From positions 62,001 to 126,000 of the forward strand of contig QXPY01000012.1 of NCBI GenBank assembly GCA_003583745.1: DNA of 64,000 bases. The letters are read 5' to 3'. Under the pieces are notes generated by a model. That model saw only the letters and a program-made list of their open reading frames with translations, was not told the DNA's origin and did not search any database. This document shows, piece after piece, positions 1 through 64,000 of this stretch. The translations under genes and the position numbers were made by a program. Positions within the stretch are counted from its first letter, which is position 1, and the number at the start of each line of letters is the position of its first letter. The stretch comes from Rhodocyclales bacterium GT-UBC (lineage in GTDB: Bacteria; Pseudomonadota; Gammaproteobacteria; Burkholderiales; Rhodocyclaceae).

Positions 1-167
1 AGTTCGTGCTCGTTGCCGGCATCGGCCTTGCCCTGGCGCGGGCGGATGACGCTGACCCGGTGCCCGCGGGCCTTCAAACCGCGAACCAGATGACCGACCG
101 TCATCGCCACGCCATTGACTTCCGGCGGGTAGGTTTCCGTGACGAAGGCGATGTCGAGCGGCTTCAT
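1..167 (-). CDS. Glycosyltransferase family 4, N-terminal part only
   Basis: Only the first 55 codons are present; the gene runs off the left edge. The start is the ATG at 165-167, which overlaps the stop of the upstream dgkA-like gene (ATGA), so the two are translationally coupled. The visible N-terminus begins MKPLDIAFVTETYPPEVNGV, the usual first strand and loop of GT-B fold glycosyltransferases (family GT4), and resembles the start of the GT4 protein at 2804-3985. Family members transfer sugars from nucleotide-sugar donors to lipid or glycan acceptors on the inner face of the cytoplasmic membrane. Coupling to a lipid kinase hints at a glycolipid acceptor, but that is inference. The donor-site motif lies outside the window, so substrate cannot be judged. 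Confidence 0.75.
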   Translation of the reverse strand, partial: MKPLDIAFVTETYPPEVNGVAMTVGHLVRGLKARGHRVSVIRPRQGKADAGNEHE

Positions 168-580
168 GCGCCCTCCAGCAGGACGCAAACCCAGACCGTC
201 AGCACGATGAGCAAGGAGACGAGCACGGCGGCACTGCCAATGTCCTTGGCCCGTTTGGCCAGCCGATGGTTTTCCAGGCTGACCCGGTCGACCACGGCCT
301 CGATGGCCGAATTGAGCAACTCGACGACCAACACCAGCAGCACGCTGGCGATCATCAGACCGCGACCGCTCCACGGCACCGGCAGGAAGAAGGCCGCCGG
401 AATCAACAACACCGCCAGCCAGACCTCCTGGCGAAAGGCATCTTCGCAAAGATAGGCGGCCTTGAGGCCGGCCATCGAATAATTGAAGGCATTCCAGATC
501 CGGCGCAGGCCGGTCTTGCCCTTGAAGGGCGATTCCTGGCTCGGGTCCAGACCCAGATCGGGCGGCGCGGGTTCGTCCAT
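164..580 (-). CDS. dgkA: Diacylglycerol kinase (DgkA family)
   Basis: A 138-residue protein, close to the ~120 residues of E. coli DgkA plus a short soluble N-terminal extension. DgkA is a small trimeric inner-membrane enzyme that phosphorylates diacylglycerol with ATP to phosphatidic acid. The hallmark motif ELLNSAIEAVVDR, which carries the catalytic glutamate and ATP-contacting residues, is intact in the middle. It is flanked by hydrophobic segments (LAVLLIPAAFFLPV, LMIASVLLVLVV and a C-terminal VLVSLLIVLTVWVCVLL). The stop overlaps the start of the glycosyltransferase downstream. Undecaprenol kinase activity in the same family is an alternative. Start codon ATG at 578-580. Confidence 0.88.
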   Translation of the reverse strand: MDEPAPPDLGLDPSQESPFKGKTGLRRIWNAFNYSMAGLKAAYLCEDAFRQEVWLAVLLIPAAFFLPVPWSGRGLMIASVLLVLVVELLNSAIEAVVDRVSLENHRLAKRAKDIGSAAVLVSLLIVLTVWVCVLLEGA

Positions 581-638
581 GACATCTCCGTAAAAGCGCC
601 GAGCTTAGGCGGCGATGACTAAGCTTTAATGACAGACG

Positions 639-656
639 CTGTCACGAAACTGTCAC
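639..656 (+). promoter_or_regulatory. Candidate PHO box upstream of the porin gene
   Basis: The sequence reads CTGTCAC, four bases GAAA, then CTGTCAC again: two identical 7-mers on an 11-bp period, the PhoB-binding arrangement known from E. coli. Ten bases after the box is TAAGGT (667-672), a weak -10. The same box-to-minus-10 spacing recurs before pstS, the phasin gene and a chemoreceptor in this window. The predicted start codon is about 140 bases downstream, giving a long leader. PhoB and PhoR are encoded at 19406-21390. Confidence 0.6.
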
Positions 657-794
657 CTGCGAGGCTTAAGGTCGCGGCCACGCTGAAGCGGCCCGCCTCG
701 AAAAATGACAGGCCGGGCCGCCGCCGGGTGGTCATCGGACGGTCAGCGCTTCCGCCTACAATGGCGCCTGTTTCAACGCTCCACCCCTTTCTTC

Positions 795-2126
795 ATGATG
801 CGCTTCGCTTCTCTCCGCCCGCTTTACCCGCTTGCCCTCGGCCTCGCCGTGATCGCCGCCAGCCACGCCGATGAAGTCGAGGAAAGCTGGCAAGCCAAGG
901 GGCAGGCGACCTACGTCTGGCAGAAATCGCCCGGCTTCCCGGCTGACTACTCGGGTAAGAACAGCCTCTCGGCCAAGCACGAGCGAGGCTACACCCTGAC
1001 CACGACCGCCTATCTGGGCAGCCGCCTGTGGCAGGGCGCCGAAGCCTATCTGAACATCGAGGCCGGTCAGGGCGATCCGCTCTCCGGCCTGGTCGGCCTG
1101 GGCGGCTTTTCCAACGGCGAGGCGACGCGCGTTTCCGGAACCAAGATCAAGGCCTACCGCCAGCGGATTTTCCTGCGCCAGACCTGGGCGCTGGGCGAGG
1201 AAACGGAATTCGTCGAATCGGCTTTCAACCAGATGGCCGGCCACGTCGCCAAGGACCGCTTCGTGCTGACCCTGGGCAACTTCTCGGCCCTCGACATCTT
1301 CGACAACAACGCCTACGCCAAGGACCCGCGCACCCAGTTCCTCAACTGGAGCGCCATGGCCAGCACCGCCTTCGACTACGCGGCCGACGCCCGCGGCTTC
1401 GGCTGGGGCTTTGCCGGCGAGTGGTACCAGGGCGACTGGGTGTTCCGCTTCGGCCGGATGACCGGCCCCAAGGAGCCGAACGGCGCGGCGATGGATTACC
1501 GGATCCTGCGTCACTACGGCGACCAGATCGAACTCGAACATGCTCACGAAATCGCCGGCCAGCCGGGCAAGATCCGCCTGCTCGCCTTCCGCAACCAGGC
1601 CCTGCTCGGCACCTATCGCGACGCCAGCGCCTGGCTGGACAGCCACCCTGACGACGACCCGCAAGCCATTCGCCAGGTTCGCAACAGCGAGCGCATCAAG
1701 TACGGCGCCGGCATCAACCTCGAACAGGCAGTCAACGACAGCCTCGGTGTCTTCTTGCGCGCCATGCATGCCGACGGGCGCAGCGAAACCTACGCCTTCA
1801 CCGAAGCCGATGCCTCCTTTTCCACCGGACTGGCACTGAAAGGCGCCGCCTGGGGCCGGCCGGACGACACCTTCGGCCTGGCCTGGATGCGCAACAGCCT
1901 GTCGAACGACCGCCGCAATTACCTGGCCAAGGGCGGCATCTCCTTCTTCATCGGCGATGGCGCCTTGAATTACCGTCCGGAAAGCATCGCCGAGACCTAT
2001 TACAGCTGGAAAGCCCGGCCCGGCCTGTGGCTGACCGCCGATTACCAGCGCATCGCCAATCCGGCCTACAACGCCGACCGCGGCCCGGTGAACATCGGTT
2101 CGCTGCGCGTGCACGCCGAGTTCTGA
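795..2126 (+). CDS. OprB-like carbohydrate-type porin
   Basis: The 443-residue protein has a signal peptide (MMRFASLRPLYPLALGLAVI, predicted cleavage after ASHA) and ends in phenylalanine (RVHAEF), the typical last residue of an outer-membrane beta-barrel. The C-terminal section, with alternating hydrophobic strands and the motif IANPAYNADRG, matches the carbohydrate-selective porin OprB family. Such porins form monomeric or trimeric channels for sugars or other small solutes. I chose ATG 795 because the signal peptide begins there; the frame stays open upstream to 705 but encodes no sensible leader. A PHO-box-like element lies upstream, so phosphate starvation may induce it. The solute cannot be read from sequence, and a phosphate-ester or organic-acid channel is also possible. 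Confidence 0.75.
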   Translation: MMRFASLRPLYPLALGLAVIAASHADEVEESWQAKGQATYVWQKSPGFPADYSGKNSLSAKHERGYTLTTTAYLGSRLWQGAEAYLNIEAGQGDPLSGLVGLGGFSNGEATRVSGTKIKAYRQRIFLRQTWALGEETEFVESAFNQMAGHVAKDRFVLTLGNFSALDIFDNNAYAKDPRTQFLNWSAMASTAFDYAADARGFGWGFAGEWYQGDWVFRFGRMTGPKEPNGAAMDYRILRHYGDQIELEHAHEIAGQPGKIRLLAFRNQALLGTYRDASAWLDSHPDDDPQAIRQVRNSERIKYGAGINLEQAVNDSLGVFLRAMHADGRSETYAFTEADASFSTGLALKGAAWGRPDDTFGLAWMRNSLSNDRRNYLAKGGISFFIGDGALNYRPESIAETYYSWKARPGLWLTADYQRIANPAYNADRGPVNIGSLRVHAEF

Positions 2127-2226
2127 GCCAGATCAAAGGCCCCTCAGCTGTAACACGGCTGAAATCTTGGCGGCAAGGCGGCTATGCTAAAAGTGCTATT
2201 CCAATAATGACAAGGGAACAGCAAAC

Positions 2227-2601
2227 ATGGTCTTTTTCGAGCTCTTCGCCAACAACCCGGATATTGTCCGCATCGCCGCCGGCCAGCCCCTGTTCAGCGC
2301 CGGCGAGGACGGTCACCGGATGTTCGTGCTGACCACCGGCCAGGCCGAGGTCATCGTCAACAACCGGGTAGTCGAAACCCTGCAGCACGGCAATATCGTC
2401 GGCGAAATGGGCCTGGTTTCACCGGGTCCGCGTTCGGCCACGGTCGTCGCCCTGTGCGATTGCGAGTTCGTCGCCATCGACGAAAAGCGCTTCCTCTACC
2501 TCGTGCAGCAAACGCCCTATTTCGCGACGCAAGTCATGCGCGTCATGGCCGAACGCCTGCGCGCCGCCAATCAGATGGTGGCGCCGATCGAGGATATCTG
2601 A
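2227..2601 (+). CDS. Stand-alone cyclic nucleotide-binding (cNMP) domain protein
   Basis: At 124 residues this is just one cNMP-binding beta-roll plus a C-terminal helix, with no DNA-binding or kinase partner domain. The phosphate-binding cassette is recognisable as GEMGLVSPGPRSATV, with the glutamate and arginine that contact cyclic nucleotide in CRP-type proteins. Helix residues from about 95 onwards (YFATQVMRVMAERLRAANQ) correspond to the dimerisation C-helix. Proteins of this shape are known as single-domain cNMP proteins of unclear function; it could be a cAMP buffer or a partner of another regulator. AAGGGAA about 10 bases before the ATG is a plausible ribosome-binding site. Its 3' end overlaps the opposite-strand small gene at 2571-2792. 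Confidence 0.8.
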   Translation: MVFFELFANNPDIVRIAAGQPLFSAGEDGHRMFVLTTGQAEVIVNNRVVETLQHGNIVGEMGLVSPGPRSATVVALCDCEFVAIDEKRFLYLVQQTPYFATQVMRVMAERLRAANQMVAPIEDI

Positions 2602-2792
2602 TCCTGCCAGACCGGCAGGAATTCGCCACACCAGGCATGACTGCTGACCATCGGGAAACGCCAGTGGTGCGTTTCCCGCGGTGAGCTATCGCCGGCAAAA
2701 CTGGGCGGAAAGCGATGGCAGTTGCCGGTCAAGGCATCGGCTGCGCGAAAGTAGCGACACTGGTCGCAGGTGTTTTCTTTTTTATCGTTCAT
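2571..2792 (-). CDS. Small cysteine-rich conserved protein
   Basis: The 73-residue product has a CDQC motif near the N-terminus, then a GNCHRFPP segment, and ends with HAWCGEFLP. The spacing C-x2-C ... C-x-RFPP ... W/P ... WCGEF is a pattern I recall from short conserved proteobacterial proteins of unknown function. Four cysteines suggest a metal-binding (zinc or iron) fold. It starts 11 bases after the stop of the GT4 gene, so it is probably the last gene of that minus-strand run. It overlaps the 3' end of the convergent cNMP gene by 31 bases. Function unknown. Confidence 0.65.
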   Translation of the reverse strand: MNDKKENTCDQCRYFRAADALTGNCHRFPPSFAGDSSPRETHHWRFPMVSSHAWCGEFLPVWQDQISSIGATI

Positions 2793-2803
2793 GATCCGTG
2801 GGG

Positions 2804-3985
2804 TCAGGCAACAGCGGTTTGGGCATTATCCGCCGCAAAACCGGCGCCGGCCAGTTGCCGGTACAGGCTGGCCAGGCGCGCCGCCATGGCACTGTCCGAC
2901 CATTCGGCGGCATAGGCCGGCGCTTGTTCGCCAAGATGCCGCCAGGCCTCCGGCCGCGCCAGGAAATGCCCCAGCATGTCACCGAAAGCCTGCGGATCGG
3001 CCGGCGGCGAAAAGGCGCCCCGCCCCGGCGCCAGGATATCCACCGTCCCCATCTCGGCCAGCGCGATGACCGGCGTCCCCGCCGCCATCGCCTCCAGCAA
3101 GACCAGGCCCTGGGTTTCGGTGCGCGAGGCAAAGACGAAGACATCGGCTGCGGCGTAACAGGCCGGCAAGGCCTGCTGGCGGTCGAGATAGCCGATGAAG
3201 CGGACGGCATCGCCCAAGCCGAGCGATTTGACCCGCGACTTGAGTTCACTCATCGCCGGCCCTTCGCCGGCGACCACCAGCAAGGCGTCGGGCTGCAACT
3301 GGCGGGCCCGCACCAAGGCTTCGAGCAGGAAGCCGATATTTTTCTCGTGCGCCACCCGGCCGACAAAAAGGGCCACCGGCTGCGCCGGCGGGATGCCGTG
3401 CTGACGACGGAAAGCTGCGCCATCGCCACCGACGAACTGTTCGATCGGAATGCCGGTCGGCAGGACATGCAGCGGCACGGTGATGCCATAGGTATCGAGG
3501 CGCTGCCGCATCGCCGTCGACGGCACCACCACGGCATCGAGCGCGTTGCACTGACGGCGGGAAAAGGCCCGCGCCTGCTGCTTCAGCCAGCCGGCCGGCA
3601 ACCACGGTGCGTAGTGCTGCAGGTATTCCTCGAACAAGGTGTGATAGGTGGCGAGCACCGGCAGGCGATGGGCTCGCGCGGCTTTCAGGCCGGCGTAGTG
3701 AGCGACGAAAGGGGTCTGGATATGTACCAGGTCGCAATCGGCTGCCGCCGCCAGCGCCGCCCGGTGCATGGCATGCCAGCCGACCAGGCGGTCTTCGCGG
3801 TCGCCCGGCACCGGCCGCCCGGGCACCCGGACGACACCGGGCTGCTCGCCTTCGTCGCCGTAGCGTGGCACGACCAGGCGCACCTCGACGCCCTGCGCGG
3901 CCAGCGTCCGGCGAAACGTCTCGATCGAGGTCGACACGCCATTGACCCGCGGAAAATACACATCCGAAACCATCAACACCCGCAT
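2804..3985 (-). CDS. Glycosyltransferase family 4 (GT-B fold)
   Basis: A full-length 393-residue GT4 enzyme. The N-terminal Rossmann half starts MRVLMVSDVYFPRVNGVSTS. The C-terminal half carries FVGRVAHEKNI and the donor-site E-x7-E element in ETQGLVLLEAMA. Family members transfer a sugar from a nucleotide donor onto a lipid or polysaccharide acceptor at the cytoplasmic membrane; relatives include mannosyl- and glucosyl-diacylglycerol synthases. It starts one base after the stop of the phosphoesterase gene and so is co-translated with it. With the neighbouring PAP2 phosphatase, GT39 and LpxH-like genes this suggests a membrane lipid or lipid A modification set. The specific sugar and acceptor cannot be assigned. 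Confidence 0.85.
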   Translation of the reverse strand: MRVLMVSDVYFPRVNGVSTSIETFRRTLAAQGVEVRLVVPRYGDEGEQPGVVRVPGRPVPGDREDRLVGWHAMHRAALAAAADCDLVHIQTPFVAHYAGLKAARAHRLPVLATYHTLFEEYLQHYAPWLPAGWLKQQARAFSRRQCNALDAVVVPSTAMRQRLDTYGITVPLHVLPTGIPIEQFVGGDGAAFRRQHGIPPAQPVALFVGRVAHEKNIGFLLEALVRARQLQPDALLVVAGEGPAMSELKSRVKSLGLGDAVRFIGYLDRQQALPACYAAADVFVFASRTETQGLVLLEAMAAGTPVIALAEMGTVDILAPGRGAFSPPADPQAFGDMLGHFLARPEAWRHLGEQAPAYAAEWSDSAMAARLASLYRQLAGAGFAADNAQTAVA

Positions 3986-3986
3986 T

Positions 3987-4772
3987 TCAGGCCTCCACCC
4001 GTTCGACTACCGGCGCGGCCAGGACCGGCAGCGCGCCCTGCATGCCCCAGGCCACCAGTTCAAGACGGCCGTCGAAATGCTCGACGATCGCCGTGCAGGA
4101 ATCGACCCAGTCGCCGCAATTGACATAACTCAGGCCGTCGATCTCACGGATCGTCGCCCAGTGAATGTGGCCGCAGATCACCCCGTCCAGGCCACGTTCC
4201 CTGGCGTGATGCACGGCCGACTCCTCGAAATCGAAAATGAAATTCAGCGCCGTCTTGACCTTGCGCTTGGCGTAGCCGGCCAGCGACCAGTAACCGGCCA
4301 GGCCGACCTTGCGGCGCGCCCAGGACAGCCAGAGATTGAGCCGGACCAGCAGGTCGTAAGCCTTGTCGCCAAGGACCGCGACCCAACGGTGGTGGCGCGT
4401 CACCTGATCGAAGACATCGCCATGGATGAGGAGGAAACGGCGGCCGTCGGCGGTTTCATGGACCAGCTCGCCAACCACCTCGATCTCGCCGAAGACGATG
4501 CCGCAATAATCGCGCAGGGCCTCGTCGTGGTTGCCCGGGATGAAGACGACGCGCTCACCGTGGCGGGCCCGCCGCAACAGCTTCTGGACGACGGTGTTCT
4601 GTGCCTGCGTCCAGCAGATGCTGCGGCTCATCGCCCAGAAGTCGATGATGTCGCCGATCAGGAAAGTCTGTTCGGCGGGATATTCCCGCAGGAAGTCGAG
4701 GAGGCGGTCCGCCTGGCACGCACGCGTACCGAGGTGTATGTCGGACAGGAAAACGGATCTGACCCTTGGCAT
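3987..4772 (-). CDS. LpxH-like metallophosphoesterase
   Basis: A 261-residue calcineurin-type phosphoesterase with all dimetal motifs: SDIHLG (D-x-H), IGDIIDFW (GD), PGNHDE (GNHD), LLIHGDVFD and the C-terminal CGHIHWA. This arrangement is shared with UDP-2,3-diacylglucosamine diphosphatases (LpxH and its larger homologues), which make lipid X in lipid A synthesis on the inner face of the membrane. Residues 150-190 are basic and hydrophobic (WLSWARRKVGLAGYW), suiting membrane association. It sits between a PAP2 phosphatase (45-base gap) and a GT4 gene (1-base gap). Its role could be in lipid A or another phospholipid; whether the genome has a canonical lpxH elsewhere is not visible here. Confidence 0.8.
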   Translation of the reverse strand: MPRVRSVFLSDIHLGTRACQADRLLDFLREYPAEQTFLIGDIIDFWAMSRSICWTQAQNTVVQKLLRRARHGERVVFIPGNHDEALRDYCGIVFGEIEVVGELVHETADGRRFLLIHGDVFDQVTRHHRWVAVLGDKAYDLLVRLNLWLSWARRKVGLAGYWSLAGYAKRKVKTALNFIFDFEESAVHHARERGLDGVICGHIHWATIREIDGLSYVNCGDWVDSCTAIVEHFDGRLELVAWGMQGALPVLAAPVVERVEA

Positions 4773-4817
4773 GCAGTCACGATAGAAGCCGGCGATGAAG
4801 CACCGGTGACAAAGGCG

Positions 4818-5654
4818 TTAAGCTTTTGTTGCAGCCCGCCAGACCAGTGCCGTCGGCCGACTGGCCACCTGCCAGCCGTAGCGCAGCACGGGCTGCAGGT
4901 AGGCAGCGTAGAAGGCGCTCAGACCAAGCCCGCAGGCGGCCAGCCGAAAGGGTAGCGAATCCGGGTAGCCCTGCCCGTCGAACGGCAGGCTGGCCACCGC
5001 CAGCGCCGCGATGCCGACCAGCGTCCAATGCACCCGGGTGCGCAGCCCCCAGCGAAAATGCCGGCAAATGACCAGCCCGGCCCAGCCGGACAAACTGCCG
5101 ACCAGCGCCCCGGCCAGCACATCCATCGGCCAGTGGGCGCCGACCGCCACCCGCGACAAGCCGACCATGAAAGCCAGGACCAGGATGGGCATGGCCCGCC
5201 GCCACCCCAGTTGAGCCACCCAGACCATCGCGAAGGCGAAGGCCGAGGCGGTGTGCCCGGAAGGAAAACTGTGCCGGGTCAGGCGAGCTCCGATCACCGT
5301 GATCTGCTCCGGATCGAGAACGGCGGCCGGACGCGGCATCGGCAGGCCAATCTTGAAGCCGCGACAAATCAGCCCGGCAATCAGCGAGGCCACCACGATC
5401 GCCCAGAAAACCCGCGGATAGCGCAGACAAAACGGCAGCAGCAAGGCGAGCAGCATGCGCTCGTCGCCCAGCGTGGTGAGCGATGACCAGAACACCTCCG
5501 GCAGCAGCCGGCTGGCCGCCTGGATGGTCTGGAAGCCGGCCTGCCACCCATTACCCAGGCTCAGACCCCAGGCCGCCGCGACGATGAGCAGGCAGAGGCC
5601 GAGCAGGAACCGCCCAAAGCCCTGGCTGGGCGCACGCAACAAGCGATCATTCAT
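4818..5654 (-). CDS. PAP2-family membrane phosphatase
   Basis: A 278-residue multi-spanning protein with the three PAP2 signature blocks: KIGLPMPRP (K-x6-RP), PSGHTAS, and SRVAVGAHWPMDV containing the catalytic histidine. Several hydrophobic helices surround them. PAP2 enzymes remove phosphate from lipid (pyro)phosphates such as phosphatidic acid, undecaprenyl pyrophosphate or lipid A, with active sites on the periplasmic side. Its start overlaps the stop of the GT39 gene upstream by 4 bases, so the two are co-translated. GT39 enzymes use polyprenyl-phosphate sugars and release polyprenyl phosphate, so recycling of that carrier or lipid A dephosphorylation are both reasonable; the choice is inference. 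Confidence 0.85.
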   Translation of the reverse strand: MNDRLLRAPSQGFGRFLLGLCLLIVAAAWGLSLGNGWQAGFQTIQAASRLLPEVFWSSLTTLGDERMLLALLLPFCLRYPRVFWAIVVASLIAGLICRGFKIGLPMPRPAAVLDPEQITVIGARLTRHSFPSGHTASAFAFAMVWVAQLGWRRAMPILVLAFMVGLSRVAVGAHWPMDVLAGALVGSLSGWAGLVICRHFRWGLRTRVHWTLVGIAALAVASLPFDGQGYPDSLPFRLAACGLGLSAFYAAYLQPVLRYGWQVASRPTALVWRAATKA

Positions 5655-7330
5655 GGCTGCGCCCCCGCTTCGACATCACCCAGCACAACAAAACCACGGT
5701 GGTAGACCGCCCGCACCCGCAATGGCGCAACAGCGGCCTGCAAGGCGTCCAGCCGGTCGCTGCGAGTCAGCACCAGCTCGCCGGCCTGGGGCAATCGACT
5801 TGGCGTGACGGCCCGACGATAGACGCTGAAACTTGGCTGATTCAAGCCCCAGGCAACGACCGGCTGCCCCTGTCGGGCAGCAACGGCAGCCGCTTCGCGC
5901 ACCGGCCCCTGGGTGACATCGAGCAGACGCGGAGCCAGCCCACCGAACAACAGAACAGCCTGGACCAGGCCCAGCAAGAGCAAGCCTTGCCAGACTGGGA
6001 GGCTGCGCCAGGCGGCAACGGCCACAACCAGGGCGGCAAACAGCCAGAGGACGACGCGAAGGCCGGCCAGTGCCTCGGCCACTTCGCCCAGCAAGAGCTG
6101 GTCGAGGGGCCGTGCCACCGACGCCGCAGCAAATTCGAGCGCCCACGGCAGTATCGCCAGCAGCACCGCGCAGATCACCACCGGGGCGAAGGCCAGCGCC
6201 CGCCCTTTCTCCGCCGGTCGCTGCCGCGCCAAAAGAATGAACAAGGGCGTGCAGCCATAGAGCAGGTAATGCGGCAATTGCGTGCGCGACATGGAAAAGA
6301 ACACAAAGACCACGGCAAACCAGATGAGCAGGAAGCGCTCGAAGAGCACCGGGCCGCAAGCCAGGGGCAAACCGGTACGCAACCGCTGCAGCTGCGGCCC
6401 CGCAACGGCGAGCATCCAGCCGGAGAATGGCAGCAGAACCAGGGGTAACACTGCAAAGTAATAGAGGAGATTGCCGCCATGCCCCTCGAAGGTACTGGCG
6501 TAGCGGTTCACGTTATGTTGCAGATAGAAGCCGCGAAAAAAGGCATCGCCCTGGTCGAGATAGACCATCCCGTGCCAGGGCAGGACCAGGGCCAGAAACA
6601 GCAGCCAGCCGGGCAGGAAGAACACGGCCCGCAACCAGTCGCGCCAGGCCCGGGCCGAGGCGAAGAACAAGCCGCTGATCAGCAGCGGGAACATCACCGC
6701 CACCGGCCCCTTGGTCAGGAAGCCAAGGCCCAGCGCCAGATAGATGCCGAACAGCCACCGCCGGCTCTCCCGCCAGGGTTTTCCGGCCCGGCTGGCGCAG
6801 AAGAATTCATAGATCCCGAACAAGGCGGCGGCGAGAAAAAGATTGAGCAAGGCATCGGCGATCGCCGCCTTGGCGATGACCCCGACCTGCAGCGACAACA
6901 CCATCACCAGACCGGCGACCAGCGCCGTCTGCCGGTCGCCGTGGCGGCGGCAAAAGCCGTAGAGCGCCGCCAGCCAGAGCAGGCTGGCCAACAGGGAAGG
7001 CAGGCGATAGGCGATTTCGCTCTGGCCAAGCAGGCCGACCGAGGCCGCCTGCGCCCAATAGATCAGGATCGGTTTGTCGTGGCGGGGCTGACCATTGAGA
7101 GTCGGCGAAACCAGGTTGCCGCTGGCCAGCATTTCGCGTGTCGCTTCGGTAAAGGCGCCTTCATCGACATCGGTCAGCGGCAGAGCCGAGGCATTCAGGA
7201 AAAAGGCCAGGAGCACCGCCAGCAACAGGCTGAGCGGCGAGGCGAAAAAGCGTTCCACCAGACGTCCGGGCGACCACGCCGTACGGGTCGCGGCTTGGCG
7301 GAAAGCGGCAAGAAGGGCATGTGAAGGCAT
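5651..7330 (-). CDS. ArnT-like glycosyltransferase family 39 membrane protein
   Basis: A 559-residue integral membrane protein with about 11-12 hydrophobic segments. The first periplasmic loop carries the acidic motif DVDEGAFTEATREML and then RHDKPILIYW, hallmarks of GT-C enzymes such as ArnT and protein O-mannosyltransferases. ArnT moves a sugar from undecaprenyl phosphate to lipid A phosphates in the periplasm. This protein lacks enough specific signal to say 4-amino-arabinose: no arn biosynthesis genes flank it, so another sugar or acceptor is possible. It heads the minus-strand run GT39 > PAP2 > phosphoesterase > GT4 > small Cys protein and is divergent from purT. Confidence 0.85.
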   Translation of the reverse strand: MPSHALLAAFRQAATRTAWSPGRLVERFFASPLSLLLAVLLAFFLNASALPLTDVDEGAFTEATREMLASGNLVSPTLNGQPRHDKPILIYWAQAASVGLLGQSEIAYRLPSLLASLLWLAALYGFCRRHGDRQTALVAGLVMVLSLQVGVIAKAAIADALLNLFLAAALFGIYEFFCASRAGKPWRESRRWLFGIYLALGLGFLTKGPVAVMFPLLISGLFFASARAWRDWLRAVFFLPGWLLFLALVLPWHGMVYLDQGDAFFRGFYLQHNVNRYASTFEGHGGNLLYYFAVLPLVLLPFSGWMLAVAGPQLQRLRTGLPLACGPVLFERFLLIWFAVVFVFFSMSRTQLPHYLLYGCTPLFILLARQRPAEKGRALAFAPVVICAVLLAILPWALEFAAASVARPLDQLLLGEVAEALAGLRVVLWLFAALVVAVAAWRSLPVWQGLLLLGLVQAVLLFGGLAPRLLDVTQGPVREAAAVAARQGQPVVAWGLNQPSFSVYRRAVTPSRLPQAGELVLTRSDRLDALQAAVAPLRVRAVYHRGFVVLGDVEAGAQP

Positions 7331-7408
7331 CGCACCAAGATAGACAGCCCAGATGAAAGGCCAGTGACACCCAGGTTTCTGTCCGGTTAAGCTTTATTGA
7401 CACGACGC

Positions 7409-7437
7409 TTGACGGCGACCGGCCCCGAACTTAGATT
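7409..7437 (+). promoter_or_regulatory. Sigma-70 promoter for purT
   Basis: TTGACG at 7409-7414 is followed by exactly 17 bases and TAGATT at 7432-7437. The implied transcription start is about 35 bases before the purT ATG. A second TTGACA (7397-7402) just upstream has no matching -10. Confidence 0.55.
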
Positions 7438-7480
7438 GCGAGCCTCATCAAACCGGCACACCAGCGACCAGGAGATCCCC

Positions 7481-8695
7481 ATGCAAATCGGCACCCCGCT
7501 TTCCCCCAGCGCCCTGCGCGTCATGCTCCTCGGCTCGGGCGAACTGGGCAAGGAAGTGATCATTGCGCTGCAACGCCTCGGCGTCGAGGTGATCGCCGTC
7601 GACCGCTACGAAAACGCCCCCGGCCACCAGGTCGCGCATCGCGCCCACGTCATCTCGATGACCGATGGTGCTGCGCTGCGCCGCCTGGTCGAACTGGAAA
7701 AGCCGCACCTGATCGTGCCGGAAATCGAGGCCATCGCCACCGACATGCTGGTCGAGATCGAAGCCGCCGGCCTGGCCGAAGTCATCCCCACCGCCCGCGC
7801 CACCAAGCTGACCATGAACCGCGAAGGCATCCGCCGCCTGGCCGCCGAGGAACTCGGCCTGGCCACCTCGCCCTACCGCTTTGCCGACAGCCTGGCCGAA
7901 CTGCAGGCAGCAATCGACGGCACCGACGGCCAGCCGGGCATCGGCTACCCGTGCATCGTCAAGCCGGTGATGTCCTCGTCCGGCAAGGGCCAGTCGCTGC
8001 TGCGCGGCCCGGCCGATGTCCAGACCGCCTGGGACTACGCCGCCAGCGGCGGGCGGGTGAACGCCGGCCGCATCATCGTCGAAGGCTTTGTCGACTTCGA
8101 CTACGAAATCACCCTGCTCACCGTGCGCGCCCGCGATGCCGCCGGCCAGGTGCAGACCTATTTCTGCGAGCCGATCGGCCATGTCCAGGTTTCCGGCGAC
8201 TACGTCGAATCCTGGCAGCCGCAGGCGATGACCCCGGCTGCCTTGCAACGCGCCCAGGAAATCGCCGCCGCCGTCACCGGCAACCTTGGCGGGCGCGGCC
8301 TGTTCGGCGTTGAACTCTTCGTCAAGGGCGACATGGTCTGGTTCTCCGAAGTCAGCCCACGGCCGCACGACACCGGCCTGGTAACGCTCTGCTCGCAACG
8401 CTTCTCGGAATTCGAACTGCACGCCCGCGCCATCCTCGGCCTGCCGGTCGATACCGCGCTACGCGAAGCCGGCGCCTCGGCCGTCATCTACGGCGGCATG
8501 GAGGCCACCGGCATCGCCTTCGAGGGCGTCGCCGACGCCCTCACCGTGCCGCGCAGCGACCTGCGCCTGTTCGGCAAGCCGGAAGCCTTCAAGAAACGCC
8601 GCATGGGCGTCGCCGTCGCCAACGGCAAGGACACCGACGAAGCCCGCGAGCGGGCCAAGCTGGCCGCCAGCCGGGTCAAACCGGTAGCTTGCTGA
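7481..8695 (+). CDS. purT: Formate-dependent GAR transformylase (PurT)
   Basis: A 404-residue ATP-grasp enzyme that formylates glycinamide ribonucleotide using formate and ATP, the folate-independent version of purine synthesis step 3. The N-terminal [11 protein letters not shown] nucleotide-site motif, the [14 protein letters not shown] grasp segment and [10 protein letters not shown] near residue 290 are all typical of PurT. The ATG at 7481 is chosen over the longer open frame because AGGAG lies 7 bases upstream (7470-7474). Monocistronic: its own promoter upstream and a strong terminator downstream (8754-8789). Confidence 0.96.
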
Positions 8696-8721
8696 AAGAC
8701 CGCAAGCAGATTGAGCCCAAA

Positions 8722-8789
8722 CCGGCGAGCCATGACTCGCCGGCCCAGAGTAAAAAAAGCCCTTTCGCCGGACGGCGAAAGGGCTTTTT
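8722..8789 (+). terminator. Intrinsic terminator after purT
   Basis: The main element at 8754-8789 is a 17-base arm AAAAAGCCCTTTCGCCG facing CGGCGAAAGGGCTTTTT, ending in five T. The A run on the left arm makes it bidirectional, so it can also stop the convergent PEP-CTERM gene. A second 8-bp hairpin (CCGGCGAG / CTCGCCGG, 8722-8743) sits just before it. Confidence 0.9.
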
Positions 8790-8821
8790 AACGACGCACG
8801 GCCAAGGTGCGCCAGTCTTCG

Positions 8822-9679
8822 TCAAGCAGTACGACGACTTACCGCAAAGAACCCAAGCAGACCGCACAAGACCAGAAGCAAGCTCGCCGGCTCCGGCACC
8901 GCATTGCCGCTGGCTCCGCCGAGGGCCAGATCGTAACCACGCCAGGTTCCGCCCGCCTGATCGACCACCCAGAACAAGCCGTTGGCATAGCTGTAGCTGA
9001 ACTCCGAATCAAAACCGGTACCTGCACCAAGCAGGAATGTCGATCCGAGGAAATGGCCTTGAAGGTCCCAGGCCGAAACAGTGCCATCGAGATAGGTCAG
9101 CAGATTGTCGCCGGCCACCGCCAATCCGCGATTAGCCGGATAGCCCACAGAACCGTAGCCGGACAACGCGACCGATCCCAGATAGGTCCCGGACAAGTTC
9201 CAGCGACTGACAGTCCCGTTGAGTTCAGCCAGATACTCGGTACCTGCGCCGTTGAGCACGACAGCCGATTGCGCGTCGAGCGTACCGCCGAGCAGCTGGG
9301 TCTGCGCCGTGAACTGGCCGAAACTGGTTTGACGATAGATCGTATTGCTGCTGAAACCACGAGCCAGCAGGTTATTGCTCGAATCGGTAAATACGGAACG
9401 GAAATCGATTCCGGGGTTCGGCGAAACAGAAGCAACAAAGTTACCAGAAGCGTCATATTTGGCATAAGGGCTACCATAACCACCACCCGAGGCCGTGTAG
9501 TAGTTCACACCATCCCAAGCCAGGGTCATGGTGGTTGACGGATTATGGTCCGTAAAGCTTGCCGTTGCCGAATAGCTTGCCGAGCTAAAAATACTGACCG
9601 CATGCACCGATGTCAGGCTAGCAGTCGAAAGTGCAGCGAGCACCCCCAGCGCAAGATGACGCACAAATCCGAATTTCAT
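8822..9679 (-). CDS. PEP-CTERM sorting domain protein
   Basis: The 285-residue protein has an N-terminal signal peptide (cleavage near VHA|VSIFSS). The C-terminus holds a classic PEP-CTERM tripartite signal: VPEPASLLLV, a hydrophobic helix, then basic SRRTA. Such proteins are exported, cut at PEP by an exosortase (EpsH type) and displayed or released with extracellular polysaccharide. The middle is Ser/Thr/Gly/Tyr-rich with repeated beta-strand-like units (for example GTVSRWNLSGTYLGSV and GTVSAWDLQGHFLGST), suggesting a small beta-propeller. No exosortase gene is in the window. Base composition is visibly more AT-rich here than in its neighbours. Function of the mature part unknown. Confidence 0.88.
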   Translation of the reverse strand: MKFGFVRHLALGVLAALSTASLTSVHAVSIFSSASYSATASFTDHNPSTTMTLAWDGVNYYTASGGGYGSPYAKYDASGNFVASVSPNPGIDFRSVFTDSSNNLLARGFSSNTIYRQTSFGQFTAQTQLLGGTLDAQSAVVLNGAGTEYLAELNGTVSRWNLSGTYLGSVALSGYGSVGYPANRGLAVAGDNLLTYLDGTVSAWDLQGHFLGSTFLLGAGTGFDSEFSYSYANGLFWVVDQAGGTWRGYDLALGGASGNAVPEPASLLLVLCGLLGFFAVSRRTA

Positions 9680-9936
9680 ATTTTCCCCTTATTTAAGGTA
9701 TTGCACAGTTATTGAATTTTGAAATCCGAATTAAGCAAAATACAAACCACAAATACAAGCAACTGAATTCAATCACCAAATTTATGACAATCATCAAGCC
9801 ATGTTAAAGAATGTAAATTTTTTCGACACCCGTTCTTGCCTGCCAAATTTCGCCGCAACATCTTGTTGCAATCGGTCGATAGCCTTGCCGAATCGAGAAG
9901 CGTAATTTCGAGTTTTTGCGGCATCTCGTCTCGATC

Positions 9937-10479
9937 ATGAACAAGCCCCCCCTTCTGCTCCTTTTGCTCCTTTTGCTAGCAAGCGGTTTGGCACAGGCCG
10001 AATCCCCCGTCCCCACGGCCAGTTACCCGCCTCCCAATTTTCCGCCCCCTCCCGGCCTGCACTCCGGCGCAAACAGCTACCCAAAATTCTCAGCCCCGGT
10101 CATTTCTGCCGAACCGGCATACAAAACCGAATACTTCGAGCGTCGAATATGCAATCCCCCCGCCCCGCCCTCGGAGACGCAAAACGCCGTTGGAACCGTC
10201 CTGGGTGGGGTCGTAGGCGGGATATTGGGCAATCAGGTCGGGCGCGGCCGTGGGCGTACTGCCGCAACGGTCATTGGTGCGGTAGGTGGGGCTGTAGCCG
10301 GCAATGCTGTAAGCACCACGCTGCCCTCCACGCCTGAATGCCGAACCGTCTCGGAACCCCAGCAAGTCATCGTCGGCTACGACGTCGTCTATGACTTCTC
10401 CGGGCAACGTGGCCATGTCCGCCTACCGACGCGGCCTGGCCCGAGCATCATTGTCGAAGTCAGACCGGAAGTCCTCTAA
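9937..10479 (+). CDS. Exported glycine-zipper (2TM) protein
   Basis: A 180-residue protein with a leucine-rich signal peptide (MNKPPLLLLLLLLLASGL, cleavage after AQA). A Pro-rich stretch follows, then a glycine zipper around residues 90-125 (VLGGVVGGILGNQVGRGRGR and GAVGGAVAGN), and a C-terminal domain with two Cys-containing segments (RRICNPP, TPECRTVSE) that could form a disulfide. Glycine-zipper 2TM domain proteins, of the Rickettsia 17 kDa antigen / SlyB type, sit in the envelope; their biochemical role is poorly known. I chose the ATG at 9937 because it starts the signal peptide directly; the ATG at 9916 would add seven residues. Divergent from the PEP-CTERM gene across an AT-rich 257-base gap in which I see no clear promoter. 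Confidence 0.75.
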   Translation: MNKPPLLLLLLLLLASGLAQAESPVPTASYPPPNFPPPPGLHSGANSYPKFSAPVISAEPAYKTEYFERRICNPPAPPSETQNAVGTVLGGVVGGILGNQVGRGRGRTAATVIGAVGGAVAGNAVSTTLPSTPECRTVSEPQQVIVGYDVVYDFSGQRGHVRLPTRPGPSIIVEVRPEVL

Positions 10480-10546
10480 GCCCTAGTTGTTTAGTCCCAC
10501 GGTGTGCCGGAATCGGACCCGGCATCGCCGAGCAACGAATTTCCTG

Positions 10547-10596
10547 CGAACGGCCCGATTCCGGCGGCGAACGGTTGCCGGACGAACCCGAACGGT
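10547..10596 (-). promoter_or_regulatory. Triple 21-bp-spaced direct repeat, candidate BtsR site
   Basis: Three 8-mers lie on an exact 21-bp period: CGAACGGC (10547), CGAACGGT (10568) and CGAACGGT (10589). On the minus strand they read ACCGTTCG, ACCGTTCG, GCCGTTCG. The unit and the 8+13 spacing match the repeats upstream of the transporter gene at 13752 and resemble the E. coli BtsR motif (ACCGCTCA-like, 13-base spacer). The site lies about 145 bases before the YidB-like gene, with the repeats oriented against it. Confidence 0.6.
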
Positions 10597-10740
10597 CAAA
10601 AACGCCGATTTTTTACCAAAAAACCCAATCAATTCAATCACTCACAAGTAGACACCCGTCGTCACGAGCGGTAATTTCGGTGCTGTAACGGGAGCCAGAG
10701 AGCGCCCGACACCCCGACCCCGACGCTTCAGGAGACGACG

Positions 10741-11157
10741 ATGTGCTGCGAATTTGAAGAAATGGCCATTCAACTGGCGCGCAATGCGCAACGGGCCGGC
10801 GGCGCCAACAGCCGACTGGTGAATAGCCTGATGAAGCTGATCGAGCACCACGACGGCGGCCTGCCAACCTTGCAGGAACGCTTCCGCCAAGGCGGACTGG
10901 AGCGCCAGATGCGTTCCTGGATCAGCACCGGCGACAACCTGCCGCTGCCGGTCTGCGCCGTGCGTGGCGCCTTGGGAGAGAAAGCCTACGACCGCCTGAA
11001 ACGCCGCCTCGACCTGGAGGCCGACGAAGCCAGCGCCATCCTGGCCGAAGCCCTGCCGCACGCCATCAATCGCCTGACCCCGAACGGCCGGATCGAGGCC
11101 GCCCGCCCCCGCTTCAGCGGCTTCAACCTGTTCAGCCGCCTGCTCGGCGCCCACTGA
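10741..11157 (+). CDS. YidB-like DUF937 protein
   Basis: The 138-residue protein has the DUF937/YidB signature: the segment GGLPTLQERFRQGGLERQMR is followed by SWISTGDNLPL and then a LG-x-KAYD helix. YidB-type proteins are small and soluble with unknown function. It is read away from the glycine-zipper gene. A set of three 21-bp repeats lies upstream, so it could belong to the regulon of the neighbouring BtsR-like regulator. GGAGACGACG immediately before the ATG includes a GGAG ribosome-binding site. Convergent with the regulator gene, 27 bases apart. Confidence 0.75.
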   Translation: MCCEFEEMAIQLARNAQRAGGANSRLVNSLMKLIEHHDGGLPTLQERFRQGGLERQMRSWISTGDNLPLPVCAVRGALGEKAYDRLKRRLDLEADEASAILAEALPHAINRLTPNGRIEAARPRFSGFNLFSRLLGAH

Positions 11158-11184
11158 AACGGGCCTTGGCGGCCCGGGCCGCGG

Positions 11185-11898
11185 CTAGTTGAAGCCGAGG
11201 CGCTCCTTCAGTTCGCCGAACAGCCGACGGCTGACCGGCAGGCGGCGCCCGCCCTGCGTCAGGATCTCGGCACCACCGATATCCTGGAAGACGATTTCCT
11301 TGATCAGTTCCGGATTGACCAGATACTGCCGGTGGCAGCGCAGCAGCGGGGTCTTTTCTTCCAGCGTGCGCAGGGTCAGTTCGGTGAAATGCTCGCCGCC
11401 GTCGCCGGTCACGACATAGACGCCGGTAGCGTTGGAGTAGGCGTATTCGATGCTGTCCACCTTGATCAACTGCACCCGCTGGTGGCCGGGACAAGGAATC
11501 TGCTTCAATGGCGCGGCCGCCTTGAACAAGGCTTCGTTCGGCGCCCGGTCGCGGCGCAGGCGCTGCAGTGTGACCTCCAGCCGGGCCGGATCGATCGGCT
11601 TCAACAGGTAGTCGAAGGCATCCTTCTCAAAGGCCTGCAGGGCGTATTCGTTGTAGGCGGTGAGGAAGACGACGCGCGGCATCTTGTCCGGGTCGAGCAT
11701 GCTGAGCATTTCCAGGCCGCTGACGCGCGGCATCTGGATATCGAGGAAGACGACTTCCGGATGCAGGCGGTTGATCGCCGAGATGCCCTCGATGGCATTG
11801 GCGCACTCGCCGAGGATCACGATATCCGGCTCCTGCGCCAGGATGCGGGCGATTTCCTCGCGAGCCGGGGTTTCGTCGTCGATGATCAGGACATTCAT
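11185..11898 (-). CDS. btsR: BtsR-like LytTR response regulator
   Basis: A 237-residue regulator with an N-terminal receiver and C-terminal LytTR DNA-binding domain. The receiver has the acidic pair in MNVLIIDDETPA, the phospho-acceptor aspartate in VVFLDIQMPRVSGLEM, and the conserved lysine in YLLKPID. The LytTR half contains ELTLRTLEEKTPLLRCHRQY and LPVSRR. These stretches are close to E. coli BtsR (YehT), including ECANAIEGI and the LTLRTLE block. In E. coli, BtsS-BtsR senses pyruvate and activates the CstA-family transporter BtsT; here kinase and transporter genes lie next door. The kinase gene ends 10 bases upstream, so the pair is co-transcribed. Predicted targets are the 21-bp repeat sets at 10547 and 13752. 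Confidence 0.92.
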   Translation of the reverse strand: MNVLIIDDETPAREEIARILAQEPDIVILGECANAIEGISAINRLHPEVVFLDIQMPRVSGLEMLSMLDPDKMPRVVFLTAYNEYALQAFEKDAFDYLLKPIDPARLEVTLQRLRRDRAPNEALFKAAAPLKQIPCPGHQRVQLIKVDSIEYAYSNATGVYVVTGDGGEHFTELTLRTLEEKTPLLRCHRQYLVNPELIKEIVFQDIGGAEILTQGGRRLPVSRRLFGELKERLGFN

Positions 11899-11908
11899 GG
11901 GCGTTTCC

Positions 11909-13612
11909 TCAATTGACCGGCACGTCGCAGGGCACCAGCGGCAGTTTCAGCGTGACCCGGGTACAGACCTCGCGCTCGCAATCGATCTCCATGCCGTATT
12001 GCGGGCCGTAACGATTGACAATGCGACGGCGCACCAGATTGACGCCGAGACCGCTGTTGTCGGCCGGCGGCGCATACAGGCCGGCATTATCCTCGACACA
12101 GAGCAGCAGGGCATCCTGCTCTTCCCGGGCGCTGATCCGGACATGGCCGACACCGAGCAGTTGCGAGGTGCCGTGCTTGATCGCGTTCTCGACCACCGGT
12201 TGCAACGAGAAGGCCGGCATCCGGACATGCTTGAGATGATCCGGGATATCGAACTCGACCACCAGGCGGTCGAGGAAGCGTGCCTGCTCGATTTCCAGGT
12301 AGGCCGCGACGTGGGCCACTTCCTCGCTGAGGCAGGCCTCCTCGCTCGGCCGCTTGAGGTTCTTGCGGAAGAAGGTCGACAGGTTGAGCACCAGATGACA
12401 GGCCCGCTCGGGATCGCGCCGGATCACCGCCGACAATGTGTTGAGGGCGTTGAACAGGAAATGCGGGTTCACCTGGGCGTGCAGCAGCTTGATTTCCGAC
12501 TGCGCCAGCATCTCGCGCTGCCGCATGTAGCGGCCGGCCAGGATCTGGTTGGAAAGCAGCCGGGCAATCCCTTCGCCGAGCGTCCGGTTGATCGTCGAGA
12601 ACAGCCGGCTGCGCGGTTCGTAGAGCTTGATGGTGCCGATCACCCGGTTGTCCTCGCCGACCAGCGGAATGATCAGCGAGGCGGCCAGCGGGCACTTCGG
12701 GTTGATTGAGCAGCGATAGCCGATCTCGTTGCCGTCGGCGTACACCACCTCGTTGCACTCGATGGCCTGGCGGGTCAATTGCGAGCTGATCGCCTGCCCG
12801 GGAATGTGGTGGTCGGCGCCGATGCCGATAAAGGCGAGCAGGTGTTCGGTATCGGTGATGGCGACCGCCCCGACCCCGGTTTCTTCGTAGAGGATCTTGG
12901 CGACGCGGGCGCTGGTGTCGATATTGAAGCCGTCGCGCAAGACCCCTTCGACCCGCGCCGCGATGGCCAGCGCCCGGGTCGAGAACACCGTTGATTGACG
13001 TTCGAACAACTGCCGGCGATCAAGCAGGATGCGCATGAACATGCCGGCCCCCAGGGCGTTGGCCAGGCACATCGGCACGGCAATCTGCTCGACCAGATGG
13101 GCGGCGATGGCAAAGGGCTTGACCAGCAGCAGCAGGATCGACATCTGGGCGATTTCCGCCCCCAGCGTCACCAGTGCCACCGGCAGCGGCTGGAAGATCG
13201 CCCCGACCCGGCCCTGCTGCATCATGTGGCGATGGAACAGGCCGCCGATCAGGCCTTCGACGATGGTCGACACCATGCAGGCCTGGGCCGAAATGCCGCC
13301 CAGGGAATAGCGGTGCAGACCACCGGTAAAGCCGACGGCGAGGCCGACCGACGGCCCGCCCAGGATGCCGCCGAGCACGGCGCCAATGGCGCGGGTGTTG
13401 GCGATCGAATCGTCGATTTTCAGGCCGAGATAGGTGCCCATGATGCAGAACAGCGAGAACACCACGTAGCAGGTCATGCGGTGCGGCAGACGGATGGTGA
13501 CGTGCATCAGCGGGATGAAGATGCGGGTCCGGCTGAGCAGGTAGGCGATCACCAGGTACACGCAGGTCTGCTGCAACAGGGTCAGACTGAGCGTGATCGA
13601 CTCAAAAAACAT
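11909..13612 (-). CDS. btsS: BtsS-like pyruvate-sensing histidine kinase
   Basis: The 567-residue kinase has an N-terminal LytS-type multi-helix membrane domain (with RLPHRMTCYVVFS, DDSIANTRAIGAVLGG and GGLHRYSLGG), a GAF-like middle section and a cytoplasmic His-kinase domain. The phospho-acceptor is in HAQVNPHFLFNALNTLS and the ATP-lid motif is VENAIKHGTSQLLG. Block-by-block it follows E. coli BtsS (YehU), a high-affinity pyruvate sensor. The ATG at 13612 is preferred over the in-frame ATG at 13660 because the protein then begins MFFESITL like the family, and AGAGG lies just upstream. Co-operonic with btsR downstream and divergent from the transporter gene. Confidence 0.92.
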   Translation of the reverse strand: MFFESITLSLTLLQQTCVYLVIAYLLSRTRIFIPLMHVTIRLPHRMTCYVVFSLFCIMGTYLGLKIDDSIANTRAIGAVLGGILGGPSVGLAVGFTGGLHRYSLGGISAQACMVSTIVEGLIGGLFHRHMMQQGRVGAIFQPLPVALVTLGAEIAQMSILLLLVKPFAIAAHLVEQIAVPMCLANALGAGMFMRILLDRRQLFERQSTVFSTRALAIAARVEGVLRDGFNIDTSARVAKILYEETGVGAVAITDTEHLLAFIGIGADHHIPGQAISSQLTRQAIECNEVVYADGNEIGYRCSINPKCPLAASLIIPLVGEDNRVIGTIKLYEPRSRLFSTINRTLGEGIARLLSNQILAGRYMRQREMLAQSEIKLLHAQVNPHFLFNALNTLSAVIRRDPERACHLVLNLSTFFRKNLKRPSEEACLSEEVAHVAAYLEIEQARFLDRLVVEFDIPDHLKHVRMPAFSLQPVVENAIKHGTSQLLGVGHVRISAREEQDALLLCVEDNAGLYAPPADNSGLGVNLVRRRIVNRYGPQYGMEIDCEREVCTRVTLKLPLVPCDVPVN

Positions 13613-14041
13613 AAGCGTTGCCTCTAGTGCCAGGCTCGCGAGTGGCGCGCCTTTTTTCAATATTGGCAGCTAGGCCGGCGAGCAGCAACCGAGGCGGCAC
13701 GAAATTGGCCGGCCGCCCCCCGTTTTACGCTCCCTCGACCCGGCAACGGCAACCGTTCGCCCCCGCCTGGCGACCGTTCGCCTTGCACTGAGGACCGCTG
13801 GCCAAAATTCCGCCAGTTGCCGCCCCGGGCCCACCAAAGCACATCGCTGCTTGATCGGCCGCCTCCCGTCCGCCGCCCGCCGGGCGCCGTCCGTGCCGCC
13901 TCGTCAACCGCTGACCCCGGCCAATCCGCCGTTCGGGTGCAGCCGGCAACCGCTCCCGGGAAAGCCCGGAAAGCCTGGCCGCCGACGCCTAGCATTCAGG
14001 CCGTAGAACATTCCATTCACCACAATCTGGAGGGACGAAAA
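13613..14041. other. 429-base intergenic region between btsS and the transporter gene
   Basis: There is no convincing ORF here. It holds the repeat set at 13752-13801 and, at its right end, GGAGGGAC before the transporter ATG. The rest is very GC-rich with short simple CCG-type repeats (13855-13895). I cannot place a confident -10/-35 for either direction. A leader of up to about 200 bases for the transporter is likely if the repeats lie just upstream of its promoter. Confidence 0.6.
13752..13801 (+). promoter_or_regulatory. Triple 21-bp-spaced direct repeat upstream of cstA/btsT, candidate BtsR operator
   Basis: ACCGTTCG (13752-13759), ACCGTTCG (13773-13780) and ACCGCTGG (13794-13801) are each separated by 13 bases, a strict 21-bp period of two helical turns. 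LytTR regulators bind direct repeats of this kind, and the E. coli BtsR motif is a pair of ACCGCTCA-like units with a 13-base spacer. The set lies between divergent btsS and the transporter gene and is oriented with the transporter. Confidence 0.72.
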
Positions 14042-15856
14042 ATGGATCAAGCCATCTACTTCGTAGTCTTGACAGTCTGCATCCTGGCCCTGGCATATCG
14101 CTTTTACGGCATATTCTTCGTGCGCAAGGTCCTGGCTGCCGATGACAAGGAAATCACCCCGTCGCATCAACTTGAAGACGGGAAAAACTACGTACCAACC
14201 AAGAAATGGGTCAATGCCGGCCAGCACTTCGCCGCCATTGCCGCCGCCGGTCCGCTGGTCGGCCCGGTACTCGCCGCCCAGTTCGGCTACCTGCCCGGCT
14301 TCATCTGGCTGCTGGTCGGTGCCGTGATCGGCGGTGCGGTGCACGATACCGTCGTGCTCTTCGCCTCGATGAAGCATCAGGGCAAGTCGCTCTCCGAAGT
14401 CGCCAAGGCCGAACTCGGCCCGGTCGCCGGCTGGAGTACCGGTCTCGCCATGCTGTTCATCATCACCATCACCATGGCCGGCCTCTCCATCGTTGTCGTC
14501 CATGCGCTGGAACGCAATGCCTGGGGTACCTTCGCCGTCTTCATGACGGTGCCGATCGCCATCGCGCTCGGTCTCTATGAACGCTATGTCGGTTCGTCCA
14601 AGTGGGCCACCTACATCGGCGTCGCTGCCGTCATGGCCTCGGTTGCCGCCGGTCCGCACCTGCAAGGCACCGTCCTCGGCGACTGGCTGACCCTGCACAA
14701 GACCACCGTCTGCTGGATCCTGCCGATCTACGCCTTCTTCGCCACCGCCCTGCCGGTCTGGATGCTGCTGACCCCGCGCGGCTACCTGTCGAGCTTCATG
14801 AAGGTCGGCGTTTTCCTGGCCCTGGTCGTCGGCGTCGTCGCCATCAACCCGACCATCCAGTTCCCGGCCCTGACCGACTTCATCAACGGCGGTGGCCCGA
14901 TCCTCAAGGGTTCGGTCTGGCCGTTCATCTCGATCACCATCGCCTGCGGTGCCATCTCCGGTTTCCATGCCTTCATCGGTTCCGGCACGACGCCCAAGCT
15001 GGTCGATAAATGGACCGACATCCAGCCGGTCGCCTTCGGTGCCATGCTGGCCGAATGCCTGGTTGCCGTGATGGCCCTGATTGCCGCCACCTCGCTGCAC
15101 CCGGCCGACTACTTCGCCATCAACTCGACGCCGGAAGTCTTCAAAACCCTGGGCATGCAAGTCGTCGATCTGCCGCAACTGAGCGAAGCCATGGGCATCG
15201 ACCTCTACGGTCGCACCGGTGGTGCCGTGACGCTGGCTGTCGGCATGACCTACATCTTCACCAAGATCTCCTGGTTCAGCCACCTGGCCGCCTACTTCTT
15301 CCAGTTCGTGATCATGTTCGAAGCCGTCTTCATCCTGACCGCTGTCGATTCCGGTACCCGCGTCTCGCGTTACCTGATCCAGGATCTGCTCGGTGACTTC
15401 TTCCCCTTCATGAAGCGTCTGGACTCCCTGCCTGCTGCCATCATCGCCAGCGTCATCGCCTGCGTCCTGTGGGGCTACCTGCTGCTCTCCGGCGACATCG
15501 GTTCGGTCTGGGCCCTGTTCGGCGTCTCCAACCAGTTGATGGCTTCCATCGGCCTGATGATCGGCGCCACCATCGTGCTCCGCCTGTCCAGCAAGCGTGC
15601 CTACATCCTGACCTGCCTGATCCCGCTGGCCTACCTGTTCGTGACGGTGAATTACGCCGGCTACTGGATGATCAGCAATGTCTATCTGAACAGCGCCGGC
15701 AAGGGCTACAACCTGTTCAACGCAGGGATTGCCTCGGTGATGCTGGTCCTCGGCTTCGTCATCATGTTCGCCTCGCTCAAGCGCTGGGCCGTGCTGTGGA
15801 AAGCCCGCGGCGAATCGAAGGCCATCCCGGCCGCACTGACCGCTCATCCGGCCTGA
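14042..15856 (+). CDS. CstA/BtsT-family carbon-starvation transporter
   Basis: A 604-residue inner-membrane protein with many hydrophobic helices and the CstA-family landmarks VNAGQHFAAIAAAGPLVGPV, GAVHDTVVLFASMKH, SGFHAFIGSGTTPK and AVDSGTRVSRY. E. coli members BtsT and CstA (~700 residues) are pyruvate/H+ symporters and were earlier linked to peptide uptake. This shorter form lacks part of the C-terminal region. The ATG at 14042 is chosen because GGAGGGAC precedes it by 7 bases and MDQAIYF begins the first helix; the open frame upstream is GC-rich junk. Its position beside btsS-btsR and behind repeats matching a BtsR site makes pyruvate uptake the best guess, so BtsT is the likely functional name. 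Confidence 0.9.
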   Translation: MDQAIYFVVLTVCILALAYRFYGIFFVRKVLAADDKEITPSHQLEDGKNYVPTKKWVNAGQHFAAIAAAGPLVGPVLAAQFGYLPGFIWLLVGAVIGGAVHDTVVLFASMKHQGKSLSEVAKAELGPVAGWSTGLAMLFIITITMAGLSIVVVHALERNAWGTFAVFMTVPIAIALGLYERYVGSSKWATYIGVAAVMASVAAGPHLQGTVLGDWLTLHKTTVCWILPIYAFFATALPVWMLLTPRGYLSSFMKVGVFLALVVGVVAINPTIQFPALTDFINGGGPILKGSVWPFISITIACGAISGFHAFIGSGTTPKLVDKWTDIQPVAFGAMLAECLVAVMALIAATSLHPADYFAINSTPEVFKTLGMQVVDLPQLSEAMGIDLYGRTGGAVTLAVGMTYIFTKISWFSHLAAYFFQFVIMFEAVFILTAVDSGTRVSRYLIQDLLGDFFPFMKRLDSLPAAIIASVIACVLWGYLLLSGDIGSVWALFGVSNQLMASIGLMIGATIVLRLSSKRAYILTCLIPLAYLFVTVNYAGYWMISNVYLNSAGKGYNLFNAGIASVMLVLGFVIMFASLKRWAVLWKARGESKAIPAALTAHPA

Positions 15857-15892
15857 TCCCCCACCCCGCAGCGGCCCCGCCGCTGCCCGCCC

Positions 15893-15927
15893 CGCCAACG
15901 CCGACCGTCAGGTCGGCGTTGGCGTTT
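15893..15927 (+). terminator. Terminator-like hairpin after the CstA/BtsT gene
   Basis: Perfect 14-bp arms CGCCAACGCCGACC and GGTCGGCGTTGGCG flank a GTCA loop. Only three T follow, so termination may be partial or need Rho. Confidence 0.6.
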
Positions 15928-16077
15928 CCGGATAGCGCCGACTGGAGGGCGATTCAGCCGGTCAGGGTCGTTCCCGAGCCAAACCTCGAGCCCAATACCC
16001 CTACGGTTTCTCTCGATTAAATCTATGACCTATGGGATAATTGTTTTTATCGAATTTAGTATTTGGGTCAAATAATA

Positions 16078-17196
16078 ATGTTCGGCGGAAACAAGGCACA
16101 ACTCAACGCACTGCAAAACCAACTGAATGCATCGCAAGCCCGGGAAGAGGCCTTATCCAGCGAAGTGCAGACGCTCAAGAATCAACTCGCGGCGCAGGAA
16201 CAGTCTTTCGCCGACAAGAACAGGGAATGCGAAACGCTGCAGGCGGTGATCCGCAGCCTGGCCATGTTCAATGAAACCCTGACCGGCTCGCAGAGCAGCC
16301 TGGGTCAGATGGCCAATCTGCTGAAAGAAGAAAAGGTCCAGGCCATCGAAGCGGCCGAGGTTTCGACCGCCAGTGGGCAAACCACCAACGAGATTTCGAC
16401 CAACCTGCACATGCTGGCCAAGAACTCGACCCACACCGCCCGGGAGGTCGACGCGCTGGCCCAGCAAGCCGGCGAGATCAGCGCCATCGTCCAGCTGATC
16501 CATGAAATCGCCGACCAGACCAACCTGCTCGCACTCAACGCCGCCATCGAAGCGGCGCGCGCCGGTGAAGCCGGGCGTGGCTTTGCCGTCGTCGCCGACG
16601 AAGTGCGCAAGCTGGCCGAGCGTACCGCCAAGGCGACCAAGGACATCGACGTTCTGGTCACCAATATCCGCGACAACTCGAACTCGGCCAAGGCGGCCAT
16701 GGAAAGCCTGTCGAAGTCGGCCGACGAATTCAGCGCCAAGGGCGCCAGGGCAACGGAAGACATGCAGCACCTGATGACCCTGGCGCGCAAGATGGAAGAC
16801 GTCATCGCCAGCAGCGCCTTGAAGAGCTTCGTCGAAGTCGCCAAGGTCGATCACCTGGTCTTCAAGTTCAAGATTTATCTCGGCTTGTTCGGCATCGATC
16901 CGATCAATCCCTCGCAAGTCGCCTCCCACACCACCTGCCGTCTCGGCAAGTGGTACTACGAAGGCGATGGCAAGGCCTGCTTCAGCCGCCTGCCCGGTTA
17001 CCGCGACATCGAGATGCCACACCAGGAAGTGCACCGCATGGGCATTGCCGCCCTCGAAGCGCGCCTTGCCGGCGACATGGCCGGCATGCTGCGCATGGTT
17101 CAAGCCATGGAACAGGCCAGCCTCGGCGTCATCGACAATCTGCAATTGATGGCCGACAGCGCCCAGAAAGACCCATCCTTGCTGTGTAACGCATAA
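16078..17196 (+). CDS. Soluble methyl-accepting chemoreceptor with C-terminal CZB zinc domain
   Basis: The 372-residue cytoplasmic receptor has no transmembrane segment. The N-terminus is coiled coil (residues 5-60), the signalling hairpin lies at about 135-185 ([35 protein letters not shown]), and a chemoreceptor zinc-binding (CZB) domain fills 250-360. CZB ligands are visible in [25 protein letters not shown] and [13 protein letters not shown] receptors are known to sense zinc, and through cysteine oxidation hypochlorous acid, and often control chemotaxis or c-di-GMP enzymes. The ATG at 16078 is preferred; a TTG at 16063 in frame is possible. Promoter unclear in the AT-rich leader. Confidence 0.9.
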
Positions 17197-17360
17197 CGAT
17201 CTACTTCAATCCCTAGCACGGCCCATGGCCGCCGACCCGGTTCCAGGAAAGCAGAAACGAACAGAGTGAATCAAATCGCTTAGATCGTGCAGTAAAACAA
17301 CAAGAAGCCCCGAGGGCACATCGCATTGAGCAGCATCAGTTCATATCAAAAGGAGGGTAT

Positions 17361-18995
17361 ATGCTGAAGAATCTCAAGGTTTACGAAAAACTGGCGGTGG
17401 GTTTCGGGGTACTACTGCTCCTGGCCGTGATCATCGCGGCAACCAGCTTGAACAGGCTGAGCCATATCAAGGAAGACGTGGTCGACAACATCCTCAACGA
17501 CCGCTACCCGAAAATCGCCCTGGCCAACGAATCGATTCAGCTCACCCTGAATAACGCCCGTCTGATCCGCAACGCCATCCTGCTGACGGATCACGAGGAA
17601 ATCGAAAGCAACATCCGGCGTGCCGAAGAAAACCGCAAGCTGAACTCGGCGGCGCTAGAAAAGATGTAAAAGCTTCTTAGCACGCCGAAGGGCCGGGAAC
17701 TGTTCAAGACCGTCAGCGATACGCGCGTCCGCCTTTCCCAAGGCTACGAGCCCCTTTACAAACTGGTCCGGGCCAATAGCGACGCCGAGGCCACGAACTT
17801 CCTGCTCAAGGAATTCGCCCCGGCCAATAATGCCTTCATCACCGCCCTGCGCGACCTGGCCGCCTTCCAGGCCTCGTTGATGGAAAAAGCGAAGGAAGAC
17901 ACCACAGCGACCGTTGCCAGCACCCAGACCATCCTGATCACAGCCATCCTCGCTGCCCTGGTCATCGGCTCGCTGATCGGCTTCTTCATTTCCAAGGAAC
18001 TGTCACAGCAGATCGGCGCCGTGGTCGCGCAAAGCGAGAAAATCGCCGACGGCGATTTCAGCCCGAATACGAGTGTCGCCCCGCCCGCCGTGCGAACCGA
18101 AATCGGACGCCTGATGGCGGCGCAGGAGCGCATGCGCGGCAAGCTCATCGAAGCGCTCGAAGCAGTGCGCAGCAATGCCACGCAAGTGAACGACTCGGCC
18201 CGCGAACTGGCCAGCGTCTCCGAGCAGGTTGCAATCAGCGTCCAGCGCCAGGCAGACTCGACCTCCTCCGCATCGGCGACCCTGGAGGAGCTATCAGTCA
18301 GCGTCGATCACGTTTCGGACAATGCCAAGGACGCTTCCAGTCAAGCCGCCAAGGCTGGGAGTCTCGCCGAATCCGGGACGGAAAACGTGAACGACTCGGT
18401 CAAGAACATCCAGAGCGTGACGCAATCGGTACAACAAACTTCCGATGAAATGGGCAAGCTGAAACGCGAGGTGGTTGAAATCGGCAACATCGTCACCGTC
18501 ATCCGCGACGTGGACGACCAGACCAACCTGCTGGCGCTGAATGCGGCAATCGAGGCAGCCCGTGCCGGCGAAAGCGGCCGCGGCTTTGCCGTCGTCGCCG
18601 ACGAAGTGCGTAAACTGGCCGAACGCACCAGTAAATCGGCCCACGAAATCACCCAGATGATCCAGTCGATCCAGGCCAGCGCGGAACATGCCGGGCAAAG
18701 CATGGACATGAGCCAGCAAAGCGTCAAAGGCATGGTGGACAGCGCCGAAGGCACGAAAACGATGATCTATCAGGTTCAGGAAAGCGCCCATCATGTCCTT
18801 GGCGCAATCGACAACATTGACACGGCACTCGCCGAACAGCGCGTAGCGAGCCAGGAGCTGGCAAAATCGATGGAAGCCGTCGCCCAAATGGCTGAAGAAA
18901 ACAGCGCCACCGTCGAAGAGCTGGCAACCACGTCGCAAGTCCTGATGTCGCTATCCAACGAACTGCAAACTGTGGTCAGCCGCTTCCGCTGGTAG
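17361..18995 (+). pseudogene. Membrane chemoreceptor (4HB-HAMP-MCP) interrupted by an in-frame TAA
   Basis: Reading frame 17361-18995 encodes one chemoreceptor of 544 codons apart from a single TAA at 17667-17669 (codon 103). Before the stop: a first transmembrane helix (VGFGVLLLLAVIIAATSL) and the first half of a four-helix ligand domain. After it the same frame continues without shift: the rest of that domain ([14 protein letters not shown]), a second membrane helix ([18 protein letters not shown]), HAMP, and the MCP signalling tip ([20 protein letters not shown]). The start has a strong AAAGGAGGG site. No CheR-binding pentapeptide is present at the end (SRFRW). The break would leave a 102-residue fragment; downstream restart at ATG 17880 would give a receptor lacking its sensor half. 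A recent nonsense mutation, a sequencing error or readthrough could explain it. Confidence 0.85.
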
Positions 18996-19016
18996 ATAGT
19001 CGGGCAGCCCGGAAAA

Positions 19017-19046
19017 GCAAAAAGGCCTAGCGAATGCTAAGCCTTT
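19017..19046 (-). terminator. Terminator downstream of the initiator tRNA
   Basis: Imperfect stem AAAGGC(C)TAGC / GCTA(A)GCCTTT with a GAAT loop; read on the minus strand it ends in CCTTTTTGC. It can also serve the convergent chemoreceptor gene. Confidence 0.65.
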
Positions 19047-19054
19047 GATTTGCT

Positions 19055-19130
19055 TGGTTGCGGGGGCAGGACTTGAACCTGCGACCTTCGGGTTATGAGC
19101 CCGACGAGCTGCCAACTGCTCCACCCCGCG
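19055..19130 (-). tRNA. Initiator tRNA-fMet (CAU)
   Basis: The minus strand folds as a tRNA of 76 bases including an encoded CCA. The acceptor begins CGCGGGG and pairs with CCCCGC plus A at position 72, giving the unpaired C1-A72 that marks initiator tRNA. The anticodon stem-loop is CGGGCTCATAACCCG with anticodon CAT, including the three G-C pairs typical of initiators. The T-loop GGTTCAAGTCC is present. A promoter lies just upstream (19147-19175) and a terminator downstream. The protein-gene-free stretch 18996-19405 otherwise holds only the two terminators. Confidence 0.95.
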
Positions 19131-19146
19131 TCCGTCAGAGGTGCGC

Positions 19147-19175
19147 ACTATCCGCTTATTACCGGCCAAGGTCAA
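19147..19175 (-). promoter_or_regulatory. Sigma-70 promoter for tRNA-fMet
   Basis: On the minus strand, TTGACC (19175-19170), a 17-base spacer and GATAGT (19152-19147) precede the tRNA 5' end by about 16 bases. An AT-rich stretch upstream (19176-19200) could act as an UP element. Confidence 0.7.
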
Positions 19176-19352
19176 TATTTATTTGCATTTAATCAACAAA
19201 ACCTTGCCCGAACGACATGTTCGCAGCCATTTGATTTGCGGATCGCATCGTAAAATGAACGCCTGAAACGATCTCCCCGTCTGCTGAAACCGGCTTTGCG
19301 GCAGTGCAAAAACAGCCGCTTTTCCCGATCCAGGAACGTTTTCCGCCAGAAT

Positions 19353-19381
19353 GAAAAACGCCGGTCAAAATTGACCGGCGT
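19353..19381 (-). terminator. Terminator of the pst-pho operon
   Basis: A perfect 11-bp dyad ACGCCGGTCAA / TTGACCGGCGT with an AA centre lies 25 bases after the phoR stop. On the minus strand it ends in GCGTTTTTC. Confidence 0.88.
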
Positions 19382-19405
19382 ACATCGCTTCCTGGCCAGG
19401 CACAT

Positions 19406-20698
19406 TCAAAGGCCGATCACTCGTCCGGCCGGAAAACGCGCGGCGAAACGGCTGCCGGTACCGGGCGTACTCTTGATATCAAGCGCGGCCTGATGCCGAT
19501 TCAGCGAATGTTTGACGATGGCCAGGCCGAGACCGGTGCCGCCGACATCGCGTGAGCGCCCGCGATCCACCCGATAGAAGCGCTCGGTCAGCCGGGGAAT
19601 ATGCTTGGGATCGATGCCGATGCCGGTATCTTCGACGGCAAACTCCGCCCCTTGCGGACTGGCTCGCCAGATCAGGCGCACCGTGCCGCCGGCCGGGGTA
19701 TAGCGCACGGCATTGGAGACGAGATTGCCAAAGGCGCTCACCAACTCGGGTTCCGAGCCACGCAGGTCACCCTGACCATCGGTTTCGACGGCAATCGTAT
19801 GGCGACCGGCGGAGAGCGCTTCGGCATCGCGGCGCAGCTTGTCGATCAGGTTGGCCATGTCGACCACATCGTTGTCCGGCGGGGGGGCCGACTCGATCGA
19901 CGACAAAGTCAGCAAGTCCTGGACGATGGACTGCATGCGCTCCGACTGCTCAGCCATCATGCCGAGATAGCGCGCCTGCTCCTCAGGGCCCAGTTCGATT
20001 TCCTGCAAGGTCTCCAGAAAGCCCGCGAGCACGGTCAGCGGCGTGCGCAATTCGTGCGAGACGTTGGCGACGAAATCGCGCCGCATGCGATCGAGGCGGT
20101 CGGTCTGCGTCACATCCTTGATCTGCATCAGCCGGCGGTCGCCGGCATAGGGAATGACGTAGATCGACAGCACGCGATCCTCGCTGCGGTCCGAACGCAA
20201 GGTCAGCGGCCGCGAGAAGTCTTCGGCATTGAGATAGGCGACGAATTCAGGCTGACGCACCAGATTGACCACCGGCTGGCCGCGGTCGGTGCGGATCACC
20301 AGACCAAGCTGCATTTCGGCCGTGGTGTTGCAAAAAAGGATCTGGTTGTGGGCATCAAGCAAGACCACGCCGTCGGTCAGCGCCTGCCCGGCCTCGATCA
20401 GCATGGCGATCTCGGCATCGCGCTTGGCGATCTGCGCCCGCAAATCCTTCTCGTGCCGGTACAGGCGGCCAAAAACGCCATCCCAGGCACCCTCGCCCTC
20501 CAGGCTGCTATCGACGACCGGCGCCCGCGACCAGCGTTCGAGCCGGGAGAAATTGCGGAAGTGAAAGGCGAGTTGCAGACCGAGACCGCCGCAGAACACC
20601 GCCCAGCCGGCCCATTGAGCGACGAAATAGCCGACCGGCAAGGCGACCAGGGCCGCCAGCAGGGCGAGCAAGGCCGCCCGGATCAGTTGTGCCGACAC
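19406..20698 (-). CDS. phoR: Phosphate regulon sensor kinase PhoR
   Basis: A 430-residue kinase with two N-terminal membrane helices (residues 8-45), a linker, a PAS domain (about 90-195), a HisKA domain with the H-box FVANVSHELRTPLTVLAGF, and a HATPase with DTGIGIDPKHIPRLTERF and GTGLGLAIVKHSL. This order is that of PhoR, which relays phosphate sufficiency from the Pst transporter through PhoU and phosphorylates PhoB under starvation. It starts 5 bases after phoB ends and is the last gene of the seven-gene phosphate operon, followed by a terminator. Confidence 0.95.
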   Translation of the reverse strand: MSAQLIRAALLALLAALVALPVGYFVAQWAGWAVFCGGLGLQLAFHFRNFSRLERWSRAPVVDSSLEGEGAWDGVFGRLYRHEKDLRAQIAKRDAEIAMLIEAGQALTDGVVLLDAHNQILFCNTTAEMQLGLVIRTDRGQPVVNLVRQPEFVAYLNAEDFSRPLTLRSDRSEDRVLSIYVIPYAGDRRLMQIKDVTQTDRLDRMRRDFVANVSHELRTPLTVLAGFLETLQEIELGPEEQARYLGMMAEQSERMQSIVQDLLTLSSIESAPPPDNDVVDMANLIDKLRRDAEALSAGRHTIAVETDGQGDLRGSEPELVSAFGNLVSNAVRYTPAGGTVRLIWRASPQGAEFAVEDTGIGIDPKHIPRLTERFYRVDRGRSRDVGGTGLGLAIVKHSLNRHQAALDIKSTPGTGSRFAARFPAGRVIGL

Positions 20699-20703
20699 CC
20701 CGC

Positions 20704-21390
20704 TCAGGCTCCCCGAAAGCGGTAGCCGGTACCGCGCACCGTTTCCACGCGTTCGTGATTGCCAGAAGACTCCAGTGCGGCGCGCAGGCGGCGAATGTGC
20801 ACATCCACCGTGCGTTCCTCGATAAAGACGTGATCGCCCCAGACTTCATCAAGCAGCTGGGCGCGGGTATAAACCCGTTCGGCATGGGTCATGAAGAAAA
20901 AAAGCAGGCGGAACTCGGTTGGCCCCAGTTCGATCGGCTGACCGCTGGCCAGTACCCGATGTGTCGCCGGATTGAGCGCCAGCGAGCCGATCTCGACCGC
21001 TTCGCCGGCCAGGTGCGGCGCCCGGCGGCGCAACACGGCGCGGACGCGGGCGACCAGTTCCTTGGGCGAGAACGGCTTGGTGACGTAGTCATCGGCGCCG
21101 GCCTCCAGGCCCTGCACCTTGTCTTCCTCATGCACGCGGGCGGTGAGCATGATGATCGGCAGCTCGCGGGTCCGCTCGTCGCCGCGGATTTTCTTGGCCA
21201 GCGTGACACCGGACTGTCCGGGCAGCATCCAGTCGAGCACGACCAGGTCGGGCAATGCGGCCCGAATCGCCGATTCGGCCTCTTCGGCGCTACCCGCACG
21301 CACGACGAGAAAGCCGGCGTGCTTGAGATTGATTGCAACCAGTTCCTGAATCGCTGGTTCGTCTTCAACGACCAGAATCGTCGGTGTCAC
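20704..21390 (-). CDS. phoB: Phosphate response regulator PhoB
   Basis: The 228-residue OmpR-class regulator has a receiver (VVEDEPAI, the phospho-acceptor in LVVLDWMLPGQSG, the lysine in YVTKPFSPKE) and a winged-helix DNA-binding domain ending ERVETVRGTGYRFRGA. Length and sequence match PhoB. It binds PHO boxes and activates phosphate-starvation genes; four candidate boxes are in this window. The start overlaps the phoU stop by 4 bases. Being inside the pst operon, it is probably under its own positive control through the box at 25917. Confidence 0.95.
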   Translation of the reverse strand: MTPTILVVEDEPAIQELVAINLKHAGFLVVRAGSAEEAESAIRAALPDLVVLDWMLPGQSGVTLAKKIRGDERTRELPIIMLTARVHEEDKVQGLEAGADDYVTKPFSPKELVARVRAVLRRRAPHLAGEAVEIGSLALNPATHRVLASGQPIELGPTEFRLLFFFMTHAERVYTRAQLLDEVWGDHVFIEERTVDVHIRRLRAALESSGNHERVETVRGTGYRFRGA

Positions 21391-22079
21391 TTGATGTTCT
21401 CCTTGCCTTGATGACGGATATCCCGTCCTTCGACGACATACACCACCTGCTCGGAAATATTCTTGGCATGGTCGCCAATTCGCTCGATGGCGCGAGCGAT
21501 GTTGATGATATCGATCGAGGTCGTGATGGTGCGCGGATCTTCCATCATGTGGGTGATCAACTGACGAATGATCGACTTGAACTCGGTATCGACATCGGTA
21601 TCGGCCCGGATAACGCTCGTCGCCAGCGGCGTATCAAGGCGGGCGAAAGCGTCGAGCGCCTCGCGCACCATGACCAGCGCCGCTTCGGCCAGGTGACGGA
21701 TACCGACGCCATATTGCGACGGCAGGTGACCGCCTTCGTAGATCCGGCGGACGCCCTTGGCGATTTTCTTGGCTTCGTCGCCAGCCCGCTCCAGGTCGGT
21801 AACGATCTTGCTGATGCCGAGCACCAGGCGCAGGTCAGACGCTGCCGGCTGGCGCTTGGCGATGATGTGGGCACAGTCGTCGTCGATCGCCTTTTCAAGC
21901 TCGTTGACCTTGCGATCGGTCTCGACGATGGTCTTGACGCTGGCGATCTCACCGGTGGAATAGGCATCGATCGCTGCCGAAACCTGGGTCTCGACCAGAC
22001 CGCCCATTTGCAGCACATGCGTGCGCAAGCGGGCAAGATCCTCGTCGAACTGGCTGGATAGGTGTTGGCTTTCGTTCAT
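21387..22079 (-). CDS. phoU: Phosphate signalling protein PhoU
   Basis: A 230-residue all-helical protein made of two PhoU repeats. The metal-binding helices carry the E/D-x3-D signatures (VTDLERAGDEAKKIAKGV and ARAIERIGDHAKNISEQV), the latter in the usual C-terminal place. PhoU is cytoplasmic, associates with PstB and PhoR and keeps PhoR inactive when phosphate is ample. It begins 14 bases after pstB and overlaps phoB. Confidence 0.95.
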   Translation of the reverse strand: MNESQHLSSQFDEDLARLRTHVLQMGGLVETQVSAAIDAYSTGEIASVKTIVETDRKVNELEKAIDDDCAHIIAKRQPAASDLRLVLGISKIVTDLERAGDEAKKIAKGVRRIYEGGHLPSQYGVGIRHLAEAALVMVREALDAFARLDTPLATSVIRADTDVDTEFKSIIRQLITHMMEDPRTITTSIDIINIARAIERIGDHAKNISEQVVYVVEGRDIRHQGKENIK

Positions 22080-22093
22080 TTTCTGTCGCCTCC

Positions 22094-22873
22094 TCAGCCC
22101 ATGCGGCCGGTAATGTAGTCTTCGGTGCGCTTGTCCTGCGGTTTGATGAAGATTTCGTCGGTCTTGCCGAACTCGATCATCTCACCCAGGAACATGTAGG
22201 CGGTGTAGTCGGAAACGCGGGCCGCCTGCTGCATGTTGTGAGTCACGATGAGGATGGTGACGCGCTTCTTCAGCTCATGCACCAGTTCCTCGATGGCCGC
22301 GGTAGCGATCGGGTCGAGCGCCGAGGTCGGCTCGTCGAACAACAGCAGTTCCGGATCGGTGGCCAGGGCGCGGGCGATGCACAGACGCTGCTGCTGGCCG
22401 CCGGAAAGATTGGAAGCGAGGTCGTGCAGCCGATCCTTCACCTCGTCCCACAAGGCGCCGCCGCGCAAGGCCTGCTCGACCTTGTCGTCGAGGACGCGAC
22501 GGTTGTTCTCGCCACGCACGCGCAGACCGTAGGCGACGTTTTCGTAGATCGATTTGGGGAAGGGATTCGGCTTCTGGAACACCATGCCGACCCGCATGCG
22601 GACTTCGATCGGATCGACGTCGGCGGCGAGCAGGTTGGTGTTGTCGGGGAAGAAACGGATTTCGCCCTCGTAGCGGTTGCCCGGGTAGAGGTCGTGCATG
22701 CGGTTGAAGCTGCGCAGGTAGGTCGACTTGCCGCAACCGGAAGGACCGATCAAGGCGGTAACCTTCTTGTCGTAGATCGGCATGTTGATGCCCTTCAGGG
22801 CCTTGGCTTCGCCATAGTAAAAGCTCAGGTTGCGGGCTTCGGCCTTGAGCTGCGGGGTATCTTGAATCGGCAT
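22094..22873 (-). CDS. pstB: Phosphate ABC transporter ATPase PstB
   Basis: A 259-residue ABC ATPase with Walker [10 protein letters not shown], signature LSGGQQQR, Walker [14 protein letters not shown] and the switch histidine in VTHNM. The [16 protein letters not shown] start and [19 protein letters not shown] end are specific to PstB. I chose ATG 22873 because GGAG lies 5-8 bases upstream and the length then equals the family; an in-frame GTG at 22909 and ATG at 22885 would extend it. Energises the PstSCAB phosphate importer. Confidence 0.95.
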
Positions 22874-22902
22874 GGAGTGCTCCATTTGAATGTTCTGTTC
22901 GG

Positions 22903-23826
22903 TTACCACTTGATGTTCTTGCGCATCTTGTAGCGCAGCCAGATGGCGATGCCGTTCATGGTCAGGACCATGGCCATCAGCACGAAACCGGCGGCGGCGG
23001 CATTCACTTCAAAGGCGGGATCGGGGCGCGAGGTCCAGTTGAAGATCTGGATCGGCATCACCGTGAAGGGCGCCATCACCCAGTCGAACAGGCCGGCAGC
23101 CGGTTCGCCGGTGAAGGGCGCAGGCGGCAGGAAGGCGATGAAGGTCAGCGCGCCGATGGTGATGATCGGTGCCGTTTCGCCGATGGCGCGGGCCAAGCCG
23201 ATGATGACGCCGGTCAGGATGCCAGGCATGGCATACGGGATGATGTGATAGCGGCAGGTCTGCCAGCGCGTCGCCCCGACCGCCATCGAGCCTTCGCGGA
23301 TCATCGCCGGGATGGCGCGAATCGCTTCGCGGGTCGACACGATGATGATCGGCAGGATGAGCAGGGCCAAGGTCAGGCCGGCCGACAGGATGCTCTGGCC
23401 GAAACCGAACTGGTACACGAAGATGCCGAGCGCCAGCAGGCCATAGACGATGGACGGCACGGCCGCCAGGTTGGTGATGTTGATCTCGATGATCTCGGTG
23501 ATCCAGTTGCGCTTGGCGTATTCCTCAAGATAGACGCCGGCGGCGACGCCGAGCGGCACGGCAGCCAAGCCGGTGACCAGCATGACCAGCAGCGAACCGA
23601 CCCAGGCCGAGAGAATGCCGGCCTTGTTGGCATGCCGCGAGGCGAAGTTGAGGAAGAAATCGACGGTGAAGCGTTCGGAGCCCTTCGACACCATGTCGGT
23701 CACCAGCAGCACGATAACCAGCAAGGCGGCGGCCAGGCAGAAGATGCCGAGCGCCTTGAAGATGTTGTCCTTGAGCTTGCCCTTGGCGATCAGGGCGCGG
23801 ATTTCGTCGGTAGTCAGCGATTGCAT
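22903..23826 (-). CDS. pstA: Phosphate ABC transporter permease PstA
   Basis: A 307-residue inner-membrane permease with about six helices and the EAA-type loop ([20 protein letters not shown]) that contacts the ATPase. The segment [18 protein letters not shown] is typical of PstA. The start ATG 23826 overlaps the pstC stop (TGATG), with GGGAG upstream; the longer frame to 23859 lies inside pstC. Confidence 0.95.
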
Positions 23827-24761
23827 CAGTAGTTCTCCCGGAATTTGCGGCGCAGCCACTGGCCGAGGATGTTGAAGAGCAGCGTGATCAGGATCAGGGT
23901 CAGGCCGGCGGCAAAGATGGTCTGGTAACCGATCGAGCCGTGCGGCAGGTCACCCAGCGCCACCTGGACGATGTAGGAGGTAATGGTGGCGGCCGGTTCC
24001 ATCGGATTCCAGGTCAGGTTCGGCTGCATACCGGCGGCGACGGCGAGAATCATCGTTTCGCCCACGGCGCGGGAAATCGCCAGGATGTAGGAAGCAGCCA
24101 GACCGGAGAACGCAGCCGGAACCACAACGTGGATAGCCGTGTAGAGCTTGGTCGAACCCATCGCGTAAGCGCCTTCGCGCAGGCTCATCGGCACCGAGCG
24201 CATGGCGTCCTCGGACAGCGAGGCGATGTAGGGCACGATCATGATGCCCATCACCAGGCCGGCGGAGAGCAGCGAGAAGCCGGGCAGTTCGGGAATGATC
24301 TTCTGCAGCAGCGGGGTGACCATGAGCAGCGCGAAATAGCCGAAGACGATGGTCGGGATGCCGCCGAGCAATTCGAGGATGGGCTTGGCCACCTCGCGCA
24401 CCTTGCCGTTGGCGAACTCGGAGAGATAGATGGCGATGATGGTTCCCATCGGCACGGCGACCAGCAAGGCAACGGCAGAAGAAACCAGGGTACCGGAAAC
24501 CAGCACCATGATGCCGAAGTGGGCATCGTCAAAAAGCGGGGTCCATTGCGTATCGGTCAGAAAATCGACGATGCTGACATTGGCAAAGAAATGAATGGAC
24601 TCGGAAATCAGGACATACATGATGCCGATCGTGGTCAGAACCGAAACGGCCGCCGCACCGAACAACAAGGCCTCGATCAGGCGCTCGCTGACGTTGCGCA
24701 TGGCGTTCTTGGCCAGGCGATCGCTGACCGTAGGCAGGTCAGAAGCGTTATTTGCAGACAT
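23826..24761 (-). CDS. pstC: Phosphate ABC transporter permease PstC
   Basis: A 311-residue permease, partner of PstA. It has a membrane anchor at residues 25-50, the EAA loop (MRSVPMSLREGAYAMGSTKL) and ISRAVGETMILAVAAGMQPN typical of PstC. ATG 24761 is preferred; a GTG at 24776 is an alternative and neither has a strong Shine-Dalgarno. It is separated from pstS by a strong hairpin without T-run, which probably lowers its expression relative to pstS. Confidence 0.93.
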   Translation of the reverse strand: MSANNASDLPTVSDRLAKNAMRNVSERLIEALLFGAAAVSVLTTIGIMYVLISESIHFFANVSIVDFLTDTQWTPLFDDAHFGIMVLVSGTLVSSAVALLVAVPMGTIIAIYLSEFANGKVREVAKPILELLGGIPTIVFGYFALLMVTPLLQKIIPELPGFSLLSAGLVMGIMIVPYIASLSEDAMRSVPMSLREGAYAMGSTKLYTAIHVVVPAAFSGLAASYILAISRAVGETMILAVAAGMQPNLTWNPMEPAATITSYIVQVALGDLPHGSIGYQTIFAAGLTLILITLLFNILGQWLRRKFRENY

Positions 24762-24796
24762 AGCGTGTGAATTCACGTCAAGAATTCCATTAAGAG

Positions 24797-24826
24797 GAAA
24801 CCCGGTCCCGAACGGGGCCGGGTTTC
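24797..24826 (-). terminator. Hairpin between pstS and pstC (attenuator or mRNA stabiliser)
   Basis: Arms GAAACCCGGTCCCG and CGGGGCCGGGTTTC pair over 14 positions (one G-U) around an AA loop, with no T-run. It sits 33 bases after the pstS stop, where many binding-protein operons have an element that raises binding-protein mRNA over permease mRNA. Confidence 0.7.
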
Positions 24827-24858
24827 AACAGCAGGCGGACCAGCCGCCAGAGCGAAGT

Positions 24859-25860
<1,002 letters not shown>

Positions 25861-25916
25861 GAGGCAACTCCTGCACAGGGTGGGTTTGACAACGCTGCAC
25901 AGGTTAGACCCCGATT

Positions 25917-25934
25917 GTTACAGTCGAATGACAG
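25917..25934 (-). promoter_or_regulatory. PHO box of the pst-pho operon
   Basis: On the minus strand: CTGTCAT, TCGA, CTGTAAC, an almost ideal PhoB box. Ten bases further on is TAACCT (25906-25901) as a weak -10, as expected for an activator-dependent promoter. Confidence 0.88.
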
Positions 25935-26003
25935 ACTGTAATAATTGGCCAGGAATGCCCAAGCCGCTGGCGAACTCCGTCGCGCACGGCAATTCGGCAG
26001 GCA

Positions 26004-26036
26004 CAAAAAAAGGCGAAGGCCCACCGGCCCTCGCCT
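26004..26036 (-). terminator. Terminator after the Ala/Lys-rich protein gene
   Basis: On the minus strand a GGCGA(G)GGCC / GGCC(T)TCGCC stem with a GGTG loop (the A/G opposite is a mismatch) ends in seven T. Confidence 0.85.
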
Positions 26037-26057
26037 CTGCCCTGCCGGCCGCGACGC

Positions 26058-26666
26058 TTACTTGGCCGGGCGCCCGGTCTTGATACGCTCGATTTTGCCC
26101 ATCAAGGCCTTCAGTTCCGCATCGCCGAGCGCGACCAGGGCTGCCACCCCCGCCCGCAGCAGTTCGCTCTTCTTGACCTCGCTCCCCAAGGCGGCAAGTC
26201 GCTTCTTCAGTTCGCCAATCCGGGCGTATTCGGCTTCCGGCATGGCGTAGCTGTCGCGAACCAGCTTCAGTTTCTTGGCTTTGACCGGCTTATCGGCCTT
26301 GACCGGCTTTTTGACCTTGCTCACCGCTTCTGCCTTGGGCACCGCCTTGGCCGGCTTTTCTGCCTTGACCGCGGCGACCGGCTTGGCAGGCTCGACCGAT
26401 GCCGTGGTAGCGGCCTTGGCCTTGCTCAAGGCCTCGGCCAGCACCTTTTGCCCCTTGGCCACCGCCGGCTCGAGGGCGGCGGCAGTCGGTTTGCGCACCT
26501 TGGCCGTAGCGGCGGCGGTCGCCGGTACTGGCTGGGCAACGGGGGCCACTGGCTCGGCGACGGGTGCCTTGTCGAGCGGCGGCGCAATGCGCGGGGTCAG
26601 CTTCTTCGGGGCCTTGCCAGCGCTGGCCGGCGGTTTTGCGGTAGCGGTCTTTTTCTGGACGCTCAT
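26058..26666 (-). CDS. Ala/Lys/Pro-rich protein with conserved C-terminal helical domain
   Basis: The 202 residues divide into a low-complexity, strongly basic tail (1-135; runs of AxPAKA and VKADKPVKAKK, like histone H1 or AlgP) and a compact C-terminal segment. The latter, RDSYAMPEAEYARIGELKKR with KKSELLRAGVAAL, resembles a ribbon-helix-helix DNA-binding fold (a short strand, then two helices). A nucleoid-associated or regulatory DNA-binding role is plausible. An inverted repeat TTAAAC-N10-GTTTAA overlaps its promoter region. It has its own terminator. I do not recognise a named family. Confidence 0.7.
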   Translation of the reverse strand: MSVQKKTATAKPPASAGKAPKKLTPRIAPPLDKAPVAEPVAPVAQPVPATAAATAKVRKPTAAALEPAVAKGQKVLAEALSKAKAATTASVEPAKPVAAVKAEKPAKAVPKAEAVSKVKKPVKADKPVKAKKLKLVRDSYAMPEAEYARIGELKKRLAALGSEVKKSELLRAGVAALVALGDAELKALMGKIERIKTGRPAK

Positions 26667-26678
26667 GCCATTCTCCTA

Positions 26679-26700
26679 TTAAACGGTATATACAGTTTAA
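26679..26700 (-). promoter_or_regulatory. Inverted repeat TTAAAC-N10-GTTTAA upstream of the Ala/Lys-rich gene
   Basis: A perfect 6-bp dyad with a 10-base TA-rich centre (GGTATATACA) starts 13 bases upstream of the gene's ATG. More TTTAAC/GTTAAAC copies follow up to 26727. It could be an operator, possibly for autoregulation; the centre could contain a -10. Confidence 0.4.
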
Positions 26701-26779
26701 CGATTTAACACGCCTGTAAAGTTAAACTTTTTTGACAAGGTAAAATGCGCCCCTCCCCATACAGCGCAGGAACCACACC

Positions 26780-27448
26780 ATGACCCAGGACGAACTCAAG
26801 CAGGCCGTAGCCCAGGCGGCCGCCGACTACGTGGCGAAGACGGCTCCGGCCGGCAGCATCATTGGCGTCGGCACGGGTTCGACGGCCAACTTCTTCATCG
26901 ATGCACTGGCTCCGCTCAAGGACCGCTACAAAGGCGCCGTCGCCAGTTCAGAGGCCACCCGCAAGCGTCTGGAAAGCCACGGCATCACGGTACTCGACCT
27001 CAACGACGTCGATGACATCCCGGTCTATGTCGATGGTGCCGATGAAATCGATGCCGGCCTCAACATGATCAAGGGTGGCGGCGGCGCCTTGACGCGCGAG
27101 AAAATCGTTGCCGCCGTGGCCAAAAGCTTCGTCTGCATCGCCGACGGCTCGAAACTGGTCGACACCATGGGCAAGTTCCCGCTGCCGGTCGAGGTGATTC
27201 CCATGTCGTGCGCCTACGTTGCGCGCGAACTGGCCAAGCTGGGCGGCACGCCGGTACTGCGCGAAGGCTTCGTCACCGACAACGGCAACCTGATCCTCGA
27301 CGTCAAGGGACTCAGCATCACCGACCCCAAGGGCCTGGAAGCGAGCATCAACCAGATCACCGGTGTCGTCACCAACGGCCTGTTCGCGCTGCGTCCGGCC
27401 AACCTGCTGCTGCTCGGCACCGCCGAAGGCGTGAAGACCATCGGCTGA
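26780..27448 (+). CDS. rpiA: Ribose-5-phosphate isomerase A
   Basis: A 222-residue enzyme interconverting ribose-5-phosphate and ribulose-5-phosphate (pentose phosphate pathway, also Calvin cycle). Family motifs are all present: [35 protein letters not shown] and [12 protein letters not shown], where the catalytic Asp, Glu and Lys lie. Monocistronic; the next gene's PHO box starts within its stop codon. Confidence 0.97.
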
Positions 27449-27464
27449 GTCACCAGGCTGTCAC
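27447..27464 (+). promoter_or_regulatory. Candidate PHO box for the phasin gene
   Basis: GAGTCAC, CAGG, CTGTCAC: the second half is perfect and the first matches 5 of 7. Ten bases later is TACGCT (27475-27480) as a -10, about 34 bases before the ATG. Same geometry as the pstS box. Confidence 0.55.
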
Positions 27465-27513
27465 ATTCGGGCGCTACGCTGGCTGAAACCACTCAGCCCG
27501 ACGGGAGTGCCCG

Positions 27514-28089
27514 ATGTTTCCTTCCCCGCAGCAAATCGCCCTGAGCCGCGAACAGGCACTGAGCCACCTGCTCGATCTGTCGGCCAGCGTACTCGATACC
27601 AGCCAGCGCCTCTCGGCCCTCTTCTCCGCCAACAGCCAGGAAGCGATCGCCCAGGGCAGCCAGCAACTTTCCCGCTTCAGCCATGGTCAACTCGACTCGC
27701 TGACGCACTTTCCCGCCTCCGTCTGGCTGGAGAACTCCCGCCGTCACGGCAAGATGCTCGAAGCCTGCTGGCACATGCTCGGCGAGACCCAGCACGCACT
27801 GATACGGCATGCCGATGCCCAACTCCGCGTCGTCGACGCAATGACCCGAGCCGGTCTGCGGCGCGCCATGCACAACGCCCCGTGGGAAGTTGAAATAGCC
27901 CTTGACGCTTTGCTCCTCGGCCTCGACAAGCACGAACAGGTGGTGCATGAATTGAACGATGCCGCTCTGAGCGAAGCCGAACAAACCCGAGCAACCCTGC
28001 AGCCCGCCCCGGCACCGGCCCCCAACCCGACCACCACCCGCCGCCGGGCCAGCCCGAGGAAAAAATCGCAGCCGCTGAACGCCGCGTAG
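27514..28089 (+). CDS. Phasin-like protein (PHA granule-associated)
   Basis: The 191-residue protein is predicted almost wholly helical and amphipathic over residues 1-160, followed by an Ala/Pro-rich linker and a basic tail (TTTRRRASPRKKSQ). Size, composition and the FPSPQQIA ... QQLSRFSHGQLDSLTHFPAS pattern fit phasins, which coat polyhydroxyalkanoate granules and control their size and number. A PHO-box-like promoter precedes it and a strong terminator follows. PHA accumulation under phosphate limitation is well known, so the regulation makes sense. Assignment rests on overall character rather than a catalytic motif. Confidence 0.65.
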   Translation: MFPSPQQIALSREQALSHLLDLSASVLDTSQRLSALFSANSQEAIAQGSQQLSRFSHGQLDSLTHFPASVWLENSRRHGKMLEACWHMLGETQHALIRHADAQLRVVDAMTRAGLRRAMHNAPWEVEIALDALLLGLDKHEQVVHELNDAALSEAEQTRATLQPAPAPAPNPTTTRRRASPRKKSQPLNAA

Positions 28090-28121
28090 GCTATCGCCAC
28101 GCCGCCCACCGTCTCTCCATT

Positions 28122-28149
28122 TTTGCCCGGCCTGGCCGGGCATTTTTTT
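28122..28149 (+). terminator. Terminator after the phasin-like gene
   Basis: TGCCCGGCC / GGCCGGGCA arms almost abutting (one T between), followed by seven T. Confidence 0.9.
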
Positions 28150-28267
28150 GTCCGTGCCGTCAACGCCAGGCCAAGGCGGGTAATATCCTTCGGGACGACG
28201 CGGTACAGGACCATCCCGGCCCGGCTGCGACACTGTCCGACACCAACATCGGGAGGCCGACCGCATC

Positions 28268-29290
28268 ATGCATCCTTCGTCCGCACAACGCCCCGTCATC
28301 AACCTCGCCCTGCAGGGCGGCGGCGCCCACGGCGCCTTCACCTGGGGCGTGCTGGACGCACTGCTCGAAGAGGACCGTTTCGATTTCGAGGGCGTCACCG
28401 GCACCAGCGCCGGCGCCATGAATGCCGCCTGCCTGGCCCATGGGCTGATGGTCGGCGGCCGCGATGGCGCCCGTCAGGCCCTGGCCAATTTCTGGCGCGC
28501 CGTCGCGATGACCGCTCCCTTCGAGTCCGATGGCACGCCGCCCGCCCTCTCCTCGGCCATGAAGATGATGCTGCAATGGACCGACTACCTGTCGCCGGAA
28601 CAGCTCAACCCGCTCGACCTCAACCCGCTGCGCGACATCATCAGCGACCAGATCGACTTTGCCCGCCTGCGCCGCGAATCGCCGGTCAAGCTGTTCATCG
28701 CCGCCACCCATGCCAATTCAGGCAAGCTGCGCATCTTCACCAACCCGGAACTGTCGATCGACACCCTGCTCGCCTCGGCCTGCCTGCCGACCATCCACCG
28801 GACCGTGATGATCGACGGCGAGCCGTACTGGGACGGCGGCTACAGCGCCAACCCGGCGGTTTTCCCGCTGCTCTACCAGTGCACTTCGCCCGATATCATG
28901 CTGGTCCTGCTGACGCCGCTGCATTACAGCGAAACGCCGGAATCGGCCCAGGACATCAAGCTGCGCCTGCGCGAACTGGCCTTCAACTCGACCTTCCTGC
29001 GCGAAATGCGGATGTTCGCCCACTTGCGCGACCAGATCGGTGACGTCCGCCTGCCGGAGTGGCTGCCGATCGGCCGTTTCGAGCGCCGGATCAGCAAGCT
29101 GCGCTTTCATGCGATCAGTGCCGATGCGCTGCTCGGCGATCTGCCGGCCGAGACCAAACTGGCGGTCAGCCTGCCCTTCTTCGAGCGCCTGCGCGACGAC
29201 GGTCGCCAGCACGCCCGGCAATGGCTGGCGGCACATCGTGACGCGGTGGGGAACCGCGCCACCCTGGACCTAGCCAAGCTGTTTTATTGA
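28268..29290 (+). CDS. Patatin-like phospholipase / esterase
   Basis: A 340-residue patatin-fold hydrolase. The oxyanion-hole motif LQGGGAHGAF, the nucleophile serine in TGTSAGAMNA (G-x-S-x-G) and the catalytic aspartate in WDGGYSANP are intact. There is no signal peptide, so it is cytosolic. Family members cleave acyl chains from phospholipids; bacterial relatives also include intracellular PHA depolymerases. Sitting directly after a phasin-like gene, a role on PHA granules is attractive but unproven, and a terminator separates the two transcripts. Confidence 0.85.
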   Translation: MHPSSAQRPVINLALQGGGAHGAFTWGVLDALLEEDRFDFEGVTGTSAGAMNAACLAHGLMVGGRDGARQALANFWRAVAMTAPFESDGTPPALSSAMKMMLQWTDYLSPEQLNPLDLNPLRDIISDQIDFARLRRESPVKLFIAATHANSGKLRIFTNPELSIDTLLASACLPTIHRTVMIDGEPYWDGGYSANPAVFPLLYQCTSPDIMLVLLTPLHYSETPESAQDIKLRLRELAFNSTFLREMRMFAHLRDQIGDVRLPEWLPIGRFERRISKLRFHAISADALLGDLPAETKLAVSLPFFERLRDDGRQHARQWLAAHRDAVGNRATLDLAKLFY

Positions 29291-29294
29291 ATCG

Positions 29295-31145
29295 CTAGTT
29301 GAGTACGCGCACGCTCGGCCGCGGCAGCTCACAACCGATGCCGTGGCCGCTACCCGGGCGGCGCCGGTCGACAAAGACATGCCCACCGGCATGGCTCAGC
29401 GTCGGGTTGCGGGCTTGTTTCTTGGCCTGCTTCTTGGCCGACGATGCGGCGGCGGCAACCTCGCGGTGCGACTCGCAATCGCCCGGCCCGACCTTGACTA
29501 CGCCAACCGACAAGGTCGGCAAGGGCTGGAAGACGATCTCGCCGCGCCGGTTCTCCGCCATGTAACCGCCCTGCGCCCGCTCCTCGACGCTGAGCAGGCT
29601 ATCGATGGCTTCGGCGAAGGAACGCACCAGTTGCCAGCAACGCATCTCCCAATCATGGCTCTGGAAGACGATGAAGAAGTCGTCGCCACCGATGTGGCCG
29701 ATGAAATCGCAACGCTCGTCGGCGACCTCGCAGGCCAGGCGGCCGAGCATCTGGATCACGTCGTCGCCGCGCCGGTAGCCGAAGGTGTCGTTGTAGGGCT
29801 TGAAATTGTCGATATCGATATAGGCCGCGACAAATTCGCCTTCCGCCGCCAGCATGCGGTCCAGGTGCTCGTTGATCGGCACGTTTCCGGGCAGCTGGGT
29901 CAGCGGGTTGGCGTAGCGGGCGGCGCTGATCTGCATCTCGGTGATCGTCGCCATCAGATCGTGGCTGCTGCCGACGCCGACATAGCCGCCCTCGTCGGTG
30001 ACGATGAAACCGTCAAACAGGTAGTGCTTGGGCGCCAGCGACAACATCATCGCCAGCTCCTGGATGGTGGCGTGCTGATCGACCACGAGCGGCGCGTGAT
30101 CCATGAACAGCTCGCAACTCTTGCGCCCGAACAACTCCTTGCGGAAGGGCCGGGCAAAACGGTCGATCATGCTGTGCCGGTTGATCATGCCGACCGGCTG
30201 GTTGTCCTGCACCACCGGCAGCACGTCGAGTTCCGGCTCGGCCTCGAAGCGCTCGATCACCTCGGCGTTGCTCGCCCCCAAAGCGACCGGCACGATCGGC
30301 CGGAGCAGCGTCCGCGCCGTCGGCATCTTGCCGACCGCCTGGCTCGACGGCGACAGCGACAAACGCTGTCCGGTGAGAACGTTGAGGACCAGCTGCGGCA
30401 GCAGGCGCAAAGGCACCGGATCGGGTCGGGCGACGAAATAGCCCTGGCCGCAGGCGATTCCCATGTCGCGAATACAGGCAAAATCCTCGGCGCGTTCGAT
30501 GCCCTCGGCGACCAGCAAGGCATTGCAGATTTCGGCCAGATCCTGCATGGCCCGTACGAAGTGATACTTGATCCGGTCCTCGGCGATGCCGTTGATGAAA
30601 TGCTTGTCGATCTTGACGAACTCCGGTCGCACCTCGGACCACATGCGCAGATTGGCGAAACCTTCGCCCAGATCGTCGATGGCGATCTGGAAACCGCGCC
30701 CGCGATAATGCAGCAAGGCTTCCTGAATGCCCGGCATGTCGGTAATGCGTTGATTTTCGGTCAGCTCGATGACGATCCGGTTGGGCGCAATGCCCAACTC
30801 GGCAAGCAAGGCCCGGGTATGGCCGTTCATCATCAGTGGATCGAGCAGGCAGCAGGGCGTCACATTGAGAAACAGCCGCCCGGGCAGGCGCTGCTGGGCG
30901 AAGGCGCGCAAACTGACCTCGCGACAGGCATGTTCGAGTTCGAGCGCCATGCCGCTCTGCTTGGCCGCAGCGAACAAGGCATCGGGAAAGCGCAGTGGAG
31001 AATGTTCCGGCCCCCGAATCAAGGCTTCGTAGCCGAGGATGGCCCGCACCCGGAAATCGATGATCGGCTGAAATACCGGATAGAGCAGCCCCTCGTCGAG
31101 AATCCGGCGCAACTCGGCAGCTTCGTCATCCATCAAAACAATCAT
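29295..31145 (-). CDS. EAL-CBS-CBS-GGDEF c-di-GMP protein
   Basis: 616 residues with an unusual order. The EAL phosphodiesterase domain comes first (about 10-245: YEALIRGP, VIELTENQ, DDLGEGF, EGIE), then a CBS pair (about 270-410: SNAEVIERF, DVLPVVQDNQPVGMINR, DGFIVTDEGGYVGVG), then GGDEF (about 425-580: DIDNFKPYNDTFGY, IGGDDFF). The EAL catalytic residues look complete, so c-di-GMP hydrolysis is likely. The GGDEF signature is GGDDF, so cyclase activity is uncertain and the domain may instead bind GTP. CBS pairs usually sense adenine nucleotides, which could tie c-di-GMP level to energy state. Start ATG 31145; a GTG at 31148 adds one residue. Ends 4 bases from the convergent patatin stop. Confidence 0.9.
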   Translation of the reverse strand: MIVLMDDEAAELRRILDEGLLYPVFQPIIDFRVRAILGYEALIRGPEHSPLRFPDALFAAAKQSGMALELEHACREVSLRAFAQQRLPGRLFLNVTPCCLLDPLMMNGHTRALLAELGIAPNRIVIELTENQRITDMPGIQEALLHYRGRGFQIAIDDLGEGFANLRMWSEVRPEFVKIDKHFINGIAEDRIKYHFVRAMQDLAEICNALLVAEGIERAEDFACIRDMGIACGQGYFVARPDPVPLRLLPQLVLNVLTGQRLSLSPSSQAVGKMPTARTLLRPIVPVALGASNAEVIERFEAEPELDVLPVVQDNQPVGMINRHSMIDRFARPFRKELFGRKSCELFMDHAPLVVDQHATIQELAMMLSLAPKHYLFDGFIVTDEGGYVGVGSSHDLMATITEMQISAARYANPLTQLPGNVPINEHLDRMLAAEGEFVAAYIDIDNFKPYNDTFGYRRGDDVIQMLGRLACEVADERCDFIGHIGGDDFFIVFQSHDWEMRCWQLVRSFAEAIDSLLSVEERAQGGYMAENRRGEIVFQPLPTLSVGVVKVGPGDCESHREVAAAASSAKKQAKKQARNPTLSHAGGHVFVDRRRPGSGHGIGCELPRPSVRVLN

Positions 31146-31311
31146 CACATTCCGCTCAAACCAGGTAACAGTCTGGCGAGTTTAGGAAGCCAAGATTTCA
31201 TTCCGGTTACAAGCATCGCCACATCGATACAAATTTGAGCCGACGGCGCGGCGTCACAACACCGTAATCCGCCCCGGGCAAGATGACGGCCCCGACCTGT
31301 TTCAAGCCGTC

Positions 31312-33378
31312 ATGAAAAACCTGCTTGCTCCGCTATTTGGCAAATATCGCGACCTGGTGCTGGCCATCGGCTTTTTCTTGCTGATCGACGCCGGGGTTTC
31401 CGCCCTCAACATCGCCACTTCGCGGCTGATCGAAATCGATGCCGAGCGAATCAATACCGCCGGCCTGCTGCGCACCTACTCGCAACAACTGACCAAGGCC
31501 CTGCTCACGCTGGATATGGATCTGCGTCATGGCAATCTGACGCAATCGAGCCTGGCCGAGATTTCCGAAGCCCGCCTCGGCTTCGACGACGCCCGCCAAT
31601 CCCTGGAAACGCTGCTCGCCCGGCGTCCCAGCCTGGCCCTGCTGGAGCCCGAGGAACTCCGGCAAGGCGCCCAGGAGAATCTGAATCAGGTGTTGCGCAC
31701 CTGGGAGCCGATCGAACGCGAAATCGGCCCGCTCATCGTCAATGCCGACCCCAATCTCGACACCGTCAGCGGTGCCGTTCAGAAAGCCGTCACCCGCAAC
31801 AACCGGCTGACCCGGCAAGCCAGCGACCTGAGCGACAGCCTGGAGGAAATCGCCCGCCAGAAAACGGCCACCGTGCGCCTTATCCAGACCCTCTCCATCG
31901 CCCTGGCCCTGCTCAACTTCGCCTTCATCATTTTCAAGTTCATCGGCCGCCTGGCCACCAGCGATCGCGAAGCCAGCCAGGCCCGCGAGGAAACCGGGCG
32001 CATCCTGGGCAGCGTCCGCGAAGGGCTCTTCCTGCTTACCCGGGAGAGAAAGGTCGGACAGCAACGTTCGACCTCGCTGGACACGCTGTTTGGCGACCCG
32101 CTGCCCCCCGGCGCCGACTTCTACCCATTTCTCAATCAGCTGACCTCGCCGGAAAACGCCGAAGCGGCACGCGATTACATCGATCTGCTGTTCAACCAGA
32201 AGATGAAGCAGAGCCTGCTCGAACAACTGAACCCGCTGGTCGAATTGGAACTGCTGTCGGACCGCCGGCAGCGCAAGGGACCGACCCATCTCAGCTTCGA
32301 ATTCAACCAGGTGCGAGAAAACGGCGACGTGGTGGCCCTGCTGGTCACCGTCTTCGACGTCTCGCAGAAAATTCGCCTGGAGCACCAGCTGGCCGGAGCC
32401 GAAGCCCGCGCCGACAACGAAATCGCCCTCCTGCTCGGGGTCCTCGACCATAATCCGCACGAGGTCGCCACCTTCCTGCACCATGCGCGCGACACCCTGC
32501 AGCGGATCAACAACGACCTGCAGAACATCCAACCCGGCCGCCAGTCGTATCCGCAGTTGATCAACAGTATCGCCCGCATCGTGCACGGCCTCAAAGGTGA
32601 AGCCGGAACGCTCGGCTGCAGCAGCATCGGTCGCGAAGCCCACAGCTTCGAAAACGTTCTCCAGCCATTGCGTGGGCGCGACAATATCGGGGGCGACGAC
32701 CTGATTCCCGTTGCCGTCGCCCTGAGCCGGCTACAGAGCGAAACCGTCAAGCTGGCAGCCGTCGTCGGCCGCATCCAGCAGTTTGCCGGTGAGCGCCAGG
32801 AAAATGAAACCAGGGATCCATTGGCCGACAGCCTGCAGCGCATCGAACAATATGCCCGTCAGGTCGCCAACGATCTCGACAAGCAGATTCGCTTCGAAGC
32901 CGCCGTCCCCCGCCTGAGCAGCTTGCCGGCACCGCTCGCCCGCATGCTGCGCGAAGCCGTGCCGCAGTTGATCCGCAATGCCGTCGCCCACGGCATCGAA
33001 AGCCCGGCCGAAAGGGAGCGCTTGGGCAAGCCGGCCACCGGGCTGATCCGGGTCGAGCTGACGAGCGAAGCCGACGGCACCCTGACCATGACGGTACACG
33101 ACGACGGCCGCGGTCTTTCGGCCGAACACCTGCGTGGCGTACTGGCCAGCCGCGGTCTGCACACGCCGGAAGCGCTGGCGGCAATGAGCGACGCCGAGAT
33201 CGTCGCCACCGTGTTCGAACCCGGCTTCAGTTCGCTCGACCAGGCCCATCCGCATGCCGGCCGCGGCGACGGCCTGGCCGTAGTGAAGGAGGCCTTGCGC
33301 ACCATCGGCGGCCGCCTGCGCATCAACTCGCGCCCCAACTCCCACACCCGCTTCATCATGCAGATCAAACCCGCCTGA
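31312..33378 (+). CDS. CheA-like hybrid sensor kinase (PilJ-type sensor, Hpt, HATPase)
   Basis: The 688-residue membrane kinase has helix 1 at 15-35, a periplasmic PilJ/NarX-like helical sensor starting IDAERINTAGLLRTYSQQ, helix 2 at about 194-213, a PAS-like region, and an Hpt domain with the phospho-histidine in IARIVHGLKGEAGTLG. It ends with a CheA-type ATPase (PQLIRNAVAHGIESPAER, VHDDGRGLS, GRGDGLAVVKEA). A CheW-like C-terminal domain is missing, so it is not an ordinary chemotaxis CheA. The next two genes, a CheY and a CheX-like phosphatase, follow with gaps of 1 and 2 bases, giving a self-contained phosphorelay. Signal and output unknown. Confidence 0.88.
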   Translation: MKNLLAPLFGKYRDLVLAIGFFLLIDAGVSALNIATSRLIEIDAERINTAGLLRTYSQQLTKALLTLDMDLRHGNLTQSSLAEISEARLGFDDARQSLETLLARRPSLALLEPEELRQGAQENLNQVLRTWEPIEREIGPLIVNADPNLDTVSGAVQKAVTRNNRLTRQASDLSDSLEEIARQKTATVRLIQTLSIALALLNFAFIIFKFIGRLATSDREASQAREETGRILGSVREGLFLLTRERKVGQQRSTSLDTLFGDPLPPGADFYPFLNQLTSPENAEAARDYIDLLFNQKMKQSLLEQLNPLVELELLSDRRQRKGPTHLSFEFNQVRENGDVVALLVTVFDVSQKIRLEHQLAGAEARADNEIALLLGVLDHNPHEVATFLHHARDTLQRINNDLQNIQPGRQSYPQLINSIARIVHGLKGEAGTLGCSSIGREAHSFENVLQPLRGRDNIGGDDLIPVAVALSRLQSETVKLAAVVGRIQQFAGERQENETRDPLADSLQRIEQYARQVANDLDKQIRFEAAVPRLSSLPAPLARMLREAVPQLIRNAVAHGIESPAERERLGKPATGLIRVELTSEADGTLTMTVHDDGRGLSAEHLRGVLASRGLHTPEALAAMSDAEIVATVFEPGFSSLDQAHPHAGRGDGLAVVKEALRTIGGRLRINSRPNSHTRFIMQIKPA

Positions 33379-33379
33379 C

Positions 33380-33760
33380 ATGCACCCGCCGCACTTGAAC
33401 ATGCTGATCGTCGATGACTCGATGATCATCCGCAACCGGATCGCCCGCCTGGTCGCCGGGCCGACACTCCCCCACATCCAGATCGCCGGGCTGGCCTCGA
33501 ATGGCGAAATGGCCGTGCGCCTGGCCCGGGAAAGTCGCCCCCGACTGATCACCATGGACCTGACCATGCCGCAGATGGATGGCGAAGCCTGCATCGAACA
33601 GATCGTCGGCTTCCTGCCCGAAACCCGCATTCTGGTCGTCTCGGCCCTGGCCGACAAAAGCACCGCCCTGCGCGCCATCAAGAAAGGCGCCAGCGGTTTC
33701 CTGCACAAGCCGTTCACCGACGAAGAACTGCTCGAATCCCTGCTCGAATTGATCGATTAA
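33380..33760 (+). CDS. CheY-like single-domain response regulator
   Basis: A 126-residue receiver without output domain. Acidic pocket VDDSMI, phospho-acceptor aspartate in ITMDLTMPQMDG, switch Ser/Thr in VVSALAD and lysine in FLHKPFTDEE. It follows the CheA-like kinase by one base and precedes the CheX-like gene by two, so it is the likely phosphate carrier between them. An internal ATG at 33401 would start directly at MLIVDDS. Confidence 0.92.
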   Translation: MHPPHLNMLIVDDSMIIRNRIARLVAGPTLPHIQIAGLASNGEMAVRLARESRPRLITMDLTMPQMDGEACIEQIVGFLPETRILVVSALADKSTALRAIKKGASGFLHKPFTDEELLESLLELID

Positions 33761-33762
33761 GC

Positions 33763-34230
33763 ATGCGCAACGAACTCCGCAGCGAAGACATCGAGGTCTT
33801 CTCCGAGGCGATCAGCCATTTTTTCAACACCTGCACCGGCGAAAGCGCGCTGGTCCGCTCGGCCTTTCTGATCGAAAGCGGGCCGGCCGTGCTCTGGAAC
33901 GACTTCAACGGCCTGATCGATATCAGCGGCGACTACCGCGGCAGCGTCTGCTTCTCGGCACCGCGCGCCCTGCTCTCGCACGTGCTGCTCAAGATGGGGG
34001 AGTCGGTCTTTACCGACGAGCGCCATGCCGACATCGTCGGCGAAATCGCCAATACGCTCGCCGGGCGGGCCCGCCGACACTTCGGCGAAGGTCTCGACAT
34101 TTCACCGCCGCGCCTGCTCGACGACCGGAAGGCCGGGCTGGCCCTTCGCCCCGACTCGCTGCCTTACGCCATCCCGCTGCGCTGGCACGGTTACGAAGCC
34201 AATCTGGTCATCCAGTTGGCCCCCCACTGA
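33763..34230 (+). CDS. CheX-like chemotaxis phosphatase
   Basis: The 155-residue protein has the CheC/CheX/FliY-type active helix VGEIANTLAGRARRHF, where the E-x2-N pair positions water for dephosphorylating CheY-P. The preceding GSVCFSAPRALLSHVLLKMG and following beta-rich end fit CheX. It would reset the neighbouring CheY. Last gene of the three-gene unit. Confidence 0.82.
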   Translation: MRNELRSEDIEVFSEAISHFFNTCTGESALVRSAFLIESGPAVLWNDFNGLIDISGDYRGSVCFSAPRALLSHVLLKMGESVFTDERHADIVGEIANTLAGRARRHFGEGLDISPPRLLDDRKAGLALRPDSLPYAIPLRWHGYEANLVIQLAPH

Positions 34231-34345
34231 AGCTGTGCTCAGGGCGAGCCCCCACCGGCAATTCGATGACGCCTTGTCATTCACTTGCAATATGGGGCTA
34301 TCATGCTTGCTGCTACGGCCTATCCTTCCAACCCCGAGGTGTGCG

Positions 34346-34588
34346 ATGACGGAAATGCTGTTCTGCTACTGCTGCCGGGTGCATCACGCCAAAGATCAGA
34401 TGCGCCCTTTCCTGACCAAACAAGGCTATCGCTGGCGCTGCATCCGCAGCATCGAAGCCGCGGCAAGCAGCAAGGACAGCCGCGACGCCTTCGGTCGCAA
34501 ACAAACCGAGATCAATCGTAACGAAGCCCGCCACATGGCAGAACGCCTGGCCCTGATCCGTCTCGAACAGGGCCTGCTCACCGGCTGA
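34346..34588 (+). CDS. Small conserved protein with N-terminal CYCC motif
   Basis: The 80-residue product begins MTEMLFCYCCRVHHAKDQMR and continues basic and helical (GYRWRCIRSIEAAASS ...). Three cysteines and two histidines within 15 residues, plus a later Cys, suggest metal binding. The length and pattern resemble short uncharacterised betaproteobacterial proteins. Start chosen at ATG 34346; the much longer open frame upstream overlaps the CheX gene and has no coding character. A GC hairpin (34597-34622) follows. Function unknown. Confidence 0.6.
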   Translation: MTEMLFCYCCRVHHAKDQMRPFLTKQGYRWRCIRSIEAAASSKDSRDAFGRKQTEINRNEARHMAERLALIRLEQGLLTG

Positions 34589-34596
34589 AGCCGGGC

Positions 34597-34622
34597 CGCC
34601 CGCCCCCATGCGGCGGCGGGCG
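34597..34622. terminator. GC-rich hairpin between convergent genes
   Basis: CGCCCGCC / GGCGGGCG arms lie between the small protein gene and the convergent chemoreceptor gene. T-runs on both sides are weak, so it is only terminator-like. Confidence 0.45.
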
Positions 34623-34637
34623 TATTGTCTTGCCGGC

Positions 34638-36575
34638 TTATGCCGCCTGAGGCATCAGGCGGAACTGGCCGATCGCCCGGCGCAGGTTCTCGGCCAGACC
34701 TTCGAGCGAGCGGGCCGAATCGGCAGCGCCGCTCAGGACCTGACCGTTCGCCACCGACATTCCGGCAATTTCACGAACCAGATGCTCGATCTGCCCGGTC
34801 TCGTTGCGGTGCGCATCGAGCGCCTTGCCAATGCGCGCACTCGACGACTCGACCAGGCGGGCCTGTTCGCAGACGCGCGCCATAGCGCTGGCGGCCTCGC
34901 CCGCCTTCTCATTGCTGTCGGCAACGTGGCTCGCCGCCGTGCGAACCGCCTCGGCCGTCGCCCCGGCAATCGCCTGCATGCCGGCGATCATGCCGCCGAT
35001 TTCCTGCGTGCTCTGCGCCGTTCTCTCCGCCAGTTTGCGCACTTCGTCGGCCACGACCGCGAAGCCCCGCCCGCTCTCGCCGGCCCGTGCCGCTTCGATC
35101 GCTGCATTCAGGGCAAGCAGATTGGTCTGCTCGGCAATCCCGGCAATCACCGCCACCACGCCCGACACCCGCTTCGCCTCGGCCTCCATGCGATCCAGAC
35201 TGGCCGTGGCCTGGGCGATGTCGGCATGCATCGCTTCGAGCACCTGCTTCGACAGGCTGACCGACGCCATGCCGGAACCCGCCCACTGCTCCGCATTGCG
35301 CGCCACATGATCGGTCTGCCTCGCCGCTTCGACGATTTCCGCCACCTGCAGGGCCACAGCGTCGACCGCCGAGGCCACGCGCAAGGTATCGCTTTCCTGT
35401 TGCCGAGCCCGGCCGGCCGAATCACTGGTCGCCTCGACAACGCGCAACGAACCGTGGGTCATGGCCTGGGCACTGAGCACGACCTCGCCGATCAAGTGCC
35501 GCATGCCATCCCGCACCTCGCGCAAGGAACCGGCCACGCGTTGCAACTCGTCCTGCCCGACCAGCTCGATGTCCACAGTCAAATCACCGGTCGCCAGACG
35601 GCCGGCTCCTTCGGCGAGCGCCTCGATATTGGCGGCAAGCCGCCGATAGGCCATCGCCAGACCAAGGCCTGACAAGGACAAGCCGCCCACGATGAGCAGC
35701 ACCGTCACCACCAGATGGCGGCGGGCCAACGCGACCTGCTTCTGCAACGCATCGACCAGCGCTGCCTCGACCTGGCCATGAAGCTGACGGGCCAAGCTGA
35801 GCGGCTGTCCGATTGCCGTCTCGATTTCGGCCGAGGAATAGACCGTACTGCTCAAGGCCAGACCATAGGCCAGCGTCTGGGCCATGGCAAAATGCCCCTC
35901 CAGTTCGGCCAGCGCCGTCATCACCCCCGTATCGCCAAGCTGTCCGGCATGTTTGCGCCCCTGCGCCAGACTGTGACCGGCGACCGCGATCGCCGCCGAT
36001 AGCTCGGGGCGCAATCGCTCTCCGACACTCCCTTCGCGGTGGACGATACCGGCCAGCACATCAAGTCGGGCCAGCGCTTCGCTCAAGACCGGCAGATCTT
36101 CCTGCCATAGCGCTGCCAAAGGTCCGGCGTGCAGACCGAGATCGCCGGTCCGCTCGACGATGTGCTGATGGACCGCATCGACTGCCGCAGCAAAATCGTC
36201 GAAATGCTGCATGCGTTTGCGCCCCGCCGCATCCTCCGGACGCATGGCAAGCGCCACCTGCAGACGCGGATCGTCAGCCAGGGCGGCCGGTACGGTTAGC
36301 GTCGCCGCAGCGAGGGCGGCATTGGCCGCATCATCGCCGGCCCCCGCCCAGAAGAGCTGCGCCCGCTGCCGCCGCAAGTCGCCCAGGAACACTTGCATGG
36401 GTTCGACCGCGTGCAGGGCGGCCAAGCGACTCTCGGCTGCCTGCATCGCCGCCAGGCGAAGGTAGAGATGCGGCACGGCCACCGCCAGGAAAGCGAGTCC
36501 GACCAGCCCCCCGATCAACAAGAACAAGCCGCGAAACCCCAGCCTGCCAACCAAACCGACACGTCGTTTCGACAT
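34638..36575 (-). CDS. Membrane methyl-accepting chemoreceptor
   Basis: A 645-residue receptor: helix 1 ([18 protein letters not shown]), a large periplasmic helical sensor of about 240 residues, helix 2 ([21 protein letters not shown]), HAMP, and signalling domain with [20 protein letters not shown] and [18 protein letters not shown]. No CheR pentapeptide at the C-terminus ([10 protein letters not shown]). The ATG at 36575 (MSKRRVGL) is preferred over the longer frame to 36620, because a basic N-terminus then leads directly to helix 1. A PHO-box-like promoter lies upstream, so this may be a phosphate-starvation-induced receptor. Confidence 0.9.
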
Positions 36576-36624
36576 GGACCACCTACTTCGGGAAAATTGA
36601 CCGGCGCGAGAGTAGGGCAAGGAC

Positions 36625-36642
36625 GTGACAGCGCCGTGACGC
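36625..36642 (-). promoter_or_regulatory. Candidate PHO box for the chemoreceptor gene
   Basis: Minus strand: GCGTCAC, GGCG, CTGTCAC, then 10 bases and TACTCT (36614-36609). It lies 50 bases upstream of the chosen ATG. The second half is perfect; the first matches 5 of 7. Confidence 0.5.
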
Positions 36643-36766
36643 GAAAACGGCGCGAAAACCGGTCATTCGCCTGCAATATTTGTTCGGGATAGTAGTCGGC
36701 AAGCCCCGCGCGTCGGGGATCGACATGCCCGAGCATTCGCCCTTCCCGCATCAAGGAACGATCATT

Positions 36767-36937
36767 ATGGAAAAGCAGGGAAACAACGAAATCGCCGCCT
36801 TCCCGGAACTGTTTGACGGCCTGGAGCAATTCATCGACGAGCAGGTCAGAGGTCTGCGCCGAACCAGCGCCCTATTGGCCATTGTCGCCGCCGGCTGCGG
36901 CGGCCTCCTCTTTTTCCTGCTCAAGCATCTCGCCTGA
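36767..36937 (+). CDS. Small single-pass membrane protein
   Basis: 56 residues: a charged helix (FPELFDGLEQFIDEQVRGLR) followed by one hydrophobic segment (LLAIVAAGCGGLLFFLLKHL). AAGGA sits 9 bases before the ATG at 36767, which makes this start better than the longer frame from 36680. Divergent from the chemoreceptor. Probably a small membrane-anchored regulatory or structural peptide; function unknown. Confidence 0.55.
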   Translation: MEKQGNNEIAAFPELFDGLEQFIDEQVRGLRRTSALLAIVAAGCGGLLFFLLKHLA

Positions 36938-37123
36938 CCGGCGCCAGCACACTCACCGCGCCGGCCAGCCCGCCGACACCGGAGACCGCCCGCCGGCGGG
37001 ACCCGGCTTTCGGCCATGAAAAAAGCTAGGGAGATACCCCATCCGCAAGTAGGGTTGCAACGCGTATCATGAGCGGACTCGCGGCACGCGCCGCCGCGAG
37101 GTCACTACTCGTAAACGACCGCC

Positions 37124-38896
37124 ATGAAGCATCTCCTGACCTGGAACGACTATCTCAAGACCGGCATCGAAATCGTCGATGAGCAGCATCGCGGCCTGCT
37201 CGACCTGACCAACGAGACGGCCGAAAAAATCAACGCCAACCAGACGCTCAGCCTTGAGGAAATGCGTACATTCCTCGGCTACCTGACCGACTACGCCGCC
37301 ACCCATTTCAGCACCGAAGAAGCGCTGATGGCCTTGGGCGGCATCGACGAAAAGCATCTGCAGCACCATCGCGAATCGCACGCCAACTTCCTGCATCAGG
37401 TCAATGCCATGGTCGGCGAACTCGATGCGCATTCGCTGACCGGCCAGCAGATCACCGAGTTCCTCGGCCATTGGCTGATCTACCACATCCTTGGTGAAGA
37501 TCAGCAATTGACCGACATGCTGCGTGGCACACCGCAAGCGGCACCGGAAAAGACGCCCGAACTGAGTGCGGCCGCCCAGGAAGCGGCCACCCAATCCCTG
37601 GCCAAGCTCTATGCCTTCATGGCGGAGCGCAACCAGCACCTGCAGGCCCGACAACAAAGCTATCGCGACCAGAGCCACCAGATGGCTGAACTGGTAGCCC
37701 GTCAGGACCAGGCGCTGGCCGTCAGCGAGGAACGTTTCCGTGCGCTGTTTCACAACGGCAAGCTGGCCGCCCTGATGGCGGCGCTCGACCCGGAAATGAA
37801 GCCGGCCCGGATTATCGAAGCCAATCCGGCAGCCTGCGAATTGCTGGGCTATGACGAAGCCCGTCTCCTCGAGATGGATATCCGCGCCGTGGTGGCCGCC
37901 GACGAGTTCCCCCGCTTTCCATTGCTGATGCGCGAATTGCAGGTTGCCGGACGCTTCGAGTGCGAGATGAACCTGCTGGGCCAGGACGGCCAGCGCCTGC
38001 CCACCCAGGTCGCACTGACCCAATGCATGGCGCATGGCCAACCGGTCGTCATGTTCCTCATCGAAGCGGTTTCCAGCCGGCGGGCCGCTCAGCTCGAACG
38101 CCACGCCACCCAGGCCCAGGCCCTGCATCTGGCGGAAGTGCGCAGCCGCTACCTGGCCGGCATGCCGGAGCACTATGGCATCGAAACGCCCTCGCCGGCA
38201 CATGCCGACGTGCAGGCTGCCCCCGCCTCGATCACCCAGTTCCTGGCGGAGCAGCCCCTGTTCCAGGCGCTCGCGGCCAACGACCTCAACACCCTGAAAA
38301 AGGCAGCACAAATCCGCCGCCTGCAAAAAGGCGAAACCCTCTTCCGCAAGGGCGACAAGCCGACTGGCCTGGTCCTCGTCCTGCGCGGCAACATCCTGCT
38401 CGCCGTCTCCTCGCCGCAGGGCGAGCGCAAGGTGATGGGCATCCATGACGCGGGACACAGCATCGGCGAAGCCGAAGTGGTGATGGACAGCCCCTACCCC
38501 TACTTTGCCGAGGCCGTCGAAGAGGCCGAAGTGCTGATCGTGGCGCAAAGCGCCCTGCTGGCCCTGCTCGACAAGGACAAGCAGTTCGCCCGCCGGCTGA
38601 TCAGTTGCATGGGCTCGCGCCAGCATGAACTGATGTACAGCGTCGAATCATTCACGCTGCGCACCGGTACCGAACGGGTCATCGGTTACCTGTTGCAACA
38701 TGCCCGGGTCCAGGCCAACGGCCGACTGGTCACCAAGCTGCCGGCAACCAAGCAACTGATTGCCTCACTGCTGCACATCAAGCCGGAAACCCTGTCGCGC
38801 ATTTTCCGCGACCTTAGCGATACCGGCCTGATTCTCGGTCGCGGGCGGCAGATGCAAATCCCCGACATCGACCGCCTGGTCGGCTACCAGGGCTGA
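37124..38896 (+). CDS. Hemerythrin-PAS-CRP fusion regulator
   Basis: 590 residues in three parts. Residues 1-135 form a bacteriohemerythrin with all seven diiron ligands at canonical spacing: H22 (DEQH), H61 and E65 (HFSTEE), H82 and H86 (HRESH), H121 and D126 (HILGED). Residues about 190-320 are a PAS domain (ERFRALFHNGKLAALM, IIEANPAACELLGYDEARLLEM). Residues about 370-590 are a CRP/FNR-like regulator: cNMP-type roll (LFRKGDKPTGLVLVLRG, GHSIGEAEVV), dimer helix and a winged helix with ATKQLIASLLHIKPETLSRI as the recognition region. This would couple O2, NO or iron sensing at a non-heme diiron site directly to DNA binding. Targets unknown. Confidence 0.9.
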   Translation: MKHLLTWNDYLKTGIEIVDEQHRGLLDLTNETAEKINANQTLSLEEMRTFLGYLTDYAATHFSTEEALMALGGIDEKHLQHHRESHANFLHQVNAMVGELDAHSLTGQQITEFLGHWLIYHILGEDQQLTDMLRGTPQAAPEKTPELSAAAQEAATQSLAKLYAFMAERNQHLQARQQSYRDQSHQMAELVARQDQALAVSEERFRALFHNGKLAALMAALDPEMKPARIIEANPAACELLGYDEARLLEMDIRAVVAADEFPRFPLLMRELQVAGRFECEMNLLGQDGQRLPTQVALTQCMAHGQPVVMFLIEAVSSRRAAQLERHATQAQALHLAEVRSRYLAGMPEHYGIETPSPAHADVQAAPASITQFLAEQPLFQALAANDLNTLKKAAQIRRLQKGETLFRKGDKPTGLVLVLRGNILLAVSSPQGERKVMGIHDAGHSIGEAEVVMDSPYPYFAEAVEEAEVLIVAQSALLALLDKDKQFARRLISCMGSRQHELMYSVESFTLRTGTERVIGYLLQHARVQANGRLVTKLPATKQLIASLLHIKPETLSRIFRDLSDTGLILGRGRQMQIPDIDRLVGYQG

Positions 38897-38903
38897 CCTT
38901 ACC

Positions 38904-39290
38904 TCACGGCGCAGCGGTCACGGAGACGTAATCGACAAAGCGGACGCTGGCAAAGGTCCGCTTGAGCAGCTTGCTGTAGAAGTCCTTCATCACCGCGCCA
39001 TCTTCATAACGGATGGCGCTTCCCGGCTTGACCTCCATCTTCTGCACGGCGATCCACTCGACCGCCTTGCTCCCGGCCAGGACCACCTCGATGTAGGTGA
39101 ACTCGTTGGCGTGGACTGCGCTCAGCACCTTGCCCTGATTCGGTAACTCGGACGGACGCGGCGCCTTTTCCGGCAGCAGCATTTCGCGCGATTGGGCCGG
39201 CGAGGGATGGCCGGGCGGTACTTGCGCCATGGCCGGCAGGGTGAGCAAGCCGCCCAGTACCAGCATGGACAGGCCGTATTTTTTCGACAT
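38904..39290 (-). CDS. Exported NrfJ-like small protein
   Basis: 128 residues with a signal peptide (MSKKYGLSMLVLGGLLTLPA, cleavage after AMA). The mature domain GKVLSAVHANEFTYIEVVL ... WIAVQKMEVKPGSAIRYEDG ... VMKDFYSKLLKRTFASVRFV matches the pattern of NrfJ-related periplasmic proteins, which are associated with cytochrome c nitrite reductase loci in other bacteria. No cytochrome genes are nearby, so the name describes similarity only. Convergent with the hemerythrin-CRP gene and 7 bases from it. Confidence 0.7.
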   Translation of the reverse strand: MSKKYGLSMLVLGGLLTLPAMAQVPPGHPSPAQSREMLLPEKAPRPSELPNQGKVLSAVHANEFTYIEVVLAGSKAVEWIAVQKMEVKPGSAIRYEDGAVMKDFYSKLLKRTFASVRFVDYVSVTAAP

Positions 39291-39352
39291 GGCAAACTCC
39301 TGAAATCCCGGATGGGCAAAGGGCGGGATAAAGCCGCCGGATCCGGCGCAGT

Positions 39353-39379
39353 AAAAAAAACCTCGCCGCAGCGAGGTTT
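39353..39379 (-). terminator. Terminator after yggX
   Basis: AACCTCGC / GCGAGGTT stem with CGCA loop; on the minus strand it ends in eight T. It stops the argA-yggX direction before the NrfJ-like gene. Confidence 0.88.
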
Positions 39380-39399
39380 GTCGGAAGGCTACCGGCGAC

Positions 39400-39672
39400 T
39401 CAGGCGGCCGGCGGAACGTAGCCCTGGATCTTGTCGGCGCCGTCGCCGAAGAAATGCTTCTCGACCTGCTCGGCCAGATACTTGCGATGGCGTGCGTCGA
39501 CCAGGTTGAGGCGGTTCTCGTTGATCAGCATGGTCTGCATCTTGATCCACTGCTGCCAGGCTTCCTTCGAGACATTCTCGAAAATGCGCTGACCAAGGGC
39601 GCCCGGGTAGGGCGGCATATCCAGACCTTCGGCCTCGCGGCCCAGTTTGATGCAATTGACGGTACGTGCCAT
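39400..39672 (-). CDS. yggX: Fe(2+)-trafficking / oxidative damage protection protein YggX
   Basis: 90 residues beginning [18 protein letters not shown], with [19 protein letters not shown] and [19 protein letters not shown], all diagnostic of YggX. It protects iron-sulfur clusters from oxidative damage and is linked to intracellular iron. The ATG at 39672 gives the family N-terminus; an ATG 12 bases upstream is in frame but unlikely. It lies 28 bases downstream of argA. Confidence 0.95.
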
Positions 39673-39700
39673 GTGTAGCTCCAAGGGGTTGATGAGCGAA

Positions 39701-41020
39701 TTATAAAGTCTTGAACAAGACCTTGGATCGCCGCTGATAGTTGTACATGTCGCGCTTGTTGGCCGGCAGGTCGTCGACCGTGCCGAGCTTGAAGCCGCGC
39801 TCGACGAACCAGTGCTCGGTCCGCGTCGTCAGCACGCACAAGCGCTTGACACCGAGCTTGCGGGCGCGGCGTTCGATACGCTTCATCAGCTGCTCGCCAT
39901 AGCCCCACTCACGATGATCCGGGCTGACCGCCAGACAGGCCAGTTCGGCCTCTTCGTCGGAGTGACGATAGAGCGCCGCGCAGCCAACGATGATGCCATC
40001 GTGCAGCATGATCGAGAAATGCTCGATCTCGCGCTCGAGCAGTTCGCGCGGCCGATGCACCAGGATACCTTCTTCTTCCATCGGCTCGATCAAGGCGATC
40101 AAAGCCGCGATATCGTCGGCCTTGGCTTCGCGAATATTTTCCAGCGACTCGCGAGTCACCACGGTACCGACCCCGTCATGGGTGAACAGCTCGCGCAGCA
40201 AGGCACCGTCCTGGGCATAGGCGATCAGATGCACGCGGCCGACGCCGGTTCGCGTCGCCCGCACCGAACAGGGCAGGTAGCGCCGGATATCGGGTGACAA
40301 CCAGTCGCTCTTGTTGAGCAACTCGGCCACTTCGTCGGCGGTCATCGCATCGATCAGCTCGCCGTTCTTGTCGGTGACCCCCTGGCTATCGCTCAAATAG
40401 ACCAGTTTGTCGGCCTTGATCGCCACCGCTACCGCCTCGGCCGCCTCTTCCATTTGCAGGTTGAAGATTTCGCCGGTCGGCGACGGCCCCTCACAGTTGA
40501 GCAGCACGATATTGCCCAGGCCGAGCTGGGCGTTGATGCCCTCGGCGTCCACTTTGCGCACCTTGCCGGCGTACTGCATGTCGATGCCGTCGAGCACGCC
40601 GATCGGTTGGCCGGTAATGAAATTGCCCCCGATGACCCGGATGCGGCTGTTGGCCATCGGTGTATTGGGCAAGCCCTGCGACAGCATCGCCTCGATCTCG
40701 AGATAGACGCTGCCCACCGCGTCAAGCACGCAATCGAGCGCCTCGGCATCGGTCACCCGGTAGCCGCGGTGATAGATCGATTCCAGGTTCTTCTCGCGCA
40801 GCTCTTCCTCGATCTGCGGCCGGGCGCCATGCACCAGTACCAGGCGGATGCCCAGGCTGACCAGCAGATTGACGTCGTAAGCCAGCGTCTTGGCGAACTC
40901 GCTCTCAACCGCCTGACCGCCGAAGGCAATGACGAAGGTCTTGCCGCGGAAGGCGTTGATGTAGGGCGTGACGGCCCGGAACCAGGAGACGAAGTGCTCG
41001 TCGTAAGGGGTGTCGCTCAT
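39701..41020 (-). CDS. argA: N-acetylglutamate synthase ArgA
   Basis: 439 residues: an amino-acid-kinase-like domain (1-290; [37 protein letters not shown]) that binds arginine as feedback inhibitor, then a GNAT acetyltransferase domain (about 295-439; [20 protein letters not shown]). It acetylates glutamate with acetyl-CoA, the first step of arginine synthesis. The start ATG 41020 overlaps the stop of the polyphosphate kinase gene by 4 bases (ATGA); the longer open frame to 41131 lies inside that gene. Confidence 0.95.
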
Positions 41021-42522
41021 TGTTCTGTATGCTTCCCGTCGTCTTTCAGGGCCTTTTCCAGGCGCTCGCAAATGGTTTTCAGCACTTTCACGCGGGCGAA
41101 GTTCTTGTCGTTGGCTTCGACCAGCGTCCACGGCGCGAGACCGGTCGAAGTGCGGTCGACCATGTCGCAGACGGCGGAAACGTAATCATCCCATTTTTCG
41201 CGGTTGCGCCAATCCTCGTCGGTAATCTTGAAGCGCTTGAACTCGGTGTCCTGGCGCTCCTTGAAGCGGCGCAACTGCTCTTCGGCACTGATCTGCAGCC
41301 AGAACTTGACCACCACCGCACCGGCATCGACCATCTGGTGTTCGAAATCGTTGATCTCGGCATAGGCGCGCAACCAGTCGGCCTCCGAGCAGAAGCCTTC
41401 GACCCGCTCGACCAGCACCCGGCCATACCATGAACGGTCGAAGATCGCCGCCCGCCCGGTGCGCGGCAGATGCCGCCAGAAACGCCAGAGATAGGGCTGG
41501 ACACGCTCTTCCTCGGTCGGCGCGGCAATCGGGATGATCTGGTATTGACGCGCATCCATCGCTGCCCCGACCCGGCGGATGCTGCCGCCCTTGCCTGCCG
41601 CATCCGAGCCTTCGAAGACCAGCACCAAAGAGCGCTTGCCGACGAATCGCGGATCGCGCACCAGTTCGGAGAGCTTCGACTGATATTTCGCCAGGTCGCG
41701 CTCGTAATCCTTCTTGGCCAGCTTCTGGGTGAGGTCGAGCGAGGAAAGCACGTTCTTCTGGTCGATGGCATGCACGATCGGCGGCGCCACCGGCACCTGC
41801 TGCCGGCTCGTCTGTTGCAAACGGCGCTTCATCGCATCGAGGACGATACGGCCGACGGTCAAGGAACGATAGGCATCGTCGGTGCCTTCGACGATGATCC
41901 ACGGCGCATGTGCCGAATTGGTGACGCGCAGGACGTGGCCGGCCACCGATTGCAGCTTGTCGTAGGTCTTCAGACGGTCATAGCTTTCCTGGGTTACACG
42001 CCAGGCGGTGCGCGGGTCCTTCTCGAGCGCTTTCAAGCGTTTTTTCTGGCCGTCCTTGGAAAGATGGAACCAGAACTTGAGGACCAGCGCGCCCTCATTG
42101 ACCAGCATCGCCTCGAAACGATTGATGTCGTCGAGTTGCTCGTCCATTTCCGAGCGCCGCATGTGGCCGTTGATCCGGTCGGTGATCGGCTGCGAATACC
42201 AGGAGCCGGCAAAGATCCCGACCTTGCCCTTGGGCGGCAAGGCCCGCCAGTAGCGCCACATGTAGGGCCGGGCGTTTTCCTCGTCGCTCGGCGCCGAGAA
42301 GGCCAGCGTCGAGATATGGCGCGGGTCCATCCAGGAATAGAGCAGGTTGATCGTCTCGCCCTTGCCGCTGCCATCGACCCCGGAAATCAGGATGACGACC
42401 GGGAATTCCTTTTTCTGCAACACGTCGTACTGCACATCGAGCAACTCGGCGCGCAGTTTCGGCACCTCGCGCTTGAACGTTTCCTTGTCGATCTTGTGAC
42501 CCAGCTCTGCGGACTCGAACAT
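41017..42522 (-). CDS. pap: Two-domain PPK2, polyphosphate:AMP phosphotransferase type
   Basis: The 501 residues contain two PPK2 domains. The first (about 30-240) has Walker A GVDGSGKGETIN and WRYWRALPPKGKVGIFAGSW; the second (about 285-490) has GSDAAGKGGSIRR and WRFWRHLPRTGRAAIFDRSW. Tandem PPK2 proteins of this length are the class II enzymes that phosphorylate AMP to ADP with polyphosphate (PAP). Both P-loops look complete here. It is translationally coupled to argA, which has no obvious metabolic link except the AMP/ADP economy. It begins 3 bases after rsmE, so rsmE-pap-argA-yggX probably form one transcript. Confidence 0.92.
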   Translation of the reverse strand: MFESAELGHKIDKETFKREVPKLRAELLDVQYDVLQKKEFPVVILISGVDGSGKGETINLLYSWMDPRHISTLAFSAPSDEENARPYMWRYWRALPPKGKVGIFAGSWYSQPITDRINGHMRRSEMDEQLDDINRFEAMLVNEGALVLKFWFHLSKDGQKKRLKALEKDPRTAWRVTQESYDRLKTYDKLQSVAGHVLRVTNSAHAPWIIVEGTDDAYRSLTVGRIVLDAMKRRLQQTSRQQVPVAPPIVHAIDQKNVLSSLDLTQKLAKKDYERDLAKYQSKLSELVRDPRFVGKRSLVLVFEGSDAAGKGGSIRRVGAAMDARQYQIIPIAAPTEEERVQPYLWRFWRHLPRTGRAAIFDRSWYGRVLVERVEGFCSEADWLRAYAEINDFEHQMVDAGAVVVKFWLQISAEEQLRRFKERQDTEFKRFKITDEDWRNREKWDDYVSAVCDMVDRTSTGLAPWTLVEANDKNFARVKVLKTICERLEKALKDDGKHTEQ

Positions 42523-42525
42523 GTT

Positions 42526-43263
42526 CTACCCCTCCCTCAAATCACCCCATAAGGCTTGCAAAATCGCCAGCGCCGCCAGCCCCGCCGTTTCCGTACGCAG
42601 AATGCGCGGCCCCATGCGGACGCCGACAAAGCCGGCCTGTCGTGCAGCGATCACTTCCTGCGGATCCAGCCCCCCCTCGGCGCCGATCAGCAATTGAACA
42701 TTCGTCGCCGGCGCAATCGTCGCCAGCGTTTGCCCGGCCTGCGGATCAAGCATCAGGCGGAGCGCGTCACCGGCCGGCCGCGCCAGCCAGCTTTCCAGCT
42801 TTTCCAGCGGTGCCACCAGCGGCACCTGATTGCGCCCGCACTGCTCGCAGGCCGAAGCCGAAACACCTTGCCAATGGGCCACCCGCTTGGCGGCCCGCTC
42901 GCCGGCCAGGCGCATGACGCTGCGCCGGCTCTCGACCGGCACGATATCGCGCACGCCGAGTTCGACCGCTTTCTGGATGGTGAAATCCATCTTCTCGCCG
43001 GCCTGCAGCGACTGGACCAGGGTCACCGCCAGCGGCGACTCGCGCTCGACATCCTGCCAGGCAGAAAGCTCGGCCATCACGCGATCGCGCTCGATACGCT
43101 CGATATGGGCCAGATACTGGCCGCCACGACCATCGAAAAGGATCATCGGCGCCCCGGGCGGCAGGCGCAGGACGCGAACCGCATGGCGCGCCACCGGTTC
43201 GGGAAGTTCGATATGCGCCCCCGGTGAGAGGGCTTCTCGGCAGTAAAAACGGGGTAGATTCAT
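42526..43263 (-). CDS. rsmE: 16S rRNA m3U1498 methyltransferase RsmE
   Basis: A 245-residue SPOUT methyltransferase with an N-terminal PUA-like part (MNLPRFYCRE, ARHAVRVLRLPPGAPMILFDG) and the knotted C-terminal SAM site (LLIGAEGGLDPQEV, VRMGPRILRTETA). It methylates N3 of U1498 in 16S rRNA. First gene of the run towards yggX. Its start codon is covered by a 9-bp inverted repeat (43259-43282) shared with the divergent thioredoxin-like gene. Confidence 0.95.
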   Translation of the reverse strand: MNLPRFYCREALSPGAHIELPEPVARHAVRVLRLPPGAPMILFDGRGGQYLAHIERIERDRVMAELSAWQDVERESPLAVTLVQSLQAGEKMDFTIQKAVELGVRDIVPVESRRSVMRLAGERAAKRVAHWQGVSASACEQCGRNQVPLVAPLEKLESWLARPAGDALRLMLDPQAGQTLATIAPATNVQLLIGAEGGLDPQEVIAARQAGFVGVRMGPRILRTETAGLAALAILQALWGDLREG

Positions 43264-43282
43264 CGATGCTATTATCGATGAA
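43259..43282. promoter_or_regulatory. 9-bp inverted repeat in the rsmE / thioredoxin-like divergent region
   Basis: TTCATCGAT, six bases (GCTATT), ATCGATGAA: a perfect dyad over the rsmE start codon and 23 bases before the divergent ATG. It could be an operator for either gene or an RNA hairpin hiding the rsmE start. Confidence 0.4.
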
Positions 43283-43304
43283 ATGAACTTTTGAAGGGAA
43301 TATC

Positions 43305-43862
43305 ATGGCCGCACTGAACCCGCCGGTGTGTGATTTTGGCCAAGCAGCCGTCGATTTCGACTTGCCAGACCCGAATGGCAAGCGTCATTCCCTGGCCAGT
43401 TGTGCCGGACCGAACGGCCTGCTGGTCATGTTCATCTGCAACCATTGCCCCTATGTGCAGGCGATCATCGATCGTCTGATCCGCGACTGCCGAGAATTGG
43501 CGGAACACGGTGTCGGCAGCGTCGCCATCATGAGCAACGATGTCGCCGCCTACCCGGACGATTCCCCTGCCAACATGCAGCGCTGGGCCGAAGAACTGGC
43601 CTTCCCCTTCCCTTACCTGTACGACGAAAGCCAGGCCATCGCCCGCGCCTATGGCGCCGTCTGCACGCCCGACTTCTTCGGCTACAACGCCCACCTCGAA
43701 CTGCAATACCGCGGCCGGCTCGACGCCTCGGCCCGCCAGGCCGGCCCGATCGATGCCCGCCGAGAACTGTTCGAAGCCATGCGGAAAATTGCCTGCACCG
43801 GCCAAGGCCCGGCCGAGCAAACGGCCTCGATCGGCTGTTCGCTCAAGTGGAAAAATAGCTGA
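43305..43862 (+). CDS. Thioredoxin-like peroxiredoxin-fold protein
   Basis: The 185-residue cytosolic protein of the AhpC/TSA-thioredoxin superfamily has the redox motif CNHCPYV at about residue 45, preceded by LLVMFI and followed by VGSVAIMSNDVAAYPDDSP. The GAVCTPDFFGYNAHLELQYR block with cis-proline is typical. Members of this group (thioredoxin family protein, roughly 180 residues) are probably thiol reductases or peroxidases. GAAGGGAA lies 7 bases upstream of the ATG. No signal peptide. Confidence 0.88.
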   Translation: MAALNPPVCDFGQAAVDFDLPDPNGKRHSLASCAGPNGLLVMFICNHCPYVQAIIDRLIRDCRELAEHGVGSVAIMSNDVAAYPDDSPANMQRWAEELAFPFPYLYDESQAIARAYGAVCTPDFFGYNAHLELQYRGRLDASARQAGPIDARRELFEAMRKIACTGQGPAEQTASIGCSLKWKNS

Positions 43863-43901
43863 TCACGCCGCTGACCAGGTGCCAGGCCGACATTAAATTG
43901 G

Positions 43902-46442
43902 ATGCCGGTTTGGCTTGGGCTATCATCGTTCTTTCCACCGCCGGCCGCATTCCAATTGGATATACCCACCCCTGACCTGCACAACGACACCGACCCCGGG
44001 CGTCGCTACGTCTATCTGCAGGCCGTGCTGTCGAGCATGCCTCAGGGAATCAGCGTTTTCGACGAAAGCCTGCGCTTGCGCGTTTGGAACCAGGGCTTCC
44101 TTGACGTTCTCAACCTGCCGCCCGAAGTTGTGTACGACGGCGTACATTTTTCCGAGTTGATCCGTATCCCTGCCGAGCGCGGCGAATACGGTCCGGGCGA
44201 CGTCGACGAGCATATTCGCCGGGTCACCGCATTGGCCCTGAAATTCGAAGCGCATCGCTTTGAAAGAACCCGCCCCAATGGACGGACTCACCTCGTACAT
44301 GGCGAACCACTGTTCATCCAAGGCGAGATGGCCGGTTTCATCTCCACCTATACCGACATCACCGAGCGCAAGCTCGCCGAAACCGAGCTGATGCACCAGC
44401 ACGACCTGTTGCAGACGGTCATCGAGAACATTCCCAGCGCGATCAGCCTGTTCGACAAAAACCAGGAACTGGCGCTCTACAACCAGAATTTCCTGAGCAT
44501 GCTCGACCTGCCGCCATCCCTGGTCGCGCAGCCCCCCGTCAAGCTGGAGTCGATCATCCGCTTCAATGCGCAGCGCGGCGAATATGGCCCCGGCGATCCG
44601 GAAGCCATCGTCAGCGGCGTCATGCGCAAGGTGGCCGTGCCCCAAGCGCACCAGTTCGAACGAACCCGCCCGAACGGCAACACCCTCGAAGTACGGGGCA
44701 TCCCGCTGGCCGAGGGCGGCTTCGTCACCGTCTACTCCGACATCACCGAACGCCGGGCCAGCGCCGAGCGAGAGCGGCTGGCCGAAAAGGTATTCACCCA
44801 CACGCCGACCGGCATCATTTTTACCGATGACGCCCATCGCATTCTCTCGATCAACCCGGCCACGACCCAGATGACCGGCTACGAACCTTTCGAGTTGCTC
44901 GGCCATCTCGTTTTCGGGATCATCAACCTGGGCTCGGAACAATCGCTCGACAGTTTCTGCGAGAACGCGCGGCGACGGGGCTCCTGGAACGGCGAACTGG
45001 AAGTTGCCAGGAAAAATGGCGAAGCTTTTCCGGCCGGCATCCGCGTCAGCCGGGTGGACGACCCCTATAGTGGCATGCCCGCCCACTACATCTGGATCCT
45101 GGCCGACATCACCGAACGCAAGCAAGCCGAGGAACGGATGCGGCACATCGCCCAGCACGATGCGCTGACCGGCCTGCCCAACCGCCTGTCGCTGCTCATG
45201 CGCCTCGCCCAGTTGCTACCCGATGCGCGCCGCCACCAATGGACCCTGGCGGTCATGTTTCTCGATCTCGACCGCTTCAAGATCATCAACGACACCCTCG
45301 GCCATCAGGTCGGCGACGAAATGTTACGTGAAGTCGCCTGCCGGCTCTCCAGCGTCGTCCGCGAAACCGACTTCGTCGCCCGCCTCGGCGGCGACGAATT
45401 CGTCGTCATCCTGCCCGACATCACGACGCCTTCCGACGCCGCCATCGTCGCCAACAAGATCATTGCTGCGCTGGCCAGGCCGATCGAGGCGGAAGGACAC
45501 GAGTTGCACACCAGCCCGTCGATCGGCATCAGCCTCTTCCCCAACGACGGACCGGACGGCGACACCATCCTGAAGAACGCCGACACGGCGATGTACCACG
45601 CCAAGGCGGCTGGCCGGAACAACTATCAGTTCTTTGCCGAAGAGATGAACCGGGTCACCGCCGACCGCCTGAACATCGAACGCAAGCTGCGTCACGCCAT
45701 CGCCCGCAACGAGCTGGCCCTGTGCTTCCAGCCGCAATTCCGCGCCGACGGCTCACGGCCTACCGGCGTCGAGGCGCTGGTCCGCTGGCATCACCCGACC
45801 GACGGCATGATCTCGCCCAACCGCTTCATCCCGGTCGCCGAGGAAACCGGCATCATCGTCGAAATCGGCGAATGGGTGCTGGTCAACGCCTGTCGCGAGA
45901 TGAAGCGTTGGCTCGACGCCGGCCTGCCGCCGATTCGCGTCGCGGTCAATGTCTCGGCCCGCCAGCTGCGCCGTCGCGACTTCTGCGAAACGGTGGCCGG
46001 GGCGCTGGCCGAATCCGGCCTGCCGTCCGAACTGCTGGAGCTTGAAATTACCGAAAGCTCGGTGATGGAAAACCCGGAAGAAGCCATCCGCATCCTTGAG
46101 CGCCTCGGCCGAATGGGCGTTTCGCTGGCTATCGACGACTTCGGCACCGGCTACTCCTCGCTCGCCTACCTGAAGCTATTCCCGATCGATCACCTGAAAA
46201 TCGACCGCTCCTTCGTCGCCGATATCGAGCACGACCTCAACGACCGCGCCATCGCTTTCGGCACCATCGCCCTGGCCCATTCGCTCGGCCTCAACGTCAT
46301 TGCCGAGGGCGTCGAAACCGAAGACCAGCTCGAACTGCTGCGCAGCAACGGCTGCGACGAAATCCAGGGCTTCCTGCTCAGCAAGCCGCTCAATAGTGCC
46401 GCCGCCTTCGCCTTCCTGCACGCGCACGGCCGCACGGAGTAA
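43902..46442 (+). CDS. PAS-PAS-PAS-GGDEF-EAL c-di-GMP enzyme
   Basis: 846 residues. Two consecutive PAS modules are tandem copies of each other ([10 protein letters not shown] / [10 protein letters not shown] and [18 protein letters not shown] / [18 protein letters not shown]), followed by a third PAS ([20 protein letters not shown]). GGDEF (about 420-575) has an intact [12 protein letters not shown] and an RETD inhibitory-site candidate just before it. EAL (about 590-840) has [34 protein letters not shown] and EGVET. Both enzymatic signatures look active, so it can make and break c-di-GMP. There is no clear membrane helix, so it is probably cytosolic. The ATG at 43902 lacks a strong ribosome site; a TTG near 43957 is an alternative. 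Confidence 0.92.
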
Positions 46443-46477
46443 AATCGCGCTCTTTGACATTGCATCAGGGAGTTCAC

Positions 46478-47491
<1,014 letters not shown>

Positions 47492-47538
47492 TTTGATGTA
47501 AATTGCAGCGCACGAACCCATTGCCTAGGACACTGCCC

Positions 47539-48213
47539 ATGCATCCGAGTACCCTCGCCCTGCTCATTGCCGCCGCTATCGCAGCCGGCTGCACCAGCAA
47601 CCAGGCCAAGAAGGAAGAAGCACCGCCGGTCGCCACCACCGCGGCTGAACCGGCCGCGCCGCCCCCCAAGGCCAAGCCGGAATGCCAACCCGACCCGAGC
47701 AGCAAAACGAGCGCGACGAAGACCAGCAGCAAGAAGAAGCCAGCCGCCAAGAAAGGCAGCAAGAAAGCCGAGGAAACGCCGCCCCCCGACTGCGAACCCG
47801 CCGCCCCCAAAGTCGCGCCCAGCAGCAAAGCGACCGAGGCATCCCCGCCGCCTCCGCCGCCTTCAACCGCCAAGGAGACCGGCAGCAGCGGCAAGGCCTG
47901 CAACCCCTGCGTCGTCAAATCGCGCGATGGCACGTTCGAGGGCGAGGTGTACGGCAATCCCCCGGCCAACAGCAAATGGGCCAAATTGCAGATCGGCATG
48001 GAACAGCCGGAAGTCGAACGCATTCTCGGCGGCACCAGTAACGACGTGCGTACCATGCCGACCGGCAAGGCCTTCATCCCCTTCTATTACGGCACCGACC
48101 GTTACCGCTACGAAGTCGTCTATCACGGCCAAGGCAGCGTTTCCTACACCGGCGGCAGCTGGGGTGGCGGCCGCGGCGTGCTGATGATGATCAACTACGA
48201 CCCGAAGATGTAA
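47539..48213 (+). CDS. Lipoprotein with Lys/Ala/Pro-rich linker and BamE-like domain
   Basis: 224 residues. The signal peptide ends in a lipobox (LIAAAIAAGC; cysteine at about residue 17), so it is predicted to be a lipoprotein. Residues 20-115 are low complexity (KKEE, PAAPPPKAKPE, KKKPAAKKGSKKAEE, SPPPPPPST), with a length suited to spanning the periplasm. The C-terminal 80 residues contain WAKLQIGMEQPEVERILGG, resembling the start of SmpA/OmlA (BamE) domains, then a Tyr/Gly-rich beta region. It could link outer membrane and cell wall or assist an envelope complex. ATG 47539 starts the signal peptide. Confidence 0.75.
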   Translation: MHPSTLALLIAAAIAAGCTSNQAKKEEAPPVATTAAEPAAPPPKAKPECQPDPSSKTSATKTSSKKKPAAKKGSKKAEETPPPDCEPAAPKVAPSSKATEASPPPPPPSTAKETGSSGKACNPCVVKSRDGTFEGEVYGNPPANSKWAKLQIGMEQPEVERILGGTSNDVRTMPTGKAFIPFYYGTDRYRYEVVYHGQGSVSYTGGSWGGGRGVLMMINYDPKM

Positions 48214-48220
48214 CAACGTA

Positions 48221-48247
48221 ATCCGGCAGGCACACCGCCTGCCGGAT
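48221..48247 (+). terminator. Terminator-like hairpin after the lipoprotein gene
   Basis: A perfect 11-bp stem ATCCGGCAGGC / GCCTGCCGGAT with ACACC loop. No T-run follows. Confidence 0.5.
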
Positions 48248-48321
48248 GCACACTTCACCCTACCCAAAAAGGGCCTTTTCCCGGATAATTTCACCTTTTC
48301 AGCAGGCTGGATTTCCGGATC

Positions 48322-50328
48322 ATGAGCGTCAGCAACACCCCAAAGTTTTCTCCCTTGACCGGCGCCATCCGCGCACTGGCCATGGATGCCGTGCAAAAGG
48401 CCAACTCCGGCCACCCCGGCGCCCCGATGGGCATGGCGGAAATCGCGGAGGTCCTCTGGCGACGCCAACTGCGCCATAACCCGAGCAATCCGAACTGGCC
48501 CGATCGTGACCGCTTCGTGCTTTCGAACGGTCACGGCTCGATGCTGATCTACGCACTGCTGCACCTGACCGGCTACGACGTCTCGATCGACGATCTGAAG
48601 AATTTCCGCCAGCTCCACGCCAGAACCCCCGGCCACCCCGAGTTCGGCTACACCCCCGGCGTCGAAACCACCACCGGCCCGCTCGGCCAGGGCATCACCA
48701 ACGCCGTCGGCTTCGCGCTGGCCGAAAAGGTGCTGGCCGCCGAGTTCAACAAGCCGGGCCACGAAATCGTCAATCACCACACCTACGTTTTCCTGGGTGA
48801 CGGTTGCCTGATGGAAGGCGTCTCGCACGAAGCCTGCTCGCTGGCCGGCACGCTCGGCCTGGGCAAGCTGATCGCCTTCTGGGACGACAACGGCATCTCC
48901 ATCGACGGCCATGTCGAAGGCTGGTTCACCGACAACACGCCGGCCCGCTTCGAAGCCTACGGCTGGCATGTCATCGCCAACGTCGACGGCCATGATTCGG
49001 ACGCCGTCGAGCGCGCGCTGCTCGCCGCCAAGGCCGTTACCGACAAACCCAGCCTGATCTGCTGCAAGACCACCATCGGCCTCGGCTCGCCCAACAAGCA
49101 AGGCAGCCACGATTGCCATGGCGCGCCGCTCGGCAACGACGAAATCGCCGCCGCCCGCCAGTACATCGGCTGGCCGCATGCACCGTTCGAGATTCCGGCC
49201 GATGTTTATGCCGCCTGGAACCGCAAGGCGGCCGGCGCCACGCTGGAAAGCGACTGGAACGCCCGTTTCGCCGCCTATCGCGCCGCCTTCCCGGCCGAAG
49301 CCGGCGAGTTCGAGCGCCGTGTCATGCAGCGTCAATTGCCGGCCAACTGGGCGGCCACCAAGGCCGCCTACCTTGCCGCCTGCCGCGACAAGGCGGAGAA
49401 CATCGCCAGCCGCAAGGCCTCGCAGAACGCCATCGCCGCATTGGTCCCGGCCGTGCCGGAAATTTTCGGCGGCTCGGCCGACCTGGCCGGCTCCAACCTG
49501 ACCTTCGTCAAGGGCAGCAAGGGCGTCACCCGCACCGAAGGCGGCAACTACTGCTACTACGGCGTGCGCGAATTCGGCATGACCGCCATCGCCAACGGCA
49601 TCGCGCTGCACGGCGGCCTGATTCCCTACACCGCGACCTTCCTGGTGTTCTCGGATTACGCCCGCAACGCCATCCGCATGGCAGCCCTGATGAAGCAGCG
49701 CCAGATCATGGTCTACACCCATGACTCCATCGGCCTCGGCGAAGACGGCCCGACTCACCAGCCGGTCGAACACATCCCGTCGATGCGCATCATCCCGAAT
49801 CTCGACGTCTGGCGCCCGGCCGATGCGACCGAAACGGCCGTCGCCTGGACTTCGGCCGTCGAACGCACCGACGGCCCCAGCCTGCTCGCCCTGTCGCGCC
49901 AGAACCTGCCGACCGTAACGCAGAAAATCGCCGATGCCGATATCGCCAAAGGCGGTTACGTGCTGTCGGAATGCGACGGCGAAGCGCAGATCACGCTGAT
50001 CGCCACCGGCTCCGAAATCAAGCTGGCGCTCGATGCCCAGGCCGCACTGGCCGCCGAGGGCATCGCCGCTCGCGTCGTTTCGATGCCCTGCACCAACGTC
50101 TTCGACCGCCAGTCGGCCGAATACAAGGCAACCGTCCTCGGCGCCTGCCGGAAGCGCATCGCCATCGAAGCGGCGCACCCGGATTTCTGGCGCAAATACG
50201 TCGGCCTGCACGGCGCCGTGATCGGCATCGACCGCTTCGGCGAATCCGCCCCGGCCGGCCAGTTGTTCGAACTGTTCGGTTTCAGCGTCGCCAACGTCGT
50301 CAAGACGGCGAAAGCACTGTTGTCCTGA
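48322..50328 (+). CDS. tkt: Transketolase
   Basis: A 668-residue thiamine-diphosphate enzyme moving two-carbon units between sugar phosphates (pentose phosphate pathway, Calvin cycle). TPP motif [13 protein letters not shown] to [12 protein letters not shown], the N-terminal [15 protein letters not shown] and the pyrimidine-domain [18 protein letters not shown] plus [17 protein letters not shown] are all present. It is followed after 29 bases by gap, so tkt-gap is a likely operon. Confidence 0.97.
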
Positions 50329-50357
50329 TTTGCAAAATTAAACGAGAGAGGAAGCCC

Positions 50358-51386
50358 ATGGCTATCAAAGTTGCTATCAACGGTTTTGGTCGTATCGGTC
50401 GCTGCACCCTGCGGGCAATTTACGAACAGGGTCTGCAGAACGAATTCGACGTCGTCGCCATCAACGCCTCCGGCGACCTGGCGACCAACGCCCACCTGCT
50501 GAAGTACGACACCACGCACGGTCGCTTCCGCACCAGCGTCGAAACCGAAGGCGAAAACTGCATCATCATCGACGGCAAGAAGATCGCCTTCTACTCGACC
50601 AAGGATCCAAAGGGCGTCAACTGGGCCGACCACGGCGTCGACGTACTGCTCGAATGCACCGGCGCCTACACCACCAAGGCCAAGGCCCAGGCCCTGCTCG
50701 ACCAGGGCGCCAAGCGCGTGCTGATCTCCGCCCCGGGCGGTGACGACGTCGACACCACCATCGTCGTCGGCGTCAATGAAGGCGACATCAAGGCCGGCAT
50801 GACGGTCGTTTCCAATGCCTCGTGTACCACCAACTGCCTGGCCCCGGTCGCCAAGATCCTGTCCGACAGCATCGGTATCAAGCAAGGCCTGATGACCACC
50901 ATCCACGCCTACACCAACGACCAGGTCACCGTGGACGTCCGTCACAAAGACCTGCGCCGCGCCCGTGCCGCCGCCGCCAACATCATCCCGACCAAGACCG
51001 GCGCCGCCAAAGCCGTCGGCCTGGTGCTGCCGCAACTGGTCGGCAAGGTCGACGGTTTCGCGCTGCGCGTCCCGACCATCAACGTCTCGCTGGTCGACCT
51101 GACCTTCACCGCCGAGCGCGCCACCACCAAGGAAGAAATCAATGCCTTGATGACCGCCGCCGCCAACGGCCCGCTGAAGGGCATCCTCGACGTCAACAAC
51201 GAGCCGCTGGTCTCTTCCGATTTCAACCACACCACCGTCTCCTCCACCTTTGACGCCACCCAGACCCGCGTCATCAAGGGTGAAGACGGCTCCGTGCTGG
51301 TCAAGGTGCTGGCCTGGTACGACAACGAGTGGGGCTACTCCTGCCGCATGCTCGACGCCGCCCGCGCCTGGATGGCCGTCAAGTAA
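50358..51386 (+). CDS. gap: Glyceraldehyde-3-phosphate dehydrogenase
   Basis: A 342-residue GAPDH. NAD-binding [20 protein letters not shown], active-site cysteine in [13 protein letters not shown], catalytic histidine in [10 protein letters not shown] and C-terminal [13 protein letters not shown]. The ATG at 50358 has GAGAGAGGAAG upstream; the longer frame runs inside tkt. A second GAPDH-family gene (epd) lies at 52168-53235, so this is the glycolytic/gluconeogenic enzyme. A terminator follows. Confidence 0.97.
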
Positions 51387-51405
51387 GCCGGAAACGCAGC
51401 ACACC

Positions 51406-51431
51406 AAGGGGGCGGCAGCCCCCTTTTTTTT
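51406..51431 (+). terminator. Terminator after gap
   Basis: AAGGGGGC / GCCCCCTT stem with a GGCA loop and a run of eight T. Confidence 0.92.
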
Positions 51432-51461
51432 CGCCGCCGCCCCAGCGCAGCCCCACCCCGC

Positions 51462-51962
51462 TCAAGCCTCCTTGAGCATGGCCTGCGGCGTATTCGCCAA
51501 GGCCATGCGCAAAGCCGCGGCGGGAGCGCCATTCGACTCGTCGCCCGACGGCTCGAACAAGCCTGCCGCGCCCTCCTCGGCCTCCGGCTTTCGTCCGAGC
51601 AGCTTTTCGCGAATCCTCTCGTTGATTTTCGCTTCCATGGCTGCACGCTGCTCCGGCGGCATCGCCGCCAGGCTTTCCTCGCTCAGGCCAAGTTCTTTGA
51701 GAACAGCATCGCGAATATGCTCGGCCGGACTTTTCTTCAAATAGTCGTGCAACTCAGACAACAGGGCCTGGCGAGTTGCCGCAATCGCCTCAGCCTTATC
51801 CTGGCGAGCCTGACTGACTGCTTTTTCAGCCTCGGCGGCCTTCTCATTTTCCGCTGCCGCCGCTTTTTCATAGGCCAGGGCAAATCCGCCGTCACGACGC
51901 CGGGTGTTGGTAGTGACCGAATTCGGGGAAAGCCCGCCGGATACTTCATCAAGTATTTGCAT
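51462..51962 (-). CDS. Uncharacterised helical protein inside the glycolytic cluster
   Basis: 166 residues, no membrane segment. Residues 25-75 are a strongly charged Ala/Glu/Lys coiled coil (AYEKAAAAENEKAAEAEKAV). A more conserved-looking helical segment follows: SPAEHIRDAVLKELGLSEES then LAAMPPEQRAAMEAKINERI. The start ATG 51962 has GAGGATG upstream; the frame open to 52214 has no coding character before it. Antisense to the surrounding gap and epd genes and divergent from epd. I know the LGLSEESLAAMPPEQ type of motif from proteobacterial proteins of unknown function only. Confidence 0.65.
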   Translation of the reverse strand: MQILDEVSGGLSPNSVTTNTRRRDGGFALAYEKAAAAENEKAAEAEKAVSQARQDKAEAIAATRQALLSELHDYLKKSPAEHIRDAVLKELGLSEESLAAMPPEQRAAMEAKINERIREKLLGRKPEAEEGAAGLFEPSGDESNGAPAAALRMALANTPQAMLKEA

Positions 51963-52167
51963 CGTTTCATCCTCAAGAAGAGACAAAAGCCAAAAGCAAC
52001 GAGCGCACCAGCATAGAATCAAGGCGAAATTCCGCCGCCGACGTGCTTCGCCGGGCAAATACCCGGTCGGCCGGCAGTTCTTGCCGGACAAGCATGCCGT
52101 CATGGCATCAGAACACTCGGATTTACGCCCACAACCTTGTAAAATCGAAGGCTTCGACCACTTCGGA

Positions 52168-53235
52168 ATGGCCCGCGTGCCCGGCACCCATCGCCCCCTT
52201 CGTCTCGCCATCAACGGCTACGGCCGGATCGGCCGCTGTTTCCTGCGGGCGCTGCTCGAATCCCCGGTCAATCACAGTCTCCAGGTCGTCGCCATCAACG
52301 AGCCGGCCAATCTGGAGAGCATGGCCTACCTGACCCGCTACGATTCGACCCATGGCCGCTTTCCCGGCCTCGTCGAAGCGGTTGACGGCAAGCTGCTGGT
52401 CGGTGGCAAAAGCATCCAGGTCAGCCATGCCCGCTCGCCCGAAGAAGTCGCCTGGGCCGAGCTCGACATCGACCTGCTGATCGAATGTTCCGGCATTTAC
52501 GGCCGGCGCCAGGAACTGAACAGGTTCCTCGCCGCAGGCTGCCCCCGTTTGCTGCTCTCCCATCCGGGCAACAGCGGCGACGACGTCGATGCGACCATCG
52601 TTGCCGGCATCAATCAGGACTGCTTGCGGGGCGACGAGAAGCTGGTTTCGGCCGCCTCCTGCACGACCAACGCCATCGTTCCGGTCCTCGACCTGATCGA
52701 CCGCGAAATCGGCATCGAACAAGTGCTGCTCAGCACCCTGCATTCCGTGATGAACGACCAGCCCTTGATCGACGGCTACCATCACGACGACCTGCGGCGC
52801 ACCCGTTCCGCCATGCAGTCGATCATTCCCGTTTCGACCGGCCTCGCCCGTGGTGTCGAACGCCTCTTGCCACAGCTGAGCGGTCGCGTTCAGGCCAAGG
52901 CGATCCGCGTTCCGACGTTGAACGTCTCCGCCATCGACCTGACCATCAGCACGCAGCGTCCGGTCTCCGCCCACAGCATCAATGCCCTGCTGGCCGGCGC
53001 CGCCAACGGTGCGCTCAAGCGCCAGCTGGCCTACTCCGAGGCAGCGCACGCCTCGATCGACTTCAATCACGACCCGCATTCGGCCATCGTTGATGGCAGC
53101 CAGACCCGAACCGCCGGCACCCACCTGGTGAACCTGTTCGTCTGGTTCGACAACGAATGGGGCTTCGCCAACCGCATGCTCGAAGTCGCCGACCACTGGT
53201 CGCGACTATGGCCGCAAAAACACGCTCAACTTTGA
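52168..53235 (+). CDS. epd: D-erythrose-4-phosphate dehydrogenase (Epd/GapB)
   Basis: The 355-residue GAPDH-family protein follows E. coli Epd closely: [18 protein letters not shown], active-site [18 protein letters not shown], the Epd-type catalytic histidine region [37 protein letters not shown] and [17 protein letters not shown]. Epd oxidises erythrose-4-phosphate to 4-phosphoerythronate, the first step of DXP-independent pyridoxal phosphate synthesis. As in E. coli it stands directly before pgk. ATG 52168 is chosen from the family N-terminus; an upstream in-frame ATG at 52102 is possible. Confidence 0.9.
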
Positions 53236-53251
53236 TCTGGAGAGAGAACCC

Positions 53252-54436
53252 ATGAACGTCATCAAGCTTACCGACCTCGATGTTTCCGGCAAACGCGTTT
53301 TCATCCGCGCCGACCTCAACGTGCCGCAGGACGAAGCCGGCAACATCACCGAAGACACCCGTATCCGCGCCTCGCTGCCGTCGATCAAGTACTGCCTGGA
53401 AAAAGGTGCGGCAGTGATGGTCACCTCCCACCTCGGGCGCCCGACCGAAGGCGAGCTGAATCACGAAGACAGCCTGATGCCGGTCGCCGTCCGCCTCGGC
53501 CAACTGCTCCACGTACCGGTACGCCTGATCCAGAACTGGGTGGATGGTGCCTTCGAGGTCAAGCCGGGCGAAGTCGTTCTGCTCGAGAACTGCCGCGTCA
53601 ACAAGGGCGAAAAGAAAAACAATGACGAACTGGCCCAGAAAATGGCCAAGCTCTGCGACATCTACGTCAATGACGCCTTCGGCACCGCCCACCGGGCCGA
53701 GGCCACCACCCACGGCATCGCCAAGTTCGCGCCGATCGCCTGCGCCGGCGTGCTGATGGGCGCCGAAATCGACGCCCTATCGAAAGCCCTGCACGAACCG
53801 AAGCGTCCGCTGGTGGCCATCGTCGGCGGCTCCAAGGTTTCTTCCAAGCTGACCATTCTCAAGTCGCTCGCCGACAAGGTCGACCAACTCATCGTCGGTG
53901 GCGGCATCGCCAACACCTTCCTGCTCGCCTCCGGCAAGCGCATCGGCGACTCCCTGGCCGAACCCGATCTGGTCAAGGAAGCCCATGCCATCATGGACAT
54001 CATGAAAGCCCGTGGCGCCGAGGTGCCGCTGCCCACCGACGTCGTCGTCGCCGACGAAGTGTCCGCCCTGGCCCGCGCCAACAAGATTTCCGTCGATGAC
54101 GTCGCAACCCATGACCGCATCCTCGACGTCGGCCCCAAATCCGCCGTCAAGCTTGCGGAAATCATTGCCAACGCCGGCACCGTCGTCTGGAACGGCCCGG
54201 TCGGCGTCTTCGAACTGCCGCAGTTCGCCGGCGGCACCAAAATGCTGGCCTCGGCCATCGCCCACTCCGAAGCTTTCTCGATCGCCGGTGGTGGCGACAC
54301 GCTGGCTGCCATCGCCAAATTCCATATTGCCGAAGACGTCGGTTACATCTCGACCGGCGGCGGCGCCTTCCTCGAGTTCCTCGAAGGCAAGACCCTGCCG
54401 GCCATTGCGGTCCTGGAAGAACGGGCCCGGGGCTAG
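53252..54436 (+). CDS. pgk: Phosphoglycerate kinase
   Basis: A 394-residue two-domain kinase interconverting 1,3-bisphosphoglycerate + ADP and 3-phosphoglycerate + ATP. Motifs: [65 protein letters not shown] and [12 protein letters not shown]. It starts 16 bases after epd with GGAGAGAG upstream; epd-pgk is a likely operon continuing into the DapB-like gene, pyk and fba. Confidence 0.97.
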
Positions 54437-54481
54437 GACGGGAAACGCCGGGCGGTGCGACCGCTGCCGCCCGAGCGACAC

Positions 54482-55168
54482 ATGCACATGGACAATCCTG
54501 AAATCATCGTAGCCGGCAGCGGCAAGCTTGCCCGCGAATTGCTGTCCGAACTCCCGCCTCGTTGCACGTCACCGGTTCTGGCCTGGCCCCAGCCTCTCCG
54601 GGACAAGCCGGCGATCGTGATCCATGCCGGATCGGGGCGAACGCTCGACGAACTGGTCGGCTACTGCGCGACAACCCGCTCGGTACTGTTGGAACTCGCC
54701 ACCGGCAGCGCGCTGGAAAACAGCGCCACGCCCTTTCCGCTGGTGCTGTGCCCGAACACCAATATCCTGATGTTGAAGGCGATGGCGATGATCGCGAACA
54801 GCTCAGCCCTGTTGCGCGGCCAACCGATCCGCGTTGTCGAGTCGCACCAGTCCGCCAAGACCTCAGTACCCGGCACCGCCGTCAGCATCGCTGCCTCGCT
54901 CGGCGTGCCGGCTGCGGATATCGTCTCGATTCGCGACCCGCAGGTGCAACAAGGGGAACTGGGAATCGCGGCGCAGGACCTGGCGCGACATGCCTATCAC
55001 CGCATCGAGATCGGCGACGCGGCAACGCGCCTGGTCATCGAAACCCGCGTTGTCGGCGACACGCCATACGCCGATGGCGTAGCCGGCATCGTCAAGGCAG
55101 TCCAGTCCCACCCCCTGGACAACAGGCTGTATCACATCAACGAATTTATCGCACGGGGTTGGCTCTAG
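54482..55168 (+). CDS. DapB-like (dihydrodipicolinate reductase family) protein
   Basis: 228 residues, shorter than true DapB (~270). The N-terminus has a dinucleotide-binding IIVAGSGKLARELLSEL. The C-terminal half has VVESHQSAKTSVPGTAVSIA, which lines up with the DapB catalytic block E-x-HH-x2-K-x-D-x-PSGT. The first histidine and the lysine are kept, the second histidine is Gln, and PSGT is shortened to PGT. The later RIEIGDAATRLVIETRV and YADGVAGIVKAVQ also match the fold. It may be a reductase of a different substrate. It sits between pgk and pyk on the same strand, gaps of 45 and 75 bases. Confidence 0.75.
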   Translation: MHMDNPEIIVAGSGKLARELLSELPPRCTSPVLAWPQPLRDKPAIVIHAGSGRTLDELVGYCATTRSVLLELATGSALENSATPFPLVLCPNTNILMLKAMAMIANSSALLRGQPIRVVESHQSAKTSVPGTAVSIAASLGVPAADIVSIRDPQVQQGELGIAAQDLARHAYHRIEIGDAATRLVIETRVVGDTPYADGVAGIVKAVQSHPLDNRLYHINEFIARGWL

Positions 55169-55243
55169 CGGTTTTGGAGCATCGCCTGCCGGCCCCCCGT
55201 ATCGAACCGGAACAACGCAACAAATCTCACTCCGAGGAAAAAA

Positions 55244-56677
55244 ATGACGCGCCATACCAAGATCGTTGCCACGCTGGGCCCCGCATCCTCCACGCCGGAG
55301 GTTCTCGAACGCATGGTGCAAGCCGGCGTCGACGTCGTCCGGATGAATTTCTCGCACGGCACCGCCGACGACCATAAGGCGCGCGCCGAAGGGATCCGCG
55401 CCGCCGCCGCCAAGTTCGGCCGCAACGTCGGCATTCTCGGCGACCTGCAGGGCCCGAAGATTCGCGTCGGCAAGTTCGAAAACGGCAAGATCACCCTGGC
55501 CATCGGCGATGCCTTCATCCTCGACGCCCAATGCCCACTCGGCAACCAGGAACGCGTCGGCCTCGACTACAAGGACCTGCCCAAGGACGTGGTCAATGGC
55601 GACATCCTGCTCCTCGACGACGGTCGCCTGAAACTCGAAGTGACCGGCGTGCGCGGCCAGGAAATCCACACCCGTGTCATCGTCGGCGGCGATCTCTCCA
55701 ACAACAAGGGGATCAACCGCCAGGGCGGCGGCCTGACCGCGCCGGCACTGACCGCCAAGGACATGGACGACATCAAGACGGCCGCCCAGATCGGTGTCGA
55801 TTTCGTTGCCGTCTCCTTCCCGAAAAGCGCCGCCGACATGTACATGGCGCGCCAACTGTTGCGCGCCGCCGGCAGTTCCGCCGTACTGATCGCCAAGATC
55901 GAGCGCGTCGAAGCCGTCGAAAACCTGGCCGAAATCCTCGACGCCTCGGATGGCGTGATGGTGGCCCGTGGCGACCTTGCCGTCGAAGTCGGCGACGCCG
56001 CCGTCCCCGCCCTGCAAAAGAAGATGATCCGCATGGCGCGCGACATGAACAAGCTGACCATCACCGCAACGCAGATGATGGAATCGATGATCTCCTCGCC
56101 GGTTCCGACCCGCGCCGAGGTTTCCGACGTCGCCAATGCCGTGCTCGACGGCACCGACGCGGTGATGCTGTCGGCCGAAACCGCCGCCGGCAAGTACCCG
56201 GTGGAAACGGTCGAGTCAATGGCGCGCATCTGCGTCGAAGCCGAACGCTCGGCCGAAGTGACGCTCGACCGCGAATTCCTCGACCGCGTGTTCACCCGCA
56301 TCGACCAGTCGATCGCCATGGCGGCGATCTGGACGGCCCACCACCTCAAGGTCAAGGCCATCGCCGCATTGACCCAGTCGGGCTCGACCGCCTTGTGGAT
56401 GAGCCGGATGAACTGCGGCGTGCCGATCTACGCGCTGACCCCGGATGCCGAATCGGTCGGCCGCATGGTCCTTTATCGCGGCGTTTGTCCGCTGTCGATG
56501 AAACAGCAGCACACCGACCGCGACCTGCTGCTGGCCGAAGCCGAGCAACTGCTGATCGACCGCGGCGTGGTCGAAAAAGGCGACCTGATTGCGCTCACTA
56601 TCGGCGAGCCGATCGGCTCGATCGGCGGCACCAACACACTCAAGATCGTCCGGGTCGGCGAGCATCAAATCCTTTAA
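55244..56677 (+). CDS. pyk: Pyruvate kinase
   Basis: A 477-residue enzyme converting phosphoenolpyruvate + ADP to pyruvate + ATP. N-terminal TKIVATLGPASSTPEVLERM and VVRMNFSHG, catalytic AKIERVEAVENLAEIL with the active lysine, MVARGDLAVEVG, and ATQMMESMISSPVPTRAEVS. GAGGAAAAAA precedes the ATG. Fifth in the epd-to-fba array. Confidence 0.97.
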   Translation: MTRHTKIVATLGPASSTPEVLERMVQAGVDVVRMNFSHGTADDHKARAEGIRAAAAKFGRNVGILGDLQGPKIRVGKFENGKITLAIGDAFILDAQCPLGNQERVGLDYKDLPKDVVNGDILLLDDGRLKLEVTGVRGQEIHTRVIVGGDLSNNKGINRQGGGLTAPALTAKDMDDIKTAAQIGVDFVAVSFPKSAADMYMARQLLRAAGSSAVLIAKIERVEAVENLAEILDASDGVMVARGDLAVEVGDAAVPALQKKMIRMARDMNKLTITATQMMESMISSPVPTRAEVSDVANAVLDGTDAVMLSAETAAGKYPVETVESMARICVEAERSAEVTLDREFLDRVFTRIDQSIAMAAIWTAHHLKVKAIAALTQSGSTALWMSRMNCGVPIYALTPDAESVGRMVLYRGVCPLSMKQQHTDRDLLLAEAEQLLIDRGVVEKGDLIALTIGEPIGSIGGTNTLKIVRVGEHQIL

Positions 56678-56719
56678 AATAGTGCAATTAGCTAAACACG
56701 TTACCGAACAGGAGTTCCC

Positions 56720-57784
56720 ATGCCGCTCGTCTCCATGCGCCAACTGCTCGACCATGCCGCCGAAAACGGCTACGGTCTGCCCGCTTTCAACGTCAATAAC
56801 ATGGAACAGGTCTGGGCCATCTGCGAAGCCGCCAGCCAGATCGACGCCCCAGTCATCATGCAAGCCTCGGCCGGCGCCCGCAAATACGCCGGCGAAGCCT
56901 TCCTGCGCCACCAGATCCTGGCTGCGCTGGAAGCCTATCCCAACCTGCCCATCGTCATGCACCAGGACCACGGCCAAAGCCCGGCCGTCTGCATGGCGGC
57001 AATCAAGTCCGGCTTCACTTCGGTGATGATGGACGGTTCGCTGGAAGCCGACGGCAAGACCACCGCCTCCTACGAATACAACGTGGCCGTTTCCAAGGAA
57101 GTGGTCAAGTTCTCGCATTCGATCGGCGTCTCGGTCGAAGCCGAACTCGGCGTGCTCGGATCGCTGGAAACCATGATGGGCGACAAGGAAGACGGCCACG
57201 GCGCCGAAGGCCTGATGACCCGCGAGCAATTGCTCACCGACGTTGAGCAGGCAGCCGACTTCGTCAAGCAAACCAACTGCGACGCGCTGGCCATCGCCAT
57301 CGGCACCAGCCACGGCGCCTACAAGTTCACCAAGAAGCCGACCGGCGACATTCTCGCCATCGACCGCATCGCCGAAATCCACGCCCGCATCCCGAATACC
57401 CACCTGGTGATGCATGGTTCCTCCAGCGTGCCGCAGGAACTGCTCGCCGAAATCCGCGAATTCGGCGGCGACATGAAGGAAACCTACGGCGTACCGGTCG
57501 AGGAGATCGTCAAGGGCATCAAGCACGGCGTGCGCAAGGTCAATATCGACACCGACATCCGTCTGGCGATGACCGGCGCCGTTCGCCGCTACATGTTCGA
57601 GAACCCCTCCAAGTTCGACCCGCGCGACTTCCTGAAGCCGGCCCGCGAAGCCGCCAAGAAGATCTGCCTGGCCCGTTTCGAAGCCTTCGGCTGCGCCGGC
57701 CAGGCAAGCAAGATCAAGCCGATTTCGCTGGACAAGATGGCCGAACGCTACGCCAAGGGCGAACTGAACCAGATCGTCAAATAA
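56720..57784 (+). CDS. fba: Fructose-bisphosphate aldolase class II, CbbA type
   Basis: The 354-residue zinc-dependent aldolase starts [20 protein letters not shown] like the Calvin-cycle subtype. Zinc ligands are in [10 protein letters not shown] and [17 protein letters not shown]; substrate loops are HGSSSVPQE and [12 protein letters not shown]. It splits or forms fructose-1,6-bisphosphate (and in the Calvin cycle sedoheptulose-1,7-bisphosphate). AGGAG 6 bases before the ATG; a strong terminator closes the array. Confidence 0.97.
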
Positions 57785-57806
57785 TCGACTTTTTTTGGTA
57801 CATTCG

Positions 57807-57830
57807 AAGGCCGCTTTCAGCGGCCTTTTT
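57807..57830 (+). terminator. Terminator after fba
   Basis: AAGGCCGCT / AGCGGCCTT stem, TTC loop, then a T-run. A T-rich stretch (57790-57796) precedes it. Confidence 0.9.
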
Positions 57831-57847
57831 CATTTCGAGTCAGCCCC

Positions 57848-59140
57848 GTGGAATTTACCCAACACCCGCTCCGCCAGCGCCTCAACGACGAGGTGCACAC
57901 CCGCCCGCCGATCCCGCTCGAAGCGCCGGCCCTGGTCAGCTATTTCGCCTTCATTCATGACGAAACGAACCCGGTCAGCGAGCGCAGCCATATCGGCATG
58001 CTCTACGAGCGCATGGGCCTGCCGGTCGAGCCCAGCGCCGAAGCGGCACACCTGATCATCGACGGCGGCGCTTTCCAGCTCAAATGGGAGCAGCACGGCG
58101 AGTTCTCGACCTACACCTTCTTCACCCGGCCCAAGCAGGCGGCGCAGACCGGCGAAACCGCACTCGACGCCGTGCCGGCCGACTGGGTACAAGGCATTCC
58201 CGGCCAGGTGATTGCCGCTACCCATGTCGAACTGCTCGCCGCCGGCTCGGTCAGCCCGGAAGAGATGGTCGCTCGCCAAGCCACCAAGGGCGACACCAAC
58301 ATCATCTCGCTGATTGCCGGGCAGGCCGCCTGGGTATTCACCGATTTCCGCATCCATGAAGGTTTCTCGCGCTTCACGGTGATCGACGAAAGCATGGGCA
58401 AGCTGCGCACCGGCCGGATCATCCAGCGCATCCTCGAAATCGAGACCTACCGGGTGATGGCGCTGCTCGCCTTCCCGGTCGCCAAGTCGGTCAGCAAGCT
58501 GCTCAACCGGGCCGAGGCCCAACTGGCGGCCCTGATCGACCGCATGGTTTCGGCCGCCAATCCGCAAGACGAACGCGCCGTGCTGGCCGATCTGACCAAA
58601 CTGGCCGCCGAAGTCGAGCACTCGGTGGCCAGTACCAATTTCCGCTTCGGCGCCGCGGCGGCCTATTACAGCATCGTCCAGCAACGCATCGTCGACCTCA
58701 AGGAGACCCGCGTTTCCGGCTACCCGACGATCAAGGGCTTCATGGAACGCCGCCTGGCCCCCGCCCTCAACACCTGTGCCGCCATTTCCCGCCGCCAGGA
58801 AGATCTCTCGGCGCGAATCGCCCGCACCAGCCAGTTGCTGCGCACCCGCGTCGATATCGAACTGGAACGCCAGAACCAGGCGGTGCTCTCGCAGATGAAC
58901 CGCCGGGCCAAACTGCAGCTGCGCCTGCAGGAAACGGTGGAAGGCCTGTCCGTCGTCGTGCTGACCTACTACGGCTCGCAACTGGTGCAATACCTGGCCA
59001 AGGGCAGCAAGGAACTGCATCACCTCAACACCGACGTGATCACCGCGGTATCGATCCCGCTGATCGCCGGGCTGGTCGCCTGGGGCACGCAGCGGATGCG
59101 GCGCAAACTGGCCGCTGAAGAAGGCGGTCACGCCGACTAA
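57848..59140 (+). CDS. DUF3422 family membrane protein
   Basis: The 430-residue protein starts [20 protein letters not shown], the characteristic beginning of DUF3422. A helical, probably coiled-coil region (about 230-370) is followed by two C-terminal hydrophobic segments ([18 protein letters not shown] and [20 protein letters not shown]), so it is anchored in the inner membrane with a large cytoplasmic part. This architecture recalls CorA-like or Bax-inhibitor-unrelated membrane proteins, but no function is established. Start is GTG at 57848. Confidence 0.88.
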
Positions 59141-59146
59141 GCGCAC

Positions 59147-59183
59147 AGTCGGCTCCGGTCTATCGCAAAGACCGGGGCCGACT
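59147..59183 (+). terminator. Terminator-like hairpin between DUF3422 and purC
   Basis: 15-base arms AGTCGGCTCCGGTCT and AGACCGGGGCCGACT with one mismatch and a 7-base loop. Followed by AATTTATAAT rather than a T-run. Confidence 0.6.
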
Positions 59184-59187
59184 AATT

Positions 59188-59193
59188 TATAAT
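59188..59193 (+). promoter_or_regulatory. Consensus -10 element before purC
   Basis: A perfect TATAAT 28 bases before the purC GTG. The -35 position falls in the right arm of the preceding hairpin and is poor (GCAAAG), so the promoter may depend on an activator or the -10 alone. Confidence 0.4.
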
Positions 59194-59220
59194 GCTCGTT
59201 TTGCTTTCGGGAACCCAGCC

Positions 59221-60153
59221 GTGACCGCTCCTCTTTTCGAATCCACCATCACCAGCCTTCCCCTGATCAACAAGGGCAAGGTCCGCGACATTTACGCGGT
59301 TGACGCCGACAAGCTGCTGATCATCACGACCGACCGCCTGTCCGCCTTCGACGTCATCCTGCCGGACCCGATTCCGCGCAAGGGCGAAGTCCTGCAGGCC
59401 GTCGCCAATTTCTGGTTCGAAAAGCTCGGCCACATCGTCCCCAACCAGTTGACCGGCATCGACCCGGAATCGGTCGTCGCCGAGAACGAGCGCGACCAGG
59501 TGCGCGGCCGCGCCGTCGTCGTCAAGCGCCTGCGTCCGCTGCCGATCGAAGCCGTCGTCCGCGGCTACGTCATCGGTTCCGGCTGGAAGGATTACCAGGA
59601 AACCGGCGCCATTTGCGGCATCAAACTGCCGGCCGGCCTGAAGATGGCGGCCAAGCTGCCGGCACCGATCTTCACCCCGGCCACCAAGGCCGCCGTCGGC
59701 GATCACGATGAAAACGTCTCCTTCGCCACCGCCCAGGCCAACTGCGCCGCCGATCTGGCCGATGCCCTGGCCGGTACCGGCAAGAATGGCGCCGGCCTGG
59801 CCGACGAAGCCCGCCTCGCCGCCATCCGCCTCTATGAAGAAGCCTCGGCCTTTGCCCGTGGCCGCGGCATCATCATCGCCGACACCAAGTTCGAATTCGG
59901 CATCGATGCAGCCGGCACCCTGCACCTTATCGACGAAGCCCTGACCCCGGACTCCTCGCGCTTCTGGCCGGCCGACCAGTACCAGGAAGGCAGCAACCCG
60001 CCCTCCTACGACAAGCAGTACGTCCGCGACTATCTGGAAACCCTGGACTGGGGCAAGGTTGCCCCCGGCCCGAAACTGCCGGCCGAAGTCATCGCGCGAA
60101 CCAGCGCCAAATACATCGAGGCGTATGAACGCCTCACCGGCAAGACTCTCTAA
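59221..60153 (+). CDS. purC: SAICAR synthetase (PurC)
   Basis: A 310-residue ATP-dependent ligase joining CAIR and aspartate in purine synthesis. Motifs: [57 protein letters not shown] and [14 protein letters not shown]. It is of the longer (~300 residue) PurC type. GTG start at 59221. Second purine gene in the window besides purT. Terminator follows. Confidence 0.96.
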
Positions 60154-60162
60154 GAAAACAAC

Positions 60163-60185
60163 GGGCGGCACTGACCGCCCTTTTT
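60163..60185 (+). terminator. Terminator after purC
   Basis: GGGCGG / CCGCCC stem, CACTGA loop, five T. Confidence 0.88.
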
Positions 60186-60213
60186 CATCCCCCTACGGAT
60201 TCGACTGCCCGCC

Positions 60214-62268
60214 ATGAACACGACCAATCCCCTTCTCGATTTTTCCGACCTTCCCCGTTTCGATACCGTCCAGCCGGAACACGTCAAACCGGCCATCGAG
60301 TCGCTGCTGGCCGACGGCAGGGCGCTGATCGAACGCCTGACCAGCGACAGCACGCCGGCCACCTGGAAAGATTTCGCCGGCGCCCTGTCGGATGGCCTGG
60401 AGCCCTTCGGCCGCGCCTGGGGCGTGGTCGGCCATCTGCATTCGGTCAATGACATCCCGGCCTGGCGCGAGGCCTACAACGAAATGCTGCCGGAGGTTTC
60501 GCGCTTCTACGCCGAACTCGGGCAGAACCTCAAGCTGTTCGACAAGTACAAGGCCCTGCGCGCCAGCCCGGAATACGCCACGCTCAGCGTCGAGCAGAAA
60601 AAGGTGGTCGATAACGAAGTCCGCGACTTCCGCCTGAGCGGTGCCGAATTACCGGAAGACCAGAAGCCGCGCTTCCAGGCCATCATGGAAGAACTGTCGC
60701 AACTCTCGGCCAAGTTTTCCGAGAACGTGCTCGACGCCACCAACGCCTTTGCCGAGATCATTACCGACGAATCCCTGCTCGCCGGCCTGCCCGAGGACGT
60801 CAAGGCCGCCGCCCGCGCCGCCGCCGAAAAAGCCGGTGTCGAAGGCTGGCGTTTCAGCCTGCAAGCGCCTTCCTACGGCCCGGTCATGCAGTACGCCGAC
60901 AACCGCGACCTGCGCGCCCGCATGTACCGCGCCTACGCCACCCGCGCCGCCGAATTCACCGACGGCACCAGCAAGCCGGAATGGGACAACACGCCGGTCA
61001 TGCAGCGCATGCTGACGCTGCGTCAGGAAGACGCCCGGATGCTCGGCTTCAACAATTTCGCCGAAGTCTCCCTGGCCCCCAAGATGGCCGATACGCCGGA
61101 ACAGGTGCTGGCCTTCCTGCGCGAACTGGCGGCCAAAGCCAAGCCCTTTGCCGAAAAGGACATCGCCGAACTGAAAGCTTTCGCCAAGGACGAACTCGGC
61201 CTGACCGACTTCCAGCCCTGGGACGCCGCTTACGTTTCGGAAAAGCTGCTACAAAAACGCTACGCCTTCTCTGAGCAGGAAGTGAAGCAGTATTTCACCG
61301 AACCGAAAGTGCTCGGCGGCCTGTTCAAGGTCATCGAAAGCCTGTTCTCGGTCAAGGTCAAGCCGGACAGTGCGCCGGTCTGGCACGAGGACGTCCGCTT
61401 CTACCGGCTGGAAACGCCGGCCGGCGATCTGGTCGGCCAGTTCTATCTCGATCTTTATGCCCGCGAAACCAAGCGCGGCGGCGCCTGGATGGACGAGGCA
61501 CGCGCCCGGCGCCGGACGGCCGACGGCATCCAGAAGCCGATCGCCTACCTGAATTGCAACTTCGCCCGACCGGTCGGCGACAAGCCCGCCACCTTCACCC
61601 ACGACGAAGTGATCACCCTCTTCCATGAGACCGGCCACGGCCTGCATCACCTGCTGACGCGCGGCGAAGAGCTGGGCGTTTCGGGCATCCACGGCGTCGA
61701 GTGGGATGCCGTCGAACTCCCCTCGCAGTTCATGGAAAACTATTGCTGGGAATGGGAAGTCCTGCAGGACATGACAGCTCACGTCGATACCGGTGCCGCC
61801 CTGCCGCGCGCCCTGTTCGACAAGATGCTGGCCGCCAAGAACTTCCAGGGCGGCATGATGATGGTTCGCCAGCTCGAATTCTCGCTGTTCGACATGCTGC
61901 TGCACTCCAGCTTCGACCCGGCCGGCCCGAAGCGCATCAACGACCTGATCGACGAAGTCCGCCAGGAAGTCGCCGTACTCATTCCACCAGCCTGGCACCG
62001 CTTCCCGAACAGCTTCTCGCATATTTTCGGCGGCGGCTACGGCGCCGGCTATTTCAGCTACAAGTGGGCGGAAGTGCTGTCGGCCGATGCCTATGCCGCC
62101 TTCGAAGAAGCCGGCAGCCCCTTCGATCCGACGGTCGGCCAGCGCTTTCTCGACGAAATTCTGTCGGTCGGCGGCTCGCGCCCGGCCATCGAATCGTTCA
62201 AGGCATTCCGTGGCCGCGAACCGAGCGTCGATGCCCTGCTCCGCCACAGCGGTATGATTGCGGCTTGA
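60214..62268 (+). CDS. prlC: Oligopeptidase A (M3 family)
   Basis: A 684-residue cytosolic zinc metallopeptidase. Active-site TLFHETGHGLHHLL (HExGH), later EWDAVELPSQFMENY with the third zinc ligand, and FGGGYGAGYFSYKWAEVLSA near the end. M3 oligopeptidases degrade short peptides, including cleaved signal peptides. It begins 28 bases after the purC terminator. Confidence 0.96.
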   Translation: MNTTNPLLDFSDLPRFDTVQPEHVKPAIESLLADGRALIERLTSDSTPATWKDFAGALSDGLEPFGRAWGVVGHLHSVNDIPAWREAYNEMLPEVSRFYAELGQNLKLFDKYKALRASPEYATLSVEQKKVVDNEVRDFRLSGAELPEDQKPRFQAIMEELSQLSAKFSENVLDATNAFAEIITDESLLAGLPEDVKAAARAAAEKAGVEGWRFSLQAPSYGPVMQYADNRDLRARMYRAYATRAAEFTDGTSKPEWDNTPVMQRMLTLRQEDARMLGFNNFAEVSLAPKMADTPEQVLAFLRELAAKAKPFAEKDIAELKAFAKDELGLTDFQPWDAAYVSEKLLQKRYAFSEQEVKQYFTEPKVLGGLFKVIESLFSVKVKPDSAPVWHEDVRFYRLETPAGDLVGQFYLDLYARETKRGGAWMDEARARRRTADGIQKPIAYLNCNFARPVGDKPATFTHDEVITLFHETGHGLHHLLTRGEELGVSGIHGVEWDAVELPSQFMENYCWEWEVLQDMTAHVDTGAALPRALFDKMLAAKNFQGGMMMVRQLEFSLFDMLLHSSFDPAGPKRINDLIDEVRQEVAVLIPPAWHRFPNSFSHIFGGGYGAGYFSYKWAEVLSADAYAAFEEAGSPFDPTVGQRFLDEILSVGGSRPAIESFKAFRGREPSVDALLRHSGMIAA

Positions 62269-62289
62269 AATCGGCCAGGGAGAACAACC

Positions 62290-62775
62290 ATGCGTTACCT
62301 CTTATTGCTTTGCCTCGTCGCGATCCATGGCGTAGCCGTCGCCCAGACCTATCGCTGGGTCGACAAAAACGGCCGTACCATCATTTCTGACAGCCCGCCC
62401 CCGGGCCAAGCGAGGAATCTCGCCACTGCCGGCCAGGGTGAAAACAGTGACAGCCAGCCCTTCGCCGTCAAGATCGCCGCCGAGAACTACCCCGTGACGC
62501 TCTACACCTCAGCCGAGTGCGTCGCCGAATGCAAGCAGGCCCGCGAGTTGCTGAACGGGCGGGGCGTGCCTTTCACGGAAAAAATGTTGCAAAGACAGGA
62601 AGACATCGACGAACTCAAGAAAATCGTCGGCGAGGCCTTCGTCCCGACCATCCGGGTCGGCAAACAAAGCAGCCGCGGCTTCGATGCCGGCGCTTACAAC
62701 AATCTGCTCGACCTTGCCGGCTACCCCAAGACGGCCCTGCCGGGTAGCAAACCATCGGGCGGCATGAGCAAGTGA
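62290..62775 (+). CDS. Exported DUF4124-glutaredoxin-like protein
   Basis: 161 residues: signal peptide (MRYLLLLCLVAIHGVAVA, cleavage near AQ|TYRW), a short DUF4124 segment (TYRWVDKNGRTIISDSPPPG) and a glutaredoxin-fold domain (VTLYTSAECVAECKQARELL, cis-proline in FVPTIRVG). The redox site is C-VAE-C, a spacing of three rather than the usual two residues between cysteines, so activity may be altered. A periplasmic thiol role is inferred. It begins 21 bases after prlC, and its stop overlaps the GTG start of xth. Confidence 0.82.
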   Translation: MRYLLLLCLVAIHGVAVAQTYRWVDKNGRTIISDSPPPGQARNLATAGQGENSDSQPFAVKIAAENYPVTLYTSAECVAECKQARELLNGRGVPFTEKMLQRQEDIDELKKIVGEAFVPTIRVGKQSSRGFDAGAYNNLLDLAGYPKTALPGSKPSGGMSK

Positions 62776-63536
62776 AGATCGCTGCCTGGAATGTCAATTC
62801 GCTGAAAGTACGCCTGCCCCACCTGCTCGACTGGCTGGCCGAGGCTCAGCCGGATGCCTTGTGCCTGCAGGAACTGAAACTGGAGGACCACAATTTCCCG
62901 CGTGCCGAGATCGAGGCAGCCGGTTACCAGGTCGCCTTCTCCGGCCAGAAAACCTACAACGGCGTGGCCCTGCTCGCCCGCCAGCCCATCGAGAATGTGC
63001 TGATCGGCAATCCGCACTTCCCCGACGAACAGAAGCGCCTGATCACCGGCACCGTCGGCGACACCCGCATTGTTTGCGCCTACATGCCGAACGGGCAGGA
63101 AGTCGGCTGCGACAAATACGACTACAAGCTGCGCTGGCTCGATGCACTGGCCGTCTGGCTGGAAGAGGAACTGCGGGCGTATCCGAAACTGGCCTTGTGC
63201 GGGGACTACAACATCGCACCGGACGACCGCGACGTGCACGATCCGAAACGTTGGGCCGACGGCATCCTGGTCTCGCCGCCCGAACGGGCGGCCTTCCAGC
63301 GCCTGCTCGGGCTGGGCCTGAGCGACAGCTTCCGCCTCTTCGAACAACCCGAAAAGACCTTCTCGTGGTGGGATTACCGCATGCTCGGCTTCCAGAAAAA
63401 CCTCGGCCTGCGCATCGACCATATCCTGCTCTCGCAAGCACTGGCGGAGAAGTGCACCGCGGCGGGGATCGATCGCGCGCCGCGCAAGCGCGAGCGGCCA
63501 TCCGACCATGCGCCGGTATGGGCAACCCTGTCCTGA
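62772..63536 (+). CDS. xth: Exodeoxyribonuclease III
   Basis: A 254-residue AP endonuclease / 3'-5' exonuclease for base-excision repair. Motifs: KIAAWNVNSLKVRL, LQELKLED (metal glutamate), LCGDYNIAPDDRDVHDP and the catalytic RIDHILLS ... SDHAPVWATL. GTG start at 62772, inside the stop of the preceding gene (GTGA overlap). Confidence 0.95.
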   Translation: MKIAAWNVNSLKVRLPHLLDWLAEAQPDALCLQELKLEDHNFPRAEIEAAGYQVAFSGQKTYNGVALLARQPIENVLIGNPHFPDEQKRLITGTVGDTRIVCAYMPNGQEVGCDKYDYKLRWLDALAVWLEEELRAYPKLALCGDYNIAPDDRDVHDPKRWADGILVSPPERAAFQRLLGLGLSDSFRLFEQPEKTFSWWDYRMLGFQKNLGLRIDHILLSQALAEKCTAAGIDRAPRKRERPSDHAPVWATLS

Positions 63537-63552
63537 CAAATCCTTGCTCGCC

Positions 63553-64000
63553 ATGATCGATCGCCTACAACTGCTCAACCTCTATCCATCCCTGGCCGGG
63601 ATTGGCGAGTCCCGGCTGGCTGCGCTGCTCCAGCCGCAAGGCCTGATGCATATCCCGGCCGGCACTCAGGTCTTCGCCGAGCAGCAGCCTTGTCGAGGTT
63701 TTCCACTGCTCGTCGAAGGCAGCATCAAAGTCGTCAAGCTGGCCAGCAGCGGCCGGGAACTGATGCTTTACCGGGTGCTTCCCGGCGGCTCCTGCATCAT
63801 CAGTTCGAGTTGCCTGCTCGGCCATACCGATTACAACGCGCGCGGCATTGCCGAAACGCCGCTGACCTTGCTGGCCATGCCGGTCCCTCTGTTCTCATCC
63901 TTGATGATCGAGCACGCGCCGTTCCGCGACTTCGTCTTCCACCTTTTTGCCGACCGCATCGGCGAATTGATGCAATTGGTCGAAGAAGTTGCCTTCACCC
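63553..64000 (+). CDS. Crp/Fnr-family regulator, N-terminal part
   Basis: The first 149 codons are present; the gene continues past the right edge. It begins MIDRLQLLNLYPSLAGIGES and contains a cNMP-type beta roll (IPAGTQVFAEQQPCRGFPLL, VEGSIKVVKLASSGRELMLY, then CIISSSCLLGHTDYNARGIA) leading into the dimer helix (FVFHLFADRIGELMQLVEEV). The helix-turn-helix lies outside the window. It lacks an FNR-type cluster of four cysteines at the N-terminus. It starts 16 bases after xth. Ligand unknown. Confidence 0.85.
   Translation, partial: MIDRLQLLNLYPSLAGIGESRLAALLQPQGLMHIPAGTQVFAEQQPCRGFPLLVEGSIKVVKLASSGRELMLYRVLPGGSCIISSSCLLGHTDYNARGIAETPLTLLAMPVPLFSSLMIEHAPFRDFVFHLFADRIGELMQLVEEVAFT

Follow-up and report, generated by a model that had tools for sequence, protein, structure and literature searches.

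A conserved, reversed and promoterless triple repeat before a yidB-like gene is probably a binding site of the pyruvate response regulator BtsR

Gene content of the btsSR-btsT locus

A cognate BtsS/BtsR pair and a CstA-family transporter are encoded close to a set of short direct repeats at 10547-10596 in the 64-kb stretch of DNA analysed here (the window, from the genome denoted G000). The btsR gene (11185-11898, minus strand) encodes a response regulator with a LytTR domain that matches the NCBIfam BtsR model NF008677 with 352 bits (cut-off 246), and adjacent to it on the same strand is btsS (11909-13612, start taken at MFFESI), which encodes the pyruvate-sensor histidine kinase. Identity to the E. 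coli K-12 proteins is 56% for BtsR and 61% for BtsS, and all four BtsS residues reported as pyruvate contacts (R72, R99, C110 and S113 in E. coli numbering; PMC10653868) are conserved in the window's protein. In domain scans, BtsS exceeded the Pfam cut-offs for 5TM-5TMR_LYT and His_kinase and fell slightly short of them for GAF and HATPase_c. The transporter gene (14042-15856, plus strand; PF02554, 594 bits) falls under the NCBIfam CstA equivalog cut-off (476 of 1,188 bits) and is named btsT here because it is linked to btsSR.

On the other side of btsR, two genes on the plus strand enclose the repeats. A yidB-like gene (10741-11157; PF20159), the candidate target, lies to their right, and a glycine-zipper gene (9937-10479), absent from the corresponding place in the closest relative, G048, lies to their left with its 3' end facing the set. 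Adjoining the glycine-zipper gene, 8822-9679 on the minus strand encodes a product whose PEP-CTERM sorting motif (PF07589) scores at the cut-off.

A triple repeat of the BtsR operator type

The set at 10547-10596 consists of three units on the minus strand at exact 21-bp steps: ACCGTTCG at 10589-10596, ACCGTTCG again at 10568-10575, and GCCGTTCG at 10547-10554, with GAAA (10540-10543, minus strand) at bases +4 to +7 past the last unit. These repeats are real, and with an ACC-type unit directly repeated every 21 bp they have the form of a BtsR operator. An initial annotation of this DNA had described them as inverted and as having a 14-base core in common with a set near the transporter gene, and both observations hold: the 14-mer GGCAACCGTTCGCC occurs exactly at 10566-10579 on the minus strand, where it contains the second unit, and at 13748-13761 on the plus strand, with no other exact copy in the window.

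The rarity of the set depended on how strictly it was matched. Three copies of ACCGTTCG at 21-bp steps were found once in the window at up to one mismatch and twice at up to two, compared with a mean of 0.00 at either setting in 100 dinucleotide shuffles of the window. Across the whole 4.68-Mb assembly, the exact pair ACCGTTCG-N13-RCCGTTCG gave three matches, of which two overlap at 10547-10596 and one lies at 13752-13780, making these the only two loci that carry it, and its reversed control had no exact match. Exact triples of the form RCCGYT/21/RCCGYT/21/RCCGYT numbered four in the same assembly, at 10547, 13752, 13907 and C5:58853, the last of which was taken for a coding repeat, judging from its GCCGTT-rich sequence. 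At looser settings, the reversed control was the commoner of the two, both for pairs at up to three mismatches (62 against 220) and for RCCGYT triples at up to one mismatch (7 against 66), and GGCAACCGTTCGCC with up to three mismatches was at chance level in the window (16 found, 14.9 expected). The exact pair was also present in seven other family genomes (8 of 297 searched including the window's own, as counted from the match list), and a lone pair is therefore weak evidence. These searches covered the stated motifs, and weaker BtsR sites may exist elsewhere in the genome. The region's single Rfam match, at E = 0.53 and 21.7 bits where the gathering score is 79, gave no support for a known RNA element. 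An 11-bp inverted repeat, GCCGGAATCGG (10506-10516 and 10555-10565), overlaps the spacer between the second and third units.

Two further triples, both on the plus strand, lie between btsS and btsT. The distal triple (13752-13801) points away from btsS and is without a -10 element at +34. The proximal triple (13907-13956; ACCGCTGA, GCCGTTCG and ACCGCTCC at 13907, 13928 and 13949) is weaker in motif than the distal one, lies 85 bases before the btsT ATG, and has a -10 element (TAGCAT, 13990-13995) at +34. The initial annotation had assumed the set before the transporter gene to be the one at 13752; to judge from the sequence, the real operator of the btsT promoter is 13907-13956. With one core mismatch allowed at most, the combination of two units and TAnnnT at +34 was found at a single place in the window, btsT. 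For btsS, a candidate promoter was picked by eye at 13660-13688 on the minus strand (TTGCTG at 13688-13683, 17 bases, CAATAT at 13665-13660); its hexamers are weak, and it gave no match in a consensus promoter scan.

Conservation in the closest relative

We compared the locus with that of G048, a metagenome-assembled genome (83% complete) whose BtsR is 91% identical to that of the window and whose gene order, yidB-btsR-btsS-btsT, is the same. In G048, too, yidB is preceded by a triple that matches in position and orientation (L061 7846-7895, minus strand), with ACCGTTCA as the first unit, an identical second unit, GCCGTTGC as the third, and the same GAAA past the last unit. The initial annotation had named conservation of the repeats in related genomes as a check, and they were present in the only other genome seen with the yidB-btsR arrangement, so that the arrangement together with its reversed triple is known from two genomes that are relatives of each other. 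The distance from the set to the yidB ATG is 144 bases in the window and 155 in G048. The G048 assembly contained two exact RCCGYT triples, namely the set before yidB and one before btsT.

Alignment of the two genomes by blastn began only at 10626 and extended rightwards, with no similarity found to the left of the set, and the sets were compared by motif register. In this register, units were identical at 21 of 24 positions and spacers at 7 of 26 (one-sided Fisher test, p = 1.6e-5, a value inflated by the units having been found via the motif). A fairer test was provided by shuffling the 398-base intergenic region of G048 20,000 times, with single-base composition alone preserved: no shuffle contained a triple at up to four mismatches or an exact RCCGYT triple. 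Conservation between the species appears to exceed the background, albeit on the strength of one relative. For the 13752 set, the contrast with G048 was weaker (units 21/24, spacers 17/26, p = 0.07).

No genome other than these two was seen to carry a close yidB orthologue. Some YidB match occurred in 56 of 76 genus genomes, the next best after the close orthologue being 40% identical, and searches for further close copies returned only the window's own gene, both among 395 family genomes (E <= 1e-25) and among 399 order genomes (E <= 1e-22), samples from which G048 was evidently absent. BtsR at 73% identity or more was present in 6 of the 76 genus genomes.

The left neighbour of the set differs between the genomes, being the plus-strand glycine-zipper gene in the window and a leftward beta-carbonic anhydrase gene in G048 (L061 7017-7652, minus strand; 193 bases downstream of the reversed operator), and yidB is common to both. 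The left join in G048 may be an assembly error. In the window's genome, the carbonic anhydrase orthologue (92%) is elsewhere, on C5, with no triple (up to one core mismatch) in the 6.5 kb around the gene, and similarity between the two carbonic anhydrase loci stops before the operator is reached, 82 bases ahead of the gene. We therefore rejected carbonic anhydrase as the ancestral target.

A promoter rule for BtsR operators and a further candidate target

Operators were compared within the close BtsR group; distant BtsR loci (50%-61% identity) gave one pair match and no triple by this motif. Among the promoter-type operators of nine genomes, those with btsT or a small CC/Se-motif protein gene as the nearest gene, TAnnnT started at +34 past the last unit in 15 of 15. 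Nine of these lie forward before btsT (G000, G048, G046, G075, G056, G007, G449, G450 and G414) and six precede the CC/Se gene (G007, G056, G046, G075, G449 and G450). The count includes the btsT operator of G048, which retains only the last unit, that of G007, whose first unit is poor, and the CC/Se operator of G046, which has two overlapping registers, of which the one fitting +34 was used; it leaves out G440, in which btsT was not found, and G134, where btsT starts at base 735 of the contig and no triple turned up. The bases at +4 to +7 are GAAA in 9 of 9 btsT promoter operators and in none of the six CC/Se operators (GAAT, GAAG, GGAT, GAAG, AAAG and AAAG).

A sharp promoter rule emerges from these operators, namely a last unit followed by 33 bases and then TAnnnT, and the 10547 set departs from it. 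Neither this set nor the 13752 set, nor the G048 counterpart of either, has TAnnnT at +34 (0/4) or starting anywhere between +29 and +42, read leftward in the case of the 10547 set. The canonical BtsR promoter of the group, with units toward the gene and TAnnnT at +34, is accordingly not what lies at 10547-10596.

The comparison also points to the CC/Se-motif protein gene as a likely further BtsR target in the group. In the six relatives, the gene and its operator occupy L063 8200-8683, L062 6834-7296, L293 2795-3232, L286 3-420, L284 2694-3176 and L285 2535-3015. Scans of two of the products gave matches to the NCBIfam CC/Se motif (seleno)protein family NF041239 (40 bits, exactly at the cut-off, and 47.7 bits). 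The gene was not found in G000 or in the 83% complete G048 with a query that matches the relatives by tblastn.

Target and mode of action of the reversed operator

Taken together, we regard 10547-10596 as a genuine, conserved operator, reversed and promoterless before yidB, and probably bound by BtsR, with binding suggested by the neighbourhood and the shared motif. About its action we are evenly divided: there is roughly an even chance that the adjacent BtsR uses it as a functional operator which, reversed upstream of yidB, acts on the yidB promoter in the manner of an enhancer. By this mechanism, the pyruvate-sensing LytTR response regulator would bind the three reversed units, and the bound operator would work at a distance on the yidB promoter, with the units spanning roughly -88 to -137 relative to the inferred yidB start. 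Since yidB is the adjacent gene common to both genomes, and the left side offers neither a shared gene nor a canonical -10, the operator most likely serves yidB in reversed orientation. We infer both the yidB promoter and its control by BtsR, and activation by pyruvate is the simplest guess. The initial annotation had proposed a BtsR-type operator that adds a member to the regulon, as well as two alternatives for its orientation; the operator indeed looks BtsR-type (LytTR), with yidB as a candidate member, and of the alternatives, action of BtsR in this orientation is favoured over a leftward transcript antisense to 9937-10479.

The candidate yidB promoter (10649-10677, plus strand) was picked by eye as TAGACA (10649-10654), 17 bases, and TAATTT (10672-10677), scored under the threshold of the consensus scan, and has TGGACA-17-TAATTT as its G048 equivalent. 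Its -35 element lies 52 bases from the set in the window and 63 in G048, a difference of 11 bp, or about one helical turn, which would about keep the helical face; as the yidB and btsS promoters were both drawn by eye and score below scan thresholds, this spacing is no more than suggestive. When the two window stretches were scanned for consensus promoters and terminators, nothing was found, and the same scans of G048 gave one site resembling a promoter (TGGATA-16-TAAAAT, which the window does not conserve) and one resembling a terminator, both close to the shuffled expectation. Against enhancer-like action on yidB, the set breaks the rule of orientation toward the gene with a -10 at +34 that holds in the 15 promoter-type operators, and in G048 the gene for carbonic anhydrase does lie in the direction in which it points.

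The units and the GAAA that follows them are oriented as in a normal BtsR promoter, which would fit leftward transcription driven by the operator, giving an RNA antisense to the glycine-zipper gene in the window and the carbonic anhydrase mRNA in G048, where that gene starts 193 bases downstream (operator-to-ATG distances of CC/Se genes reach about 150). Against this, the absence of TAnnnT to the left of the set in either genome, at +34 as well as from +29 to +42, where 15 of 15 promoter-type operators have it at +34, disfavours a canonical antisense promoter. The lack of blastn similarity left of the set, and the end of carbonic anhydrase similarity short of the operator, weigh the same way. 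In the window, moreover, no leftward gene follows, and a hairpin (-37 kcal/mol, z -1.9) forms on the minus strand directly past the set, with no T-run seen after it and no counterpart seen in the G048 stretch inspected. The sequence evidence does not support the antisense idea, and leftward activation as a whole seems improbable. It is somewhat easier to imagine, though still unlikely, that the operator has outlived a lost target, the CC/Se gene for example, and is either decaying or serves only to titrate BtsR. The element no longer has its promoter part, and the CC/Se gene, with its own operator in six relatives, was not found in either of these two genomes. However, the triple persists before yidB in both while its spacers are at chance level, and of the two copies that of the window agrees better with the consensus.

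The two promoterless triples might instead act jointly, by looping or as two reversed enhancers, on btsS and yidB. Both sets are present in both genomes about 3.2 kb apart, flank yidB-btsR-btsS, lack a -10, and face outwards, each in reverse orientation with respect to the gene behind it; the gap to the candidate -35 is 63 bases for btsS in the window and in G048 and for yidB in G048, and 52 for yidB in the window. The by-eye promoters, with weak btsS hexamers, tell against joint action, as do the relatives: no triple was found in about 400 bases upstream of btsS in six of them, regions that are approximate because three have a misplaced start codon. We consider joint action quite improbable. 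Least credible of all, and very improbable, is another, AlgR-like LytTR regulator as the real user of the sites. The AlgR core CCGTTCGTC has CCGTTCG in common with the units (PMC4064291), and two further BtsR-like regulator genes are candidates by sequence match in the genome (C14:145441 and C12:158095); but no unit continues with TC as the AlgR core does, the next bases being GG, CC and CA, and three of the four exact triples of the assembly are at the btsRS-btsT locus.

Under the favoured reading, enhancer-like action of BtsR on yidB, a very small pyruvate regulatory network probably has one more member, unusually wired. E. coli BtsR has been described with a single target gene (PMC5552118), and a later table names phosphorylated BtsR among the regulators of pdhR, the same source listing the BtsR and YidB genes apart from each other (PMC10100675). 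A further conserved operator would tie yidB-like proteins, whose function is unknown, to extracellular pyruvate in a testable way, and the 10547 set offers a natural case for whether LytTR regulators act from reversed sites. A more far-reaching idea, which we hold to be doubtful, is that the lineage has two kinds of operator: forward ones with their own -10, at btsT and the CC/Se gene, and promoterless reversed triples at a fixed helical phase upstream of yidB (10547) and btsS (13752). If true, the promoterless triples would be orientation-reversed enhancers of a pyruvate regulator, with yidB in the pyruvate response and btsSR in a feedback loop.

Comparison with known operators

The E. coli K-12 btsT upstream region holds ACCGCTTA-N13-ACCACTCA, which is also contained in the oligonucleotide 'yjiY YehT bs' of PMC4847170. 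The 10547 set resembles this BtsR (YehT) operator at btsT/yjiY in its ACC-type units and 21-bp step, in addition to the relatedness of regulator and sensor noted above. It differs in being a triple that has no promoter downstream, is reversed relative to its candidate gene and lies away from btsT. E. coli btsT itself does not show the +34 rule of the relatives, having GGCAAC at that place. A reversed enhancer-like mechanism nonetheless has precedent, as the AlgR site at -94 of Pseudomonas aeruginosa algC kept 98% activity when reverse-complemented (PMC4064291). That site (ABS1) likewise has a CCGTTCG core, serves a LytTR regulator and works reversed, but it is not a 21-bp triple and belongs to another regulator and regulon, whereas the 10547 set is known here from sequence. 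Closer to hand are the CC/Se operators of the relatives, which likewise have units at 21-bp steps and which in G056, G007 and G046 precede a gene that sits in yidB's slot, convergent with btsR; they differ from the 10547 set in their forward orientation, in their -10 at +34, and in the gene family that they precede.
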